A stretch of DNA of 64,000 nt. Source: Victivallales bacterium (GTDB lineage: Bacteria; Verrucomicrobiota; Lentisphaeria; Oligosphaerales; Oligosphaeraceae). The position numbers were made by a program, and so were the translations under genes. Location: positions 90,051 through 154,050 of the forward strand of contig JAFZWH010000091.1 of assembly GCA_017617415.1 (NCBI GenBank), in the 5' to 3' direction. Under the pieces are notes generated by a model, which saw only the letters and a program-made list of their open reading frames with translations, was not told the origin of the DNA and did not search any database. Position 1 is the first letter of the stretch. Each line of letters starts with the position of its first letter. This document shows, piece by piece, positions 1-64,000 of the stretch.

Positions 1-1081
1 TGACATCGAACTTGTAGCACAACAACACAAAGACCACGCACAATGCAATGGCCACAAACTGCAGCATCGGATGTACCAGCACTCCCGCCATGATTGCCTT
101 CTTCTGCTGACGGAAGAATTTCTCGTTCACCGCATGGAAGCGCTCATGCTCGGCAGTCTCCTGACGGAAACTCTTGATAACCATCATCCCGGAGAAGACC
201 TCCTGCATCCGCCCGGTCACATTCGCCAATTCGCCCAGCACCTGCTTCTGGTAGGAGCGCAGAAAACGCGTCAGCAGGTAGAATGGTGCAATGAAGAAGG
301 GCAGCAGCACCACGATGCACAGAAACTGCCAGCCCAGCCCCTGCGAAATCGCCTGCACCACCACAAACTGGATGGACACCAAAATCAGCACCGGCGCCTG
401 GCACAACTCAGGAAGCGCCTGCGAAACAACAGTTTCAATCGAAGCCACGTCATTGGTACACCGGCTAATCAACACCCCCGTCGAACTGTTTGCGAAAAAG
501 CCCAGCGACTGCTTCATTAACTGGTCCACCAATGCCTGGCGCAAGTCCACTACCACCCGTGCGCCGATGTAACGAAGGCTATAGTGATTCGCCCATTCGC
601 CAAGCGCCTTGACGCCGAAGAGCAGGACGATTGCCCCAAGCAGCACCGCGACCGTCTTGAGTTCCAGCACGCTCCCGTCGTCCACCGGCTCCATGTGAAA
701 CACTGCCAGAATCCGGTTTACCTGCGCCAGCAACTTGTTGGACTTCTGCTTGTGGCGCTCGGCGCGGGACTGCAATTCCGGGTTGCCGGACATCTGCGAC
801 GACGACGCGCCGGCGGGTGGATTCGTTTCATCCACAGCCTCCTGAGTCGCTGCCACAGCAGTCGGAGCCGTTCCGGCAGTGCCCGCCTCGAAAAGATTCA
901 CGGAGGTGCTCATCATCCGGAAGGCAACCCCCAGCGAGCCGCCCATGATCACGGCCGAGAGGACCCCGATTGCCAGATAGCCCGGATAGTGAAAGGCATA
1001 ATCCCGCATCAAGCGCCAGAAAATCTTGAAGGTGCCCTGCTTCGCCCGTTCAAGTCTAAGTTTGTGGTGCTTGTGCCCCAT
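1..1081 (-). CDS. ABC exporter, transmembrane domain (3' end cut by window edge)
   Basis: The 360 visible residues are the N-terminal permease half of an MsbA/LmrA-type ABC exporter, which would move a lipid, glycolipid or hydrophobic compound across the inner membrane. The ATG lies at 1081-1079 with a weak AGGA upstream. Membrane segments are visible near residues 30-55, 140-160, 230-260 and after about 340. Typical exporter signatures are present: a GARVVVDLRQ coupling stretch, a FFANSSTGVLISR motif and an EVFSGMMVIKSF segment. The ATPase domain lies beyond position 1. An insert of about 60 polar residues between the first two membrane segments (residues 62-125) is longer than usual. It starts 20 bp after the DegT aminotransferase gene, so the two are probably co-transcribed. 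The substrate cannot be told from sequence. Confidence 0.9.
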   Translation of the reverse strand, partial: MGHKHHKLRLERAKQGTFKIFWRLMRDYAFHYPGYLAIGVLSAVIMGGSLGVAFRMMSTSVNLFEAGTAGTAPTAVAATQEAVDETNPPAGASSSQMSGNPELQSRAERHKQKSNKLLAQVNRILAVFHMEPVDDGSVLELKTVAVLLGAIVLLFGVKALGEWANHYSLRYIGARVVVDLRQALVDQLMKQSLGFFANSSTGVLISRCTNDVASIETVVSQALPELCQAPVLILVSIQFVVVQAISQGLGWQFLCIVVLLPFFIAPFYLLTRFLRSYQKQVLGELANVTGRMQEVFSGMMVIKSFRQETAEHERFHAVNEKFFRQQKKAIMAGVLVHPMLQFVAIALCVVFVLLCYKFDV

Positions 1082-1101
1082 CGCTTGTCGCGTCCTATCT
1101 G

Positions 1102-2217
1102 TTATGCCTTCAGGAGTCGAATAACCGTTTCGGCAACCGTCGCCTTCTGGTCGGCAGTCAATTCGGGGAAGATTGGCAAGGCGAGGGTTTCCAGTGCCGC
1201 GCGTTCACTCTCGGGGAAATCTCCCTGACGATAGCCCAGCGAGGCAAAGCACTCCTGCAAATGCAACGGCACAGGATAGTACACCGCGCAACCGATGCCA
1301 GCGGTCTTCAGCCCATCCCAGACACGGTCCCGCTTGCCATCCAGAATGCGGATGACATACTGGTTGCGGACATGGCGCGTGGACCAGGCCGCCTCGTGCG
1401 GCAGTTCAATCCCCGCCACACCAGCAAAGAGCTGGTCGTAGTCTTGTGCGTTTTGCTGGCGAGCCTTCGTCCAGTCATCCAGATGCGGGAACTTTTTGAG
1501 GAGTACGTCCGCCTGCAGGGCATCCAGGCGGAAATTACTGCCAATCAGATGATGGTGATATTGCGGAGCCATGCCATGATTGCGCAAAATCTTAAGTCGC
1601 TCTGCGCGTGTCTGATCATTGCAGAGCACCATCCCGCCATCTCCAAAACATCCCAAATTCTTGCTGGGGAAGAAGGAGAGGCATCCATACTCGCCAAGCG
1701 CACCCACCCGTCGCCCCCGGCACTCCGCACCGATGGCCTGGCAGGCATCCTCAATCACCACCAAATGATGCGCCTTGGCAAGTTCCAGAATCGCCTCCAT
1801 ATCCGCAGACTGTCCATAGAGATGTACGGGAATGATAGCCTTGGTGCGTGGCGTTATCGCCGCCTCAATTTGGGTCACGTCGATGTTGTAGGTCACGGGG
1901 TCAATGTCCACGAACACCGGCTTGGCGCCCGTGCGGCAAATTGCTCCGGCAGTGGCGAAGAAAGTATATGGCGAGGTGATGACCTCGTCACCCGCGCCGA
2001 TCTGTTCGGACATCAGGGAAACCAACAGTGCATCCGAACCGCTGGACACGCCGCAGCCATAGCCCGCTTGGCAGTATGCGGCAAGGCATTGCTCCAGTTC
2101 CTCGACCTTCGGTCCAAGGATAAACAGTTGGCTGGCACACAGTTCGGCCAGGCTGGGCATAATCTCGTCCTTGAGGGACTCGAATTGCTGTTTCAGGTCT
2201 AAAAGCGGTATTGTCAT
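1102..2217 (-). CDS. DegT/DnrJ/EryC1/StrS family sugar aminotransferase
   Basis: A PLP-dependent aminotransferase of the type that makes amino sugars for surface glycans or lipids. Visible features are the N-terminal PLLDLKQQ motif, the GVSSGSDAL cofactor loop, VHLYGQSADM, IEDACQAIGA with the cofactor-binding aspartate, and SFFPSKNLG containing the Schiff-base lysine. The length of 371 residues fits the family. I start it at the ATG at 2217 because an AAGAGG ribosome site lies 8 nt upstream; the frame stays open for 11 further codons but the family begins at PLLDL. It is followed after 20 bp by an ABC exporter, which suggests synthesis and export of a modified glycolipid. The exact sugar substrate is not evident. 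Confidence 0.93.
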   Translation of the reverse strand: MTIPLLDLKQQFESLKDEIMPSLAELCASQLFILGPKVEELEQCLAAYCQAGYGCGVSSGSDALLVSLMSEQIGAGDEVITSPYTFFATAGAICRTGAKPVFVDIDPVTYNIDVTQIEAAITPRTKAIIPVHLYGQSADMEAILELAKAHHLVVIEDACQAIGAECRGRRVGALGEYGCLSFFPSKNLGCFGDGGMVLCNDQTRAERLKILRNHGMAPQYHHHLIGSNFRLDALQADVLLKKFPHLDDWTKARQQNAQDYDQLFAGVAGIELPHEAAWSTRHVRNQYVIRILDGKRDRVWDGLKTAGIGCAVYYPVPLHLQECFASLGYRQGDFPESERAALETLALPIFPELTADQKATVAETVIRLLKA

Positions 2218-2314
2218 CGGCAAAACCTCTTGAGATATGGTATCTGGCAAAAAAGAATTGACCTAATATAACCCACGCCCACGGGTTTTCCGTCATTTCC
2301 GCCCGCCTTCCAGC

Positions 2315-2341
2315 AAAAAACGCCCGGTTTTCGGCCGGGCG
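2315..2341 (-). terminator. Rho-independent terminator after the cyclophilin gene
   Basis: On the minus strand a CGCCCGG stem pairs with CCGGGCG across a 7-nt loop and is followed directly by six T. It lies 31 nt after the cyclophilin stop and separates that gene from the aminotransferase downstream. Confidence 0.85.
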
Positions 2342-2371
2342 CTTGTCAGGCGTAAATGCGAAGTGCCTCGA

Positions 2372-2851
2372 CTACTCTTTCACATCGGCGGCGACCTGCA
2401 TCTTCACAATCCGATCCGGATTGATGACCTTCCCGTTGGGATCACCGGCGCTCTTCTTGATCTTGTCCACGAACTCCATGCCACTGGCGACCCTGCCCCA
2501 GACGGTGTACTGGCCATCCAGAAAACGCGCGTCCGCGAAACAGATGAAGAACTGACTGTCCGCCGAGTTCGGATCCATCGCCCGCGCCATGGAGACCGTT
2601 CCGCGCACATGCGGGAAGGCGTTGAACTCGGCGGGGAGTTTCGTGCCACTGCCACCCATGCCGGTGCCGGTCGGGTCGCCCGTCTGCGCCATGAAGCCGT
2701 CAATCACGCGGTGGAAGACGATGCCGTCATAGAAGCCCTGGCGCACCAGCTCCTTAATGCGGGCGACATGCTTCGGCGCGGCCTGTGGCAACAACTCGAT
2801 GACAACGCGGCCATCCTTGAGGTCCAGATACAGAGTGTTTTCTTTGTCCAT
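2372..2851 (-). CDS. Cyclophilin-type peptidyl-prolyl cis-trans isomerase
   Basis: A single-domain cyclophilin of 159 residues that speeds proline isomerisation during protein folding. Recognisable family blocks are FYDGIVFHRVIDGFMAQTGDP, SMARAMDPNSADSQFFICF and FLDGQYTVWGRV; the first carries the catalytic FHRVI arginine and the second the substrate-contacting QFFI. There is no signal peptide, so it is probably cytoplasmic. The ATG at 2851 has no Shine-Dalgarno sequence: the 5' leader is a four-unit heptamer array of CTCATTC ending 9 nt before the start. A clear terminator follows, so it looks monocistronic. Confidence 0.95.
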   Translation of the reverse strand: MDKENTLYLDLKDGRVVIELLPQAAPKHVARIKELVRQGFYDGIVFHRVIDGFMAQTGDPTGTGMGGSGTKLPAEFNAFPHVRGTVSMARAMDPNSADSQFFICFADARFLDGQYTVWGRVASGMEFVDKIKKSAGDPNGKVINPDRIVKMQVAADVKE

Positions 2852-2860
2852 GGTGTTTTC

Positions 2861-2888
2861 GAATGAGGAATGAGGAATGAGGAATGAG
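2861..2888. repeat. Heptamer tandem array, GAATGAG x4
   Basis: Four perfect copies of GAATGAG, in the 5' leader of the cyclophilin gene and ending 9 nt from its ATG. In the mRNA it reads CUCAUUC, so the CCUC motif resembles the anti-Shine-Dalgarno sequence instead of a ribosome site. It belongs to a set of period-7 arrays scattered through the gaps of this window. Confidence 0.95.
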
Positions 2889-3068
2889 AAACCGCAGGGG
2901 TGCGGGGGCGTGCAGCCCCCGTAGAATTGTACCTAAATCCGTGAATTGCGGCAAGATGTACTGTCGGCGCCCCGCCGACAGTACACGCATTATGCAGACG
3001 CCACGCCTGCACTGTTCACCATTCACGGATTCAGATTGTAGGGTGCAAACGACGGAATGGAGCCGCAG
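2889..3068. repeat. Dispersed GC-rich repeat, copy 1 (interrupted)
   Basis: The parts at about 2892-2931 and 3036-3064 match, in order, the stretch at about 11384-11448. Shared blocks include GGTGCGGGGGCG, CCGTAGAAT and TAGGG-CAAAC-CGGAATG. The left part contains a perfect CGGGGGC/GCCCCCG hairpin. Both copies follow a GAATGAG heptamer array. Copy 1 is split by the palindromic element at 2932-3035. Confidence 0.8.
2932..3035. mobile_element. MITE-like palindromic insertion with 5-bp target duplication
   Basis: A 104-bp segment is flanked by direct TTGTA copies (2927-2931 and 3036-3040). Near its ends it carries perfect 11-bp inverted repeats, AATCCGTGAAT (2936-2946) and ATTCACGGATT (3021-3031). 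Inside is a second perfect inverted repeat with 13-bp arms, TGTACTGTCGGCG (2957-2969) and its complement (2973-2985), around a CCC loop. It encodes nothing. The related repeat at 11384-11448 lacks it and reads straight through the same point with one TTGTA-like copy (TGGTA), so it serves as an empty site. Mobility by a transposase in trans is inference. Confidence 0.75.
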
Positions 3069-3076
3069 GGGTGTCC

Positions 3077-4651
3077 CTATTTCACGAACAATTCAGCGGC
3101 CTGCTTGAGCGCCTTGCGGACACCCAATGCGGTCAGGGTATCCCCTGCCTGGAGCACCGTCTCGCCACGGGGCACGATGTACCGCTGACCGCGCTGGACC
3201 ATGATGATGAAGACCCCCTGGGGCAGTCCGCACTCGCGGATGGCCTTGCCGACCATCGAGGACTCCGGCGTCACGGCGAACTCCTGCATCCGATTGTCTG
3301 CATAGTCGTCCTGATCCGCCGCCTTGCCTTTTTGACGTGGCAGGTTCACGCGGTCAAAGGAAATCGGCGCCGTAGGCGCGACCTTCAGTGGTGCGTCCAG
3401 TTTGAGCCATTTCGCCCATGGCATGATGGTGTAGCTTTGGCAGACCACCGAGAAGAGCACCACCCAGAAAACAAGATGGAAGAGCACCAGCGCCACGGAG
3501 CAACCTTCGTCGGGGACAATGTCGAATTTCCCCTGATAGAGCATCGGGAAGGTCGCCAGCATGATGGGAGCGCCACCGCGCAGTCCTACCCAGCTCACCA
3601 ACGCTTTGGACTGAAACGAGAAGCGCTTCCCCCAAAGCAGTGCAAAAACCATCGCCGGTCGCACCACGAACATCAGCAGGCATCCCAACAGCAGCCCCTG
3701 CCACCAGGTCCGGCCGAGCAGTTCCGGGCTTGTCATGAAGCCCAGCATTGTGAAGAGCACCACCTGCATCAGCCACGAGATCGCATTGGCAAAGCGGATG
3801 AAACTATTGTGAAAGACAAACCAGCGGTTGCCCATGAAAACGCCAGCCGCATAGACCGCCATGAAACCATTGGCCTTCAGCAGGTCGGCAAGCGAGTAGG
3901 TAATCAGCACCACGGAGATGCCCATCACGTAGTAGAGGCCGTCATGGTCAAGATTGCCGTGATTGAAAAGCGCAATGGCTGCTTGGGACAGCACCCAGCC
4001 GATGAAAAGCCCCGCCAGCATCTTCCAGGCAAAGACTGGCAGGAAAAACAGCAGGCTCCTGCCCACGGGAAGCTCCGGCGTGATGACCAACCCAAGGAAG
4101 AAAAGCGTCAGGAAGGTCGCCATCGGGTCGTTGGAGCCAGACTCATATTCCAGCAACGACCGCAACTCCCCTTGCAAACCGACCTTCTTGGAACGCAAGA
4201 TGGTGAAGACCGCCGCCGCATCCGTGGAAGAGATGATCGCGCCAAAGAGCAGACAAGTCGCCAGCGTCGCACCCGCCAGACACCCAAAAAACGACCGCAA
4301 CAGGAAGCAAATTCCCCCCAGCAGCACTGCAGTCAGTAGTACACCGACGGTTGAAAGCACCGTCCCCGGCACCAGTACCCGTTTGATCTCTTTCAGGGAC
4401 GACTCGCAGCCGCCGGAGAACAGGATATAGCACAAGGCGATGATCCCCAAGCGGTTCGCCAATCCCCAGCTAAGTCGGCTGTTGACATCGTATAATACGG
4501 TATCATGCAACGACAACAGCCGAACCAGCACGCCGATAACCAGGAAAATCAAGAGTCCTGGCATGCTCCAACGGCTGCTGAGTTTGCTGGAAAGCACGCA
4601 GCCCAGTATCAGCAATCCGCCAAACAGAATAAGCGCGGAAAAAAGATCCAC
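3077..4651 (-). CDS. K+/H+ antiporter, NhaP2/CvrA-like
   Basis: A 524-residue monovalent cation:proton antiporter (CPA1) of the inner membrane. About twelve hydrophobic helices span residues 1-400, including the LLFGAIISSTDAAAVF block typical of the NhaP2 transport core. The C-terminal 130 residues form a cytoplasmic TrkA-C-like regulatory domain (residues about 430-520, with MVGKAIRECGLPQGVFIIMVQRG and PRGETVLQAGDTL). The start is GTG at 4651. It lies 45 bp after the V-ATPase K gene in the same direction, so ion homeostasis may be coupled to the V-ATPase. Potassium rather than sodium is inferred from the NhaP2-like architecture and was not tested. Confidence 0.88.
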   Translation of the reverse strand: MDLFSALILFGGLLILGCVLSSKLSSRWSMPGLLIFLVIGVLVRLLSLHDTVLYDVNSRLSWGLANRLGIIALCYILFSGGCESSLKEIKRVLVPGTVLSTVGVLLTAVLLGGICFLLRSFFGCLAGATLATCLLFGAIISSTDAAAVFTILRSKKVGLQGELRSLLEYESGSNDPMATFLTLFFLGLVITPELPVGRSLLFFLPVFAWKMLAGLFIGWVLSQAAIALFNHGNLDHDGLYYVMGISVVLITYSLADLLKANGFMAVYAAGVFMGNRWFVFHNSFIRFANAISWLMQVVLFTMLGFMTSPELLGRTWWQGLLLGCLLMFVVRPAMVFALLWGKRFSFQSKALVSWVGLRGGAPIMLATFPMLYQGKFDIVPDEGCSVALVLFHLVFWVVLFSVVCQSYTIMPWAKWLKLDAPLKVAPTAPISFDRVNLPRQKGKAADQDDYADNRMQEFAVTPESSMVGKAIRECGLPQGVFIIMVQRGQRYIVPRGETVLQAGDTLTALGVRKALKQAAELFVK

Positions 4652-4696
4652 TACTGGTCAGAGTCTTCGTCCCGGATTGTTTCCGGAACATGCAAA

Positions 4697-5158
4697 TCAC
4701 GCCATGGGAATTTTCCCGATGAACATCAATGCGAAAACCATCACGAAAATGGCGATGGTTTCGACAATGCCCAGCGCCAGAAGATTGTTCGCAAAACCCT
4801 GGTTGGTCTCGGCAAAGGAGTCGCAGGCGCCGGCGGCGGCACGCCCCTGGTAGGCTGCAGACCCGCCGATGCCCAAGCCGCCAAGGATGCCGATGGCAAG
4901 CGCAGCAAGCCAATACTGCGTGTCAATGCCCGCCACGGTATTCATCAGAATCATTCCGTAGAAGGTCTGCGACATCGGAACACCGGTCAAGATACTCAAC
5001 TGGAACGGCGCCGGCTTGCCCTGCGCATAGCAACGCTTCCAACTGCCGATAGCAGAGGCGGCTGCAAGACCACAGCCAATGACGGAACCGAGGGCGGCAA
5101 AGCCAAACGAGGCGAAAGCGCCCAGGCAGACCAAGGCACGTGCAGTGGAATCAATCAT
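4697..5158 (-). CDS. atpK: V-type ATPase subunit K (rotor ring, 4-helix type)
   Basis: The proteolipid that forms the membrane rotor ring. It is a duplicated 153-residue protein with four membrane helices (about 8-32, 60-80, 84-108, 122-148) and a single ion-carrying carboxylate, Glu133, in LGIVETIAIF. Helix 2 has Gln64 where the first hairpin would carry the other carboxylate. From memory of Enterococcus hirae NtpK, its Na+ ligands L61, T64, Q65, Q110 and E139 line up with V60, S63, Q64, Q104 and E133 here, which suggests sodium coupling. A strong AAGGAGG site precedes the ATG. It is the last gene of the V-ATPase operon, 57 bp after atpI. Confidence 0.95.
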   Translation of the reverse strand: MIDSTARALVCLGAFASFGFAALGSVIGCGLAAASAIGSWKRCYAQGKPAPFQLSILTGVPMSQTFYGMILMNTVAGIDTQYWLAALAIGILGGLGIGGSAAYQGRAAAGACDSFAETNQGFANNLLALGIVETIAIFVMVFALMFIGKIPMA

Positions 5159-5215
5159 GAATGTTACCTCCTTGAAGGTTGATTGGATATAACAGAAAGA
5201 GACAAAATTGGACTG

Positions 5216-7018
5216 CTACTGGAATGGCCGATAGGGTCGGCCGCTCCACTCCAGGCCGATGTGCCCGGAGAATTCCAGCGTATTGAGGCGGATGCCGTGC
5301 ACCAGCACGCTCATCACCGCGAGGGCTACATTGAGAAGGTGCCCGACGCCCAGCACCAAAATGCCGACGGGAATCAGCCAGCGGTTCCCGCTCCAGATGC
5401 CGACCGCCATCGCATTGAACGCCTTGGCAATCTCCAGACTGGAAAGGCCCACCGCAAAAAGGCGGACATAACTGAGCAGGTCGCCGAAACTGTTGATGAA
5501 AGTGAAAGGCGAATTGATGATTTCACTGATGGAGCGCCAGTTGATGCCGAAGCAGACGATAAGCGCAGTCCCAGCAATGTAGAGCCACTTCGGGATGGTA
5601 AAGTCTCCGAAACTTCCATCAATTAACATCCCTTTGACCGTGAAATAGTTTCCGCCAAGGAACAGCGCCCAGCCCACATTTGCCAGCCGGTCCCGCCAGC
5701 CAGGCGCGAGCTTCGCCCGCCACAGATGCGCCAACGCCATGTGCCCTGCCCCCAGGAAGAAGCAGAAGAGCTGAATGTGCTCGTTGTTCTGGTCGTGCGT
5801 GAACCACGGCAGTCCAAAGGTTTTCAGTCCGAACCAGTTGCCAGTCAACGCACCCCAGCCAACCACGGAAAGCGACATCACCAACAGCAGTTTGCCGGAC
5901 TCGGCCATCTTCCTGTCGCCCAGTTTCTTCGCCTTCAAGAAGAACCACAGGCTCGCAACGGTAAAGATGGCACCGTAGCCGGCGTCGCCAATCAGCATTC
6001 CGCAGAAGAGCGTCAGGAAAACCAGCAACGACACCGACACGTCCACTTCGCGGTAGCCCGGAACGATGCCGATGAAGTCCAGCACCACTTGCGCCATTCG
6101 GAACGCTTTGGGAATCAACAATTTCGTAGGAACTTCCATGTCATCGTCCGCCACTTCCTCGTAGCGGATGGCCCAGCCTTTCCCATGAGCCAGTGCGCGA
6201 AGTTCATCCAGTTGCGCTCCAGGGACATATCCCTGGAGGAAAGTCAAACGTCCGCCGGATTTGCCCATGCCCTCGCGTGTCTGCTCAAAGCGGATTTTAC
6301 TCTCCAGACGCTGAGCCACCTGATTCAGAGACGCCAAATCGACCACTGCGTGTCGCCGAAGCAGTTTTTCACATTCGCTCCGCTCGTGGCAGGCATCCTG
6401 ACGCATCCGGCGCAAGATGCCAAGGTCACTGCCTTCAGGGAAATTCGCCATCGGCAGTCCAAGCCCTGAAAGGTCACGGCGGGAAACCAGCAACGAATGA
6501 AGCTGTCCTTTCTGACACGCCACGACATATTCGTAGATTGGCTCGCCATCTTCAACTTCTTCAGTATATTTTGCCAGCCAGTCCACGCCTTTGGGTGGCT
6601 GTGGGTGGATTACCAGTGCGGTATGCCACCCCCGAGCCTTCAGGCGCTCAAGCGCCGCCATGTCGAATTGCCCCCAAGGTTCCAGTCGGGAAATTTCACG
6701 GTCAAGAACCACGCAACGTTCGTTCAGATGACGCAGCCGCGTCAAAGCCGCCCCGCATTCACGGCAACATGCCTCGCCATCTGTCATCGGCGTGCCTGCA
6801 GCCTGACGGTCCGCATCGGTCAATTTGATGCTCCGAAGATAAAACAGCACCTGGACAAGCTCGGCATGTTCACGCCGCAAATCATCCAGCACAGCCGAAT
6901 TGGTTTCAGTCGCCATCGGCACCACATGCACGGAACCGAGCTTGCGGAGCTCGATCAGGGATTGCTCCTGGTCGTCAGCCAGGCAGACAATCGTGACTTT
7001 GTTCATCCGTTCAATCAT
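5216..7018 (-). CDS. atpI: V-type ATPase subunit I (membrane stator, a-subunit)
   Basis: The 600-residue stator subunit that carries ions to the rotor ring. The N-terminal 300 residues are a soluble, partly coiled region (MNKVTIVCLADDQEQSL start, helical hairpin about 85-130). From about residue 325 come seven or eight membrane helices with the family blocks FGMLIGDAGYGAIF and NSFGDLLSYVRLFAVGLSS. The latter contains the arginine that faces the rotor carboxylate. The ATG at 7018 has AGGA about 8 nt upstream; a second in-frame ATG four codons later is also possible. It follows atpD by 15 bp. Confidence 0.95.
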   Translation of the reverse strand: MIERMNKVTIVCLADDQEQSLIELRKLGSVHVVPMATETNSAVLDDLRREHAELVQVLFYLRSIKLTDADRQAAGTPMTDGEACCRECGAALTRLRHLNERCVVLDREISRLEPWGQFDMAALERLKARGWHTALVIHPQPPKGVDWLAKYTEEVEDGEPIYEYVVACQKGQLHSLLVSRRDLSGLGLPMANFPEGSDLGILRRMRQDACHERSECEKLLRRHAVVDLASLNQVAQRLESKIRFEQTREGMGKSGGRLTFLQGYVPGAQLDELRALAHGKGWAIRYEEVADDDMEVPTKLLIPKAFRMAQVVLDFIGIVPGYREVDVSVSLLVFLTLFCGMLIGDAGYGAIFTVASLWFFLKAKKLGDRKMAESGKLLLVMSLSVVGWGALTGNWFGLKTFGLPWFTHDQNNEHIQLFCFFLGAGHMALAHLWRAKLAPGWRDRLANVGWALFLGGNYFTVKGMLIDGSFGDFTIPKWLYIAGTALIVCFGINWRSISEIINSPFTFINSFGDLLSYVRLFAVGLSSLEIAKAFNAMAVGIWSGNRWLIPVGILVLGVGHLLNVALAVMSVLVHGIRLNTLEFSGHIGLEWSGRPYRPFQ

Positions 7019-7033
7019 GGTGTTTTCCTGTGG

Positions 7034-7651
7034 CTATGGCTGCGGCTCCACCACCTCGCGAGCCTGGCATTTCGCCTTCGCAATCTTCGACCGCCCAACC
7101 GAATTGGTCTGCTGGTCGCCAATGTAGATGTTGATGCGCCGAATGTTCTCCTGGGCACCTGGAATCTTGACCTTCTCAAAAAGATTCACGCGTTGCGTGA
7201 CCGTACGAAGCTCCTCCTCAATGCAGGCCAACTGCTCCACCAGCAACTGGCGGCGCAGACGCACCTCGGTCTGCTGCTTGAGAAGTTCGGCGGCAGTATC
7301 CTCCCAGATGGGGCTGACAAAGAGGTCGCGTTCAGGCACTTCGAAGTCCAGCCCGGAAAAGGCCGGCACCTCTGCGCCAGCAATGTTCAGCGACTTGACA
7401 CGCCACTCGGTGACGGTCGCTAGTGCCGGTGCAGCCGGATCCAGCGTGGCGAAAAGCGCCAAATCGGCCGAGTGTTCGGCGAGCACCCGCTCGTTCTCCT
7501 CGTCCAGTTCGCGCAGGCGTTCACGGGCCTGCCGGACCTCCAATTGCAGCTGCTGTTTCTTGAGCTGCAAGGTCGGCAGATACCGCTCGAAGCGCTTCAG
7601 CGCATCGCGCTGGTTCTTCAGTTCGTTCTTGGTGAGCTTGATCTTCGTCAC
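7034..7651 (-). CDS. atpD: V-type ATPase subunit D (central rotor shaft)
   Basis: The central shaft that turns inside the A3B3 head. At 205 residues it has the family's long antiparallel coiled coil: an N-terminal helix of about residues 1-75 rich in Lys, Leu and Glu (KIKLTKNELKNQRDALKRF) and a C-terminal helix from about 140 to the end. The start is GTG at 7651. The heptamer array overlapping this start supplies a GAGG ribosome site, so here the array seems to be part of the translation signal. It lies between atpB and atpI in the usual order. Confidence 0.93.
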   Translation of the reverse strand: MTKIKLTKNELKNQRDALKRFERYLPTLQLKKQQLQLEVRQARERLRELDEENERVLAEHSADLALFATLDPAAPALATVTEWRVKSLNIAGAEVPAFSGLDFEVPERDLFVSPIWEDTAAELLKQQTEVRLRRQLLVEQLACIEEELRTVTQRVNLFEKVKIPGAQENIRRINIYIGDQQTNSVGRSKIAKAKCQAREVVEPQP

Positions 7652-7667
7652 CTCTAACCTCTAACCT
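7651..7667. repeat. Heptamer tandem array, CCTCTAA x2.4
   Basis: Two full units plus CCT at the atpD start. On the coding strand it reads GGTTAGAGGTTAGAGG and provides the GAGG ribosome site and part of the GTG start. A further half-copy (CTCTAACTTCTCA) lies at 7691-7703, before the end of atpB. Confidence 0.8.
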
Positions 7668-7702
7668 TTCTGCTGGCGGGGCGCCTGCAGTACTCTAACT
7701 TC

Positions 7703-9004
7703 TCATTTTGACCAGAACTTCTTGACCAAATCGGTTTTGACGCCAGTCTCGGCGGGTTCGAAACATTCCGCCAGAATCTTCCAGCCTTGGTCAAGGGCGC
7801 CCTCCAGCGGGATGTTCACCTGCAAATCCATCATGTTCCGTTCGAACAAGTCACCGTATTTGAGCAACTTCTGGTCCCAGGGGGACATCCGGAAGCCCAT
7901 GGACTGCTTTTCCAAGGTGTCGCGGTATTCGGAGTAGAGGCGGATCATGGTGTCCATCAGCGTACGGTGGTCTTCGCGCGTGTCCTTGTTGACATTCTGC
8001 TTCAAACGCGAAAGCGACCCGAAGGGTTCGATGTGGCCGCCACTCAAGTAGAACTGTCCCTCGGTGATGTATCCGGTATTGTCGGGAACGGGGTGTGTCA
8101 CGTCGTCGCCAGGCATGGTAGTCACCGCCAGGATGGTGATGGAGCCGCCGTTTTCGCCCCGGAACTGCACCGCCTTCTCATAGCGAGAAGCCAGCTGACT
8201 GTAGAGGTCTCCGGGGTAGCCACGGTTGGAGGGAATCTGCTCCATCGTGATTGCGATTTCCTTCATCGCGTCCGCAAAATTGGTCATGTCGGTCAAGAGC
8301 ACCAGCACGCGCTTGTGTTCCTCTACCGCAAAAAACTCCGCAGAGGCCAGCGCCAGATCCGGAACCAACGTGCACTCCACCGTGGGGTCGCTGGCGGTGT
8401 GAACGAACATCACCGTGCGCGGCAATGCGCCATGTTCGTCCAGCGTGTTGCGGAAATAGAGGTAGTCATCGTATTTGAGTCCCATGCCGCCAAAGACAAT
8501 CACATCGACCTCGGCCTGCATTGCAATTCGTGCCAGCAACTGGTTGTAGGGTTCGCCAGGAATTGAGAAAATCGGCAGTTTCTGGCTTTCCACCAATGTA
8601 TTAAAGACATCAATCATCGGAATGCCCGTGCGAATCATCTTCTTCGGGATGATACGGCAGGCCGGATTCACCGAGGGTCCCCCGATTTCCACCAGATGAT
8701 CCGTCAATTCTGGACCATTGTCACGCGGAGTGCCATTGCCGGTGAAGATGCGCCCCAGCAGGTCCGTCGTCGCCGAGACCTGCATCGGATGCCCCAAGAA
8801 GCGCACCTCGGAATCCGTCGAAATGCCACGCGAACCGCTGAACACCTGCAACGACACGCGCTTCCCCGCCAGGCGAATGACCTGCGCCAGCGAACTCTGG
8901 CTGCCGGAACGGACCTCGGCCAGCTCGCCATTGAAGACATTCTCGGCCTCCAGCGTGATGACATTGCCGCTAATCTGGATGATTCGGTGGTAGATTTTTC
9001 TCAT
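7703..9004 (-). CDS. atpB: V-type ATPase subunit B (non-catalytic head subunit)
   Basis: Nucleotide-binding but non-catalytic head subunit of the V1 sector, 433 residues. It lacks a canonical P-loop, as expected for subunit B: the corresponding region reads [16 protein letters not shown]. Other family blocks are the beta-barrel start [33 protein letters not shown], the [17 protein letters not shown] segment and the C-terminal GWKILAECF. The ATG at 9004 follows atpA by 33 bp. It makes the alternating A3B3 hexamer with atpA. Confidence 0.96.
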
Positions 9005-9037
9005 CGGGACACCTGTTGAAAATGAATTTTATAATAA

Positions 9038-10768
9038 TTACTTGTTATACAACAAGTTATCAATTGTTTTTTCACCGCACTCGAATTCCGTGCTCTGCCA
9101 TGGCGTGTAGTTCCAGTCGATGAACGCCTGGCGCAGCTGGTTGAAGTAGTTTCGCGCGATGGTCTTGTCTTCAAAGGTGAATTCGCGCTTAAGCACATCC
9201 AGCACCTTGGTGAAGACATGGCGCTGCCGTTCCGAGGAGCATGCACTGTCGATGGGGTCAAAAGTGTTCTGCTGGAGATACACGGCATCCAGGAACTCGC
9301 CCTTGAGGTAGATGACGAAGTCCTCGATGGGAGTTCCCTCCTCGCCGACGACCATCATCATTTGGTTCACCTCGTTTCCCCTGCGCAACATCGCGCGCGC
9401 CTCGGCAACATCTTCAGCAGGAACCAGGCTGTGGTATTTGCTCCAGGACTCCAGTGGATGGATGGATGGATAGCGTCGGGCGTTGGCGCGGTCACGCGAA
9501 AGCCCCAGGAAGGCACCGACGACTTTCAGGGTGGCCTGAGTGACCGGCTCCTCGAAGTTTCCGCCGGCGGGCGAGACCGCTCCGCAGATGGTCACCGAGC
9601 CGGTCTTTCCGTCTCTGAGCCGCACCAGTCCGGCGCGTTCGTAGAAGCTGGCGACCAGAGACTCCAGATAGGCGGGGAAGGCCTCTTCGCCCGGAATCTC
9701 CTCCAGTCGTCCAGACTCCTCGCGCAACGCCTGCGCCCAACGAGAGGTCGAGTCGGCAAGGAGCATCACGTTCAAGCCCATCTGACGGTAGTATTCGGCG
9801 ATGGTGACGCTGGTGTAGATGGAGGACTCGCGGGAGGCCACCGGCATGGAACTGGTGTTGCAGATGATGATGGTGCGGTCAATCAGTTTGTGGCCAGTAC
9901 GCGGGTCTTCCAGCACAGGATATTCCTGGAGGATTTCGACGACCTCGCCGGCGCGTTCACCGACGGCCGCCACAATCACGATGTCCGCCTCGGAACGCTG
10001 CGCCAGACCATGCTGGAGCACGGTTTTGCCGGCGCCGAAAGGACCAGGCGTGCAAAAAGTCCCCCCCTTGGCGATCGGGAAGAAGGTGTCGATGATACGG
10101 AACTGCGTCACCAGCGGCTCCTCCGGCAACAGCTTTTCCTTATAAGTACGGATAGGCACGCGCACGGGCCAGGACTGCACCATGCGGATTTCACGCTCCT
10201 CGCCGGACTCGTTCTGCGCCTTGGCGACGACCGTCTGGATGTTGTAGTCGCCCCCCGCGATGGTCCAGGTGATCTTCCAGGTTCCCTGCCAGCCGAAGGG
10301 GAGCATGATTTTGTGGTGGAAGATGCCTTCTGGCACCCAGCCGACTTCATCGCCAGCCTGGAGTTCAGTTCCCACGGGCGCGGTCACGCTGTAGCTCCAG
10401 AGCCTTTCCGTGTCCAGAGGATAAAGATAGGTCCCGCGCTTGAGGAAAAGCGATTCTTCGGCCAGCCGCGGCAGGGGATTCTGGAGACCGTCGAAGACCT
10501 GCGTGAGCAATCCGGGACCCAGTTCCACGGAGAGCAGCTGGTCGGTGAACTCCACGGCATCGCCCACCTTGATGCCGCCAGTGGCCTCAAAGACCTGCAT
10601 ATCCGCCTCACGGCCACGAACGCGGATGACCTCGCTCTTCAGACGGGAACCGTCGGAAATCTCGACATAGCCGACCTCGTTCTGACGCACGCTGGTGTCA
10701 AAGGCCACGGAGACCAGGTTGCCATTCACGCCGGTGACCCGGCCCGTCTTGATGTTCACATCACTCAT
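9038..10768 (-). CDS. atpA: V-type ATPase subunit A (catalytic)
   Basis: The catalytic head subunit, 576 residues from the chosen ATG. It carries the Walker A motif [13 protein letters not shown], the long non-homologous insert typical of subunit A (residues about 110-200) and the [17 protein letters not shown] and [14 protein letters not shown] blocks around the arginine-containing catalytic site. I start it at MSDVNIK (10768) because it lies 7 bp after the DUF2764 stop with a GGA upstream; 24 extra in-frame codons overlapping that gene were rejected. ATP synthesis or hydrolysis direction cannot be told from sequence. Confidence 0.96.
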
Positions 10769-10775
10769 GGGTTCG

Positions 10776-11357
10776 TTATCCTTCCGTCTGCACCCGATGG
10801 GCGGCGGCTTCCGCCAGACGGGCCTTGATGATTTCTTCAAAGACTGCTTTGCCGGCCTCGGCGGAGTAGCGCCGGTGCGTCTCCAGCAACTGCAATTTCA
10901 GGGCATAGAGCACCAGCGTGTCAAAGCAAAAACGGTTCAGAGGCTCCAATTCCTCCAGCTTCGCCCACTGGAGTGCCTCCCAGCCCTGCTGACGTCTCCA
11001 AGTGCTCTTTTCCTCCAGCACGGCGGTTAGGCGCTTGAGGTCGCCGCTATAACTGCCCGAGTCACCCTCGCGCAGGAATTTCCGTGCATCAGTCTTTAGT
11101 GAACGCGCCCGCCACACCACAATCGCATTGCGCATCGCAATCTGCCACCCATACCACTCGCGCACAACCGCATTCCCCAAGTCCGCCACAGAAACACTGG
11201 TTGGCGGACACAACGACAGCGCCGCCAACATCGCGCACTCCTGCTCAGACAACGCCTCGTGGCAGCGGGCAAGAAACTCCGCCAACTTCGGAGCACCCTC
11301 CCCCGTTGCCTTCAGGCTCGGCAAAGTGCTAATGAAATAATAGAGGTCTAATGCCAT
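10776..11357 (-). CDS. DUF2764-like protein of the V-ATPase operon
   Basis: A soluble 193-residue, mostly helical protein between atpE and atpA. The start MALDLYYFISTLPSLK (ATG 11357) and the position match the conserved unknown gene (DUF2764) found at the same place in chlamydial and spirochaete V-ATPase operons; this family call is from memory of operon order and the N-terminal motif. The operon has no recognisable subunit C, the wedge between rotor and ring, so this protein is a candidate to fill that place. That role is inference. The 24 in-frame codons upstream are rejected: they cross a heptamer array and a dispersed repeat. Confidence 0.75.
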   Translation of the reverse strand: MALDLYYFISTLPSLKATGEGAPKLAEFLARCHEALSEQECAMLAALSLCPPTSVSVADLGNAVVREWYGWQIAMRNAIVVWRARSLKTDARKFLREGDSGSYSGDLKRLTAVLEEKSTWRRQQGWEALQWAKLEELEPLNRFCFDTLVLYALKLQLLETHRRYSAEAGKAVFEEIIKARLAEAAAHRVQTEG

Positions 11358-11368
11358 CAAAAAAAGAG

Positions 11369-11448
11369 GAATGAGGAATGAGGGGGCGCAGTGGTGCGGG
11401 GGCGCAGCCTCCGTAGAATGGTAGGGCACAAACAGCGGAATGAACGCG
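11369..11448. repeat. GAATGAG x2 array plus dispersed GC-rich repeat, copy 2
   Basis: GAATGAG twice at 11369-11382, 11 nt before the DUF2764 start, followed by a GC-rich segment that matches the two flanks of copy 1 (2889-2931 and 3036-3064) without the palindromic insert. It fills the gap between atpE and the DUF2764 gene and is therefore transcribed in the operon. Confidence 0.8.
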
Positions 11449-11454
11449 CGGGGT

Positions 11455-12063
11455 TCACCCCTTCATCAGAATCGCGCCGAGCGCTGGGGAAAGATGCGCG
11501 GCGATGGCCTCGGTGAGCGCCTCATCGCTGAAGTCATAAAGCACATCGCTGCCACTGAAACTCAGTTTGAAGCCATTCGCCAACGCCTTGCTGGGCGCCA
11601 GACTCACGCGCTCGCGCAGATTCTCGGCAAGTTTCGCCTTCACGGCGGAGGCAAGCGCATCCAGTTGGCCTTCCGGCACCAGCACAGCGAGGTTCTCCTC
11701 GTTGCCCTGTTTCGCCAAGTAGTTGATGCAGAGCGTCGCGATGATTTCCGCAACAGCATTCGGATGCAACTCGGCCTTCAGCAGACTGGCGACCGCACCC
11801 TGCACTCGGCTTTGAAGCTCGTTGCGGACTTCCAGCAGAATCTGACGCCCCGACTGACGCATCGCCTCCTCGGACTTCTGGCGCATCATCTCCGTCTCCG
11901 CCTTGGCATCCGCCACCAGTTTCGCCGCCTTCTCCTGAGCGGCGGCGACCATAGATGCGGCCTCGGCCTTCGCGGCGGCGATGATCTTCTCCTTCTCGGC
12001 TTCGCCACGCTGTATGCCATCCCGGTCAATACGGTCCAGCAACGCCTGCAATTCGTCAGCCAT
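11455..12063 (-). CDS. atpE: V-type ATPase subunit E (peripheral stalk)
   Basis: The peripheral stalk subunit that holds the A3B3 head against the stator, 202 residues. The N-terminal half is a long charged helix rich in Ala, Glu and Lys (about residues 15-100, with EKEKIIAAAKAEAASMVAAA), followed by a small globular C-terminal domain. This is the AtpE/NtpE layout. It is the first ATPase gene of the operon. Its ATG at 12063 is preceded by TAAGGA and lies 41 bp after the PurF-like gene, so the two are probably transcribed together. No separate subunit G is visible. Confidence 0.88.
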   Translation of the reverse strand: MADELQALLDRIDRDGIQRGEAEKEKIIAAAKAEAASMVAAAQEKAAKLVADAKAETEMMRQKSEEAMRQSGRQILLEVRNELQSRVQGAVASLLKAELHPNAVAEIIATLCINYLAKQGNEENLAVLVPEGQLDALASAVKAKLAENLRERVSLAPSKALANGFKLSFSGSDVLYDFSDEALTEAIAAHLSPALGAILMKG

Positions 12064-12084
12064 CGTTATGATTCCTTATTCTTA

Positions 12085-12105
12085 AATTGCTAATTGCTAA
12101 TTGCT
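12085..12105. repeat. Heptamer tandem array, AATTGCT x3
   Basis: Three perfect units in the gap between the PurF-like gene and atpE. The array starts at the PurF-like stop codon. The same heptamer recurs four times at 59253-59280, at the end of the DNA polymerase gene. Confidence 0.95.
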
Positions 12106-13523
12106 TAATCCTTTCCTGTCCAACAGTAGGTACAGAGCTGGTCGGCGGGGAAGCCAATCGCCTTGATGGTATCCTCCAACGTCTGGTATTTCAGAGTCGT
12201 GAAGCCCATCTCCTCACGGATGCGGCGAACCATCTCCTGGTACTCCGGCGTGGTGGCGTCAGTGTACTTCTCCAGATGCTGCTCGTCCTCCTGACCATTC
12301 TCCATCGCATGGACGGCGCGGCGGGCAATCAGTTCCAGCGGCGTGCGCGACGGCGAGAAATTCAAGAACTTGCAGCCGAAGAGAATGGGGGGACATGCCG
12401 CGCGCACGTGAATCTCCTTGGCACCCCATTCCGGAAGCCGCGCAAAGGTGTCTTTGAGCTGCGTGCCACGCACGATGGAGTCCTCGCAGAAAAGCAACTT
12501 CTGGTCGTGGATGAACTCCTGAATCGGAATGAGCTTCATCTTCGCGACATGGCGACGCGTGGTCTGGGAGTCGGAGATGAAACTACGTGGCCAGGTCGGA
12601 GTATATTTCACAAATGACCTGCGATAAGGAAGATGCTTGTATCCCGCATAACCGAGCGCATGGGCGGTCCCGGAGTCCGGCACACCCGCCACCGCATCCA
12701 CCTCCAATCCATCGTCCTGCTTGGCAAGATTCTCGCCGCAGCGATAGCGCACCTGCTCGACGTTGATGCCCTCGTAACTGGCCGCCGGAAAACCATAGTA
12801 GATCCACATAAAGGCGCACATCTTCATGACCTTGCGTGCCGGAAGTACAGAGTCAATCTCGAAGGTCGTGCGGTTGAGCAGCACCGCCTCGCCTGGCCCC
12901 AGCCAACGGATGACTTTATATCCAAGGTTATGCAGCGCACAGGACTCGAAAGAGGCGGCGAGGCTTCCATCCTCCTTGCGCCCAATCACGATTGGCGTGC
13001 GCCCGACCTTGTCGCGAGAGGCATAGACGCCCTGCTCCGTCAACAACAGCACGCTGCACGAGCCGTCAATCTTGTCCTGCAAGGTGCGCAGACCTTCAGC
13101 AAGGCTGGAGGCGCTGGCAATCAGCGAGGCGGCGACCTCGGTGGGCGACACTCCGCCGCCCCAGCTCTCGGTGAAATGGGTATGGCGGTTCTGGAGAAAC
13201 TCGGCCTGAAGTTCCTCCAGATTGTTGATGATGCCCACCATCGTGATTCCGAAGGTGCCGGACGAGGAGAAGACCGTCAGCGGCTGCGAGTCCGTGTCCG
13301 AGATGCAGCCAATGCCGCAGTTTCCATGCATCGCATCCAGGTCGCGCTCGAATTTCGAACGAAACTGGTCCCGGCGAATGTCATGGATGAACTTCTGAAA
13401 ACCATTCTCGCCCAACACCATCATCCCGCCACGCATATTGCCGAGATGCGAATGGTAGTCGGTACCGTAGAAAATGTCAGCCACACATTCGGTTTTCGAG
13501 ACGCAGCCAAAAAAACCACCCAT
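12105..13523 (-). CDS. PurF-like amidophosphoribosyltransferase paralog lacking the nucleophilic cysteine
   Basis: A 472-residue two-domain protein: an N-terminal Ntn-hydrolase (glutaminase) fold and a C-terminal phosphoribosyltransferase domain with the PRPP motif FCEDSIVRGTQ (true PurF has V-DDSIVRGTT). The mature N-terminus of PurF is Cys followed by GI-FG; here the sequence begins MGGFFGCVS, so glycine replaces the nucleophilic cysteine and the next cysteine is five residues away. Ammonia release from glutamine is therefore doubtful. From memory, Bacteroidetes carry a similar MGGFFG paralog. It may use free ammonia or have a regulatory job. The ATG at 13523 has GGAG 9 nt upstream. It heads the V-ATPase operon. 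Confidence 0.85.
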   Translation of the reverse strand: MGGFFGCVSKTECVADIFYGTDYHSHLGNMRGGMMVLGENGFQKFIHDIRRDQFRSKFERDLDAMHGNCGIGCISDTDSQPLTVFSSSGTFGITMVGIINNLEELQAEFLQNRHTHFTESWGGGVSPTEVAASLIASASSLAEGLRTLQDKIDGSCSVLLLTEQGVYASRDKVGRTPIVIGRKEDGSLAASFESCALHNLGYKVIRWLGPGEAVLLNRTTFEIDSVLPARKVMKMCAFMWIYYGFPAASYEGINVEQVRYRCGENLAKQDDGLEVDAVAGVPDSGTAHALGYAGYKHLPYRRSFVKYTPTWPRSFISDSQTTRRHVAKMKLIPIQEFIHDQKLLFCEDSIVRGTQLKDTFARLPEWGAKEIHVRAACPPILFGCKFLNFSPSRTPLELIARRAVHAMENGQEDEQHLEKYTDATTPEYQEMVRRIREEMGFTTLKYQTLEDTIKAIGFPADQLCTYCWTGKD

Positions 13524-13664
13524 CTATGGGACTCCAAATTTAAAGAGGAACCTGGACGAAAGAAACGACAAAACGGAAAAATATAATATAGCTTTCACTC
13601 CATAACCCGGCGGACTCATCGGTTCTTTTTACGCTTTTTTCTCAACGCAAAGGGCCGGAAGGCG

Positions 13665-13699
13665 GGACGTCGGACGTCAGGCAACGGACGTCGGGCGAC
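13665..13699. repeat. Heptamer tandem array, GGACGTC x5 (two units diverged)
   Basis: Units at 13665, 13672 and 13686 read GGACGTC; those at 13679 (AGGCAAC) and 13693 (GGGCGAC) are degenerate but keep the 7-nt phase. The array lies between the DUF4434 stop and the PurF-like start. The remainder of that 185-bp gap (13524-13664) is AT-rich and shows no gene. Confidence 0.85.
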
Positions 13700-13708
13700 G
13701 GAGACACC

Positions 13709-14707
13709 TCAGCCATAGATTTCGTCGATGATGGCGGGGTCCTTCCCAATCATCTCAAGATAGCGTGCCAGCAGACGACGCGCGGAACCCCACTCGGTAT
13801 TGGGACTCATGCAGCTGAAGAACTCGTACGTGATAATGCGTTCGACCAGGGGGGACGCCTCCTGCAACTTCATATACAACGAGCGGTAGTCCGCCTGCCG
13901 GAAGACCTCCGGAGGCTCGCCGTGACCGGGGAAAGGTCGCTGGAAGGTCTCGATGTTGCTCCACAACTCGATTCCGCATTTGCGGAAGAGCGCGCCAACC
14001 TTCTCGTACCAGACCTTCAGACCATTGTCGCCAATCACGCCGTTGGAACACTCCGGCGCAGTGATTTTGTCCTGCGGCGCACAGTAGTCCAGCAGTCCGG
14101 CGACCTGCTCGAAGAAATAGCGCCCGTAGATGTCGCACCAGGTATCCGGGTCGTAGCGATGCTTCATGTCCCCGATTGGTCCCCCGAAGCTGGGGGACAT
14201 AAAGGTCTTCATGGTCGGGAAGTTCTTTTTGGCGTACACGAGCACCTCGCGGCAAATATCAAGGAAGTTGAAATGCCACGGCAACGCCTCAAGACTCACG
14301 TAAATTCCTTGTAAACAAGGATGGTTGGCATACTTGGGCATCACGCGGTCGTAGTAGCGCTTCGTGTCGTCAATCTCCTTGAGCCAGTCGCCGCGGTAGA
14401 GGTTGGTGATGCCGATGGGACCGCCCAGGAACAGCCGCATCCCGTATTTGTCCGCCAGACGGAATACCATGTCCAGCAGACACTCGTCCTCCGGCCAGGT
14501 GGTAGAACGCGGGTCCTCCGCCGAAAGGTGAACCCCGTCGCGCTCATGCTCGGTGCGGATCACGAAAAGCTGATCCATCCCCATCGCCTTCATCATCTGG
14601 AAATCCTGCTCCCATTCCTTTAGCCCGGCATTCACGATGCCAGTGTCGGAGATGAGCATGTTCACAAAAGTGCCGGTAATCGGCTTCAAAGACCCGTCAT
14701 GCAGCAT
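13709..14707 (-). CDS. DUF4434-like TIM-barrel protein (putative glycosidase)
   Basis: A cytoplasmic-looking protein of 332 residues with the pattern of a TIM-barrel glycoside hydrolase. It has an N-terminal ITGTFVNMLISDTG strand, DMVFRLADKYGMRLFLGG, GIYVSLEALPWHF with a glutamate at the end of a strand, and a late GIELWSNIETFQRP with another. These resemble the DUF4434 family, an assignment from memory with moderate certainty. Glu-containing strand ends near residues 130-145 and 245-255 are candidates for the acid/base pair. No signal peptide is present. It reads away from the kinase genes with a 51-bp gap and probably serves glycan breakdown. Confidence 0.65.
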   Translation of the reverse strand: MLHDGSLKPITGTFVNMLISDTGIVNAGLKEWEQDFQMMKAMGMDQLFVIRTEHERDGVHLSAEDPRSTTWPEDECLLDMVFRLADKYGMRLFLGGPIGITNLYRGDWLKEIDDTKRYYDRVMPKYANHPCLQGIYVSLEALPWHFNFLDICREVLVYAKKNFPTMKTFMSPSFGGPIGDMKHRYDPDTWCDIYGRYFFEQVAGLLDYCAPQDKITAPECSNGVIGDNGLKVWYEKVGALFRKCGIELWSNIETFQRPFPGHGEPPEVFRQADYRSLYMKLQEASPLVERIITYEFFSCMSPNTEWGSARRLLARYLEMIGKDPAIIDEIYG

Positions 14708-14758
14708 AAGAAATTAATCCTAAGTTTTTTAATTGAACAAGTTAAGATGTTATTAAAT

Positions 14759-17134
14759 TCATTCTTCCGTCAACTCGTCATCCGCATCGAGCAAGTCGAA
14801 TTGCCGTGCATGGCTGAAGTCGATCTCCTCGATGTACACGCAACCTAGGGATTCGAGACGCACGAAGATGAAGAGAGTCTCCGCTTTCTCGTCCTGGAAG
14901 AGCCTTCCGGTGTGGAGTTCCCACATTTTAGAGAACTGCTCCGTGGCCGGGAAGGGATGGCAGACGACTTTTCCGTCCTGGACGGATGGCTTGAGGTCCT
15001 GCGCGTCAGTGGCGTAGATGTCCCCGCTGAAATGAACCAAGTATCGTGCCTTGATCTCCAGGGACGAGGTCAGCTTCTGCGCGAAGAGATCGAGGATGGA
15101 TGCGGGATCCAGCATGGTGACCGCAGCCCCGATGCGCTCGTCGTGGACATTGACCACCGGCGCGCTACAGCACATCAAAAGGCGGTTCTTGACTATGGGG
15201 TCAACCATCGGTCCGGTCCACACCGGGCGATCGGCGAAGTCCTCGATGGCACGCACATACCACTTCTGCTGGGTTACTCGGAAATTAGAATCGCGGTGGC
15301 CCTCAAAAGGATAGGCAAAGAGAAGGTCGTTGCTGAAGCCCAACATTGTGGAGACGACAGGGGTGCGCTCCTCCGAAAGGTCGATGCCCGCCAGCTCCGT
15401 CTGCCCCTCCTTCCGAATGCGGAAATGCTCCGTGGTCATCTTCACGAATGACGGCAGCATCGGGTAGAGCGTGGAGAGGATGGAGTCCAGGGCGGGAATC
15501 TCCCCCGCGTCAATGGGCACATGCCAACCGAAGGCCCGAAAAGAGGCTTGCTTTCCCAGGCTAGGCTGGTAGCCATAGCCCGGAGGTTCCTCGGCAACCC
15601 CTTCGGTGCCACGATAATAGTGATAAGACGAATTGGGCCGTTCCAAGTGCCCCAGGCGGGCGGAGGCCTCGCGGCATAGCTCCAGCAAGTCGTCCTCGAG
15701 CTGCACAATCTCGTGTTCGACCTGGATGCCGGTGCGCATGTTCGAGGAGTAGATGCGCTTCAACACCGTGTGCTGCTCCTCGCTGACGATCTTCTTCGCC
15801 ACCTGCTGGCGTAGATTGAAGATGATGCCTCCGCAGCACACCGCTGTGACCAACAGGAAAAGCACCAGCAGCGCGGCGCTATAGCGCGCCAGCATTCGGG
15901 TGAAGCGCGACCAGCGCGGGAAGAGTTCGACGCTGGTGGCCTCGTTCTTGAGATAGCCGCGCAGGTCGGCGGCCAAGTCGGCGACCTCCTGATAGCGGTC
16001 CAGCGGATCCAGCGCCGTGGCCTTGCGGATGATGCGCTTCAGAACGGAGGGCACATGGCAGCCAAAGTAATGCGCCATCGGCGAGAGTTCACCTGCCTTC
16101 ACGCACTCCAACACAATCGTCTTGTCCCGCCAGGGGAAAGCACGGCGCAGGAAGACAGTCTCGTAGAGCAGAAGCCCCAGCTGGTAGATGTCCGCCGTCT
16201 TGCCGTATGGGCGGTGCTGGAGCACCTCCGGCGCGATGTAACGAGGGGTTCCGGCGGCGGAGGTGATAATCCAGTCCTGCCCTTTAGGGATCACGCGCGC
16301 CATGCCCCAGTCCATCACATAAAGTTCGCCAAAGCGGCCGACCATGATGTTCTCGGGCTTGAGGTCGCAGTGGAGGACATTGCGGTTGTGCGCGTACTCG
16401 ATGGCCTCGCATACCCGCAGGAAATGCTCGATGCGCAACTTGCGCTGCCAGCGCTCGACGGTACAAATCTGGTACCAGCTCAAAGGCGAATACTTCTTCT
16501 TGATCTTGGCGATGCGCTCCCGAAAACTCTTGCCCTCCACATACTTCATCACCAGATGCGGGACATTCTCGTGGTCCACATAGAGATTGTGGATCGGAAC
16601 GATCGCCGGATGCTCCAGATGCGCAGTGATGCGGGCCTCGTTGAAGAAAGCCCCGCGCGCCTTGGGATTTTCGGAGTTCTTCAGACTCTTGATGGCCACC
16701 CGCCGCCCAAACTGGAGATCCTCCGCGGCCACGATGGTGCCTTGCCCGCCCTTGCCCACGTCCTTCAACAGCGGGTAGTTCTTCTCCAAGTCGCCGATAG
16801 TGGATTCATCGTGGAACGAACTGGCGTCGGCACAATGCTCGTCCTCGCTGACCTCAAGGCTGATGCTCGAATCGTCGATGTCATACTGGTGGTCGTATTT
16901 GCGAACTCCGAAGAGTTCCAGAAGATCCGAGAAGAAGGCCACCGCGGCAGAACGCTGGTGCATCACCGGAATCTCCTCGAACAGATAGTCCCGGCGGCCG
17001 AGATTGGCGCACCGCAGGAAATTCAGCTGGCTCTCGTTGAAACTGCCGGTGCCATTGCTGTTGACATTGTTCTCGACCACACCCGTCTTGACTTCGAGGT
17101 CATCGGATAGTTCGTTGGGCTTCTGGACAATCAC
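14759..17134 (-). CDS. Membrane Ser/Thr protein kinase with C-terminal Cache-like sensor (copy 1, HCD variant)
   Basis: A 791-residue Hanks-type kinase. Order: acidic N-terminal region (1-115), kinase domain (about 123-395), one membrane helix (417-438) and an extracytoplasmic domain whose QQKWYVRA, DRPVWTGP and later GAAVTMLD blocks look like a dCache fold. Kinase motifs are GKGGQGTIV, Lys149, NEARITAH, HCDLKPEN (255-262), DWG (275-277) and GTPRYIAPE. Cys256 replaces the usual HRD arginine, making this a non-RD kinase; DWG for DFG is common in PVC kinases. The start is GTG at 17134, supported by alignment with the paralog upstream. The ligand and the target are unknown. Confidence 0.9.
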   Translation of the reverse strand: MIVQKPNELSDDLEVKTGVVENNVNSNGTGSFNESQLNFLRCANLGRRDYLFEEIPVMHQRSAAVAFFSDLLELFGVRKYDHQYDIDDSSISLEVSEDEHCADASSFHDESTIGDLEKNYPLLKDVGKGGQGTIVAAEDLQFGRRVAIKSLKNSENPKARGAFFNEARITAHLEHPAIVPIHNLYVDHENVPHLVMKYVEGKSFRERIAKIKKKYSPLSWYQICTVERWQRKLRIEHFLRVCEAIEYAHNRNVLHCDLKPENIMVGRFGELYVMDWGMARVIPKGQDWIITSAAGTPRYIAPEVLQHRPYGKTADIYQLGLLLYETVFLRRAFPWRDKTIVLECVKAGELSPMAHYFGCHVPSVLKRIIRKATALDPLDRYQEVADLAADLRGYLKNEATSVELFPRWSRFTRMLARYSAALLVLFLLVTAVCCGGIIFNLRQQVAKKIVSEEQHTVLKRIYSSNMRTGIQVEHEIVQLEDDLLELCREASARLGHLERPNSSYHYYRGTEGVAEEPPGYGYQPSLGKQASFRAFGWHVPIDAGEIPALDSILSTLYPMLPSFVKMTTEHFRIRKEGQTELAGIDLSEERTPVVSTMLGFSNDLLFAYPFEGHRDSNFRVTQQKWYVRAIEDFADRPVWTGPMVDPIVKNRLLMCCSAPVVNVHDERIGAAVTMLDPASILDLFAQKLTSSLEIKARYLVHFSGDIYATDAQDLKPSVQDGKVVCHPFPATEQFSKMWELHTGRLFQDEKAETLFIFVRLESLGCVYIEEIDFSHARQFDLLDADDELTEE

Positions 17135-17180
17135 AGGTGTTTTCCAAATCGATAAGAGTTCTCTTGAGGTCAGTCGGTCT

Positions 17181-19580
17181 TCACGGCGCCGTGCCGACGG
17201 CTGGCACGGCCTCTGCCGGAGTCGACTCAGTGGTCCAATCCATCTCCATCGCGCGGTCGAAGTCGATCTCCTCGATGTAGATGCAGTTCATGTCCTCGAC
17301 CAGGTTGAAGATGAAGAGCGTGTCCCGCTTCTGGTCGTCCAGGAAGACGCGGCCGGTCTTAAGGTTCCACATCTCCCGGAACTTCTCCGGGTATGGAAAG
17401 TCGAACAGCCCGATCTCGCCCTGGCAAACCGGCTGGCACCGCGCCACGTCGGTCGAATAGACCTTCCCGCTGGCATGGACCAGATAGTGCCCCTTGATGT
17501 AGGGACCATGCGTCAGCCGTTCCGCAAACTTGCCGATGAAGTCCCTTGGATCCAGCACTGCCACTGCCACACCCTCGGTGAAGCCCGGCGGCGCCTCGTC
17601 CACCTGGAATGGCATCGCGCAGGCAATGATGATGCGGTTGCGCACGCGCACAGACTGGAAGAGGTCCGTCCAGATCGGACGGTCCACTGCCTCGCGCTCC
17701 GCGCGCTGGTACCAGACCGAGGTGGTCACATCGTAGTCCTGAGGCATGTTGCCCTCGTAGGGATAGGCGAGCATCAGCTTGTTCTCGAAGGCCACGCGCG
17801 AGTTCAGCACAGGGGTGCGCTCCACCCCAAGGTCACGGATCGGACTCTTCGTGCGCCCCGTCTTGTCCACCAGAAAATGGTTCGTCAGCACCCGCTTGAA
17901 GGTCGGCATCATCGGATAGAGCGTGGTCAGCACCGCGTCCAGATTCTCCACCTGGACATTCGTCGGCAGGTGCCAGAAGAAGGCCCGGAACGAGACCTTG
18001 TTGTCGAAGGTGGACGCCCAGCCGTAGCCGGGTGGGGGGAACTCGATCATGCCCGCCGTGCCGCGGTAGTAGTTCAGGTCGGGATTCGGAGGCTGAAGCG
18101 TCGCGAGACGCACCCGCGTCTCGCGCGCCAGCGACAGCACATCGTCGGCCACTTCCTTGATCTCCTGGGCAAGCATCACGCTGGTATGGAGGTTGGAGGA
18201 GTAGAGGCGACGAAGCGCCTCCTCCTCGCGCTGCTCATGCAGCTTCTCGTTCACCTTGCTTCGGACATTGTAGAGAACCACCGCGAAGAGAATGGTCGTG
18301 ACCAGAATCACCAGCCCCAGAAGCAGATGGCTATAGCGGGACATCACCCGCATGAAGTTCGACAGCCGCGGATGGCGCTCGACGCTAGTGGCCTCGTTCT
18401 TGAGATACCCGCGCAGATCCCGCGCCAGATCCGACACCTGCTGGTAGCGGTCGCGCGGCGAGAAGGCCGTGGCGCGGGAGATGATCTTGCACAGCGTCGC
18501 GGGCACATGGCATCCGTAGTAGTGCTGCATGGGGGCCATCTCGCCCGCCTTCACCCGCTCCAGCACCTCGTCCTTGCTCTTCCAGGGAAAGGCGCGGCGC
18601 AGGAAGACGGTCTCGTAGAGGATGAGACCCAACTGGTAGATGTCCGCCGTCTTGCCGTAAGGCTTGTGCATCAGCACCTCGGGGGAGATGTAGCGCGGGG
18701 TTCCGCAGATGGGCGAAACCACCCAGTCCTGCCCCTTGGGCATCACCATCGCCATTCCCCAGTCCATCACATAGACTTCTCCGAAGCGCCCGACCATGAT
18801 GTTCTCCGGCTTCAGGTCACGGTGGAGGATGTTGCGGTTGTGCGCGTACTCGATGGCCTCGCAGACCCGCAGGAAACGCTCGATGCGAAGCTTGCGCTGA
18901 TAGCGCTCCACCGCGCAGACCTTGTACCATGGAAGGCTGGCGTACTTCTGCTTGAGATTCTGGAGACGCTCCCGGAAACTCTTGCCCTCCACCAATTTCA
19001 TCGCCAGATGCGGAGCGTTGTCGTGGTCCACATAGAGGGTGTGGATGGGGACGACGCCGGGGTGCTCCAAGTGGGCGGTGATGCGCGCCTCCGTGAAAAA
19101 GAGATGCCGCGCCTCCTGGTTCTCCGGCTTGCGGAGGCTCTTGACCGCGACACGACGCCCGAACTGCAGGTCCTGGGCGGTCGAGATGGTCCCCTGCCCG
19201 CCGTGAGCGACCTCTTTGCCGAGCGGATAGTTGGTCTCCAGGTCGCAGGTGTTGCCCTCCTCGTGGAACGAACTGGCGTCGGTGTTCTGCTCTTCCTCGC
19301 TGGACTCCAGGCTTCCGGAGGTGTCGTCGATGTTATATTCGGAGTCGAATTTGTGGACACCGAACATCTCGCGGATCTCCGCCCAGAAGCTCGCGAAGGC
19401 ACTGTGCTGATGCATCCGCGGAATCTCATCCGCCAGATACTCCTTGTAGGCGGCGATGTGCTGTGCGGCAGCCTGGTCCTTGGCCCCCATCACCCTCGTC
19501 CCCGTCACCTCCGCCTCGGGATGCGAGTCGCTCCCGCTGAGCCGGTCGTCGGAGAATTCTTTGTCGGAGTGAATAATCAA
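17181..19580 (-). CDS. Membrane Ser/Thr protein kinase with C-terminal Cache-like sensor (copy 2)
   Basis: A paralog of the next gene downstream, with the same layout: acidic N-terminal region, kinase domain, single membrane helix and an extracytoplasmic Cache-like sensor with TSVWYQRAEREAVDRPIWTD. Here the catalytic loop is the standard HRDLKPEN, with DWG and GTPRYISPE. The conserved N-terminal IPRMHQHSA-F--FGV-K-D segment and NIDD acidic patch are shared with copy 1. I start it at the TTG at 19580 (LIIHSDKEFSDD) because it aligns with the GTG start of copy 1; an earlier in-frame TTG at 19616 adds 12 residues with no counterpart. A gap of 46 bp separates the two kinases, suggesting tandem duplication and co-expression. 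Confidence 0.9.
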   Translation of the reverse strand: MIIHSDKEFSDDRLSGSDSHPEAEVTGTRVMGAKDQAAAQHIAAYKEYLADEIPRMHQHSAFASFWAEIREMFGVHKFDSEYNIDDTSGSLESSEEEQNTDASSFHEEGNTCDLETNYPLGKEVAHGGQGTISTAQDLQFGRRVAVKSLRKPENQEARHLFFTEARITAHLEHPGVVPIHTLYVDHDNAPHLAMKLVEGKSFRERLQNLKQKYASLPWYKVCAVERYQRKLRIERFLRVCEAIEYAHNRNILHRDLKPENIMVGRFGEVYVMDWGMAMVMPKGQDWVVSPICGTPRYISPEVLMHKPYGKTADIYQLGLILYETVFLRRAFPWKSKDEVLERVKAGEMAPMQHYYGCHVPATLCKIISRATAFSPRDRYQQVSDLARDLRGYLKNEATSVERHPRLSNFMRVMSRYSHLLLGLVILVTTILFAVVLYNVRSKVNEKLHEQREEEALRRLYSSNLHTSVMLAQEIKEVADDVLSLARETRVRLATLQPPNPDLNYYRGTAGMIEFPPPGYGWASTFDNKVSFRAFFWHLPTNVQVENLDAVLTTLYPMMPTFKRVLTNHFLVDKTGRTKSPIRDLGVERTPVLNSRVAFENKLMLAYPYEGNMPQDYDVTTSVWYQRAEREAVDRPIWTDLFQSVRVRNRIIIACAMPFQVDEAPPGFTEGVAVAVLDPRDFIGKFAERLTHGPYIKGHYLVHASGKVYSTDVARCQPVCQGEIGLFDFPYPEKFREMWNLKTGRVFLDDQKRDTLFIFNLVEDMNCIYIEEIDFDRAMEMDWTTESTPAEAVPAVGTAP

Positions 19581-19680
19581 CGGAAAAACGGTTGGTATAA
19601 AATGAAGCCGTAGCAAAAAGCGAAATCAATAAGTACAATAATGCGTCAAAGCGATTTTTCCCAAGACGCCCTGAAAAAAC

Positions 19681-20496
19681 TCACCAGGCGCCAATGTCCA
19701 CCTGGCGAATCTCGCCGTCCTCCGGTCCACCCAGAAAAAGCTCCACCATATTGGCAAAATTCGCCACGGTGTCCGTCACATAATAACTGTGTTGCCCAGA
19801 ATGTCCCAGACCATTGGACAGTCCCTCGGCTTCCAGTTGCGTGGCGGTCGCTTGGGCAACCGCCTCGCCGGAATCGATGATCCGAGTCCCCGGCAGGCAT
19901 TCTCGGATGGCATCGATAATCAATGGATAATGGGTGCACCCAAGTATTATTGTATCTATATTTCGTTCAACAAGTTTTGATATATATTCTTGAAGAGCAC
20001 AGCGTAGCACGGGATGTTCCAGGCGAACATAGCCATTCTCGATCAGCGGAACCAGCAATGGACAGGCCAGACCATAGACTTGAGCCGACGAGTCCAATCG
20101 TAAGACTTCCCGTTCAATGGTCCGGCTGCGGATGGTGGCGTTTGTCCCCAGGATGGCGATGCGGTGGTTCAGGGTGACAGCCACCGCCGCCCCCGCGACG
20201 GGTTCGACGATGCCCATCACGGGCACGGGACAATGCCGCCGCAATTCCTCCATCGCGATGGAACTCACGGTTCCGCACGCCACCACAATCAGCTTGACCC
20301 CCTGCTTCAGAAGGAATTGCGCGTCCTGCAAGGCAAAACGGATGACGGTTTCCGCAGAACGAGTTCCATAAGGGACACGCGCGGTATCCCCAAAATAGAC
20401 AAGATCTTCGTGCGGAAGCAGTCTCCGCAGGGCACGCATCGCGGTCAGCCCGCCTAGTCCGGAGTCAAATACGCCGATGGGCTTTGATGAGGTCAC
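19681..20496 (-). CDS. murI: Glutamate racemase
   Basis: Makes D-glutamate for peptidoglycan. The 271 residues carry the whole family pattern: IGVFDSGLGGLTAMRAL, YFGDTARVPYG, the first catalytic cysteine in VVACGTVSS, and the second in ILGCTHYPLI. The start is GTG at 20496; no ribosome site is visible because the leader is occupied by a period-7 array reading ACCUCUC in the mRNA. It lies 82 bp after ilvN and 100 bp before kinase copy 2, all on one strand, so read-through is possible. Confidence 0.96.
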   Translation of the reverse strand: MTSSKPIGVFDSGLGGLTAMRALRRLLPHEDLVYFGDTARVPYGTRSAETVIRFALQDAQFLLKQGVKLIVVACGTVSSIAMEELRRHCPVPVMGIVEPVAGAAVAVTLNHRIAILGTNATIRSRTIEREVLRLDSSAQVYGLACPLLVPLIENGYVRLEHPVLRCALQEYISKLVERNIDTIILGCTHYPLIIDAIRECLPGTRIIDSGEAVAQATATQLEAEGLSNGLGHSGQHSYYVTDTVANFANMVELFLGGPEDGEIRQVDIGAW

Positions 20497-20503
20497 AGGT
20501 TAA

Positions 20504-20522
20504 AGGTGAGAGGTGAGAGGTG
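20504..20522. repeat. Heptamer tandem array, AGGTGAG x2.7
   Basis: Two perfect AGGTGAG units and a degenerate third, starting 7 nt upstream of the murI GTG. On the coding strand it is pyrimidine-rich, so it does not supply a Shine-Dalgarno sequence. It is followed by two small GC-rich hairpins (about 20528-20550 and 20559-20571). Confidence 0.85.
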
Positions 20523-20577
20523 GAAATGGGAGGGACGCGCTCCTGCGCGCCCTGCGTGGTGCTCCGCACCATTGCCT

Positions 20578-21129
20578 CTACAGCACATTTTTGCCGTAGT
20601 CGAATTCGTTCTTCTCCTTGGTGTCCTCATTGATGGTATGCTGGCCGCGTTCAAGAGCGACCATTCCAGTGCGCACCATCTCCAGAATGCCGAACTCGGC
20701 CAGGAGATTCTGGATGGCCTCGGTCTTTCTTTCAGCTCCAATGACCGCTATGGTCAGAGTGGTCTGCGAGACATCGATAATGGAGGCACGGAAGATGTTC
20801 GCAATCTGGATAACCTGATTGCGTTGTTCGCTGCCGGCTGCGGAGACTTTGATGAGTACCAACTCGCGCCGGATTTCGTTGTCCTCTTCCAGCAGTTTCA
20901 CCGAATAGACTGGAAGGAGCTTGCGCAACTGGTTGCACAGCAGCTGTGCGCGTTGGTCGTCGGTAAGCACTTCAATAGTGATTCGACTGGTGGAGGGATC
21001 GTCCGTGGTTCCCACGGCCAGGGACTCGATGTTGTAGCCTTTTCTGGAAAACAGACGCGTTACCTGGCTGAGCACGCCAGAAGCATTTTCCACAAGCACT
21101 GCCAAAGTATGAATCTTGACCTGTTCCAT
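20578..21129 (-). CDS. ilvN: Acetolactate synthase, small regulatory subunit
   Basis: The regulatory subunit of acetohydroxyacid synthase, the first shared step of valine, isoleucine and leucine synthesis. It has an N-terminal ACT domain (residues about 5-80, with HTLAVLVENASGVLSQVTRLFSRKGYNIESL), which binds the feedback inhibitor valine, and a C-terminal ACT-like half. Its 183 residues fit the long form of the family. The ATG at 21129 has a good AGGAG site and lies 18 bp after ilvB, so the two are an operon controlled by the ilvB leader. Confidence 0.95.
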   Translation of the reverse strand: MEQVKIHTLAVLVENASGVLSQVTRLFSRKGYNIESLAVGTTDDPSTSRITIEVLTDDQRAQLLCNQLRKLLPVYSVKLLEEDNEIRRELVLIKVSAAGSEQRNQVIQIANIFRASIIDVSQTTLTIAVIGAERKTEAIQNLLAEFGILEMVRTGMVALERGQHTINEDTKEKNEFDYGKNVL

Positions 21130-21147
21130 GTTCTTTTCTCCTAAATG

Positions 21148-22857
21148 TTAGTTCATCAAGAATTGGTCGATTGGGCTTCCGCTCTTGACCATTGGCCGCA
21201 CCATCTCGTCGATGTTGATGACGCATTCGATGACGTATCCATGACCGCATTTGAGCGCCTTCTGAAGAACCTTTTCAAGTTCCTTGACCGTCTTGACACG
21301 GCTTCCCTCCAGCCCATATGCCTCGGCCAATTTCACGAAATCCGGACCCCGGTTGGTGAACGTAGTCTGGCTGAATCGCTTTCCCAAGGTAAGGCTCTGC
21401 AGTTGACGAACCATCCCCAACGTATTGTTCTTGAAGATGATAGTCACAATCGGCAACTTGTAATACGCAACCGTGGCCAATTCGTTGCAATTCATTCGGA
21501 AACTGCCATCACCAGTCATGTGAATCACGGTCTTGTCAGGATTGCCGACCTTTGCGCCGATGGCGGCGCCCAGCCCGAAACCCATCGTGCCGAAACCGCC
21601 GGAGGTCAGCAGTTGCCCCGGATAGTCGAACTTGAAATTCTGGACGCACCACATCTGGTGCTGCCCCACATCTGTGGCAACGATGGTATCCTCGGGAACC
21701 AGACGCGAGCAGGCGTCGCAGACCTGCTTGGGGGTCAGCACATCGCCATCCAGAGGATACTGCGAATCAGTTGGATAGGAGAAAACCTGAGCCTTCCATT
21801 CAGAGTTGTCGTGTTGCTTCACCCGTTTCATCATCCGCCTCAACACACTCTTGGCATCGCCGATGATATGGTGGGCAGTCGGCACATTCTTGTCAATCTC
21901 CGAACGGTCGATGTCAATTTGAACCACTTTTGCCTGTTTTGCGAAGGATTTGGTGTCTGTCGCCACGCGATCCGTAAAACGACAACCCACCGCTATGAGT
22001 AAGTCACAGGCCGCGCAGGCCATATTGGAGGCCCGCGAGCCGTGCATGCCAATCATGCCGGTTGCCAGCGGGTGCCTCCCCCGGATGCCGCCGCAGCCCA
22101 TCACGGTGTAGGCGGTCGGCGCATCCAGTTTCTCCGCAAAGGCAGTGAACTCCTCCTGCGCACGGGAAAGCACCACGCCGCCTCCGCAAATAAGCATCGG
22201 GCGTTTGGACTCGGCGATCATCTCGCCCAGCTTGTCCAGGTCGGCGGAGTTCGGTTCGGGTTCCTTGAAGTCGTGGCTGGCGCGATGGATAAGCGCCGCC
22301 AGACTGCCGTGGGTGACATGCGCCGGCAGGGGAAGCGGCTCGTATTTCGCAGTCTCGGTGGTGGCATTTGTCAAAATATCCACCAGCACCGGTCCGGGAC
22401 GACCGGAACGCGCAACCGCAAATGCCTCGCGAACCGTATCCGCCAGCCGGTCGGCACTCTTGACCAAGAAGTTGCTCTTGGTGATGGGCATGGAGATGCC
22501 AATCATGTCCACCTCCTGAAAGGAGTCCTTGCCAATCAGGGGTTCCGCCACATTGCAGGTGATGAAGACCACCGGCGAGGAGTCCAGGTAGGCCGTCGCG
22601 ATGCCCGTGGTCAGGTTGGTTGCGCCAGGACCGCTCGTCGCAAAGCACACGCCGACCTTTCCCGTGCTGCGCGCATACCCGTCCGCCGCATGGCTGGCAC
22701 CCTGTTCATGGCTAGTCAGGTAATGGTGGATTTTGCCCCGATAACGGTACAATTCGTCGTAAACGATAATGATGGCGCCGCCGGGATAGCCGAATATGGT
22801 GTCCACGCCCTGCTCCAGCAGGCATTCCATCAAGATTTTCGCTCCTGAAATCTGCAT
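21148..22857 (-). CDS. ilvB: Acetolactate synthase, large catalytic subunit
   Basis: Thiamine-diphosphate enzyme that condenses pyruvate with pyruvate or 2-oxobutyrate. From the chosen start it has 569 residues. The catalytic Glu lies in FGYPGGAIIIVYDEL, the FAD-region block is GMIGMHGSRASN, and the ThDP motif is the GDGSFRMNCNELATVAYYKLPIV block. I start it at the ATG at 22857 (MQISGAKIL) because AGAGG lies 8 nt upstream; three in-frame ATGs further upstream would lie closer to the terminator hairpin and add residues the family lacks. It is preceded by a structured leader with a terminator-like hairpin. Confidence 0.96.
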   Translation of the reverse strand: MQISGAKILMECLLEQGVDTIFGYPGGAIIIVYDELYRYRGKIHHYLTSHEQGASHAADGYARSTGKVGVCFATSGPGATNLTTGIATAYLDSSPVVFITCNVAEPLIGKDSFQEVDMIGISMPITKSNFLVKSADRLADTVREAFAVARSGRPGPVLVDILTNATTETAKYEPLPLPAHVTHGSLAALIHRASHDFKEPEPNSADLDKLGEMIAESKRPMLICGGGVVLSRAQEEFTAFAEKLDAPTAYTVMGCGGIRGRHPLATGMIGMHGSRASNMACAACDLLIAVGCRFTDRVATDTKSFAKQAKVVQIDIDRSEIDKNVPTAHHIIGDAKSVLRRMMKRVKQHDNSEWKAQVFSYPTDSQYPLDGDVLTPKQVCDACSRLVPEDTIVATDVGQHQMWCVQNFKFDYPGQLLTSGGFGTMGFGLGAAIGAKVGNPDKTVIHMTGDGSFRMNCNELATVAYYKLPIVTIIFKNNTLGMVRQLQSLTLGKRFSQTTFTNRGPDFVKLAEAYGLEGSRVKTVKELEKVLQKALKCGHGYVIECVINIDEMVRPMVKSGSPIDQFLMN

Positions 22858-22900
22858 TGCAATGACCTCTGTCATTTGAGGCGACATTCGCCGCATTGAT

Positions 22901-22936
22901 AAAGAAAAGCCCCTCGAAGTACTACTACGAAGGGCT
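22901..22936 (-). terminator. Terminator-like hairpin in the ilvB leader (candidate attenuator)
   Basis: On the coding strand AGCCCTTCG pairs with CGAGGGGCT (8 pairs plus one G-T), followed by TTTTCTTT, 44 nt before the ilvB ATG. An upstream CGAAGGCTT (22995-23003) can pair with the first arm AGCCCTTCG and would act as an antiterminator. A terminator facing into a gene with a competing upstream pairing is the layout of transcription attenuation. Confidence 0.65.
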
Positions 22937-23023
22937 CTTCCTCTTTAAATGTTCCAATTACTTATCCCCCTATTTCTGGCGGGGGTTTGACGTCAAGCCT
23001 TCGTTTCCCAAATGAAGATTGTC

Positions 23024-23062
23024 GCACTGCCAACTCTGACCAGAATCAGACGTTGACAGTGC
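23024..23062 (-). promoter_or_regulatory. Long hairpin in the ilvB leader
   Basis: Near-perfect 39-nt stem-loop: on the coding strand GCACTG, CAAC and TCTGA pair in order with TCAGA, GTTG and CAGTGC around a 6-nt loop, interrupted by one G-T position and one bulged G. It lies between the putative promoter and the terminator hairpin. It could be a sensor domain of a leader RNA or a DNA operator. Confidence 0.55.
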
Positions 23063-23097
23063 AACTAACGATGACGAATTGGAAACCAATGGCTTGC

Positions 23098-23103
23098 ATT
23101 ATA
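23098..23103 (-). promoter_or_regulatory. Putative -10 box for the ilvB-ilvN leader
   Basis: On the minus strand a consensus TATAAT preceded by a T-rich stretch, about 240 nt upstream of the ilvB ATG. No good -35 box is seen at 16-18 nt, so the call is tentative. Transcription from here would include both leader hairpins. Confidence 0.4.
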
Positions 23104-23173
23104 GAAAATCAAAAACAGCGCGCAGTGCAAAAAAAGCTTTGTTCCTCCAGTGGACAGGACGCCTATGCCTCGG

Positions 23174-25366
23174 CTATTTGTCTTCCGGAATCACCCAGTT
23201 AGCCGGCAGATACCAAGCAAGCTTGGCAACGGGGGTCTTCTTGACCAACTGACGCTTGAGCTGCTCCAGGAAAAGTTTGTGGCAACCCATCTGTTGCATG
23301 TTGAGCCACAGCAGCCAATCGGGCATGTGCGACTCAATGACTTTGAACTGCTCCATCAGGTGTGCAAGTGCGCCATCCACCAACGGAATGACGGCGGCGG
23401 CGCCTTTACGGCTCGCCAGCGCAGCCTGAATCTTCAGCAGAGCCTGGAAGTAGTCCGCGTAGATCATCAACCGCTGGGCGCTGGCATAGAGGCTATGGAG
23501 ACACTCGCCCATCGGACTGGTGATGCGCTCACCGTCAGTTCCACTGTGGGAAAATTGTTCACTGTCAAGCTTTTTGGCAAAGAATGCCGCCGCCTCGGAG
23601 GCCTCGGCGCTGACCGCCGACAACTCTTTCGCGGCATTGGCGTGCTTGCCCAGTGCCGCCAGCGCATCAGCCGGATAGGCAGGCAACATCGCATCCGCCT
23701 TGGAAGTAGCCTGGATGGTGAAATAGGGGAAAGGCAGACAGAGCCGAAGCGCCGGTTGCGAAGCCGCATGGCTCAGCTGGTCCAGCGCATTCACATAGCG
23801 CTTGCCCATCCCGCCGAAAATGAGCTCCGCCCAGCGAAGGCGCAGGTCGGCCAGCGTGTCTTCAGCGACTTCCGCGCCTTCCCAGGTACGCACCCCAAGC
23901 AACGCCAGATGATCCAGATATGCGGGGTCGAACTGGAAATTCGCCATGGCGCCCTGGTATTTGTTCTTTAGCAAGGTCAGCAAGCCGGCATCCAGCTGCG
24001 CAAGGCATTCGCAGTAGTTGGAGTAGTTCCCCTGCCCGCCCAGCGGACTGAGCCATGTATCGGGGAAGCCCTTGGGGTTGCAGACGGTGGCGTATTTCTT
24101 GCCGGTCTCGTTGCCACAGTCCTGGAAGTCCACAACGAGATGTCCCTTCACCGACGATTTCTTCAAAAGCGCACTCACCGCCTGACGGAAACCCTTCAGC
24201 TTGTCCAGCAGATTCGAGAAGATGACTACCTTCTCCACGCCACGCGCAACCAACTCCTTCACAAGGTACTCCAGGAAGTTCGCCAGGCGTTTGTCTTCGC
24301 TGAGAGCCTTGCATTTGGCGCATTTGCACCATGGTGACTCGCAACCGCCGTCCTCTTCGTGAGCATGGATGTCGTTAAGTTCCGCCAGGCCGAGGTGGAA
24401 ATACTTCACTCCCTTGGGGTAGTATTTCCGCAGGAAGCTGCCCAGGAAGTCCATCAGGGTCTCCCGCGCCTCCGCGGAAGTCAGACACAGCGAGGCATGC
24501 GTGGGCTTCCCCTTGGCATTCTTGGCCGAGAGCGCCGGCAAGATGGTCGGAAGAAGGCTGCTGCTGGAGAGAAGATTAAAATATGGATAAATGGCAACGC
24601 CGCGTTCCCGGCCGTAATTGAGGACATCGCCAAAGAAATCCTCCTCGAACATCGTCGGCAATTCGGTGCGGTCATACCAGCGGTCATATTTCAGATTATA
24701 GAAGCGAAAGCGCGAAAGCGACCTGGGATCGGTATCATTGGGTTCTGCCGAAACTGGCGTCATCAGGAACTCGGAGGGCATTTGCGGCTCGGAGATTCGG
24801 CAGGATGGCACGCAGTTGTAGATGCCAAGGCACAACGCATTCAACTTGAACGATGAAATCGCATTGATGACCTGGTACCAGTCATTGCGGCTCATTCGCT
24901 CATTGCCCCAGTTGCACTCGCTGACAATGCCCCGCAACGGCATGCTCGGCCAGTCCCGAATCAGCAGATTCGGCACGGCATAGCCATTGAACATGATGTG
25001 GAAGAGCGTGGAGAGCGTCTGGGCAGCCCAGACAATCCCCTCCTGGTAAGGAGTGCGGATGAAAATCTTGCTGCCCTGGATAGTCAGCTCGTAGTATTCC
25101 TGGCGAAGCTCTTCCGGGACCTTCTCCAGATACGGGAAAGCCGCCTCGCTCTCTACGCGCGCGTCAATGATATAGTCTTTTTTATTAGCGACCACATGCA
25201 CATCGGCATCCGACAAAATCAACCGCAGAGCCTTGCGCTCCACGGGATCCACATTGAACGTCGTCAAGCGAACATCCCGAGCCAGCTCGCTGATGCCCTC
25301 ACCAAGCTCAACTTGCTTGGGCTGAGGGTAGAACTCGGCTATCTCATACTTATGGCTTATGCTCAT
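23174..25366 (-). CDS. GH20-like protein with altered catalytic pair
   Basis: A 730-residue protein with an N-terminal GH20b-like alpha/beta domain (residues about 10-135, ending RTPYQEGIVWAAQTLSTL) and a TIM barrel that begins at PLRGIVSECNWGNERM. This is the arrangement of beta-N-acetylhexosaminidases. The GH20 catalytic Asp-Glu normally lies in H-GGDE; here the segment is HLGLAEL (324-330), so the glutamate is kept but alanine replaces the aspartate that positions the substrate acetamido group. A Cys-rich CESPWCKCAKCKAL stretch follows. No signal peptide is seen. It may act on non-acetylated sugars or by another mechanism. The family call is moderate. Confidence 0.65.
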   Translation of the reverse strand: MSISHKYEIAEFYPQPKQVELGEGISELARDVRLTTFNVDPVERKALRLILSDADVHVVANKKDYIIDARVESEAAFPYLEKVPEELRQEYYELTIQGSKIFIRTPYQEGIVWAAQTLSTLFHIMFNGYAVPNLLIRDWPSMPLRGIVSECNWGNERMSRNDWYQVINAISSFKLNALCLGIYNCVPSCRISEPQMPSEFLMTPVSAEPNDTDPRSLSRFRFYNLKYDRWYDRTELPTMFEEDFFGDVLNYGRERGVAIYPYFNLLSSSSLLPTILPALSAKNAKGKPTHASLCLTSAEARETLMDFLGSFLRKYYPKGVKYFHLGLAELNDIHAHEEDGGCESPWCKCAKCKALSEDKRLANFLEYLVKELVARGVEKVVIFSNLLDKLKGFRQAVSALLKKSSVKGHLVVDFQDCGNETGKKYATVCNPKGFPDTWLSPLGGQGNYSNYCECLAQLDAGLLTLLKNKYQGAMANFQFDPAYLDHLALLGVRTWEGAEVAEDTLADLRLRWAELIFGGMGKRYVNALDQLSHAASQPALRLCLPFPYFTIQATSKADAMLPAYPADALAALGKHANAAKELSAVSAEASEAAAFFAKKLDSEQFSHSGTDGERITSPMGECLHSLYASAQRLMIYADYFQALLKIQAALASRKGAAAVIPLVDGALAHLMEQFKVIESHMPDWLLWLNMQQMGCHKLFLEQLKRQLVKKTPVAKLAWYLPANWVIPEDK

Positions 25367-25624
25367 CGTTACGATGGTGCAAAATGGTTTAAAGTGCGAC
25401 CAACAAACACCCTATAAACTCTGCGCCAAGCCCATGGGTGCAGTGGTAATTTCTTCAATCAGAATGGTTAATATAATTCCTTCCAGGAATTTTGCAAGCT
25501 CCAAACGCCAAAATGCCCCGTGAAACACCATCCAAACCGTTTTTTCTTCTCAACGCCCCGGGAGGGATATGCGCCCACCACACCCCATCGTGGGAAAAGG
25601 GGGCGCAAGGGCGCGATCCTCCCG

Positions 25625-28600
25625 TCATTTTGCCAAGCGTTGAATCTCCTCGGCAGTCAACGCCCGGTCGTAAAGGCGGTACTCGTCGTAGGTGCCGGGT
25701 GCGAACATCGCCATGTTGCTGGGGTGGGTGCCCAAGGTAGCGGGGAAGCCGTCCAGTTTCGGAGCGACGAAGGGCTGGGTGTTCGTAATGACCGGCTGAC
25801 CATTCACATAGAGGATGCGTTCGCCGGGCTTCCAGGTCAGAGCCAGATGCACCCCCTCCCCTTTGACGAGCGGCGAGGGCACCTCGCCCATGAAGACCTG
25901 CGGGCACTTGCCGCCGACGCGCGCCTTGAGTTTGCCGTCGTTGAGGTAGATGCCAATTTCGTCATAGCCGCTTGGGGTGGCGTTCTGGTCAGTCTCCATC
26001 AGGTATGCCAAGGCGACATTTTTGCGTTCTGCCACGAAGGCATTGTCAAAAGCGGGGCAGACCCAGAAGGCCAGAGTTCCCGTTTCGGGTTGCGGTCCAA
26101 GCAGTTCTGCACCGCCTGGCAGCATCACCCTGCCCCACTGGGACTTCGTGCGGAAGGCATTGCCGGGATGGCCGACGCCGGAAAGGCGCATGCCCTCGGC
26201 GGGCATTCCGTCAAAGCGGTTTCCAGAGCGATCGGCCACGAGCGCATAGTCGCCCTCGAAATCGTAATAGACACGAAGACCGTCCTCGGGAAGGTCTGCA
26301 GGACGTCCCGTCTCCAACGCCTCCAGTTTGGCGCGATTCTCCTCGAAGACCGTGCGGCGGCGAACGAGTTCGCCCGCATCGAACTCCGCCAGCGTCTTGG
26401 CGGCCTCCTCGCCGACGAGCCCCTTCCGCCAACGCGGACGGCCGACGATTTCCGGCTGATGTCCCAACAATGCGATGGCTTCCTCCAGTGCATCGGACAT
26501 CGCGCGGCGGGCCGCCAGCATCGGCTTGGGGTCCAGATTGTAGTGTTCAAAGTCCTCCAGCACATCGGGATTGATGGACAATAGCGCGTCAATGCGCTTG
26601 GTCAGTTCCGGGGCCTGGTCGCCCAGTTCGCGTTTCGCGGCCTCAAGGAGACAGAAGACCTCGTAGTCCTCCATGCCGTCGCGGAAGCACTCCCACCGCA
26701 GGGAGTCCACAGGCATGCCGTCGTCGCCCTCGCCGGGATACATCAGCGAGCCGTCGCCATTGGACTTCGGGAAAGTCCCGCCGGAGAACCACGGGTTGTT
26801 CCAGCCCCACCAGGTGACCGCCCAATAGAGCATGCCGTCCAGGTCGTGCTTCCAGGACATCCAGGGCCAGACGCGGCAGTCGATGGCGGGATAGTCGATC
26901 CAGACATTGGGATAGGGATGTCGGGTTCCGAAGGCAGTGTACCACCAGACCATGCGCCCGCGTTCCTGCTCTGCCTTCGCGCCCTCCGCGTCAAAAGAGT
27001 AGATTTCGGGGCACCAGATGTCCACGAACTTGAGCGCCTCGGGGAAGGAGCGCGCCGTCATCATGTTGCGGATGTCGTGGTCGCCGATGCGCTTGGCGGC
27101 GGCGAGCGCCTCGTTGATGTAGGGGTAGTCCTTCGCCTCCGGCTCGTCCGACAGGTAAGTATAGAAGTACTGAAGCCAGCCCTTTTCGGCGAGGTGTTCG
27201 TGATAGAGACGCAGCCACAGCGGGCGTGGGGAGTGCGAGGGCAATTCGTGGGAGGTGATGCCACGCGTGAGCGCCTGCTCGAAACTCTCGTCGAAGTGCG
27301 TCCAATCCACCTCGGCGGGGCGGTCGTAGATGTCCATGGCGAGGAACTCCCACTCCGGCCAGGCATACATCCATTCCTCGTTGAAACAGGCGAAGGCCTC
27401 CTCGGCGTCAATCAGCGTACGTGGTGCCTTCCCCGCCTGCCGGAGCACCGCCGTGAGCGTGGCATCCCCCGCGCCGCTGACCCTAGCCTCCAATCCCCAG
27501 AGGCCATCGAACTTCTCATCCGCCGCGAAGACGCCTGTGTAACGCTGATTCTCGCCCGCCGGTATTTGCTGTTCCAGAAGTGTTTGGTGATTATTGTTGA
27601 CATCGTAGGCCACCACATACAGACGGCCCGGACGGTCGCTGGTCACCGTCACTTCCAGTTCGTCCCCCGCCTTCACCTCCAGCGAGGGTTTCCGCAGCAA
27701 TTCCGCGCGTCGGGCGCTCTGGTAGGGACTCACGCGGTGTTCGTGCATGTTCTCCCGATAGGAGTCCTCATTCTGTTTGACCGCAAACTGATGCAACCCG
27801 AAGGCGGTCACGATGCTGGAATCCTTCGGGATGGTGAAGTTGCGCACCAGCACCTCCATGGGGACGGCGGTCGGAAGCGCATTCTTCGCCTCCAGAATAA
27901 GTGTTCCGGCATAGCGTCCGGGTTTGGCGTCCACTGGCACGCGCACATCCACCCAAAGGGTCTCGCGGCCATTCGCGACCACATCAAAGGGCGTGGCGTC
28001 CATCAACGGATCCGGCCAGGGGCCGGTGTAGATGACCTTGTGGTCGGTGGGAATCATCTCGACATAGCCCTCGCGGCGAATGCGGAAGTTGTTGGCGGAT
28101 AGAACAGTTCCGTCTTCCTGCACGAAGTCGCCCGCAAGACGCGCCTTGGCCAACAGCAATGGGGCATCGCCGGCGAAGAGCGTGATCTGCACGGCATCCA
28201 TCTCGTTGCGTGCGGCATCCAATTGGACTTTGGCACCGATCTCGCCTTCGTATGGGTGGATGGGAAGAAGCTTGACCAGCGAGGACTCAACGCCGTAGAG
28301 AATCTCACGCGCCTGGTGGCCCTGGGCCTGGAAAAGTTGTTCGTCCGCATAGTGGATGATGCGGTTCGCAAGAAGTTCAGCCTGGTGCTCCAGCGGGGGG
28401 AAGAGCGCGGCGGGAACAGCGGAAGCGGAGATGAGCACCTTCGCCTCGTCTCGAAGCGCCTTCGCGTCGTCGGTCTGGATATCTCCGATGCGCGCCAACG
28501 CGGGGGCGAGAATCTCCTCGCCACGGTAGTTGCGGGTGACGTGATAGCACTGCATCACCACGCGGTCGTCGGCGGAATACTCCTCGCAGAGCACGCGATA

Positions 28601-29341
28601 GCCGGGATGCCCCTTGCGCACTTCGGCGGTACGTAGCGTAGGCTCCTGGCCATGCCAAGCCAACTGCGGAGCAGGCGCATTCGCCTCAGCAACGCCCAGC
28701 ACGCCAGTCGGATACGGTTCGATGTCGCTGAAGCGGATGGTGCCAAAGCACTCCACATCGTGGAAGGTCTCCTTGATGGTCGAGGACCAGCTGGAGTTCT
28801 CCTTGACCGAATAGCGGCTGCGGCATACGTTCATCCGCCATTCGTCACCCTCCTGCGGAGTCGCTCCCAAGGTGCCGAAGGGGATGATGATTTCCGCCGT
28901 CCAGTCATAGACCTTGCTGGTGGTGCGGACCTCCCACTCGCCATTCCACGTCACGTCGCGATCCTGCTCGTCATATTTGACACCGCGCGAACTGGCGATG
29001 AAATGCAGGTAGTTCTCGGCGCCTTTGGGCAGCAGAAAGACCTCCACGCAGTCGTCCTCCCAGACCATGCCATCCTGCACATCGATATTTGTTTTGATCT
29101 TTCCCATGTAGGGTTCCTGGCACTCGAAGCGGAAGTGCATCGCCTCGGCATCCTTCCACACGAAGACCGCAGTATTGGCGTCCGGACGGCTCATGCCATC
29201 CAGCGCGATGAAGTCTCCCAGATAGGAGGCGGATGATCCGTCTGCACTTGTGGGAACGATGGTCATCGGTGTCCAGGCCGCAAAAAGCGATGAGACTGTC
29301 AGCAGGGAAACCAGGGCAAAGCAATGGAACGTGTTTTGCAT
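25625..29341 (-). CDS. Secreted multidomain DUF4091 glycosidase-like protein with CBM9-like and LamG domains
   Basis: A very large protein (1238 residues) with an N-terminal signal peptide (residues about 1-21, ending FAAW). Order: a CBM9-like carbohydrate-binding domain (about 35-205, with VWEDDCVEVFLLPKG and EWRMNVCRSRY), a linker, a beta-rich region with VWVDVRVPVDAKPGRYAGT, a TIM-barrel DUF4091/GH123-like catalytic region (about 650-960, with YTYLSDEPEAKDYPYI and WWGWNNPWF), and a LamG-type concanavalin-like domain (about 1050-1238). The acidic SDEPE segment is a candidate catalytic site. It would act on a glycan outside the cytoplasm. A C-terminal helix pair at 960-1040 joins the barrel and the LamG domain. 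Confidence 0.8.
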   Translation of the reverse strand: MQNTFHCFALVSLLTVSSLFAAWTPMTIVPTSADGSSASYLGDFIALDGMSRPDANTAVFVWKDAEAMHFRFECQEPYMGKIKTNIDVQDGMVWEDDCVEVFLLPKGAENYLHFIASSRGVKYDEQDRDVTWNGEWEVRTTSKVYDWTAEIIIPFGTLGATPQEGDEWRMNVCRSRYSVKENSSWSSTIKETFHDVECFGTIRFSDIEPYPTGVLGVAEANAPAPQLAWHGQEPTLRTAEVRKGHPGYRVLCEEYSADDRVVMQCYHVTRNYRGEEILAPALARIGDIQTDDAKALRDEAKVLISASAVPAALFPPLEHQAELLANRIIHYADEQLFQAQGHQAREILYGVESSLVKLLPIHPYEGEIGAKVQLDAARNEMDAVQITLFAGDAPLLLAKARLAGDFVQEDGTVLSANNFRIRREGYVEMIPTDHKVIYTGPWPDPLMDATPFDVVANGRETLWVDVRVPVDAKPGRYAGTLILEAKNALPTAVPMEVLVRNFTIPKDSSIVTAFGLHQFAVKQNEDSYRENMHEHRVSPYQSARRAELLRKPSLEVKAGDELEVTVTSDRPGRLYVVAYDVNNNHQTLLEQQIPAGENQRYTGVFAADEKFDGLWGLEARVSGAGDATLTAVLRQAGKAPRTLIDAEEAFACFNEEWMYAWPEWEFLAMDIYDRPAEVDWTHFDESFEQALTRGITSHELPSHSPRPLWLRLYHEHLAEKGWLQYFYTYLSDEPEAKDYPYINEALAAAKRIGDHDIRNMMTARSFPEALKFVDIWCPEIYSFDAEGAKAEQERGRMVWWYTAFGTRHPYPNVWIDYPAIDCRVWPWMSWKHDLDGMLYWAVTWWGWNNPWFSGGTFPKSNGDGSLMYPGEGDDGMPVDSLRWECFRDGMEDYEVFCLLEAAKRELGDQAPELTKRIDALLSINPDVLEDFEHYNLDPKPMLAARRAMSDALEEAIALLGHQPEIVGRPRWRKGLVGEEAAKTLAEFDAGELVRRRTVFEENRAKLEALETGRPADLPEDGLRVYYDFEGDYALVADRSGNRFDGMPAEGMRLSGVGHPGNAFRTKSQWGRVMLPGGAELLGPQPETGTLAFWVCPAFDNAFVAERKNVALAYLMETDQNATPSGYDEIGIYLNDGKLKARVGGKCPQVFMGEVPSPLVKGEGVHLALTWKPGERILYVNGQPVITNTQPFVAPKLDGFPATLGTHPSNMAMFAPGTYDEYRLYDRALTAEEIQRLAK

Positions 29342-29388
29342 ATCAGTTCAGGGTAAAAGGACGAGCAGGACTAGAAAGGCTAGAAGGG

Positions 29389-30444
29389 TTAGATTCTTTT
29401 GGCAATCTCCTCCAGGATGCGGTATGCGGCAGCCTGCTTGGAGAGCATTGGCAAGGCCAGCACAGTGCCGTCGGGAGCGTAGATGGTGATTTGGTTGGTG
29501 TCTCCGGCGAAACCGCTTCCTGGCTTGCGGATGTCGTTGGCGCAGAGCAGGTCGCAGTGTTTTCTACGGAGTTTGTTCAGGGCGTTGATCTCCACATCGT
29601 CGGTCTCTGCGGCAAAGCCGACCAGGAACGGATGATTCGGCATTGCGCCCAGTTCCGCGAGGATGTCTGGCGTGCGCTCCAGATGAAGCACCATCCCCTC
29701 CCCTTCAATCTTCTTGATTTTCTGGGGGACATAGTAGTCCGGGCGGAAGTCCGCCACCGCCGCGCAAAGCACTGCCACCTGCGCCTCCTGCCAGTGTTGC
29801 CGCACCGCATCATGCATCTGCTGCGCCGAGCGCACGGGAAACCTCTCCAGATTAGGCAAATCCGGCACCTCGGTCGTCATGGGTCCGTGGATCAGCAGTA
29901 CCCGTGCGCCACGCATTGCGGCGGCCCATGCGATCGCCACGCCCATCTTGCCACTGGAGCGATTGGTGATAAAGCGCACAGGATCGATGTCCTCGGCCGT
30001 CGGCCCCGCCGTAACCAGCACTGTCTTCCCAGCAAAATCTTGTGGTGAAGCGAGTTGTTCCAGTCTCTGCAGAATTTCCATCGCATCGAATTCCGGCAAT
30101 GCGGCACTGCCAGGCGGCAGTCCGGGCGGCAGTTCATCCCCCAATATCAACACGGGGACGCCAGAGTGCGCCAACAGCGACGCCAATTCTTTCCGCCAGC
30201 TTTGACAAAGCACCGCCAAGGGCTTCTGCTCCAAATATTTTGGCAGTTCCCGCTCGGACACAACGGAATGCCCCGTCAACGCCTCCCAGCCCGCCGGAGT
30301 GACCAGACGCAGAAGTTCCTCGTCGGGACACACCCACACTTGGATGCTCCACAAGTCTCTGTCCCTGCACAAATCGCCCAGCACCCCCAAAGTCTTCTGC
30401 AGTGGCCTGGTGTGATTCAAAAGAAAAAGAACCGGTGTCGTCAT
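29389..30444 (-). CDS. coaB: CoaB-type phosphopantothenoylcysteine synthetase with vestigial CoaC domain
   Basis: The C-terminal 220 residues are a clear CoaB: KTVLVTAGPTAEDIDPVRFI, TNRSSGKMG, AAVADFRPDYY, LVGFAAETDD and CANDIRKPGSGF. It joins cysteine to 4'-phosphopantothenate on the way to coenzyme A. In most bacteria CoaB is fused to the flavin decarboxylase CoaC. Here the N-terminal 130 residues keep only traces of it (VTPAGWEALTGHSV aligns with the CoaC TP-FQALSG-PV stretch) and lack both the active-site His block and the PAMN--MW block. A separate CoaC would be needed. I start at the ATG at 30444; a TTG three codons earlier is in frame. Confidence 0.88.
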   Translation of the reverse strand: MTTPVLFLLNHTRPLQKTLGVLGDLCRDRDLWSIQVWVCPDEELLRLVTPAGWEALTGHSVVSERELPKYLEQKPLAVLCQSWRKELASLLAHSGVPVLILGDELPPGLPPGSAALPEFDAMEILQRLEQLASPQDFAGKTVLVTAGPTAEDIDPVRFITNRSSGKMGVAIAWAAAMRGARVLLIHGPMTTEVPDLPNLERFPVRSAQQMHDAVRQHWQEAQVAVLCAAVADFRPDYYVPQKIKKIEGEGMVLHLERTPDILAELGAMPNHPFLVGFAAETDDVEINALNKLRRKHCDLLCANDIRKPGSGFAGDTNQITIYAPDGTVLALPMLSKQAAAYRILEEIAKRI

Positions 30445-30455
30445 TGTTGCCAAAG

Positions 30456-30485
30456 TTGATTTTTGTCGTTTCGTTGTACTATAAT
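30456..30485 (+). promoter_or_regulatory. Putative sigma-70 promoter for the plus-strand gene cluster
   Basis: TTGATT (30456-30461) and TATAAT (30480-30485) with 18-nt spacing, in the divergent gap between coaB and the first plus-strand gene. The ATG of that gene is 65 nt further on. Confidence 0.6.
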
Positions 30486-30550
30486 GTTAAAAACACATAC
30501 AAAACCCAATCGATAGATTATATTCTTTTTGAAACCATTTTAACTTTCCC

Positions 30551-31246
30551 ATGAACGACAGACTTGACGAAATCTGGTACGCGGCCAAAACCACACAGAT
30601 TGTGTATATGCCGCCCAAGCTGCTCGAGACCTTCGGCGAGACCCTGGTCCATTATCTGGTCGTTGCCGAAGATCCGGACAGCCCCGCACAAATCCATCTC
30701 CACGACGGGGTGGTCACCGCCGAGCGTCCGCGAATCATCACCCCGCAATACTACCGCCAGAGGGTGGTTGAAAATTTCGGAGAAGACGCACAGCGGTATT
30801 TTGACGAGGTGCTCGCCAAGGACACCGCCGCGCGATTTCTCCAGTATGGCCTGAAATTCAGCAAGCAGGAGTACCACACCCATCAGGTCACTGGAGACCT
30901 CCGCGAAATCGCCGAACAGGCCGCCAAGGACGCGCAGGACAATCTCCACGAACTGCGCGGAGTGGTCATCGGAACCAACGACACTTGGGAGGTCTCGCTC
31001 CTTTACTTCATCACTCAACTGGTCCAGCGGTCGCTTCCCTATCATGCGCGAGACATTGCGCAACGAGGATTGCTGGACCTCCAAGACGGGGTGCCCGCCG
31101 CAGTCCGCATGGAAATCGAGGATGACCTCCAGAACTGCACCACACTGGAAAGCGCCCGGAACCTCGGCGCAAAATTGCGTGACTACGGACTCTTCGAGCA
31201 ATTCGAGGACCGCTTTTACGAGGTGTATCGGAGAGTAAAATCCTGA
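30551..31246 (+). CDS. Conserved-looking soluble protein, function not recognised
   Basis: I do not recognise this 231-residue protein. It has no signal peptide or membrane segment and is rich in charged residues. Visible segments include RPRIITPQYYRQRVVENFGEDAQRYF, a mostly helical centre (about 95-125) and a hydrophobic SLLYFITQLVQRSL stretch near 150. Codon use matches its neighbours and it heads a tight plus-strand series containing dut, which supports a real gene. No ribosome site is seen before the ATG. Confidence 0.75.
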   Translation: MNDRLDEIWYAAKTTQIVYMPPKLLETFGETLVHYLVVAEDPDSPAQIHLHDGVVTAERPRIITPQYYRQRVVENFGEDAQRYFDEVLAKDTAARFLQYGLKFSKQEYHTHQVTGDLREIAEQAAKDAQDNLHELRGVVIGTNDTWEVSLLYFITQLVQRSLPYHARDIAQRGLLDLQDGVPAAVRMEIEDDLQNCTTLESARNLGAKLRDYGLFEQFEDRFYEVYRRVKS

Positions 31247-31277
31247 TAAACAATATAACCACTTTAACACAAAAAGG

Positions 31278-31715
31278 ATGGATAAAATTTTCTTCCAGAT
31301 GGAGCCGGATTGCGACGATTTGCTGCCCCGCAAGGCCCACGCAAGCGACGCGGCCTACGACTTGCGCGCCGCCCGCGACCTCACGCTGGCACCCGGCGCA
31401 TATGCGGCGGTGCCCACCGGCGTACACATCGAATTACCGGCGGATTATGTGGCGGACGTGCGGCCACGCAGCGGTCTTGCACTCAAGCATGGCGTGACGG
31501 TTCTCAACGCGCCAGGCACCATCGACTCCGGCTACCGCGGCGAAATCCAGGCCATTCTCATCAATCATGGTTCCGAGCCTTTCGAGATTCAGCGCGGAGA
31601 CCGCATCGCCCAGATGCTTTTCCTGCGTCTGCCGGAATGTGAATTCATCCCCGCGCCGACTCTTTCGGCAAGCGACCGCGGCGAAGCCGGCTTCGGCTCC
31701 ACTGGCAGGCAATAA
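31278..31715 (+). CDS. dut: Deoxyuridine 5'-triphosphate nucleotidohydrolase (dUTPase)
   Basis: Hydrolyses dUTP to dUMP and pyrophosphate, keeping uracil out of DNA and feeding dTMP synthesis. All five trimeric dUTPase motifs are visible in its 145 residues: AAYDLRA, RPRSGLALKHGV, NAPGTIDSGYRGEI with the catalytic aspartate, GDRIAQMLF and the C-terminal RGEAGFGSTG flap. The start ATG at 31278 is preceded by AAAAAGG with almost no spacing. It is 31 bp after the unknown gene and 9 bp before the transglycosylase. Confidence 0.97.
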   Translation: MDKIFFQMEPDCDDLLPRKAHASDAAYDLRAARDLTLAPGAYAAVPTGVHIELPADYVADVRPRSGLALKHGVTVLNAPGTIDSGYRGEIQAILINHGSEPFEIQRGDRIAQMLFLRLPECEFIPAPTLSASDRGEAGFGSTGRQ

Positions 31716-31724
31716 TCGCGCCTC

Positions 31725-32459
31725 ATGCATCGCGTGACTGCCAAACCAGCCGTCGCCTCACAGCCCAAGCCGGAAGAGGATACTGTGGCTCCCGCCAAGC
31801 CTGGCGCAGGTTCCAAGTCCGCATCAGGCAAGCCACGCCATCGGAAACGAACACCGCGTTCCCGAAACACTTCGGGCGGTCTTTGGCGTGGTTGGTTCTT
31901 CCTGATAAGCGTGCTGATTGCCGTGCTTCTGGGGTTCGGCGCTTTGGAATGGCGCTTTGTCACCCTGAAAGAGCGTCAGCGGGAAGAGAAGCTTCTGCTG
32001 GCCATCCAGGTCGCTGCCGCCTGCCACGGGCTGGACCCCACGCTTGTCCGTGCAGTGGTCTGGAAGGAAAGCCGTTTCAACCCGGAGAGCATCGGCACCA
32101 AAGGCGAAATCGGCCTGATGCAGATTACTCCCGGTGCAGTGCAGGACTGGGCGCGGCTCAACCGACAGCCCGTTCCCACCCAGGCTGAACTTTTTGCCTC
32201 AGACAAGAATCTCATGATCGGCTGTTGGTATCTGGCCCACTGCCGAAAGCATTGGGACGGCTATGCCTCCCAGGAAATCCTCCAACTGGCCGAATACAAC
32301 GCCGGTCGCACCAAAGTCCTCAAGGATTGGGCACCCGCAACTCCTGAAGAAACCATCTCCATCGAGAACATCACCTATCCCAGTACCCGAAGCTATATTC
32401 AGCAGATTCTGAAGCGGAGGCGCCTCTACCAAAAAGAGGGGTCCACCGTCAACAACTAA
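31725..32459 (+). CDS. Membrane-anchored lytic transglycosylase (SLT domain)
   Basis: Cleaves peptidoglycan glycan strands. A basic, proline-rich cytoplasmic tail (residues 1-50) leads into one membrane helix (about 51-70), and a C-terminal SLT domain faces the periplasm. The domain shows AVVWKESRFNPES with the catalytic glutamate, KGEIGLMQITPG and AEYNAGRTKVLKDW, all standard for the Slt/MltC/EmtA fold. It is 244 residues long. It sits in a series with an ftsQ-like gene, so a role at the dividing or growing wall is reasonable. Confidence 0.9.
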   Translation: MHRVTAKPAVASQPKPEEDTVAPAKPGAGSKSASGKPRHRKRTPRSRNTSGGLWRGWFFLISVLIAVLLGFGALEWRFVTLKERQREEKLLLAIQVAAACHGLDPTLVRAVVWKESRFNPESIGTKGEIGLMQITPGAVQDWARLNRQPVPTQAELFASDKNLMIGCWYLAHCRKHWDGYASQEILQLAEYNAGRTKVLKDWAPATPEETISIENITYPSTRSYIQQILKRRRLYQKEGSTVNN

Positions 32460-32463
32460 GCCA

Positions 32464-33336
32464 ATGAAACCCACTACTCCAACCAAACATACCGCGGGGC
32501 ATGCCACCACCGGCCAGGACACCCTCAAGGCGCTGCTGATGGATCCCAATCCCTGCATCTCCTCCCTGGCGATGGAGCAGATGCTGCAGAACCGCGACCA
32601 ATGCAAGAAGTTCATCGCCGCCACCCAGGACAGCGATGAACTCGTATTGCGTAAAAGCGCCCACCAACTGGCCGCCTGCCTCCGCCTCCAGCTGCTCCAG
32701 GACCAGTTCGCCTTTCGCTTCGAACAGGGCAAACTGGATCCATGGGATGCTCTGATGATCATCGATCAACTTTATGACCAGCGATCATCCGCCTCATACC
32801 TTCAGGAACTTTTACTGGAATTCTGCGACGGCTTTCAGTTTTACGGCGACCTCACCCTGAAAAAAATCGCCAAATACATGAACGAGAGGAAATTCACTGT
32901 TCCGCCTCACCCCATCCTCAACATTTTCTATTATCTCGTTGGCGACGTGTTGGAAAACTGCCAAGGCATTGCCCTGGTACTCTGCCTGCTGGCCCGACAG
33001 CTTGCACAGCTTGCAAGCAAACACTCTTATCCACTGAAAGTTTGCCTGAGCTGCGGAAAATTCTGCCTGGTGGACCGCCAGCGAACCCTCCTCGACCCGA
33101 CCGACGGATGGACTATCACGAATGACGTCCCCCCCGATGCGATTCATCTCTGCACCAGCCAGGAAATCATCCGCGTCTATCTGGCACAGCTAATCGCCTC
33201 CTCCGTAATGGTCTGGGAAGTCTACGACGTCCACCTTTTCATACAATTGTTGCTGCGAATCGAAGGGTTTAGCCGTGACCTGCTGCCCTACCCCTACGGC
33301 AATTTCCAAGCCCCTGCCCCGGATCCGGAACCATAA
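32464..33336 (+). CDS. SirB1/transglutaminase-like protein (tentative)
   Basis: A soluble protein of 290 residues. The middle part (about 145-220) reads LNIFYYLVGDVLENCQGIALVLCLLARQL and, after a gap, LKVCLSCGKFCLVDR with LDPTDGW. This resembles the SirB1 transglutaminase-core family, in which a block like GHFLLR is followed by DPF-GG. The histidine of GHF is replaced by lysine and the cysteine positions are unclear, so it may be non-catalytic. The N-terminal half is helical. It starts 4 bp after the transglycosylase stop. The call is from motif resemblance only. Confidence 0.5.
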   Translation: MKPTTPTKHTAGHATTGQDTLKALLMDPNPCISSLAMEQMLQNRDQCKKFIAATQDSDELVLRKSAHQLAACLRLQLLQDQFAFRFEQGKLDPWDALMIIDQLYDQRSSASYLQELLLEFCDGFQFYGDLTLKKIAKYMNERKFTVPPHPILNIFYYLVGDVLENCQGIALVLCLLARQLAQLASKHSYPLKVCLSCGKFCLVDRQRTLLDPTDGWTITNDVPPDAIHLCTSQEIIRVYLAQLIASSVMVWEVYDVHLFIQLLLRIEGFSRDLLPYPYGNFQAPAPDPEP

Positions 33337-33350
33337 CCCATGGAGTCATT

Positions 33351-34061
33351 GTGAATCAGCTGATTAACAACTTTTTACAAGCTCTCGCACAGACCACCCG
33401 CTTCAATTTCCTCCCCGAGGATACGGAGGGCGCCACGCCGGCTTCCAGCCGCTGGATGCATGTCCTCATCCGCGCCATGATGGGAGTGGTGTATTTTCTC
33501 ATCGCGGCTCTGCTCTCACATATATTTCGCCAGCCGGCGGCCGCCGTCGTGTTGAGCACTGTCACCATTCTGGCACTCCACCATTGGCTCACCGCCGGCC
33601 GCGAAAGCCACCTGCCTAAGCTCTTCCAGCAGGCATGGCTGCCCTCCACCATAAAAACAGATACCCTCGATGCCTTGTCGCTGTTCTTCCAATGTCTCCC
33701 GGCTCTCCTATTGCTTGCGCTCCTCTGCCTCCATTCGGCCATCTGGCTGCCCTCCATCCTGGCACTTGGAGCGGCCGGCGGGCGAGAACTTGCCAGAAAG
33801 ACCACTGCCGACTTGAAACTCGACTGGGGCTGCTGGCTGGTCGCATTGGCAACCATTTTTCTCACCATTATATGCCCTTGCCTCGGAAGCGCAACGCTAT
33901 GCAGTCTAGCCACTCATAGCACTTTGCAGATCTTAACGATAACTTTCCTGTCGATTTTCTGTGGACGACTTCTGCCCCGCCGCCCGGCTGGCTTCCTCGC
34001 CAACTCCTTCTTCATCTCCATGGTGGTCACCTTGATGGTCCTGCTAATCGAGTGCCTCTAA
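33351..34061 (+). CDS. Integral membrane protein, function not recognised
   Basis: A 236-residue protein with about six hydrophobic helices (about 40-60, 62-78, 108-128, 132-150, 165-185 and 210-233) and small polar loops. The start is GTG with GGAG 5 nt before it. It lies 14 bp after the SirB1-like gene and 4 bp before rimO, so it belongs to the same operon. I considered CobS because of the size and the LTAGRESHLP loop, but the CobS acidic motif is absent. Function left open. Confidence 0.75.
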   Translation: MNQLINNFLQALAQTTRFNFLPEDTEGATPASSRWMHVLIRAMMGVVYFLIAALLSHIFRQPAAAVVLSTVTILALHHWLTAGRESHLPKLFQQAWLPSTIKTDTLDALSLFFQCLPALLLLALLCLHSAIWLPSILALGAAGGRELARKTTADLKLDWGCWLVALATIFLTIICPCLGSATLCSLATHSTLQILTITFLSIFCGRLLPRRPAGFLANSFFISMVVTLMVLLIECL

Positions 34062-34065
34062 CTCC

Positions 34066-35478
34066 ATGTCTCGACACATTCCCTCCCCCAGCCTTTCCCG
34101 CGATGACGAAGCACCCCTGGTGGTTCGAATCATCACCTTGGGATGTGCCAAAAACCTCGTGGACGCCGAGGTGATGTGCGGCTCGCTTGCCGCCAACGGC
34201 ATCTGCCTGACCACGGACCCCGAAGCAGCCGACCTGACCATCATCAACACCTGTGGCTTTATTCAAAGTGCGCGGGACGAGGCGGAGGCCGCCATCGAGG
34301 AGGCGATTCGCTGGAAAATGAACGGCCGCCGCAAAGGTCTGTTACGACGCATTGTGGTCGGCGGATGCCTGGCACAGCGTTCTGCGCCAGAATATGCTGA
34401 AAGATACCCAAAAGTTGATTGCTTCATTGGCATTGACGCCGCGCCGCGCATCCACGAGGTGTTATTCGCTCTGGCGGCTCAGCCCCCAACCGCCAAGCCT
34501 CAAGTGCTTGTCGGTTCCAACATGCCTCAATGGCTTTATGACGACAAGACTCCGCGCATCCAGGTGACTCCCGCCTCCTACGCATACGTCAAGATCGCCG
34601 AGGGCTGCAACCACCGTTGCTCCTTCTGCGCCATCCCCGGCATTCGCGGAAATTTACGCAGTCGAGCACCAGAATCCGTCCTGGAGGAGTGCCGTCAGTT
34701 GCTGGCCAGTGGCGTGAACGAACTTGACCTGATTGCACAGGACACTACCGCCTACGGCTATGACCAGAAACCCCGCAACACCCTCGCAGAGCTATTGCAC
34801 GGCATTGAGAAACTGCCTGGCGACTTCTGGGTGCGTGTCCTCTACACCCACCCGCTTCATCTCACGCCGGAGTTTCTGGAATTGCTTGGCAATGGGCGCC
34901 ATCTGGTCCCCTATCTCGATGTGCCGCTGCAGCATATCGCCGACCCCATCTTGAAGTCCATGCGTCGCGGCATGACCACTGCCCAGACCCGCGAACTGAT
35001 GCTGTCCATCCGCGAGAAATGGCCGCAGATGGTTATCCGGACGACTTTCATGACCGGCTACCCAGGGGAGACAGAGGAGGACTTCCAGGAACTGCTCGCC
35101 TTTGTCAAAGCGATGAATTTTGATCGACTGGGAGCCTTCGCCTTCTCCCCTGAACCAGGCACTCCCGCCTTCGACCTCCAGGAAGGCAAAGTCCCCCAGG
35201 AAGTGGCCGAAGAACGCCGCAGACAACTGTTGGAACTCCAAAAAAGCATCTCCCGCAAACGCAATCAGACCTGGGTGGGAAAGTCGATGCGCGTGCTGGT
35301 AGAGGAGCGACTGCAGAAAGGCGTCTGGCTTGCCCGCAGTGTCGCCGACGCCCCAGAGGTGGATCCTGCGGTAACAGTCCATGCCGGCAGTGATCGCCTG
35401 CTGCAAACCAATCGCTTCGCCCAGGTTCGGATCACCCATGCCGGCGAATATGACTTGACCGCACAGCTTTTGACTTGA
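34066..35478 (+). CDS. rimO: Ribosomal protein S12 methylthiotransferase RimO
   Basis: A radical-SAM enzyme that adds a methylthio group to an aspartate of ribosomal protein S12. The 470 residues show the N-terminal UPF0004 domain with the RIITLGCAKNLVDAEVM cysteine, a second in INTCGFI and a third in VVGGCLAQR. The radical-SAM CxxxCxxC follows in EGCNHRCSFCAIPGIRG, and a C-terminal TRAM domain runs from about 405. The IPGIRG and SR motifs separate it from MiaB. Four bp from the membrane protein gene and 16 bp before the ftsQ-like gene. Confidence 0.95.
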   Translation: MSRHIPSPSLSRDDEAPLVVRIITLGCAKNLVDAEVMCGSLAANGICLTTDPEAADLTIINTCGFIQSARDEAEAAIEEAIRWKMNGRRKGLLRRIVVGGCLAQRSAPEYAERYPKVDCFIGIDAAPRIHEVLFALAAQPPTAKPQVLVGSNMPQWLYDDKTPRIQVTPASYAYVKIAEGCNHRCSFCAIPGIRGNLRSRAPESVLEECRQLLASGVNELDLIAQDTTAYGYDQKPRNTLAELLHGIEKLPGDFWVRVLYTHPLHLTPEFLELLGNGRHLVPYLDVPLQHIADPILKSMRRGMTTAQTRELMLSIREKWPQMVIRTTFMTGYPGETEEDFQELLAFVKAMNFDRLGAFAFSPEPGTPAFDLQEGKVPQEVAEERRRQLLELQKSISRKRNQTWVGKSMRVLVEERLQKGVWLARSVADAPEVDPAVTVHAGSDRLLQTNRFAQVRITHAGEYDLTAQLLT

Positions 35479-35494
35479 CATTTTCTATATTGAT

Positions 35495-36337
35495 ATGAAG
35501 ATAAAAGAACAAACCACGCCACTCGATCCCCTGATTCCCCAGTCTTCGAAGAAATCCGTAGTCCTTCCGCTGGTCGGACTACTGCTCGCTTGCGCCCTGA
35601 TCGTGCTGACGATTTTCCTCTGCCGATATGGCGTGCGGCATCTATACCGCGAAAACCCCGCTTTCCTGCTTAGCCGCATCGAAGTACTTTCTTCCAATGA
35701 GCAGATGCGTGTCAAAACCGAGGAATGCCTTCACCAACTGCAAATTCAAGAGGGACTGACCAACTTGACCGGCATTGATTTGCGATCCGTGCGCAATGAG
35801 CTTTGCAAGAATCCGCGAGTGGCCAATGTCGAGCTCCAGCGAATCTTTCCGGGCACCCTACGGGTTTCCGTCAAGCCACGCGTTCCAGTGGCCATTCTGC
35901 GCTTTCCGCCGGAATCCGGACGTGGGGAATTGAAGGTAGACCAGGAAGGTTTTGTCCTCCCGCCGGACCTTCCTGGTGTCACCGCAGTGCTACCTCGCAT
36001 CACAGGGCTGACCAAGCCGGAGAACTTTGTCGAGGGTCAAAAGACCGAAGATGTCGGCGTGCTGGCGTTTCTGGAATTTCTCAAAAAAAGCGCGTTGCGA
36101 CCAGATGGCGCAGTTTATGAAGTTTTCATCGCCCGGCTGGACACCGAGAACGAGAAGATGACACTTTATTTGGAGGCCAATGGACCATTCAAGCAGAGCG
36201 CAAGAATTGTGATGCCCACCAGCGATATCGCCACGCATTTGGATCGAATTGGCGTCATCGTCGAGCTCAAGCGAAATCGCAACCAGACTATCAGTTATGT
36301 GAACGCGACCTATAACAACATCCCCGTGCGCCCCTAA
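35495..36337 (+). CDS. FtsQ-like cell division protein with POTRA domain
   Basis: A single-pass inner-membrane protein of 280 residues. A short cytoplasmic tail precedes a membrane helix (about 23-46). The periplasmic part starts with a POTRA-like domain (LSRIEVLSSNEQMRVKTEECL, then VANVELQRIFPGTLRVSVKPRVPVAIL) and continues as an FtsQ-type beta domain to NATYNNIPVRP. FtsQ links early and late divisome proteins. Sequence is divergent, so the call rests on the layout and the NPRVANVELQRIFPGTL motif. Neighbours are rimO and queH. Confidence 0.8.
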   Translation: MKIKEQTTPLDPLIPQSSKKSVVLPLVGLLLACALIVLTIFLCRYGVRHLYRENPAFLLSRIEVLSSNEQMRVKTEECLHQLQIQEGLTNLTGIDLRSVRNELCKNPRVANVELQRIFPGTLRVSVKPRVPVAILRFPPESGRGELKVDQEGFVLPPDLPGVTAVLPRITGLTKPENFVEGQKTEDVGVLAFLEFLKKSALRPDGAVYEVFIARLDTENEKMTLYLEANGPFKQSARIVMPTSDIATHLDRIGVIVELKRNRNQTISYVNATYNNIPVRP

Positions 36338-36343
36338 CCCTAC

Positions 36344-36892
36344 ATGCCCGCAACCCAGCCAATTCTGCTGCATTGCTGCTGTGGTCCCTGCGCCACCGCC
36401 TGCGTCGAACGCCTGCTCGCCGAAGGGCGCACCTGCCGGCTCTGCTTCTCCAACTCAAATCTGGACACCGAGGCGGAGTTCAATCTCCGTCTGGAGAACC
36501 TTCGCAAGGTCGCCGGTCATTTCGGGCTGGACGAAGTGCTGGTGGATCCATATAACCACCAGGCGTGGCTGAAGTGGGTCGCACAGACGCCTAACTATGA
36601 ACAATGCTCCGAGGGTGGCGAACGCTGCTCCAGGTGCTTCGAGTGGTCGCTCGGACGCGCCGCGCAAATTGCCACCGAACACGGCATGACCTTCACCACC
36701 AGCCTAAGCGTCAGTCCGCACAAGAACTCCGCCAAACTACTGGAAATCGGCGGAAGAAGCCCCTTCTTCGAACCATATAACTTCAAGAAGAAGGACGGCT
36801 ATCTTCGCTCCCTTCAACTGTCGCGGCAACTCGGACTCTATCGCCAGAACTATTGCGGCTGCGAATTCTCCCACGCCACCGGCGCTGAATGA
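36344..36892 (+). CDS. queH: Epoxyqueuosine reductase QueH
   Basis: Catalyses the last step of queuosine synthesis, reduction of epoxyqueuosine in tRNA. This is the QueH (DUF208) family, which is unrelated to QueG. The 182 residues contain the metal-ligand cysteines in LHCCCGPCAT, the RCSRCFEW pair, and a C-terminal NYCGCEFS. The SVSPHKNS motif is also typical. It starts 6 bp after the ftsQ-like stop and is followed by a terminator, so it closes the operon. Confidence 0.93.
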   Translation: MPATQPILLHCCCGPCATACVERLLAEGRTCRLCFSNSNLDTEAEFNLRLENLRKVAGHFGLDEVLVDPYNHQAWLKWVAQTPNYEQCSEGGERCSRCFEWSLGRAAQIATEHGMTFTTSLSVSPHKNSAKLLEIGGRSPFFEPYNFKKKDGYLRSLQLSRQLGLYRQNYCGCEFSHATGAE

Positions 36893-36970
36893 TTTCTTGC
36901 GGGAATTCACTGCTGTCCGGTAAAAAAACTTGCGCTACACGCGACAGGGACAAGGGCAATGTTGCCAAGA

Positions 36971-36996
36971 TGGCGCCGGCAGCGCCAGCGTTTTTT
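36971..36996 (+). terminator. Rho-independent terminator after queH
   Basis: TGGCGC and GCGCCA pair around a CGGCA loop, followed after GCG by six T. It lies 79 nt after the queH stop and would end the plus-strand operon that starts near 30551. Confidence 0.75.
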
Positions 36997-37225
36997 GCCC
37001 ACACGCGCATGCGCGACCAGATAGGGAGGTATGCCCCCCCCTACAACAGTAATGTAATGCGATTTTCGCCCAGTTGCAAGTCAGATGGCGGGAAAGGAAA
37101 CGGAATCTTAGTTTTCCGATGATTTTTGGCTTGAGACTGTAGTTTTACCGATCAGCAGCAGAATAAGGGATGGGGATTATATCGTTTACTTGCCCTTTCA
37201 TTCTGTAACTGGCCGCACTGGTCAT

Positions 37226-37299
37226 GGGACAACCGGGACACTTTCTGGTTCACCATGCCTTTCCATTTGTCCCAGAGGTCCCAATCGTCCCAGAGGTCT
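37226..37299. repeat. Opposed nonamer repeat, copy A
   Basis: Left part GGGACAACC GGGACACTT, right part TCCCAGAGG TCCCAATCG TCCCAGAGG. The 9-nt period is plain on the right side. The left and right units are complementary in their GGGA/TCCC core. Confidence 0.7.
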
Positions 37300-37552
37300 C
37301 ATATGCTCCTTCTGGCAAGTCAAAGATATAATTCCCTAAAGAATCGTTCTGTTCCCAAGAGGGGACCTTAATAAGCCGCGAAGCGGCAAGCTCATGCAAA
37401 TGCGCGACCATGCATAACCGCCTGCAAGCATCCGTAGGGCACGCAGCTGGCAGGGAGGCCAACAACAAACCCTGCGCCTGAAAAGGGGCGCGACAACCCT
37501 TGGGCAAAGTCAAAACGAAAACTCTGCCGTTAGGCACCTTCTTGGAGAACAA
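37250..37552 (-). CDS. Questionable small ORF overlapping the nonamer repeat
   Basis: A 100-codon frame. The first 80 residues look like a possible small protein (LPKGCRAPFQAQ, MVAHLHELAASRLIKVPSW, LGNYIFDLPEG). The last 15 are the translated nonamer repeat (SGTIGTSGTNG). No ribosome site or known domain is seen. It may be a real short gene spread together with the repeat, or chance. Low confidence. Confidence 0.2.
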   Translation of the reverse strand: MFSKKVPNGRVFVLTLPKGCRAPFQAQGLLLASLPAACPTDACRRLCMVAHLHELAASRLIKVPSWEQNDSLGNYIFDLPEGAYETSGTIGTSGTNGKAW

Positions 37553-37593
37553 AGCAATAAGAATAAAGAAGTAAATCTATATTTTGCCACCAT

Positions 37594-37650
37594 GGGATGA
37601 TTGGGACTTATGGAAAACTGAGACAAATGGGAAAGACTCCCAATTCTCCC
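37594..37650. repeat. Opposed nonamer repeat, copy B
   Basis: GGGATGATT GGGACTTAT on the left and TCCCAATTC TCCC on the right, with ATGGGAAAGAC between. It has the same design as copies A and C but is more degenerate. Confidence 0.6.
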
Positions 37651-37811
37651 AAATTATGCATATAATCCTTATTTAAATAGGGGATTCCACGAAAATTCAC
37701 GCGGTGCCGATGGTGGCTTACGAAAAAGAGTATATATTAAACCGGCAACAGCCCCGTGGGTCAATCGCCCCCAACCTCTCACCACAAATCGACTGATAGG
37801 GAACTATTCCG

Positions 37812-39314
<1,503 letters not shown>

Positions 39315-39329
39315 CGACTTCTCTAACCA

Positions 39330-39357
39330 GGCAACTATGTTTGTAGTTGCCCTTTTT
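39330..39357 (+). terminator. Rho-independent terminator after guaB
   Basis: Perfect 8-bp stem GGCAACTA / TAGTTGCC with a 6-nt loop, followed by CTTTTT. It begins 16 nt after the guaB stop. Confidence 0.92.
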
Positions 39358-39629
39358 GTTTCCAGTTGTCACGATTTTCCCATCGGGACAATGGATGATT
39401 TTTCCGTGTATTTCGCAAAAATAAGACAAAAAAACGCTTTTTTTTGCATTTCTGACCAAAAAAAATCCCCTTTCAACTTGAATTGTTCAAAAAAATAAGT
39501 ATGGTAATAGGTTAAACATTTCATTGTTGCATTTTCGACTTTCGCAAAATCTTGCCAAAACGCCGCATTGGGGCGACTTCAAGACGGCGGTTTCAAAAGT
39601 CGAAGCATCACCTCACCAGGTTTCCCATT
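39358..39629. other. AT-rich intergenic region upstream of the pilus-like locus
   Basis: Carries a likely promoter at about 39478-39506: TTGAAT, 16 nt, TATGGT, with a small TTGAA/TTCAA inverted repeat at the -35. No ORF of interest is seen; 26 in-frame codons before the pilM-like ATG at 39630 lack family resemblance. Confidence 0.5.
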
Positions 39630-41714
39630 ATGGCAAAGAACGAAAGATTCCTCACCGTAGATATCGGCGCCACCAGTATCAAGCTGGGCGAATTCGAAAT
39701 TGACGCTGTGGGACAGTTGTGCATGACGGTCTTCGCCTACCGAGAGTACGAAGAGGAACTCTCGGAGGAGACGCGAATGGGCGTCGTCGAAGGCGTGTTG
39801 CGGCAGATGCTCATGGAAAGTGGCGTGAAAGCACGCCGAACGCTCGTGTCACTCTCCGGACAATCCGCATTGCTGCGATTCGGGCGGATTGCCAACATGA
39901 AGAATGACAAGAAGCAAATTCGGCAGCTGGCGGAATTTGAGGCCAAGCGGAATTTGCCTTTCGCCCTGGAAGATATCTGCCTGGACTATCAGCTTATCGC
40001 ATCAAACGCGCAATCCGAGGATGACACCACCCTGGATGTCATGTCGGTGGTGCTCAAGCGCGACTTGGTTGAGCAATTCACGCAAGCCATTCGAAATGTC
40101 GGTCTGCGCCCCCTGTTGATTGACCTGGCTCCCGTGGCATGCTACAACAGCGCACGTGCCAACGGCATCGGCGAGAATGGCAGCTCTCTGGTGGTCTCCA
40201 TCGGCGGTCGCTCCACCAATCTGCTGTTCATTGACGGCGATCGTTTCTATGCTCGCTCCATCCCGATTGCGGGTTACTCCATCACCCAGCAGATCGCCAA
40301 GGAATTCGGCATCGGTTTGCCGGAGGCGGAAGAGCTCAAGCGCCACCATGGTTTCGTGGATCTGGGCAAGGATACCAACGTGTCAGGCACTTCCGAGGCG
40401 GCCGCGCACATCGCCAAGATCATCCGCAACGTGATGAGCCGTCTGCATGGTGAAATCTCCCGCTCCATCAACATCTATCGATCCACCCAGGGCGGTTCCA
40501 CGCCGACTGCCATCTATTTGACCGGCGGCTCCTCCATCCTCACTTATTGCGATGTCTTTTTCAGCCAGAAATTTGACCTCAAGGCGGAATACTTCAACCC
40601 CTTGACCGTGATTAGTCTGGCTCCTTCTATCAACCGCGAGCAACTCAGTTCCGTGGCTCACATGTTCAGTGAGGTCATCGGTTTGGCCGTGCGTTATGTG
40701 CGCCCCTGCCCCGTAGAAATCAACTTGTTGCCACGCAAGGTTATGCGCCAGCAGCGCCTGACCTCCAAGAAACCTTATTTCGTAGCCGCGATGCTCTGCC
40801 TGGTCGCGATGATGTTCGTTGTCCTGCAAGGGGCCAAGGAGGCGGCCGCCGAATCCAAAATCCGTGCCGACAAATACACCGAGGTGCGGAACAAGCTGGA
40901 ACCACAGTACAAGACCATCACCGGCGCAATCAGCGATGCGGAAAGCGCCGTAAACGCGGTCACCACCCTGAACAATTTCATGCTGGAGCGCACCAAATGG
41001 CCGCTGATCATTGAGGAGATCTTCCGGGCCAAGCCCGCCAATGTGTGGATTGACAACATCACTCCCATCATGGGCAATATCGCCCAGGTCGTGGAGGCCA
41101 CTGTCGTCGTCGACACTTCAGGTGCCGGAAACGGCATGGGAGGCGACATGATGATGGATATGGGAGGAATGTCGGCCAGCATGGAGATGGACATGGGAGG
41201 AATGGGAGGAATGGGTTCCGGCGCACAGGCGCTTAGCCAAATGGCAATTGCCGGATTTGACATCAGCGCCCATACCTTGGCTCCTAAGGGCATCGGCATG
41301 GGCGTGGATCCTGTCCTGCCCCCCGAACCCGACTATCCTTTCGAAGTCCCCGAAGGCGAATCCAGTTCGGAAAGCAGTGAGATTGGCGCAGAGGGCGAAG
41401 AAGGCAACGGCACCGAGGACGGAGCGCCGCAAGGACCAAAGCTCTTCGACCAGTCCGGCGAGAGCCTCTTTGTGCGTAACCTCCAGAAGTCAAGACTCTT
41501 TAGTTCGGACAGCGCATTTACCGCCATGAAGACGCGCCGCAAGAGCGAATTCTTCGACAATGGCTCGGATTTTGACATTCAAGTGAAGCTCGAAATCCCG
41601 ATAGAAGCATTCCCATGGAACTTCGGAAGCTCCGCCACGAGCGGTCGAGGAGCTGGAATGGGCATGGGCGAAAGCACAGGACGACCCAGCCGCCGCCGCC
41701 GTGGACGCAACTGA
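39630..41714 (+). CDS. PilM/PilN fusion of a PVC type IV pilus-like locus (Amuc_1101-like)
   Basis: A protein of 694 residues in two parts. Residues 1-360 are an actin-like PilM ATPase (LTVDIGATSIKLGEFE, SLVVSIGGRSTNLLFIDG, IYLTGGSSILTY). After an EINLLPRK motif typical of PilN comes a membrane helix (about 390-410) and a periplasmic PilN-like part. The C-terminal region holds a Met/Gly-rich tract of about 30 residues (GGDMMMDMGGMSASMEMDMG and on) and an acidic tail. I start it at the ATG at 39630, where PilM homology begins. It is the first of four co-oriented genes matching the order of Akkermansia Amuc_1101-1100-1099-1098 (recalled, not searched). Confidence 0.85.
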   Translation: MAKNERFLTVDIGATSIKLGEFEIDAVGQLCMTVFAYREYEEELSEETRMGVVEGVLRQMLMESGVKARRTLVSLSGQSALLRFGRIANMKNDKKQIRQLAEFEAKRNLPFALEDICLDYQLIASNAQSEDDTTLDVMSVVLKRDLVEQFTQAIRNVGLRPLLIDLAPVACYNSARANGIGENGSSLVVSIGGRSTNLLFIDGDRFYARSIPIAGYSITQQIAKEFGIGLPEAEELKRHHGFVDLGKDTNVSGTSEAAAHIAKIIRNVMSRLHGEISRSINIYRSTQGGSTPTAIYLTGGSSILTYCDVFFSQKFDLKAEYFNPLTVISLAPSINREQLSSVAHMFSEVIGLAVRYVRPCPVEINLLPRKVMRQQRLTSKKPYFVAAMLCLVAMMFVVLQGAKEAAAESKIRADKYTEVRNKLEPQYKTITGAISDAESAVNAVTTLNNFMLERTKWPLIIEEIFRAKPANVWIDNITPIMGNIAQVVEATVVVDTSGAGNGMGGDMMMDMGGMSASMEMDMGGMGGMGSGAQALSQMAIAGFDISAHTLAPKGIGMGVDPVLPPEPDYPFEVPEGESSSESSEIGAEGEEGNGTEDGAPQGPKLFDQSGESLFVRNLQKSRLFSSDSAFTAMKTRRKSEFFDNGSDFDIQVKLEIPIEAFPWNFGSSATSGRGAGMGMGESTGRPSRRRRGRN

Positions 41715-41775
41715 ACATCTTTCCGCCTAACATAAGCGATTTCGTCGCAAAGAGAACATCCAAGACAGACGCAAT

Positions 41776-42858
41776 ATGGAATTCTTGAAGAAAAACTGGG
41801 GTCTGCTGCTGTGCGTAGTGGTCTTCATTGCTCTGATGGCCTATCAGATGATGCAAATCATGAAGTTCCAGAAAGAATACGCCGACAACGAACATACGGT
41901 GGAAGAAGCCGACAAGTGGTTCAAGTCAATGAATTCTTCAGGTTGGAAAGTCACCCCCAACGAGAACAACGTCTTGGAAAACGCGGAAATCGCCATGGCC
42001 AACAAGGAAATCGCAGTTGGGCATAGCGAAGAGATTCAGCGTCAGCTGGTCAAGCGCTACTCGTTCACTCCCACTCTGCCGAACAACTATGTCCAGGCAC
42101 AGGAGGAACTCGACCGGCGACTCAGCATCATCACTGACTACCTGTTGGTCCAGAACAAAATACAATGGAACTGCGGAACCCCGATTGGCGGACGCTTTTA
42201 CTCCCTTGCCCAACAGGCAGAACCGATTCCCCAGAGCGACTTCCCGAACATCTTCCGCCAGCTGATGATCTATGAGAAACTGCTCCACCACATCGTCGGC
42301 GCGGGCGTCAAATCCATCTACGCCCTTGAGTTTCCGCGCTGGCTCGTGATCAGCGAAGAGTCCGACTACACGGTCACGCCCATCATCATCAGCGTGGAGG
42401 CCGATGCGCCCACAATCCAAAATCTGGTCAATAATCTCTCTTACGACCCCACGATGCTCATTTTCATCCGCAACATGGATTTCACGGTGCCCGCCAGCAC
42501 CAGTCCTGCTGCGGAATACTTTGACATTGTCCTTCAGCGCCGTTCGGAACTTGACCAAGTGCTGGCTGCCAAGCTTAGCGCCGCCCAAGGCAACAATGAC
42601 CGCATGGGCGGCATGGGAATGGGAATGGGCGGCGGCATGGGAATGGGAATGGGCGGCATGGACATGGGAATGGGGCGCAACCGCGCCATGGGCGGCGGCA
42701 TGATGGACTCCATGTCCAGCACTTCGCAAAACATCGACGCGGCATTCCTGGTCCCCGAGGATCCCAAGCGGCAAGACTATTTGATCTTCCGTACTCCACG
42801 GCTGATTCAACTCAACTTGACTCTTGATCTCTTGGAATACAAGGCTCCTGAGTCCTGA
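41776..42858 (+). CDS. PilO-like / Amuc_1100-like pilus locus protein
   Basis: A single-pass inner-membrane protein of 360 residues. After an N-terminal helix (about 7-28) and a coiled region it has a periplasmic PilO-like domain: IIISVEADAPTIQNLVNNLSYD, then LIFIRNMDF, matching the ferredoxin-like fold of PilO and of Amuc_1100. Near the C-terminus (about 277-315) is a Met/Gly tract of more than 30 residues. The final strand, LIQLNLTLDLLEY, matches the end of the Amuc_1100 fold. It starts 61 bp after the PilM/PilN gene. Homology to Amuc_1100 is from memory of layout. Confidence 0.75.
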   Translation: MEFLKKNWGLLLCVVVFIALMAYQMMQIMKFQKEYADNEHTVEEADKWFKSMNSSGWKVTPNENNVLENAEIAMANKEIAVGHSEEIQRQLVKRYSFTPTLPNNYVQAQEELDRRLSIITDYLLVQNKIQWNCGTPIGGRFYSLAQQAEPIPQSDFPNIFRQLMIYEKLLHHIVGAGVKSIYALEFPRWLVISEESDYTVTPIIISVEADAPTIQNLVNNLSYDPTMLIFIRNMDFTVPASTSPAAEYFDIVLQRRSELDQVLAAKLSAAQGNNDRMGGMGMGMGGGMGMGMGGMDMGMGRNRAMGGGMMDSMSSTSQNIDAAFLVPEDPKRQDYLIFRTPRLIQLNLTLDLLEYKAPES

Positions 42859-42922
42859 GTCTACTTGCCGGTCGGCAATTTCGCATTACATTAATCACCT
42901 TTAACTACTTCGAGGTCATAGT

Positions 42923-44392
<1,470 letters not shown>

Positions 44393-44522
44393 TTGCTCTC
44401 AAGGCGCTCAGACTAGGCGCCGTTACCCCTTTCAATTCTTTAATTAAGTAAATCATAACCAAACCAACAACAATGACCAGCACGACGGCATAACAACCGT
44501 CGGGCAGTCAAGCGAAGGTCCC

Positions 44523-47500
44523 ATGGCTAAGACGAAAAAACACATCGAAGCAATGAATTCCCTGTGCAGTGCGCTTGGCGCATTGCTTTTCCTAGTCTCA
44601 TTGCCAGCCTTCCTGCCGGCCCAGGAGGTGCCCCAGGATGTCACTGAAGCAGAACGTCTCCTGATGGAGCAGGAGCAAGCCGAAGAGGCGGAACAGGCGT
44701 TGTCCGAAGGCGTTGGCTCCTATTCCAAGTGGCTTGCGCAACAATCCACCGAATCCTTGCTGCGTCGTGGCGCCGACCGCGTGGCCACCGCGACAAACAC
44801 CCTCAAAAAAGCCAATGACCTGCTGGACAACCGTAACAGCGCCGAGGTCCAGACCTTGGTCGCCAAGGAAGGCATCATCGAGAAGACCCTGCTGGATGCC
44901 CTTAATGTCTATGGCGTTCTCAGAAACCGTGAAGGCATCAGTGCCGCTCAGGAAAAAGAGATCATTGCCAAGGGAATGGAACTTGAAGAGCTGAACAAGA
45001 GCCTTGTCCTTACCCGTGGCAAATACAGCCTGCTGATTGAGCAGCTCCAGAAAGAGACCGAGGTCCAGGTCAGTGACGAGAAAATCCAGAAGGCCAAAGA
45101 GTTGCTGGATGCCGCCGCACGTGGCTACTCGTCCGCAGCGACGGTCTATAGCAATGCCGAACTCGACCAGGCGGAAGACCAGGCCCGCGAGGCCCAGAAG
45201 GTCTTGCTTGAGGCAGGCCGCATCCTGACCGGCCAGGGTATCATCCACAGCAAACGCGTCGATGACGACCTGAACAAATTGGAGTCCTTGCGCCTCAAAC
45301 TCCAATCCAAACTTGCTGACATCTATTCTCTGCGTGGCCAGAAAGAGACGGACCGTGGCGAAGATCTCATCACTTGCGCCATCCTGGAACTCAACTATGC
45401 CCGCCGGACGCTGATTGACGGCTTGTCCGCACAGGATGAAATCGCCATTGACAACCTTGGTTACCAAGAGGCCTACGCAATTGAGGCCGAGCTGGCCGAA
45501 ATCGGCAAGCAGGCACCAGACCTCAAGGACATCATGACGCCCGCCGTTGAAGACAAGCTCGAAAAGGACATCAAATTGCTCATGGAAATCCGCAAGGACA
45601 CCGTGGTGCGTGCCAAGACCACCATCGACACCCTGATGCCCGACTCCCTCGACCGTGACGAGAAAATCCGCATCGGCCTCAAGAGCGGCCAGACCTATCT
45701 GCAGAATGGTCGTTATCAGCAGGCACGCGAGCAGTTTGAACAGGTTCTCGTCGAGGATCCTTTCAACTTGACCGCCATTCGTTCTCTGGGCAAAATCAGC
45801 GAAGCCATGGGAGCGGCCGCCGATGCAAAGCTTGAGGAAATCCTCAAAACCCGTATGGCCGAAGTCCGGTGGAAGTGGTCTGACCCTGTCACTCCGCTGA
45901 TTGCCGGTTCTGCCGACAATTCGAGCACCCAGACCATCCGCAAAAATGACGAGACCCAGGGCATCAACAAGCGGTTGGATGAAATCGTCATTCAAAACCT
46001 CACCATTGACAACGAGCCGCTGATTGACGTCCTTCGCGAAATCCTTCCCCGTGAAATTCAGAAGGCGGATCCCGATGGCATCGGCATCAACCTCGTTCCA
46101 ATGCTCACTCCGCCAGCTCATGCTGGCATCACAGGCTATCAGCCGCCAGGATTCAACACCAATAGTGAAGGCGGCGGTGGCGGCATGGGCGGCGGTGCCG
46201 AAGCCGGTGGCTACAACCCGAACATGCAGTATACTGCAGGCTCAGCGGCTGGCATCAATCCGAATTTCGGTCCGACCTACAACGAGGGCTACAATCCCAA
46301 TGCTGTCGGATATCCTGGCGGCGTTGGATACCCCGGAGGCGCAGGTGGTTATGGCTACGATCCAGGAATGGTTGGAGGTTCGCCGTTTGATGCGGCGGCC
46401 AGTGGTCAGACCTCGCTCTCGACTGGCGAGGATCTTGGAGAACAACTGGTCAATCTCCACTTGACCAACATCACCCCGCGAGAGGTCTTGGATTATATCT
46501 CCTGGCAGTTCTCGCTTAAAATCCGCACGGTGGACTCTTCCGTCATCGTGGCACATCCATTGATTGAAATGGATCCGATGGAAACCCGCTTCTACAACAT
46601 CGAGGCAGGTGTCTTCGAAACCAAACGCACCCGTGACAAGATGTCCTCGCTTTCTGGCGTCGGCTCGGGTGACAGCGACAGCGGCAGCGACAGCGATGAC
46701 GATGACGACGACGACAGCGACAGCGGCAGCGGCGGCGGACGTCTCTACGACGGCGGTGGTGCTCGACGCAAGGACGAAAAGTTCTACCGCATTGAGTCCA
46801 TGTTCCGCGCGTGGGGCATCCCAATGCCATACGGCGCCAGCATCAGCTACTACCCGCGCACTGGCAAATTGATTGTCCACCACACGGTTGAACAACAGCG
46901 CGTCATCAAGAACATCCTGGAGGAAATCAACCAGACTCCGAAACAGATTAACATCTCGGCCAAGTTCGTTGAAATTGCTCAGGATGACCTCGACACTCTT
47001 GGTTTCGAGTGGGACTTCATCGGTGGTGGCGTGACCTACCGCGGCGCCTCCCCCGGCACCGACCAGGCTCTTGTCAATGCTCGTGGCGGCACCCGCACCG
47101 GCAACTTCATGTTGGGCATCGGAAGTCAGGCGGCCGGCGGACCAATCGCAATCTCCAACGGGTTGCGCTTTGCCAGCGACATCTTCACCAGCGTCACTGG
47201 CAATGCTGACAAGCTCTTCAATGTCTATACCGTCCTGGGCAACTACGCCTTTAACACGGTGATTCATGCCTTGGAGCAGTCCAAGAACACCGATGTGCTC
47301 TCCGCGCCGATGGTCACTACCATCAGCGGCATGACCGCCCAGTTGAAGGTCACCACCGAGCGTCGTTTCGCCACCGAATGGAGTGAGCCTGACATGGATA
47401 CCACTAACACTGACAGCGGAATTGTTACTTCCTACACGCCTTCCATCCCCTCTGGATGGCAAGAAGTCAGCCTGGGTGTGGTTCTCGATGTCACCCCGAC

Positions 47501-47906
47501 GGTGGCACCGGACGGCTACTCCATCTACGTCGATATGCTTCCCTCCATCACCGAGCTGGTTGGCTATGACACCACCTATAATACGACTGCATTGGTCAGT
47601 GGTAATGAAGTGCCGATGAATTTCACGACGCCGATCTTCACTCGTCGTGAAATTCTCACCCAGCTGGTAGTTTACGATAACGAGACAATCGTGATGGGTG
47701 GTCTGATTCAAGAGAGACTCGAGCGCTTTGAGGACAAGATTCCGCTGCTCGGACATCTCCCCGTGATTGGACACCTCTTCACCAGCCGTGGCGAACAGAG
47801 CACGAAGACCAACTTGATGATGTTCGTGAATGTCCGCCTGGTCAAGCCGGATGGCCAGCCGCTCCGCGCCAACGAAATCCGCGGTCTGCCGGATTTCCGC
47901 CACTAA
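44523..47906 (+). CDS. Giant secretin (PilQ/Amuc_1098-like outer membrane channel)
   Basis: A 1127-residue outer-membrane channel protein. It has an N-terminal signal peptide (about 1-37, ending FLPAQE) and a long helical region with TPR-like repeats (about 45-480; SGQTYLQNGRYQQAREQFEQ). A Gly/Asn/Tyr-rich linker (about 545-625) and N-domains follow, then the secretin domain (about 800-1120) with PKQINISAKFVEI, VLSAPMVTTISG and the closing VPLLGHLP-like IPLLGHLPVIGHLF. An acidic Ser-Asp tract lies at about 715-740. The helical N-terminus is unlike classic PilQ. It ends the four-gene locus. Confidence 0.88.
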   Translation: MAKTKKHIEAMNSLCSALGALLFLVSLPAFLPAQEVPQDVTEAERLLMEQEQAEEAEQALSEGVGSYSKWLAQQSTESLLRRGADRVATATNTLKKANDLLDNRNSAEVQTLVAKEGIIEKTLLDALNVYGVLRNREGISAAQEKEIIAKGMELEELNKSLVLTRGKYSLLIEQLQKETEVQVSDEKIQKAKELLDAAARGYSSAATVYSNAELDQAEDQAREAQKVLLEAGRILTGQGIIHSKRVDDDLNKLESLRLKLQSKLADIYSLRGQKETDRGEDLITCAILELNYARRTLIDGLSAQDEIAIDNLGYQEAYAIEAELAEIGKQAPDLKDIMTPAVEDKLEKDIKLLMEIRKDTVVRAKTTIDTLMPDSLDRDEKIRIGLKSGQTYLQNGRYQQAREQFEQVLVEDPFNLTAIRSLGKISEAMGAAADAKLEEILKTRMAEVRWKWSDPVTPLIAGSADNSSTQTIRKNDETQGINKRLDEIVIQNLTIDNEPLIDVLREILPREIQKADPDGIGINLVPMLTPPAHAGITGYQPPGFNTNSEGGGGGMGGGAEAGGYNPNMQYTAGSAAGINPNFGPTYNEGYNPNAVGYPGGVGYPGGAGGYGYDPGMVGGSPFDAAASGQTSLSTGEDLGEQLVNLHLTNITPREVLDYISWQFSLKIRTVDSSVIVAHPLIEMDPMETRFYNIEAGVFETKRTRDKMSSLSGVGSGDSDSGSDSDDDDDDDSDSGSGGGRLYDGGGARRKDEKFYRIESMFRAWGIPMPYGASISYYPRTGKLIVHHTVEQQRVIKNILEEINQTPKQINISAKFVEIAQDDLDTLGFEWDFIGGGVTYRGASPGTDQALVNARGGTRTGNFMLGIGSQAAGGPIAISNGLRFASDIFTSVTGNADKLFNVYTVLGNYAFNTVIHALEQSKNTDVLSAPMVTTISGMTAQLKVTTERRFATEWSEPDMDTTNTDSGIVTSYTPSIPSGWQEVSLGVVLDVTPTVAPDGYSIYVDMLPSITELVGYDTTYNTTALVSGNEVPMNFTTPIFTRREILTQLVVYDNETIVMGGLIQERLERFEDKIPLLGHLPVIGHLFTSRGEQSTKTNLMMFVNVRLVKPDGQPLRANEIRGLPDFRH

Positions 47907-48005
47907 TTCAAGCATAGGTCACTTGACCTGATAAACCTCCACTGCCGGGCTGGATTCAACATCCACCCGGCAGTTTTTTATCCTGCGACAACAATCTACC
48001 GCAAC

Positions 48006-48233
48006 ATGCCTCTGTTCGACTACGAATGCCCCAACTGCGGAAAAACCTCCGAAATCCGCGTGGTGAAATATGACGACCAGCCCGCCTGCCCTCACTGCGG
48101 TGCTACTGGACTCAAGAAGCTTCCTGCGCTTTTCGCCACTGGAAGCACACTTCCAGATTGCGCTCACGCCGATGCCTGCGCAACCGCCCACAACGGCGGC
48201 CACCACTGTTGCAACGGCTGCTGCCATCATTAG
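48006..48233 (+). CDS. FmdB-family zinc ribbon protein with His/Cys tail
   Basis: A 75-residue protein beginning MPLFDYECPNCGK, with a CxxC pair at the start and another in CPHCG, the standard FmdB-type regulatory zinc ribbon. The last 25 residues are exceptional: six His and seven Cys, including HHCC and CCHH, likely a second metal site. Its role in the family is poorly defined. It lies 99 bp after the secretin and 47 bp before the GH130 gene. Confidence 0.85.
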   Translation: MPLFDYECPNCGKTSEIRVVKYDDQPACPHCGATGLKKLPALFATGSTLPDCAHADACATAHNGGHHCCNGCCHH

Positions 48234-48280
48234 AGGGAATTGCCTCATGAATCAATAGCATTAAACACCATACAAGGCTT

Positions 48281-49447
48281 ATGTTGAACTTCACGAAACG
48301 ACGAATTTTAGTTCCAAATCCCGCGTGCTCTTGGGCCTCGAAGATGGTTTTAAATCCGGCACTGACCGCAGACCCACAGGATCCGGACACACTCTACATG
48401 CTCTTCCGCTCCACCGGCCCCTGGGAGCAGGCCACCATCCCCGGCAAGCCACTGCCCTACCCTATCTTCCTGGGCTTCGGGGACAGCCGCGACGGCGGGC
48501 AGAACTGGGAATTCGACTTCAGCCGCCCCGCCCTCGCGCCGCAGCTCCTCTACGACCGGAAGGAATTTTCCGCCAAGTTGCTGCGCGACGGGAAGATGTT
48601 CGATTACTCGAACGGCTGCATCGAGGACCCGCGGCTCTTCTACTTCGAGAACCAACTCTACCTGACTGTCGCCTGCCGCGCCTTCCCGCCTGGTCCCTAT
48701 TGGGAACACGACGAACCCGCGCAGTGCCAGCCGGACTGGGTGAGGGGCACCCCTGAACTCGGCCCCGCTGTTCTGGAGAACCGCACCGCCACGATGCTCT
48801 TCCGCGTGGACCTGGATGCCCTGAAGACCCGCGACTACGACCACGCCTTCACGCTCGTCGCGCCACTCCATCAGCCCGATGTCAGCGACGACCGGGACGT
48901 GGTGCTCTTCCCGCGCCGTCTGAAAATCGACGGCTGTGACCGCATCGTGTGCATCCATCGTCCCAAGACGCCATGGAACTATCCGGAGGGGCGCGACTGC
49001 ACCGCACCGTCCATCTTCCTGGCGTTGGGCGACACCCTCCAGGACTTCCACGCTGGAAAAGCCAAGGAATACCTCTTTGCCGTGCCGGAATATCCTTGGG
49101 AGGCCAATCGCATCGGTCCCAGCTGGGCACCGCTCGAACTCACGCCCGGCAAGTGGCTCCTGCCTTATCACGGCAAGCAGAACGACACGGTCGGCTATAC
49201 CCAGTCCTTTATGATATTGGAGGAACAACCATCCGGACTGCCCAAAATCACCCGACGCCCCGCCGGGCGGATGCTCTTCGCCGACCTCCCCTGGGAACTC
49301 GAGGGCGACTTCACCATCCCCTGCCTCTTCACCTGCTCCGGTGTCGTGCGCCCAGACGGAACACTGCTCATGGGCTACGGCGCCGCCGACCGCGTGGTCG
49401 GACTGGTCTCCTGCAATTTTCAGGAACTGCTCAACACCCTGAAATAA
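48281..49447 (+). CDS. GH130-family glycosidase/phosphorylase
   Basis: A 388-residue protein with the five-bladed propeller pattern of GH130, a family of mannoside phosphorylases and hydrolases. Motifs are NPALTADPQDPDTLYMLFR, GCIEDPRLF (the EDPR containing the catalytic aspartate), a HRP loop, GPSWAPLELTPGKWLLPYHG, and the closing MGYGAADRVVGL. No signal peptide, so it acts in the cytoplasm on imported oligosaccharides. Whether it is a phosphorylase or a hydrolase cannot be decided from the sequence here. Confidence 0.85.
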   Translation: MLNFTKRRILVPNPACSWASKMVLNPALTADPQDPDTLYMLFRSTGPWEQATIPGKPLPYPIFLGFGDSRDGGQNWEFDFSRPALAPQLLYDRKEFSAKLLRDGKMFDYSNGCIEDPRLFYFENQLYLTVACRAFPPGPYWEHDEPAQCQPDWVRGTPELGPAVLENRTATMLFRVDLDALKTRDYDHAFTLVAPLHQPDVSDDRDVVLFPRRLKIDGCDRIVCIHRPKTPWNYPEGRDCTAPSIFLALGDTLQDFHAGKAKEYLFAVPEYPWEANRIGPSWAPLELTPGKWLLPYHGKQNDTVGYTQSFMILEEQPSGLPKITRRPAGRMLFADLPWELEGDFTIPCLFTCSGVVRPDGTLLMGYGAADRVVGLVSCNFQELLNTLK

Positions 49448-49453
49448 ATAGCT

Positions 49454-49568
49454 GGGAAAAATGGGAGGATGAGACGATTGGGACACTTGGGAGAAATGGG
49501 AGAATGAGACGATTGGGAAAGTGTCCCAGGCGTCCCACAGGTCCCAGGCGTCCCACGGCTCCCAGACA
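49454..49568. repeat. Opposed nonamer repeat, copy C
   Basis: The clearest copy. From 49454 run about seven 9-nt units built around GGGA (including GGACACTTG GGAGAAATG), then from 49524 about five units built around TCCC (TCCCAGGCG TCCCACAGG TCCCAGGCG TCCCACGGC). The two halves are complementary in the core and could fold into one long imperfect hairpin. It fills the gap between the convergent GH130 and RND genes and may act as a two-way terminator. Confidence 0.85.
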
Positions 49569-49580
49569 ATAAACCTGCCT

Positions 49581-52500
49581 TTATCGGTCTTTATTACTTA
49601 CATAGAACAAGGCAGGAATGAAATACAGAGTCAGGAACATGGCGAAAAGTAGTCCGCCGACCACGCCGATTCCGCAACTGGAACGGATTTCATAGCCGAT
49701 GCCCCGCCCGAACGCCATCGGCAGCATTCCAATCACGCTAGCAATCGAGGTCATGAGAATCGGACGGAATTTGTTTTGCGAGGCCTGAAGCATTGCGTCA
49801 TGCGATTTCATCCCTGTCGCGTTCAGAGTGGCTGTCTCGTCCATGATCAGAATGGCGTTGTTGACCACGATGCCGATCATCATGATCGCCCCCAGCATTC
49901 CGACCATGGAAAGCAACGTCCCCGTGAGATAGAGCATTGTGAAGAAGCCCACGAAGCCAAGGGGAATGGTGAACATGACGAGGAAGGGGCGGCTCAGCGA
50001 CTCCATGATGGCGGCAATGACCAAAAATGTCAGGAAAACTGCCGTAATAAGGACCATTACGAAATCCATCGCGCCTTCATTCATCATCTCCGCCTGACCA
50101 GTGAAAACCAGTCGATATCCCTGCGGAAGTTTTGGAGCGAGTTCCTTCTGCAGGACACGCATCAGGTCATCCATGGAATGGCCAGGCGCGGAGTTGGCGT
50201 AAATCCACGCGGTCCGTTCCTTGTCCTGCCGCATCAGGCTGATCGCGACGGGAGAATTTTTCACGTCGGCAAGCGCATTCATCGCCACGGGCTTCCCGTC
50301 GAGAGGAGCCGCGGGAATTTCCTGAAGTTGCTCCAGTCCCTCCTTTTCTTGTACCTTCACCCGAATGTCAAACGTCTCAACGCCGACCTTGAAGGTTCCA
50401 GCCTCGACGCCATCGAAATATCCCACGAGGGAAACTCCCAATGAATTTACGGGAACTCCCATGTTTTTCAGCAGCGCCCGTTCTGGAAGAATCCGAACGC
50501 GCGGCTTTGCGGAACGGCAACTCGTGTCGATGTCGGTCGCATAGCCGGAACGACGCAGGATTTCCGCTCCGTCATACGCATACTTTTCCATGACATCGAG
50601 TTCCGGGCCTCCGACGTAGCAGGTCAGTTCCTGTCCCGCACCACTTGTCGGGGTCGGCATGGAAAGCGCATAGAGAAGCCCGCTTTTCTTCTCCAGATTC
50701 TGACGCATGTCCTCCATGACCTGTTTGATCGGAGCGCGTTCGGCCATCGGCTTCAGCATGATGGTGATTTCTGCAAGGTTCACGCCTTCCGAAACCTGTC
50801 CCAAAATTGCGCTCCGATAGCCGATTGTCGTGCCGAGACTTACGACCTCGGGACGTCGACTCAACTCGTCAACCAGATCCAAGGTCTCTATCCGAGTCGC
50901 CTCGATTCCATAATTTGACGGGAACTCAAGCACGAGCGAAAGTTCGTTTTGGTCGTAGAACGGAACGAAGGCGATTCGCAGGTTCGGAAGCGACAAAAAC
51001 AGAAGCGCTACGCAAAGGGCGAAAGCAATCAGAAGGACGATTTTCGGATATCGGCGCGTCCAGAGCATCGTCCGATTGAATCCCGCGGCGAGATAATCAT
51101 AGCCCACATCCCAGAAGCGGAAAAAACGATCCCAGAAGGTGTTTTTTGCTCCCGTTTCCGGCTTCAGAAATAGCGATGCCAGAATCGGCGTCAAGGTGAA
51201 ACTGACAAAGAGGGACGCGAGCGTTGCAATCACCATGACGCCCGCAAATGGTCCGACCAGCATGCCGACGAGCGAAGACATCGTCGCAATCGGCACGAAA
51301 ACCACGACATTGGTCAGTGCGCTGGCGGAAACGGCATTGAGCACTTCCGCAGTTCCCTCTGCGGCGGATTCCGCTGGGGATTTGCCGCGTTTCAGCCAGA
51401 CAAAGATGTTCTCCATGACGATGACCGAGTTGGTAACCAGAATTCCCGATGAGCAGCCGATCGCGACCAACGTCATCATGTTGAAGGTGTAATGCATCAG
51501 CGACATGACGGTGAAGGTGATGATGACCGAGACCGGCATCGTGATTGAAATGATGAAGGTCGAGCGCGGTTCATGCAGGAAAAGGAAAAGCAGCAATGCG
51601 GTAAGCACAATGCCGAGCCCGACGCTTCCCCAGGCGTCTTTGACGGATGCCTGAATGTAGGCGGCGCGGTCCTTGAACCAGATGAGTTGCGTGTTTCTCG
51701 GCAGTTCGTCGGATGATTGCAAGGTCTCGAAACGCTTACATACCTGCCGGATGACTTCCACGGTGTTGGCGTCGCTTTTCTTGACGATTTCAATGGCTAC
51801 GCCCGGCTCGCGGCCGAGGTATCCCTCCTGGCGGATTTCCTTTGCCATGAGTTTGATTTCGGCGATGTCACCAAGATAGACCTTGTGGCCGTCCACGGCT
51901 CCAATCTCAAACTCTCTAAGTTCCTGGATGTCGTGGAATTCACTGTCGAAGGTGACAGCCGTCTCCCGCCCTGTTTCCCGAATGTGTCCGGCGGGCAGTT
52001 TCAGGTTGTCGCCCTGGATTTTGGCGACAATCTGCGCGACCGTGAGGTTCATCGCCGAGAGTTTCTCTCGGTCAAGCAGCACATGGAGTTGCATTTCGTT
52101 GCCGCCATGCAGACGAATCTCGCCGACGCCAGGGATGCTGGAGAAGCGATCCGAAAGCGTCTTGTCCGCATAATGATATAGTTCGTCTACCGATTGACCG
52201 CCAATCAGATACAGAGTCACGACGGGAAGCGCGTTGACGCTGATTTTGCTCAACTGCGGTGTCTTGACGTTCGGGGGAAACTCATCGACAATGGTATTGA
52301 TTTTTTCCCGAACCTGATGGATCATGATATCCACGTCCGTCCCGTTGACAAATTCCATCGTCGTGGCGCAGACATTCTCCATGCAGGTGCTGGTGACGTG
52401 TTTCAGTCCGTCCAACGATGCCACGGCATCCTCGATGTGCTTTGCGACATCGGTCTCGACCTCTTCGGGAGACGCGCCTGGATACACCGTGACAGCCTGA

Positions 52501-52634
52501 ACATACGGCACATCCATCTTGGGTATGTTGTCCAGCCCGATTTTGAAATAGGACAGCACGCCGAAATAGACCAGCATCGCAATGAAGCACCCCATTGCGA
52601 TTTTCCGTTTGACCGAGAGACCGCTGAGCGTCAT
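49581..52634 (-). CDS. RND efflux pump inner-membrane transporter (AcrB/HAE1-like)
   Basis: A 1017-residue transporter with the twelve-helix, two-porter-domain layout of AcrB; it expels drugs, lipids or metabolites with its adaptor. Family signs: an N-terminal helix, VTVYPGASPEEVE, KISVNALPVVTLYL, TM4 LVAIGCSSGILVTNSVIVMEN and TM10 MIGIVVNNAILIMDE. The AcrB proton-relay residues D407, D408 and K940 correspond to Thr401, Asn402 and Asn here. Asn for Lys is common in this subclass, but loss of the TM4 aspartate is unusual. I start it at the ATG at 52634 (MTLSGLSV) because of a GAGAGG site 5 nt before. The adaptor stop is 5 bp upstream. Confidence 0.93.
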   Translation of the reverse strand: MTLSGLSVKRKIAMGCFIAMLVYFGVLSYFKIGLDNIPKMDVPYVQAVTVYPGASPEEVETDVAKHIEDAVASLDGLKHVTSTCMENVCATTMEFVNGTDVDIMIHQVREKINTIVDEFPPNVKTPQLSKISVNALPVVTLYLIGGQSVDELYHYADKTLSDRFSSIPGVGEIRLHGGNEMQLHVLLDREKLSAMNLTVAQIVAKIQGDNLKLPAGHIRETGRETAVTFDSEFHDIQELREFEIGAVDGHKVYLGDIAEIKLMAKEIRQEGYLGREPGVAIEIVKKSDANTVEVIRQVCKRFETLQSSDELPRNTQLIWFKDRAAYIQASVKDAWGSVGLGIVLTALLLFLFLHEPRSTFIISITMPVSVIITFTVMSLMHYTFNMMTLVAIGCSSGILVTNSVIVMENIFVWLKRGKSPAESAAEGTAEVLNAVSASALTNVVVFVPIATMSSLVGMLVGPFAGVMVIATLASLFVSFTLTPILASLFLKPETGAKNTFWDRFFRFWDVGYDYLAAGFNRTMLWTRRYPKIVLLIAFALCVALLFLSLPNLRIAFVPFYDQNELSLVLEFPSNYGIEATRIETLDLVDELSRRPEVVSLGTTIGYRSAILGQVSEGVNLAEITIMLKPMAERAPIKQVMEDMRQNLEKKSGLLYALSMPTPTSGAGQELTCYVGGPELDVMEKYAYDGAEILRRSGYATDIDTSCRSAKPRVRILPERALLKNMGVPVNSLGVSLVGYFDGVEAGTFKVGVETFDIRVKVQEKEGLEQLQEIPAAPLDGKPVAMNALADVKNSPVAISLMRQDKERTAWIYANSAPGHSMDDLMRVLQKELAPKLPQGYRLVFTGQAEMMNEGAMDFVMVLITAVFLTFLVIAAIMESLSRPFLVMFTIPLGFVGFFTMLYLTGTLLSMVGMLGAIMMIGIVVNNAILIMDETATLNATGMKSHDAMLQASQNKFRPILMTSIASVIGMLPMAFGRGIGYEIRSSCGIGVVGGLLFAMFLTLYFIPALFYVSNKDR

Positions 52635-52638
52635 CGTT

Positions 52639-53781
52639 TCACCTCTCGATTTCCAGTTTGTCGCCCTCGCGGACAAAGGCCTGCCCTCTGACAATCAACT
52701 CCTTGTCGATGAGCGGCTCAGGGGACAAGATTTCCGTAAAGCCGTCCGTGGACAACCCGCAGTGGACGTCGACCTCTTTCGCCACTCCGTTTTCGTTCAG
52801 GAATACGCTCATTCGCCCTTCTCGCCCAGGCAGTACCGCATCCGACATCACGCCCCAGCCAGTCCGCTCGGTCAAAATGATTTCCAGATCGCACAGCGTG
52901 CCGGATTTCAAAGAGGTATCCGCTGGGAGTTTTGCCTTGATCTCAAATGTCCGGCTGGCGGAATCGATGACCTCCGCCCTGAAGTAAATCGAAGTGCTAC
53001 AGACCTTTTCCCCGCCGAAAAACACATCCACGGCGGTTCCCGGTTGCAGACGTTCCCAATAGATCGCGCTGACTCGACAGCAGACTTCTCGGCTGGCAGG
53101 GTCTTCCACGGAAAGGATGGGCGTGCCTGTTCCCGCAAACTCCGCTTCCTCTTTGCGTTTCTCCAAAATCAACGCACGATAAGGAACCGATGGATGTGAA
53201 TCATTCAGCGTCTTTTGAGCCAGTTTCAAGGCAGTCTCCGCCTGCTGTTCCTTCGCCCCCGCCGCCACATCAAGGGCAATTGCCCCCTCCAGCATGACCT
53301 TTGCACTGTTGAATCCCATCTCCACCTGTTCGTAGGTGTCGGTGGAAATGACATTGGCCTCATAGAGTTTCTTATTCCGGTCGTAATCCTGATCGGCCTT
53401 TCGCAGTTTGATCCGAGCCAGTTGCACGCCTTGCTGAGTCGTCAGACGAGACGCCCGCATGACCTCCAAATCCTTCTGGGCAAGTTCGACGCGATTGGTG
53501 AGGTTCTCCAAATCCACTTGGAAAAGACTCTCGCCGGCTTCTGCGATGGCGCCCTCCTCGAAATAGATTTTGTCGATTCTGCCAGGAACCAATGAGGCGA
53601 TGGTTCCTTTTCGCGACGCCTCGACCATGCCCTGCGCACGGAAAATCTTGCGGAATACATGTTCCTGCAAGAGTGCCGTCTGGACTTTGACCGTCCTGTC
53701 CGCCACTTCTTGTTGCGACTCCCTGCCACATCCAAGAAGCAGTACTACAAATAGAAGCGAATACAAAACTGTTTTTTTCAT
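52639..53781 (-). CDS. RND efflux periplasmic adaptor lipoprotein (MFP)
   Basis: A membrane fusion protein of 380 residues that links the RND pump to an outer-membrane channel. A lipoprotein signal is visible (LLFVVLLLGC, lipid cysteine at 18). Then follow a barrel-sandwich half (GMVEASRKGTIASLVPGRIDKIYFEEGAIAEAGESLF), a coiled-coil hairpin (about 90-190), the second lipoyl half and a beta barrel (GTAVDVFFGGEKV). It sits between the TetR gene and the pump in one operon. No outer-membrane factor gene is present here. Confidence 0.92.
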   Translation of the reverse strand: MKKTVLYSLLFVVLLLGCGRESQQEVADRTVKVQTALLQEHVFRKIFRAQGMVEASRKGTIASLVPGRIDKIYFEEGAIAEAGESLFQVDLENLTNRVELAQKDLEVMRASRLTTQQGVQLARIKLRKADQDYDRNKKLYEANVISTDTYEQVEMGFNSAKVMLEGAIALDVAAGAKEQQAETALKLAQKTLNDSHPSVPYRALILEKRKEEAEFAGTGTPILSVEDPASREVCCRVSAIYWERLQPGTAVDVFFGGEKVCSTSIYFRAEVIDSASRTFEIKAKLPADTSLKSGTLCDLEIILTERTGWGVMSDAVLPGREGRMSVFLNENGVAKEVDVHCGLSTDGFTEILSPEPLIDKELIVRGQAFVREGDKLEIER

Positions 53782-53787
53782 AATGAT

Positions 53788-54426
53788 CTACAGAGCAAGA
53801 AGATTCAGCGAGAACAAAGCGTTTCGCGTGGTGATGTATTGAAGACGACGATAGCAACTTTCCGGAATGTCGTCCGTTTTCAATATGTTCGTGAACAACC
53901 CGAGATTGGTAGTATAGACCACCGCTCCTCCGAAAATGGAGTAAACCCAGCCCAGAGCACTTTCGATATCGTCGTTGCCGGTAATGTCGATGTAAACCTT
54001 TACGAGCGCCATGACCAATCGATTGCATCCGCTATTCATGATTCGCTTCTTGCCAGCCTCGGTAATACTGGCGCTCAGCAAAAATGAAATCTCCCAGTGG
54101 GAGCCGTCGCCATTCCAGATCATCTTGAAGAAAATGTCGATGATTTCCGAAACCAACTGCCGTTTCCCGTCCGGAGTTCTAAGCAAATGCTGATTGGTGC
54201 TGTAGTATTCTTCGAATTGTTCATAGTTTATGTTGCCGAGGGCATGTTCCCAAACGGCATCAATCAATTTGTCCAAGCCCCCAAAATGATATGTTATCGC
54301 ATTGGGAACGGCACCTGCCGCCTGGGCTATGTCCTTCGCCTGGACGCCTTTGATGCCATGAAGGGTAAACAGTCTCCCCGCAGTCTGGATTAGCAAATCG
54401 CGGGTTTTGATCGTTTTGTCTTTCAT
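53788..54426 (-). CDS. TetR/AcrR family regulator of the efflux operon
   Basis: A 212-residue TetR regulator from the chosen ATG (MKDKTIKTRDLL). The N-terminal helix-turn-helix (about 8-55) reads LLIQTAGRLFTLHGIKGVQAKDIAQAAGAVPNAITYHFGG; the C-terminal half resembles the CecR/DUF1956 ligand domain. It lies 6 bp before the adaptor, so it very likely controls its own operon. The in-frame extension to 54486 is hydrophobic and unlike TetR. Base composition is more AT-rich than in the pump genes. Confidence 0.9.
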   Translation of the reverse strand: MKDKTIKTRDLLIQTAGRLFTLHGIKGVQAKDIAQAAGAVPNAITYHFGGLDKLIDAVWEHALGNINYEQFEEYYSTNQHLLRTPDGKRQLVSEIIDIFFKMIWNGDGSHWEISFLLSASITEAGKKRIMNSGCNRLVMALVKVYIDITGNDDIESALGWVYSIFGGAVVYTTNLGLFTNILKTDDIPESCYRRLQYITTRNALFSLNLLAL

Positions 54427-54751
54427 TCTATTATTCAAATTTGTATATGGCACGAAATTTAATATTAGAATAATAATATAGCGCAAATATGCGAATTTTC
54501 AAACCAAAGAAGGAGAATTGCAAATTGTGCTCTCGTCCGCGAAAGTGATATACATTACTTGGAGACAATCAGGAAATCGTGGCAGAGCAAAGAGATTGGA
54601 AATGGTGCCAACGACAACTCGTTCGTTGCCAATTGTCTTATCCCAACCAAGTATATAATCCTTTTTTATATGGTAGTTGAAAAGGGAATGATGTATATTA
54701 ACAGACGGGCAAATAAGTTGGTTATTTTCAGCAACGATTGAGAAGGGAAAC
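54427..54751. promoter_or_regulatory. Divergent AT-rich regulatory gap with possible TetR operator
   Basis: The gap between the TetR gene and the plus-strand phosphatase. A short palindrome CGCAAATATGCG (54482-54493) lies 56 nt upstream of the TetR start and could be the operator. AT-rich stretches at 54455-54480 and 54640-54675 may hold the two promoters. No gene is visible. Confidence 0.4.
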
Positions 54752-55723
54752 ATGGATAAGAGCATTTCTTCCAGGGCAAGCATCCTGAAAGTCGGAGTTT
54801 TTGTCATTCTATTTTGCATGGCTGGAGTTTCCGTTTGTGCGGAAGAGCAGGCAAAGTCTCAGCCACCACAGAAATTTGTTTACCTTGAAACCGGCTTCTT
54901 CCCTCCGACCGAAAAGGTCGTGATCGATCTTGAAGCAGAAAAGATCACCTATGAATTCAGTTATACCAGCGGCGGGATTGGCAAAGAGGGCTATTGGCAA
55001 AGAGAACTGCCTACCAAGGTCGTGAAGAAGGTCATCTCAAGGCTGAATGGCTTCACGGCAGAGAAATGGCAAGAGCATTATTCCAATCCCAAGATTCATG
55101 ACGGGACACGCTGGGAATTGGAGATTATCTATGTAGATGGTTCATCCCGTAAGATTAACGGAAACAATACCTGGCCGAAAGATTTCTCACGTCTATGCAT
55201 TAAGGAGATTCGAAAGAAAGCCAAGATGAAAGAAACACCAAATCCAAAGCATCCGAAGAATTTCCACAAAGTCAATGATGAGATATATCGATCTGGCCAA
55301 CCGAGTGCGACTGCAATGGGCACCTTGTACACAGTCGATGGCATCAGGAGCGTGCTGAATTTGCGGGAGCATCACAGCGACAAGGACGAGATCGGGAAGT
55401 TGGCAATCGCACTTTACGAACTCCCGCTTGCCGCCGGAAGCATAACCGAAGCCGACCTCGTCAAAATCCTGCAAATCGTCAAGGCCGCGCCCAAGCCGAT
55501 ACTGATTCACTGCTGGCACGGGAGCGACCGCACAGGGACTGCCATCGCCGCCTGCCGGATTGTTTTTGATGGGTGGTCGGTGGAACAAGCCGTTTCCGAA
55601 TTCATGGATCGCAAATACGGACATCACAAGACGATTTACAAAAACCTCCCCAAATTGCTCCGAAACGTTGACTGGGAGAAGATTCGGAATGAAGTATTGC
55701 CCCAGACACAAGTTCAAGAATAG
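54752..55723 (+). CDS. Exported dual-specificity/tyrosine phosphatase-like protein
   Basis: A 323-residue protein with a signal peptide (about 10-31, ending VSVCAEE). An N-terminal beta-rich domain (about 40-140) is of unknown type. The C-terminal part (about 165-310) is a cysteine phosphatase: YRSGQPSATAMGTLY, IRSVLNLREHH and the P-loop HCWHGSDRTG, which matches HCx5R. It is thus a periplasmic or secreted phosphatase of the DSP/PTP fold. An AAGGG site precedes the ATG. Its substrate is unknown. The following 219-bp gap to the convergent nucleotidase shows no gene. Confidence 0.87.
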   Translation: MDKSISSRASILKVGVFVILFCMAGVSVCAEEQAKSQPPQKFVYLETGFFPPTEKVVIDLEAEKITYEFSYTSGGIGKEGYWQRELPTKVVKKVISRLNGFTAEKWQEHYSNPKIHDGTRWELEIIYVDGSSRKINGNNTWPKDFSRLCIKEIRKKAKMKETPNPKHPKNFHKVNDEIYRSGQPSATAMGTLYTVDGIRSVLNLREHHSDKDEIGKLAIALYELPLAAGSITEADLVKILQIVKAAPKPILIHCWHGSDRTGTAIAACRIVFDGWSVEQAVSEFMDRKYGHHKTIYKNLPKLLRNVDWEKIRNEVLPQTQVQE

Positions 55724-55942
55724 ATAATTACATGTTTGGGAACAAATCCTTACATAATTTGTCAAAATTGACGTGGTGGGTGAACCTAGGGGTTCTGCTT
55801 GGGGATGACATTGGAGTTTTACCGGGAGGTCGCCGTTGATGAAAAATACCCGGCGGTGTAAATATCGTATTAAACCATCATGATGACGTAATAAAACTTG
55901 CCGCGACGGAGATCTTAAATACCATTCCAGGAGACACTTGAG

Positions 55943-56893
55943 TCATTTTGCAATCTCCTGCTTTCTGTTTTGGGTTGTAATGCCAAACGGAATGTGGACG
56001 GATGGCGTGAAGGCCTGCGCCGAATCCAGATGGGGATGCTGCTGGTCATCGAAAAAGATATGGGGACGCAACGTTTCCAGAACGCGCCCCTTGTCCATGC
56101 CTCCCAGGAAATGCGTCTCATCGACGGTGATGTTCCAGGAGCGGAGCGTGCTGATGACGCGCTTGTGCGCGGGAGCGCTCCGTGCGGTGATGATGGCGGT
56201 TTTGAGGAAACGGCGGTAGTTTCTGTCCTGCTCTTCGCGCTCATCCTCCAATTTGCGCAAGTTGCCGAGTTTGCGGAACAAATCGCCCAGCGGACCTGGA
56301 GCGATGGCGGTCTGCGCCTTCGCCGTCTCGGAATTGTAGAACGCCTCCATCCCCTCCTTCTGGAAGACCTGCTCCGCGCTGTCGTCGGCGATGACGCCGT
56401 CAAAGTCAAAGGCGACGCGCAGTTCATCGTCGGTTTCCTCGTCATTGGCCACGCTGGGCAGAACGCGCCCTGCAGGATAGCCGTGATTCAGCGCCTCCCT
56501 GACATCCTCCTCGTTGGCCGACAGGAACAGCGAGACATTGTAAGCGGGAATATAGCGGAACGGCGAGTTGCCGCGCGTGAACGCCGCACGGACGATGCCC
56601 AGCCCGTAGTGCTCGATGCTGGTGAAGACGCGCAGCCCCGTATCGGAGTCGTTGCGCGACAGCAACACGACCTCCGCCGGCTGACGGTCGGGAAAGACCT
56701 TGTTCAGCTCCAAAAAGCGCCGCACAAACGGAAACGCGATGCCCGGCTTCAGGACATCCGCCTCGTGCTCGCGCTGATAGGCGCGATACGCACGGACGCC
56801 CTCCTGACGAAACACCATGTCCGCCTCGTCCAGCTGAAACAACGCCGACGAGGCAACCGCGATCACTAACTTGTCTTCAATTGGATAGGTCAT
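55943..56893 (-). CDS. 5'-nucleotidase, cN-I (NT5C1) family
   Basis: A 316-residue protein starting MTYPIEDKLVIAVASSALFQLDEAD, a block typical of the cytosolic 5'-nucleotidase I family, which hydrolyses (deoxy)nucleoside monophosphates. Other blocks: VVLLSRNDSDTGLRVFTSIEHYGL, the HAD-type nucleophile motif VAFDFDGVIADD, ITARSAPAHKRVI and HFLGGMDKGRVL, with IFFDDQ near the end. I start it at the ATG at 56893; the earlier in-frame ATG at 56995 adds 34 residues that overlap the next gene upstream. It is 14 bp after that unknown gene. Confidence 0.85.
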   Translation of the reverse strand: MTYPIEDKLVIAVASSALFQLDEADMVFRQEGVRAYRAYQREHEADVLKPGIAFPFVRRFLELNKVFPDRQPAEVVLLSRNDSDTGLRVFTSIEHYGLGIVRAAFTRGNSPFRYIPAYNVSLFLSANEEDVREALNHGYPAGRVLPSVANDEETDDELRVAFDFDGVIADDSAEQVFQKEGMEAFYNSETAKAQTAIAPGPLGDLFRKLGNLRKLEDEREEQDRNYRRFLKTAIITARSAPAHKRVISTLRSWNITVDETHFLGGMDKGRVLETLRPHIFFDDQQHPHLDSAQAFTPSVHIPFGITTQNRKQEIAK

Positions 56894-56906
56894 GACGACT
56901 CTATTT

Positions 56907-57770
56907 TTACCTCGTTTCGCTTGACCACTTATCTTTGGGCAACCAAATCCAACCTTCACATGCGGCACATGCCATTTCTTCATCTCCAGGATCAATCAAA
57001 GTTCCCCATTTTCTTGCGACTTTTGCGCAGATAAGTGAATCGTTTATATCAGACCATCTCAATTTCCAATTTTTAGTCCATTCTTTTTGCCCCTTTTCGT
57101 TTTTTTGATAGAAATCAGAAGGTTTAGCCAGTTTTTCATTTTTATCAATCGTTTCATTGTTATAATTGATTTCACCACTATCTTTAAAACTTAAAACATC
57201 GCCTTCGCGAGCAGCAGATGGATATGTTTCAAAAGCGATATGTTCTCCTTTTTTCCAAATGAATTTTTCTGCATCCCATTTAAATTTCCAATGTCTTAAA
57301 AAAGTTAGCGCTTTGGTTGCTTGACTGCCAAGACTGTCCTGAAGAATTGAAAAAGGTTGTCTCGTAAAAACTGATCTCTTTTCTGTTTTACGGAAAATTA
57401 AATCATTACAATCATTATAACAAATTTTCTCATGTTTTCCATCAAGATTAAATAATAACAATGCATGTCTTGGCATGCCTAATACTGCATCAATTGCGAT
57501 AATAAATTGCATGGATTCATTACTCACAGCTTTATTATTCATAAATTCATTATTATCAGATAAATAACATATATTATCTTTATCATTCATTAATGAAGCT
57601 AATAAAGCATTAGGGGAGTCTAAGGGCGATTGAATATTACCCATCCAAGCAAACAAAAGCCTTTCATTAGAATCAAGAATTGTAATACAATCTTGACTAC
57701 TGGGAGCGTATTTTTGTTTTTTACATTTCCATGCTCCGACATCCCACCCAACATAGTACGTGTTCATCAT
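56907..57770 (-). CDS. Unrecognised protein, possibly RNase H-like (DUF429-like)
   Basis: A 287-residue protein of strikingly AT-rich sequence compared with the housekeeping genes. It begins MMNTYYVGWDVGAWKCKK, a strand with an aspartate as in RNase H-like folds, has IIAIDAVLGMPRHAL near 100, and ends with a helix containing DINDSLICAKVARKW and DEEMACAACEGWIWLPK. The order V-GWDVG, IAIDA, D--D-L-CA resembles DUF429-type predicted nucleases, but this is a weak inference. AGGAG precedes the ATG at 57770. Composition suggests recent acquisition. Confidence 0.7.
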   Translation of the reverse strand: MMNTYYVGWDVGAWKCKKQKYAPSSQDCITILDSNERLLFAWMGNIQSPLDSPNALLASLMNDKDNICYLSDNNEFMNNKAVSNESMQFIIAIDAVLGMPRHALLLFNLDGKHEKICYNDCNDLIFRKTEKRSVFTRQPFSILQDSLGSQATKALTFLRHWKFKWDAEKFIWKKGEHIAFETYPSAAREGDVLSFKDSGEINYNNETIDKNEKLAKPSDFYQKNEKGQKEWTKNWKLRWSDINDSLICAKVARKWGTLIDPGDEEMACAACEGWIWLPKDKWSSETR

Positions 57771-57812
57771 CGCATCTCCTATTGTTTGTATGTTCAAGTT
57801 CAACTCAATCAA

Positions 57813-58084
57813 TCAACCTCCCATTAATATAGCACCCTGCCATGGACAAAATCCGTCCAGGTATTGTTTTTTTCGGGGTTGTACGGCTTTGGATGATTGA
57901 CGGAGCGCGAGTTTTCTGTATTATAAGCATAGGATGCCCAATGTGAGATGCCCCGTTTCAAAGAGAGCCAAGGCTTTGTTCCCTTTGCGTGTTGTTACTA
58001 AAGGGAAACTGCATAGCAACAAGCGCAAGCTGAAGCATCGTTTTCATGATCGACAATCGTAATAACCGCAGAAGGGAAATGGAT
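57813..58084. other. Intergenic region, divergent
   Basis: Between two divergent unknown genes. AT-rich near 57860-57930; no ORF, tRNA or strong hairpin is seen. Probably holds both promoters. Confidence 0.4.
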
Positions 58085-59104
58085 ATGACAGAAGAACAGT
58101 TGAAAATCCTAAAAGCCGTCAATGAGGAGTATCGAGTTTTGGACAAAAAGGATGCCAGAGGTCTTGTGGACTTTTTGCGGACTCATCAAGTCTGGGTTTC
58201 CAGCCTGACGAACATGTCTCGATACTTACGCTCACCAATGGAAGTCCTTATCGACAATTGCTGCATTGACGAGGGAATTACGTTGTTCAGGCAATTCCTT
58301 CAGCATTTGAACAAGGATGACAAAGACATTTTTGCGGTGATGGTTCATGTGCTAAAAGTTCGCCACGCACACGATTTTCATCATTGTGTTGAAAAGATCG
58401 CCAAGATGATATTGGTGGATATGAAAAACACTCTTCCAGATAATCTGCGAAGCGCATTCTGGAATGAAATGTTAGATTTCAAATTTAACAGGCACTATTG
58501 CCTCAGGGATGACACCTTGTATTTGATTGACAATGAATCCATGCGGAAGATAATGTGTCAAGAGAAGCATCAGGAATACGAGAGCATACCCAAAGGACTA
58601 TTGTTTGAGCACAAACAGGCCGTTCCTGTGTGCAAGAATATCCAAGATGTGTTGCCAAAGGATGACTTTGCCACCTTTGAGATTACCTCGGCGTTGTCAG
58701 GTCAGAAACTCACGGTAGGAACGCTTCAGGCCATCCTGGCTTCTGGTGCCGCCTCCATTCTATGTCATCTGATGCGGCATCGCCCAAACGAGATTTCACG
58801 CCTCCTTTCGCCCTTTGATCTTTTATGCTGCATTTGCGCCAGAAAGACGACAAATGCCGAATTTGATGTCGCTGTCCTAAATACTCTGGAGGAACTCCAC
58901 CCCGGAATTAGCAAATTGTCCGACCACCTAGGCAATACGCCACTTTGGTACTGTCTTTATCACCCTTGTGAAAAGGAGCCTTTAATCAATGCATTGCAGG
59001 AATTTGGCTGTAATCCCGAACAACGGAACAACCTGAATCTCAGCTACAGTCTTTGCCATGAGGCTTTTTTGCACCCTGTTGTTCAAACCCATGTCTTTCT
59101 ATGA
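58085..59104 (+). CDS. Unrecognised protein with ankyrin-like C-terminus
   Basis: A 339-residue soluble protein that I do not recognise. It is largely helical and has many cysteines and histidines. The last 70 residues contain LSDHLGNTPLWYCLYH followed by a second helix and FGCNPEQRNN, like a degenerate ankyrin repeat. I start it at the ATG at 58085 (MTEEQLKIL) because AAGGG lies 8 nt upstream; ATGs at 58079 and 58046 are in frame. Composition is AT-richer than housekeeping genes here. Confidence 0.7.
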   Translation: MTEEQLKILKAVNEEYRVLDKKDARGLVDFLRTHQVWVSSLTNMSRYLRSPMEVLIDNCCIDEGITLFRQFLQHLNKDDKDIFAVMVHVLKVRHAHDFHHCVEKIAKMILVDMKNTLPDNLRSAFWNEMLDFKFNRHYCLRDDTLYLIDNESMRKIMCQEKHQEYESIPKGLLFEHKQAVPVCKNIQDVLPKDDFATFEITSALSGQKLTVGTLQAILASGAASILCHLMRHRPNEISRLLSPFDLLCCICARKTTNAEFDVAVLNTLEELHPGISKLSDHLGNTPLWYCLYHPCEKEPLINALQEFGCNPEQRNNLNLSYSLCHEAFLHPVVQTHVFL

Positions 59105-59222
59105 CCGCCCTCGCCTGCTCCACGACCTTCTGCACCAGTTTGGACGGGCTGACGACCATGACATCGCCGCATGTCAGGAGCAAACGACGCGGGGTAGATG
59201 ACGGAGCTCCGTCGGGGGTCAC
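59040..59222 (-). pseudogene. Remnant of a WYL-domain regulator C-terminus
   Basis: A 60-codon minus-strand frame with the stretch RLLLTCGDVMVVSPSKLVQK followed by VVEQARAVIERHG, which resembles the last helix of WYL-domain transcription regulators (the pattern is V-V-SP-EL---V---A-----RY). Nothing upstream continues the domain, and its 3' end overlaps the unknown plus-strand gene. It is probably a decayed fragment. Confidence 0.4.
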
Positions 59223-59252
59223 CGACGCGACATGCCTTTATATAGATTTACC

Positions 59253-59280
59253 AATTGCTAATTGCTAATTGCTAATTGCT
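59253..59280. repeat. Heptamer tandem array, AATTGCT x4
   Basis: Four perfect units, the same heptamer as at 12085. It overlaps the end of the polymerase gene: the last residues (AISN) and the TAG stop are translated from the array, so the array has set the present C-terminus. Confidence 0.95.
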
Positions 59281-61454
59281 TCCAAGAAGTTGTCTGACAA
59301 GGACTTGAGGCGATCGAGGTAGTAGGCGATATTCTCGTCGCGCACTGTGTTGTCGATTTCCTCGTCAAGCTTGCTGTTGTCGGCGACGGATGGCTTTTTG
59401 CGGGTTCCGGTCACATAGTATTTGAGCGTATCCCCTGGCTGGTAGTCACGGCTTTTGGCACGTGCGGCCAGTTCGTAGACCGCCTGACGGCTCTTGCCCT
59501 TCTTGCGACCGTCCAGGTAGGTCTCTACGGTCTGGTTCAGGCTCGCGCGTTGCAGGAAGTCCGTCAGCGGGAAACGATGTTCGCGGATGGCCGCTTCCAT
59601 TTCAGCGGTGAAGGACGGGACCTCGGCCTCGCGCCCATGCAGGATGCGCTCCACCGCGCCATCCACATAGCGTCGCAGGAACGGCTCCATGCTGCGAGAA
59701 CGAAGTGCCGCGCCACGCAGAATGATGTGCCCTTTCTCTTCCAGCAGAGCATAATTCTTGCTCTTGTAGGAAAACATCACCGCATACACACCATCCAGTT
59801 CGACCTCGATGCCCGGCGGCAATTCCTGTTGGATACGCTGGCGCATCGCGCTCACCGTAGTTCCTTCCGGCGGAACGAAGTAGATGCCATCCGTGTCCAT
59901 CTCGACCACCACTGCGCCCGCCGCCGTAAGGTGGTCGCGCATCCCACCCAGGATTTCACGGCCCGTCGCGGTCACTTCGCGCGCCATCACATAGTCATTG
60001 AAGGTGCCTTGCGCAAAGCCGAGGTAGCCGTAGAAGGAATTGATGAGAATCTTGAAAGATGCCTGAAGCGCAGAATAGTAGTCGCGCTCCTCGGCCGTAG
60101 TCGCGGTCCGCGAGGCGTCTTTTGCCTGAAGTCGAAATTGTCGCAAATTGTCCAGAATTGTCAAAAACACCCCGCGCACATCAGTGGCAGGCGAAAGATG
60201 TTTGGCAAGGATAACGGAGGGATATAGCGAACGCACATCAATATGCCAGACCGGACGGAAGACGCCAGTCTGGCTGGCTTCGGTAAGCGCTCCCTCGAAA
60301 GCGACCGCCGCCTGCGGGCTGGGAAGCGCGGCACCGGCGGCGAGGTATTCGGCGCAGAGCATCCCGTCAATGCGGGTCGCATTGCCTCGTATGACGCAAT
60401 TCTGGTAGGAGAGCGGGAGCAACTGCGTTTGATAGAAATAACTTGCGGAGAGTATCTTGGAGATGCCATCTGTCTCGCGCACATCATCCAGGTTGTAGCG
60501 TTTGAGGCGCTCCAGGTCCGTTTCGTAGAGTTTGGTGATTTCATCGCCGGCGACATATTCGCGGTCAGGCTTGGCGATGCCGAAATACTTCGCGGAGTAC
60601 TTGAGACCGTAACTGTCCATTTCGCGCTTCGTGTTGTCCGCCAGACGCACCAGGTGATAGGTGTCCACCACATGGCGTCCATAGACATCATATCGCGTGT
60701 AATTGATGGTCTTTTCGGCGATGGTGAAGCGCGAGGCGCGACTTTTGGCGACGCGCCCATGACGCCCGAGAGCAAACGGAATCTTGTGACGCTTGCAACG
60801 TATCTCCAGGTACGGCAGGTCGAAATTGAAGAGATTGTGGCCCTCGATGACATCGGGGTCGCGCTCCTGAATCACCTCCAGCGCACGCTGGAGCAGCCCC
60901 GCCTCGCCGCCACATTCGCGCTCGGTCAGGCAGACCTCGAACCCCGCGCTGTCGGTGAGCGCGACCATGAAGATTTCATCTCCTTCGACCTTGGCATCGC
61001 AGAACTTGCCGGGGACGGAATTGCGGCACTCGATGTCCAGTTGCATTCTTCGCAGCTCGCGGAAGGTCATGGAATGGAAGAGCCGCGCCTGCAGGGCAAT
61101 CATCGCCTGCTGCATCAAGTCCGAGAAGACGCGATATGGTGCCAGTGGCGAGCTGGGATTCTGCCCCGTGAGTTTCTTGAGTTGCTTGACCGCCGCCTCG
61201 TAACTCGCCACATCCGGAAACTCCACGCGGGCCTTCATCGCACCCGACCCCTCCAACGCCTGCACGCCACAGTTGTCGGCGAGCTGTGCGCCCAGCTCCG
61301 CACCGGCGGTCAAAAGCCATGGACGGAACTCGACCACTTGACTGGTCACCTGGTCATCCGGCCCCCGGAAAAACAACTCGGCGTGGCTTTCATCGGCGAC
61401 TTCCAGTGCCACCAGGCGCTCGTATGCACTATGAATCAATTCTTTTTCGATCAT
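59265..61454 (-). CDS. Family B DNA polymerase with 3'-5' exonuclease
   Basis: A 729-residue family B polymerase. Exonuclease motifs: LDIECR (Exo I), GHNLFNFDLPYLE (Exo II) and YNLDDVRET (Exo III). Polymerase motifs: DVRSLYPSVI (A), KILINSFYGYLG (B) and MDTDGIYF (C), followed by KSKNYAL. Active-site acids are intact, so it should be a proofreading polymerase; a repair or bypass role is likely. It is close in size to archaeal PolB and bacterial Pol II. I start it at MIEKEL (61454) because GGAGG lies 5 nt before. The C-terminus is encoded by a heptamer array. Confidence 0.93.
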   Translation of the reverse strand: MIEKELIHSAYERLVALEVADESHAELFFRGPDDQVTSQVVEFRPWLLTAGAELGAQLADNCGVQALEGSGAMKARVEFPDVASYEAAVKQLKKLTGQNPSSPLAPYRVFSDLMQQAMIALQARLFHSMTFRELRRMQLDIECRNSVPGKFCDAKVEGDEIFMVALTDSAGFEVCLTERECGGEAGLLQRALEVIQERDPDVIEGHNLFNFDLPYLEIRCKRHKIPFALGRHGRVAKSRASRFTIAEKTINYTRYDVYGRHVVDTYHLVRLADNTKREMDSYGLKYSAKYFGIAKPDREYVAGDEITKLYETDLERLKRYNLDDVRETDGISKILSASYFYQTQLLPLSYQNCVIRGNATRIDGMLCAEYLAAGAALPSPQAAVAFEGALTEASQTGVFRPVWHIDVRSLYPSVILAKHLSPATDVRGVFLTILDNLRQFRLQAKDASRTATTAEERDYYSALQASFKILINSFYGYLGFAQGTFNDYVMAREVTATGREILGGMRDHLTAAGAVVVEMDTDGIYFVPPEGTTVSAMRQRIQQELPPGIEVELDGVYAVMFSYKSKNYALLEEKGHIILRGAALRSRSMEPFLRRYVDGAVERILHGREAEVPSFTAEMEAAIREHRFPLTDFLQRASLNQTVETYLDGRKKGKSRQAVYELAARAKSRDYQPGDTLKYYVTGTRKKPSVADNSKLDEEIDNTVRDENIAYYLDRLKSLSDNFLEAISN

Positions 61455-61613
61455 CTTTCCCTCCATTCACGTGGCAGAAATGCCTCGGAGGACAAACTCC
61501 CACGGGAAAGTGCATTATTTTATGTTGTCAGCCAATTGCAGTCTTAAACAGTATTTGTTATCCGTCTTAACTTAACACTGTTTCTGCAATTGACGCTGTA
61601 TTCGCAATAAGAA

Positions 61614-62909
61614 ATGTTGCTTTATACCTCCACAACTGATGAAGCCACTCGCCGCAGAACGCCGCTCTGGCTGCACGCCGACTGGTTCGCTCTCCTCATC
61701 GAAGCGCTCCTGCTGGCAATCGGAGTGGCGTTCATCTACGGTGCCGGAGTCCAAATCGACGGTGACCTGGCGCACAAGTGGTATCGACAGCTTGCCTGGA
61801 TTGGCATGGGCAGCGTGATCTATGTGGTCGCCGCCACGGTGGACTACCACTTCTGGGCGCGCCACAGCTGGCTGTTTTATCTGGGAGGAGTGTTGCTTCT
61901 GGTTGTCGTACTCGTCTTCGGCAAGACGCTTAACAGCACAAAGGGCTGGCTGCTGGTGCCAGGCATCGGCTTCCTCCAGCCCGTCGAACTGGCCAAGCCC
62001 TGCACCTTGCTCTTTCTGGCATGGCTGGGGACTCGCCCGGCAATGCGTCAATCCAATCTGGGCGAATGGCTGCCCGCCATCACCCTCACGCTGGTGATGC
62101 TCGTGCCCGTCGGGTTTATCTGCCTCCAGCCGGATGTGGGTACCGCGATGGTCTTCTTTCCTGTCACGCTGACGCTCATTTTCCTCACCGGCTTCCGCTG
62201 GCGGTGGTTCCTGCTGGGCTTCGCACTGCTTGCGCTCGCCACGCCGTTGCTTTATCTGGCAATGAAACCCTACCAGCAGGACCGAGTCAAAGTCTTTGCC
62301 GAGGCGCCTGCCCAAGGGCTCATTGATCTGGTCACGCCGATCCTCTCCGAACAAACTGCGACGCATGCCCGCGAGGGACTGGATAAATTCCTGGCTCCCC
62401 AAGCCGGCGAACGCAAGCCGGACGACTGGAATGCGGTGCAGAGCCTCCTGGCCGTGGGTTCCGGCGGTTTCACTGGCAAGGGTTATCTCAAAGGCACCCA
62501 GCATCTACTCGGATACCTTCCACGAACCATCGCCACCACCGACTTCATCTTCTCCGTCATCGCCGAGGAGACGGGCTTTTTAGGCGCCGCCACCCTCCTG
62601 GCACTGCTCACCGGTTTGATGCTCTGCTTCTGCAAGACCGCATTGTTGGCACGCGACCGACTCGGCACCTTTATCGCCATCGGTGCCGCCGTCATCTTCA
62701 CCACCCATATCGTCATCAACATCTCCATGACCATCAAGGCCGCGCCCATCGTGGGGCTCCCCCTCCCATTCGTCAGCTACGGCGGTTCCTTCATGCTGGG
62801 AACAATGCTCCTGGCCGGTCTTGTCCAAAGCGTGGAACTGCACCGCAGACGTTCGCACCTGAGCTTCGCCACCGAATCCGACGAACAAGAAAACGAGAAT
62901 GACATCTGA
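61614..62909 (+). CDS. rodA: RodA-type peptidoglycan glycosyltransferase (SEDS family)
   Basis: An inner-membrane SEDS protein of 431 residues that polymerises peptidoglycan in the elongasome. About ten membrane helices are visible. Family blocks are FGKTLNSTKGWLLVPGIGFLQPVELAK, CLQPDVGTAMVFF (with the conserved Asp), IFSVIAEETGFLGA and the closing LPLPFVSYGGS. A long periplasmic loop lies at about 220-300. LepB starts 10 bp after its stop, so the two are probably translated together. Confidence 0.93.
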   Translation: MLLYTSTTDEATRRRTPLWLHADWFALLIEALLLAIGVAFIYGAGVQIDGDLAHKWYRQLAWIGMGSVIYVVAATVDYHFWARHSWLFYLGGVLLLVVVLVFGKTLNSTKGWLLVPGIGFLQPVELAKPCTLLFLAWLGTRPAMRQSNLGEWLPAITLTLVMLVPVGFICLQPDVGTAMVFFPVTLTLIFLTGFRWRWFLLGFALLALATPLLYLAMKPYQQDRVKVFAEAPAQGLIDLVTPILSEQTATHAREGLDKFLAPQAGERKPDDWNAVQSLLAVGSGGFTGKGYLKGTQHLLGYLPRTIATTDFIFSVIAEETGFLGAATLLALLTGLMLCFCKTALLARDRLGTFIAIGAAVIFTTHIVINISMTIKAAPIVGLPLPFVSYGGSFMLGTMLLAGLVQSVELHRRRSHLSFATESDEQENENDI

Positions 62910-62919
62910 GGAATCACCT

Positions 62920-63426
62920 ATGACGGAACTCCCCGACGCCATCCAGAATTTCTTTTTCCCAAAGTTTGACCGGCGGTTCCTCATACGGGTCATCTGCCTG
63001 GCCACTGTGACCTTCATCGTCTGCCGGTTCATCGTTTCCCCCGCCTGGACCAATGGCGGAAGCATGCTCCCCACCTACCAGGAACACCAGTTCCTTCCCG
63101 TGCTCAGATGCAAATACTGGTTCTCCAAGCCCCAGCGTGGTGACGTGGTGATGGTCCGCTTCCTCGGCAACCGCGTAATGCTCCTTAAACGCATCGTCGC
63201 CCTCGCCGGTCAGACCGTCGAGTTCCGAGACGGCATTCTCTATGTGGATGGCGAGGAGAGTACCGAATTCTGGAACCATCTCACGCCCTGCGATTGGAAC
63301 CTCCCGCCCAGAGTCGTTCCGCCTGGTGAAGTCTATGTAATTGGCGACAATCGCGCCATGCCAATCAACGACCACCACTTTGGCCATGTCCGCGCCGACC
63401 GCATCGTCGGCGCACCACTCTGGTAA
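62920..63426 (+). CDS. lepB: Signal peptidase I
   Basis: Cleaves signal peptides of exported proteins. A single membrane helix (about 20-38) precedes the periplasmic domain. The catalytic serine lies in GGSMLPT, the general-base lysine in LLKRIVALAG, and the GDNR-M box in YVIGDNRAM. At 168 residues it is near the short (Gram-positive-like) size. I start it at the ATG at 62920 because GAGG overlapping the rodA stop is 9 nt upstream; an in-frame ATG at 62899 overlaps rodA. Confidence 0.93.
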   Translation: MTELPDAIQNFFFPKFDRRFLIRVICLATVTFIVCRFIVSPAWTNGGSMLPTYQEHQFLPVLRCKYWFSKPQRGDVVMVRFLGNRVMLLKRIVALAGQTVEFRDGILYVDGEESTEFWNHLTPCDWNLPPRVVPPGEVYVIGDNRAMPINDHHFGHVRADRIVGAPLW

Positions 63427-63441
63427 TGCGTAATGCGTAAT
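63424..63441. repeat. Heptamer tandem array, TAATGCG x2.6
   Basis: Begins exactly at the lepB TAA stop codon and runs TAATGCG TAATGCG TAAT into the gap before the last gene. Confidence 0.85.
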
Positions 63442-63465
63442 TTCGGGCTTGTGCGTTGCGGCTGC

Positions 63466-63524
63466 AAGCCACAGTCTTCCCCGCTGCCAAGCCACAGTCT
63501 TCCCCGCTGCCAAGCCGCAGTCTT
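63466..63524. repeat. 23-bp tandem repeat, 2.6 copies
   Basis: Two perfect units starting AAGCCACAGTCTTCC at 63466 and 63489 and a partial third at 63512 with one change. They lie 17 bp before the ATG of the last gene. Confidence 0.9.
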
Positions 63525-63540
63525 AAAATCCAAATCCGCC

Positions 63541-64000
63541 ATGGCTGAAACCTCCACCTACCCCTTTGAAGTCCGGCTGCTAAGCGACCTGGAAAAAGTC
63601 TTCCCGACCCGCGACCTGAACGCGCCGGAACTGCGCGGGCCCCTGTATGGTCTTCGTGGCGAACGCATCTCCTTCCAGATTGCGGTGAAGAGTCCCCGTT
63701 CGACCTACCTGGTTCCAGAAGTCGCCTCCCCGCTGGCGCCCTACATCACCATCCGCTCGGTCGAATGCGTCCCCTGCGACAACCCGTGCTCGCCAGACGA
63801 CCCGGACATCATCAGCGCAGAACCCGGTCTTTACCCCGACCCGCTGATGCCCCTGGCACGGGACAACATCTTCTGCCTGGGCGCCCGCTACTGGCAGGCC
63901 CTCTGGGTGACCGTCGCTCTTCCGCCGGACGTGCCAGCCGGCCGCCACCTGCTCGCCATTACCCTGCGCACCGCCACGGCCGAGATTCCCACGCCCTGGG
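63541..64000 (+). CDS. DUF4091/GH123-like protein, N-terminal part (cut by window edge)
   Basis: The 153 visible residues form a beta-rich N-terminal domain like that preceding the DUF4091/GH123 barrel: LYGLRGERISFQIAVKSP, YPDPLMPL, and WQALWVTVALPPDVPAGRHLL. The same blocks occur in the 1238-residue protein at 25625-29341. There is no signal peptide, so this one may be cytoplasmic. The catalytic barrel lies beyond the window. Confidence 0.75.
   Translation, partial: MAETSTYPFEVRLLSDLEKVFPTRDLNAPELRGPLYGLRGERISFQIAVKSPRSTYLVPEVASPLAPYITIRSVECVPCDNPCSPDDPDIISAEPGLYPDPLMPLARDNIFCLGARYWQALWVTVALPPDVPAGRHLLAITLRTATAEIPTPW

What the first reader, a model, noticed from the sequence alone, without database searches (positions are those of the whole stretch)
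39630..47906. Four-gene type IV pilus-like locus in which every protein carries Met/Gly-rich or glycine-rich tracts
The order PilM/PilN, Amuc_1100-like, Amuc_1099-like, secretin matches a locus known from Akkermansia muciniphila. What stands out is that the first three proteins contain long, nearly pure Met/Gly runs and the secretin a Gly-rich linker plus an acidic Ser-Asp run. Independent gain in neighbouring genes suggests a shared purpose, for example copper/silver binding by methionines, a flexible gel-like phase in the periplasm, or mutual recognition. I know of no description of such tracts in this locus.
Basis: partly seen in the sequence, partly recalled or inferred. Interest (0 to 1): 0.7.

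Follow-up and report, generated by a model that had tools for sequence, protein, structure and literature searches.

The report
Methionine-glycine brushes in a pilus machine
In one little-studied bacterium all four proteins of a type IV pilus-like machine carry long stretches built mainly of glycine with methionine (with tyrosine in one of the four); across its relatives such stretches come and go together, and they likely act as soft, sticky connectors between the machine's predicted inner- and outer-membrane halves.

The parts
39630..41714 (+). PilM-PilN fusion (694 aa): actin-like PilM domain, long helix expected to hold the membrane span, predicted PilN-type domain
41100..41237 (+). Met/Gly(Asp) tract of the PilN part, residues about 491-536, in the loop between two beta strands (472-481 and 538-550)
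   Evidence: pLDDT under 50 over 491-535; sequence
41619..41711 (+). predicted-disordered Met/Gly and Arg-rich C-terminal tail of PilM-PilN, residues 664-694
   Evidence: pLDDT under 50; coordinates
41776..42858 (+). Amuc_1100-related protein (360 aa), likely PilO
   Evidence: profile hit to Amuc_1100 6lad E 5e-9, 39 bits; operon position
42592..42732 (+). Met/Gly tract of the Amuc_1100-like protein, residues 273-319, before the C-terminal conserved strand, where Amuc_1100 has an Ala/Pro-rich linker
42923..44392 (+). PilP-like, Amuc_1099-related protein (489 aa): N-terminal helix, zinc-ribbon-like cysteines, TSP3/EF-hand-like Asp motifs, HR-like domain, second beta domain
43535..43753 (+). PilP/GspC homology-region (HR)-like domain, residues 205-277
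43901..44020 (+). Met/Gly tract of the PilP-like protein, residues 327-366, between HR-like domain and second beta domain
   Evidence: pLDDT under 50 over 334-365
44342..44389 (+). Met/Gly C-terminal tail of the PilP-like protein, residues 474-489
   Evidence: pLDDT under 50 over 477-488; TRF unit GGCATGGGC x3.7
44523..47906 (+). Secretin (PilQ, Amuc_1098-related, 1127 aa)
   Evidence: PF00263 115.5 bits; Amuc_1098_fam 277 bits below cut-off 750; PilQ/GspD chains
46128..46433 (+). Gly/Tyr/Pro/Asn-rich linker of the secretin, residues 536-637, directly before the STN (N0-type) stretch; Met/Gly-rich at the same place in many relatives
   Evidence: alignment; STN matches begin right after the linker in L017 and L048, E 2.5e-5 and 8.6e-4, below the curated cut-off
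46662..46739 (+). Ser/Asp acidic run of the secretin, residues 714-739

Best explanation
The locus encodes what is likely a pilM-N-O-P-Q set, the predicted bridge between the inner and outer membranes of a type IV pilus-like machine, in which each protein carries glycine tracts studded with methionine (or Phe/Tyr), predicted to be disordered, that likely stick weakly to one another and so would hold, align and seal the two halves of the machine. Shown here: the gene relationships, the place of the tracts, their joint gain and loss, and selection on residues but not on length. Inferred: the tracts lie close together in the assembled machine, because PilN and PilO form its periplasmic cage and PilP/GspC HR domains bind the secretin N0 domain in known systems (3oss is such a complex). 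Inferred: many copies around a ring give a dense Gly-spacer, Met/Phe/Tyr-sticker brush that works like the Gly-Met tails inside the GroEL ring, as an elastic coupling and plug.
For: Gene identities. Tracts predicted unstructured in PilMN and the PilP-like protein, and found at fixed places in all four proteins. Co-variation: 19 of 64 loci have 3 or more of 4 proteins with tracts versus 1.4 simulated, 0 of 2000; independent-contrast r 0.24-0.63 between proteins, five of six pairs at p under 0.01, none with the Met or Gly content of the PilM core (all p above 0.08). It recurs outside the window's order in 3 of 40 loci: G009 (L071), L116, L121. dN/dS in tracts 0.09-0.38 with 0.5-36.5 indel residues per 100 codons, against 0.1-3.0 outside (9 pairs). 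Met, Phe and Tyr replace one another between lineages while Gly stays. L+I+V make up only 3.9% of tracts. Same composition as the tail of a protein of G009 that I read by eye as GroEL, GGMGGMGGMGGMGMM. GroEL tail variants with altered hydrophobicity or flexibility failed to replace GroEL in E. coli MGM100, though they did in LG6 (PMC11978752, abstract and section 9 read); bundled tails are proposed to plug the barrel (PMC12571646, abstract and section 8 read).
Against: No contact, cohesion or assembly was shown. Several relatives (L017, L019, L020, L046, L048) carry the locus with few or no Met tracts, so Met is not essential to it; 45 of 64 loci have tracts in fewer than three proteins, and none of 20 loci from other classes shows one. 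Tract dN/dS is higher than outside in 9 of 9 pairs, so constraint is relaxed there, not stronger. The PilP-secretin pair, which should touch most closely, has the weakest co-variation (r 0.24, p 0.057). Without tree correction, tract counts do correlate with PilM-core Gly (Spearman 0.44-0.54). Models are single chains. Tracts were picked by Met/Gly content, which biases dN/dS downward and composition upward.
Confidence: 0.42

Rival explanations
1. Client-binding bristles: the Met/Gly tracts do not bind each other but transiently hold hydrophobic pilin or secreted-protein segments passing through the machine, as GroEL tails hold unfolded clients.
For: GroEL Gly-Met tails are reported to bind clients. 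Joint gain could follow a shared client. PilB- and PilC-type families occur elsewhere in the genome: 7 PF00437 places and 4 PF00482 places in two ORFs.
Against: PilN, PilO and PilP surround rather than line the path in known machines (recalled); no client was identified or tested.
Confidence: 0.2
2. Plain flexible linkers whose composition drifts: the loops must be long and unstructured, and Met/Gly is a lineage habit fed by codon slippage, with no Met-specific role.
For: Linkers exist in Amuc_1100 and tract-free relatives with Ala/Pro/Glu; large indel rate and relaxed dN/dS relative to the rest of the proteins; tandem units at DNA level.
Against: dN/dS well below 1, with synonymous divergence in tracts above that outside in 7 of 9 pairs and a similar Gly codon mix; joint change across four genes; of 35 low-entropy ORFs sampled elsewhere in G000 and G008, only two hold 3 or more Met in the listed stretch.
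Confidence: 0.25
3. Metal or redox sink: the Met residues bind Cu(I)/Ag(I) or scavenge oxidants in the periplasm.
For: Met-Met spacings of 1-4 are common in tracts. The only PDB sequence match of the Amuc_1100-like protein alone is a Met/Gly loop of a multicopper oxidase, 6ttd, at chance level (E 0.71).
Against: His 0.1% and Cys 0.0% in tracts; Phe or Tyr in place of Met in some lineages. The neighbouring RND pump fits the multidrug subfamily (625 bits) better than the CusA/CzcA one (325 bits), though below both cut-offs.
Confidence: 0.08

Closest known systems
Amuc_1098-1101 pilus-like locus of Akkermansia muciniphila (its 1099-1102 part is called MUL2)
   Same: Same genes in the same order (L197); profile match to Amuc_1100 and profile-profile match of the Amuc_1099-like families (probability 100, E 4.5e-39)
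   Different: No Met/Gly tracts in the Akkermansia-type locus L197; window proteins fall below all NCBIfam equivalog cut-offs
Type IV pilus alignment complex PilMNOPQ / type II secretion GspC-GspD
   Same: PilM fold, HR-like domain, secretin, gene order (the order in classical systems is recalled)
   Different: PilM and PilN fused, PilP-like protein with zinc-ribbon- and EF-hand/TSP3-like motifs and a second beta domain, Met/Gly tracts in the subunits
GroEL C-terminal Gly-Met tail
   Same: Composition, flexibility, multiple copies per ring expected
   Different: Tracts here are internal loops and tails of four other, predicted envelope proteins, often longer and of free length
FG nucleoporins (recalled) and Met-rich prion-like domains (search listing only)
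   Same: Sticker residues on flexible spacers, length-tolerant
   Different: Bacterial, predicted periplasmic, no cohesion tested

Membership tests
Type IV pilus PilMNOPQ complex | PilM actin-like fold | tested here: met
Type IV pilus PilMNOPQ complex | PilN-type domain after a membrane span | tested here: inconclusive
   PF05137 14.6 bits, below cut-off 22.8; predicted beta-beta-alpha-beta-beta order after a long helix, not searched alone
Type IV pilus PilMNOPQ complex | PilO-like subunit | tested here: inconclusive
   Amuc_1100 homology met; direct match to PilO not tested. One paper names Amuc_1100 PilO (PMC11573778, passage)
Type IV pilus PilMNOPQ complex | PilP/GspC HR domain | tested here: met
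Type IV pilus PilMNOPQ complex | secretin domain | tested here: met
   PF00263 115.5 bits over cut-off 27.5
Type IV pilus PilMNOPQ complex | PilB-type ATPase and PilC-type platform in the genome | tested here: met
   PF00437 at 7 places, PF00482 at 4 places in two ORFs, over cut-offs; which of them serve this machine is not known
Type IV pilus PilMNOPQ complex | a pilus is made | not testable with these tools
   none
NCBIfam Amuc_1098/1099/1100/1101 equivalogs | score over curated cut-off | tested here: not met
   277 of 750, 30 of 50, no match, 375 of 650 bits
GroEL Gly-Met tail | C terminus of a chaperonin | tested here: not met
   The proteins are PilM/N, Amuc_1100-like, PilP-like and secretin
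Neutral microsatellite | dN/dS near 1 and free length | tested here: not met
   Length free, but dN/dS 0.09-0.38 in 9 pairs
Met-rich copper-binding protein | Cu(I)/Ag(I) binding by Met motifs | not testable with these tools
   Composition only: His 0.1%, Cys 0.0%

The most novel reading that the evidence does not exclude
A bacterial pilus machine whose inner- and outer-membrane halves are joined and sealed by a periplasmic Met/Gly condensate: the periplasmic subunits carry sticker-spacer tracts that have co-evolved as one material, a bacterial counterpart of the FG barrier and of the GroEL tail plug.
Probability: 0.28. Interest if true: 0.85.

Novelty: new variant of a known kind. Interest (0 to 1): 0.62.

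Why it matters
It would be a rare case in which several proteins of one machine share a low-complexity composition that is gained and lost together, which makes 'composition, not sequence, is selected' directly testable in a bacterium. [quoted passage not shown] muciniphila (PMC4960237, passages).

Tried and rejected
Neutral slippage rejected as the whole story. A genome-wide Met/Gly habit is not supported by ORF samples, by low-complexity stretches elsewhere or by tree-corrected correlation with PilM-core Met or Gly. Copper link through the neighbouring RND pump not supported. Pattern counts in ten genomes were swamped in G008 and G057 by ATGGGACGT-type DNA repeats (G033 also had many matches, not listed) and the list was cut, so only G000, G009 and G022 are used. 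Arg clusters beside the tracts, as a charge partner of the acidic run, were too irregular to claim. A sequence profile of the Amuc_1099-like family found no trustworthy PDB relative; the fold did.

First co-variation run (38 loci) lost many secretins to a strict motif filter and was redone (64 loci). Rows dropped: 27 loci (19 without a secretin ORF over 700 aa, 5 with short PilM, 3 with unexpected downstream ORFs), plus L001, which is the window's own contig. Kept but imperfect: the secretin of L013 is cut by the contig end (711 aa), and the PilP-like gene of L016 is split in two ORFs, of which only the first was counted. Independent contrasts assume Brownian change, which zero-rich counts break, so the two-state simulation is the better test; both rest on one FastTree topology from PilM residues 1-480. 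The nine dN/dS pairs are not independent (three genomes are used twice) and the window-L013 pair is near saturation.

Literature: no paper held 'methionine-rich' + 'glycine-rich' + 'type IV pil'; two held 'methionine-rich' + 'secretin' + 'periplasm' and by title neither is about this; 'Amuc_1099' gave 7 papers, of which I opened two for passages, and 'Amuc_1100' + 'PilO' one. 'Not in print' rests on these searches of an open-access library only.

Full report

WHERE THE TRACTS SIT. PilN part: residues 491-535, pLDDT under 50, between strands 472-481 and 538-550; further stretches under 50 at 577-606 and 664-694. Amuc_1100-like: residues 273-319, where the profile match skips from Amuc_1100 chain residue 235 to 242 across an Ala/Pro-rich stretch before the C-terminal strand (the second segment scores only 0.2 bits, so that end is tentative). 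PilP-like: 334-365 between two beta domains and 477-488 at the end. Secretin: 536-637, directly before the STN-type stretch; all 21 aligned secretins have a variable low-complexity linker there, and STN matches start right after it in L017 and L048 (below the curated cut-off). That the beta-alpha-beta-like stretch before the linker is the first half of an N0 domain is my reading of the alignment.

CONSERVED IN PLACE, NOT IN SEQUENCE. Across 91 distinct loci, fragments included, the tracts recur at these places with different units: MMGGG, MNPGMG, MMDPG, AMGG, DMFGGGG. Among 64 loci in which all four genes were found (63 of the 91, plus the window), three or more proteins have at least 4 tract Met in 12 of 16 loci of the window's family, 4 of 8 other loci of the order and 3 of 40 loci from the rest of the class (counted from the rows, named loci placed by the tree; total 19, as). 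Of 20 loci from other classes, an Akkermansia-type one included, none shows a Met/Gly tract by the best-window measure, though a few have Gly-rich stretches and several lack downstream genes.

JOINT GAIN AND LOSS. On a tree of PilM residues 1-480, log tract-Met counts correlate by independent contrasts: PilM-PilO 0.56, PilM-PilP 0.36, PilM-secretin 0.52, PilO-PilP 0.53, PilO-secretin 0.63, PilP-secretin 0.24 (p 0.057); none correlates significantly with the Met or Gly content of the PilM core (lowest p 0.081), although uncorrected rank correlations with core Gly are 0.44-0.54. Independent two-state evolution at fitted rates gives 1.43 loci with 3 or more carriers on average against 19 observed, and mean phi 0.00 against 0.70 (0 of 2000 simulations each); loci with either none or at least 3 carriers number 56 against 29 (1 of 2000). 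Five relatives without Met in the secretin tract (L017, L019, L020, L027, L044) carry Phe-Gly there, four of them also in PilN; the window's own secretin linker is Tyr-rich.

SELECTION. In 9 pairs of relatives tract dN/dS is 0.09-0.38 (median 0.18) against 0.04-0.15 outside, and is higher than outside in 9 of 9. dS in tracts is above that outside in 7 of 9 pairs, equal in one (L022/L023) and lower in one (L026/L027). Gly codons in tracts have a similar though not identical mix. Indel residues per 100 codons are 0.5-36.5 in tracts and 0.1-3.0 outside; only L038/L039 shows no difference. Tract composition in 18 loci is M 21.0, G 36.2, P 6.7, A 9.2, K 0.7, H 0.1, C 0.0, L+I+V 3.9 percent; Met and Gly are high by construction, since they define the tracts.

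GENOME BACKGROUND. One of 226 sampled ORFs in this genome (a protein without Pfam match, with a signal-like N terminus by eye and a Met/Gly C-tail, L160) and 0 of 311 in G008 reach the threshold. Pattern matches fall in the locus in 12 of 25 (G000), 6 of 12 (G022) and 4 of 7 (G009) cases; two of the remaining G009 matches lie in the tail of a protein that I read by eye as GroEL.

MECHANISM. Shown: relationships, places, co-variation, selection. From established knowledge (recalled): PilN/PilO form a periplasmic cage and the HR domain binds N0; 3oss is titled a GspC-GspD complex. Inferred: tracts from ring-forming subunits meet and form a weakly cohesive brush that couples and seals the machine, as Gly-Met tails may do in GroEL, where variants altering hydrophobicity or flexibility failed in one E. 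coli strain background (MGM100) but not in another (LG6) (PMC11978752 section 9) and where bundling is proposed to plug the barrel (PMC12571646 section 8). Client-binding bristles and plain flexible linkers remain open; metal binding is least likely. Nothing here tests cohesion.

Noticed in passing
window 46662-46739: The acidic Ser/Asp run of the secretin recurs as an Asp run (6 or more Asp/Glu in 10; 10 of 10 in 15 rows) in all 19 first rows (window family plus L037, L038, L040), whether or not Met tracts are present; a calcium- or Arg-binding role is possible.
   Followed up: partly
L160 1745-2860 (this genome, contig C140): A 372-aa protein with a signal-like N terminus and no Pfam match ends in a Met/Gly/Pro tail, the only other such protein in the sampled 304 kb.
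   Followed up: partly
G008, G057: Many arrays of 9-base ATGGGACGT-like direct repeats, apparently between genes, in relatives of this family.
   Followed up: no
L064, L071, L101-L109, L116 and others: In many other loci of the class two large secretin-sized genes follow in tandem; in L071 and L116 both carry Met/Gly tracts.
   Followed up: no
window 43223-43447: Zinc-ribbon-like cysteines and TSP3/EF-hand-like Asp motifs of the PilP-like gene, invariant or nearly so in 60 aligned sequences; the Akkermansia-type protein of L197 has no such cysteines.
   Followed up: partly
window 14759-19616: Two adjacent Ser/Thr-type protein kinases, about 800 aa each.
   Followed up: no
window 59265-61466: A family B DNA polymerase with exonuclease domain.
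   Followed up: no
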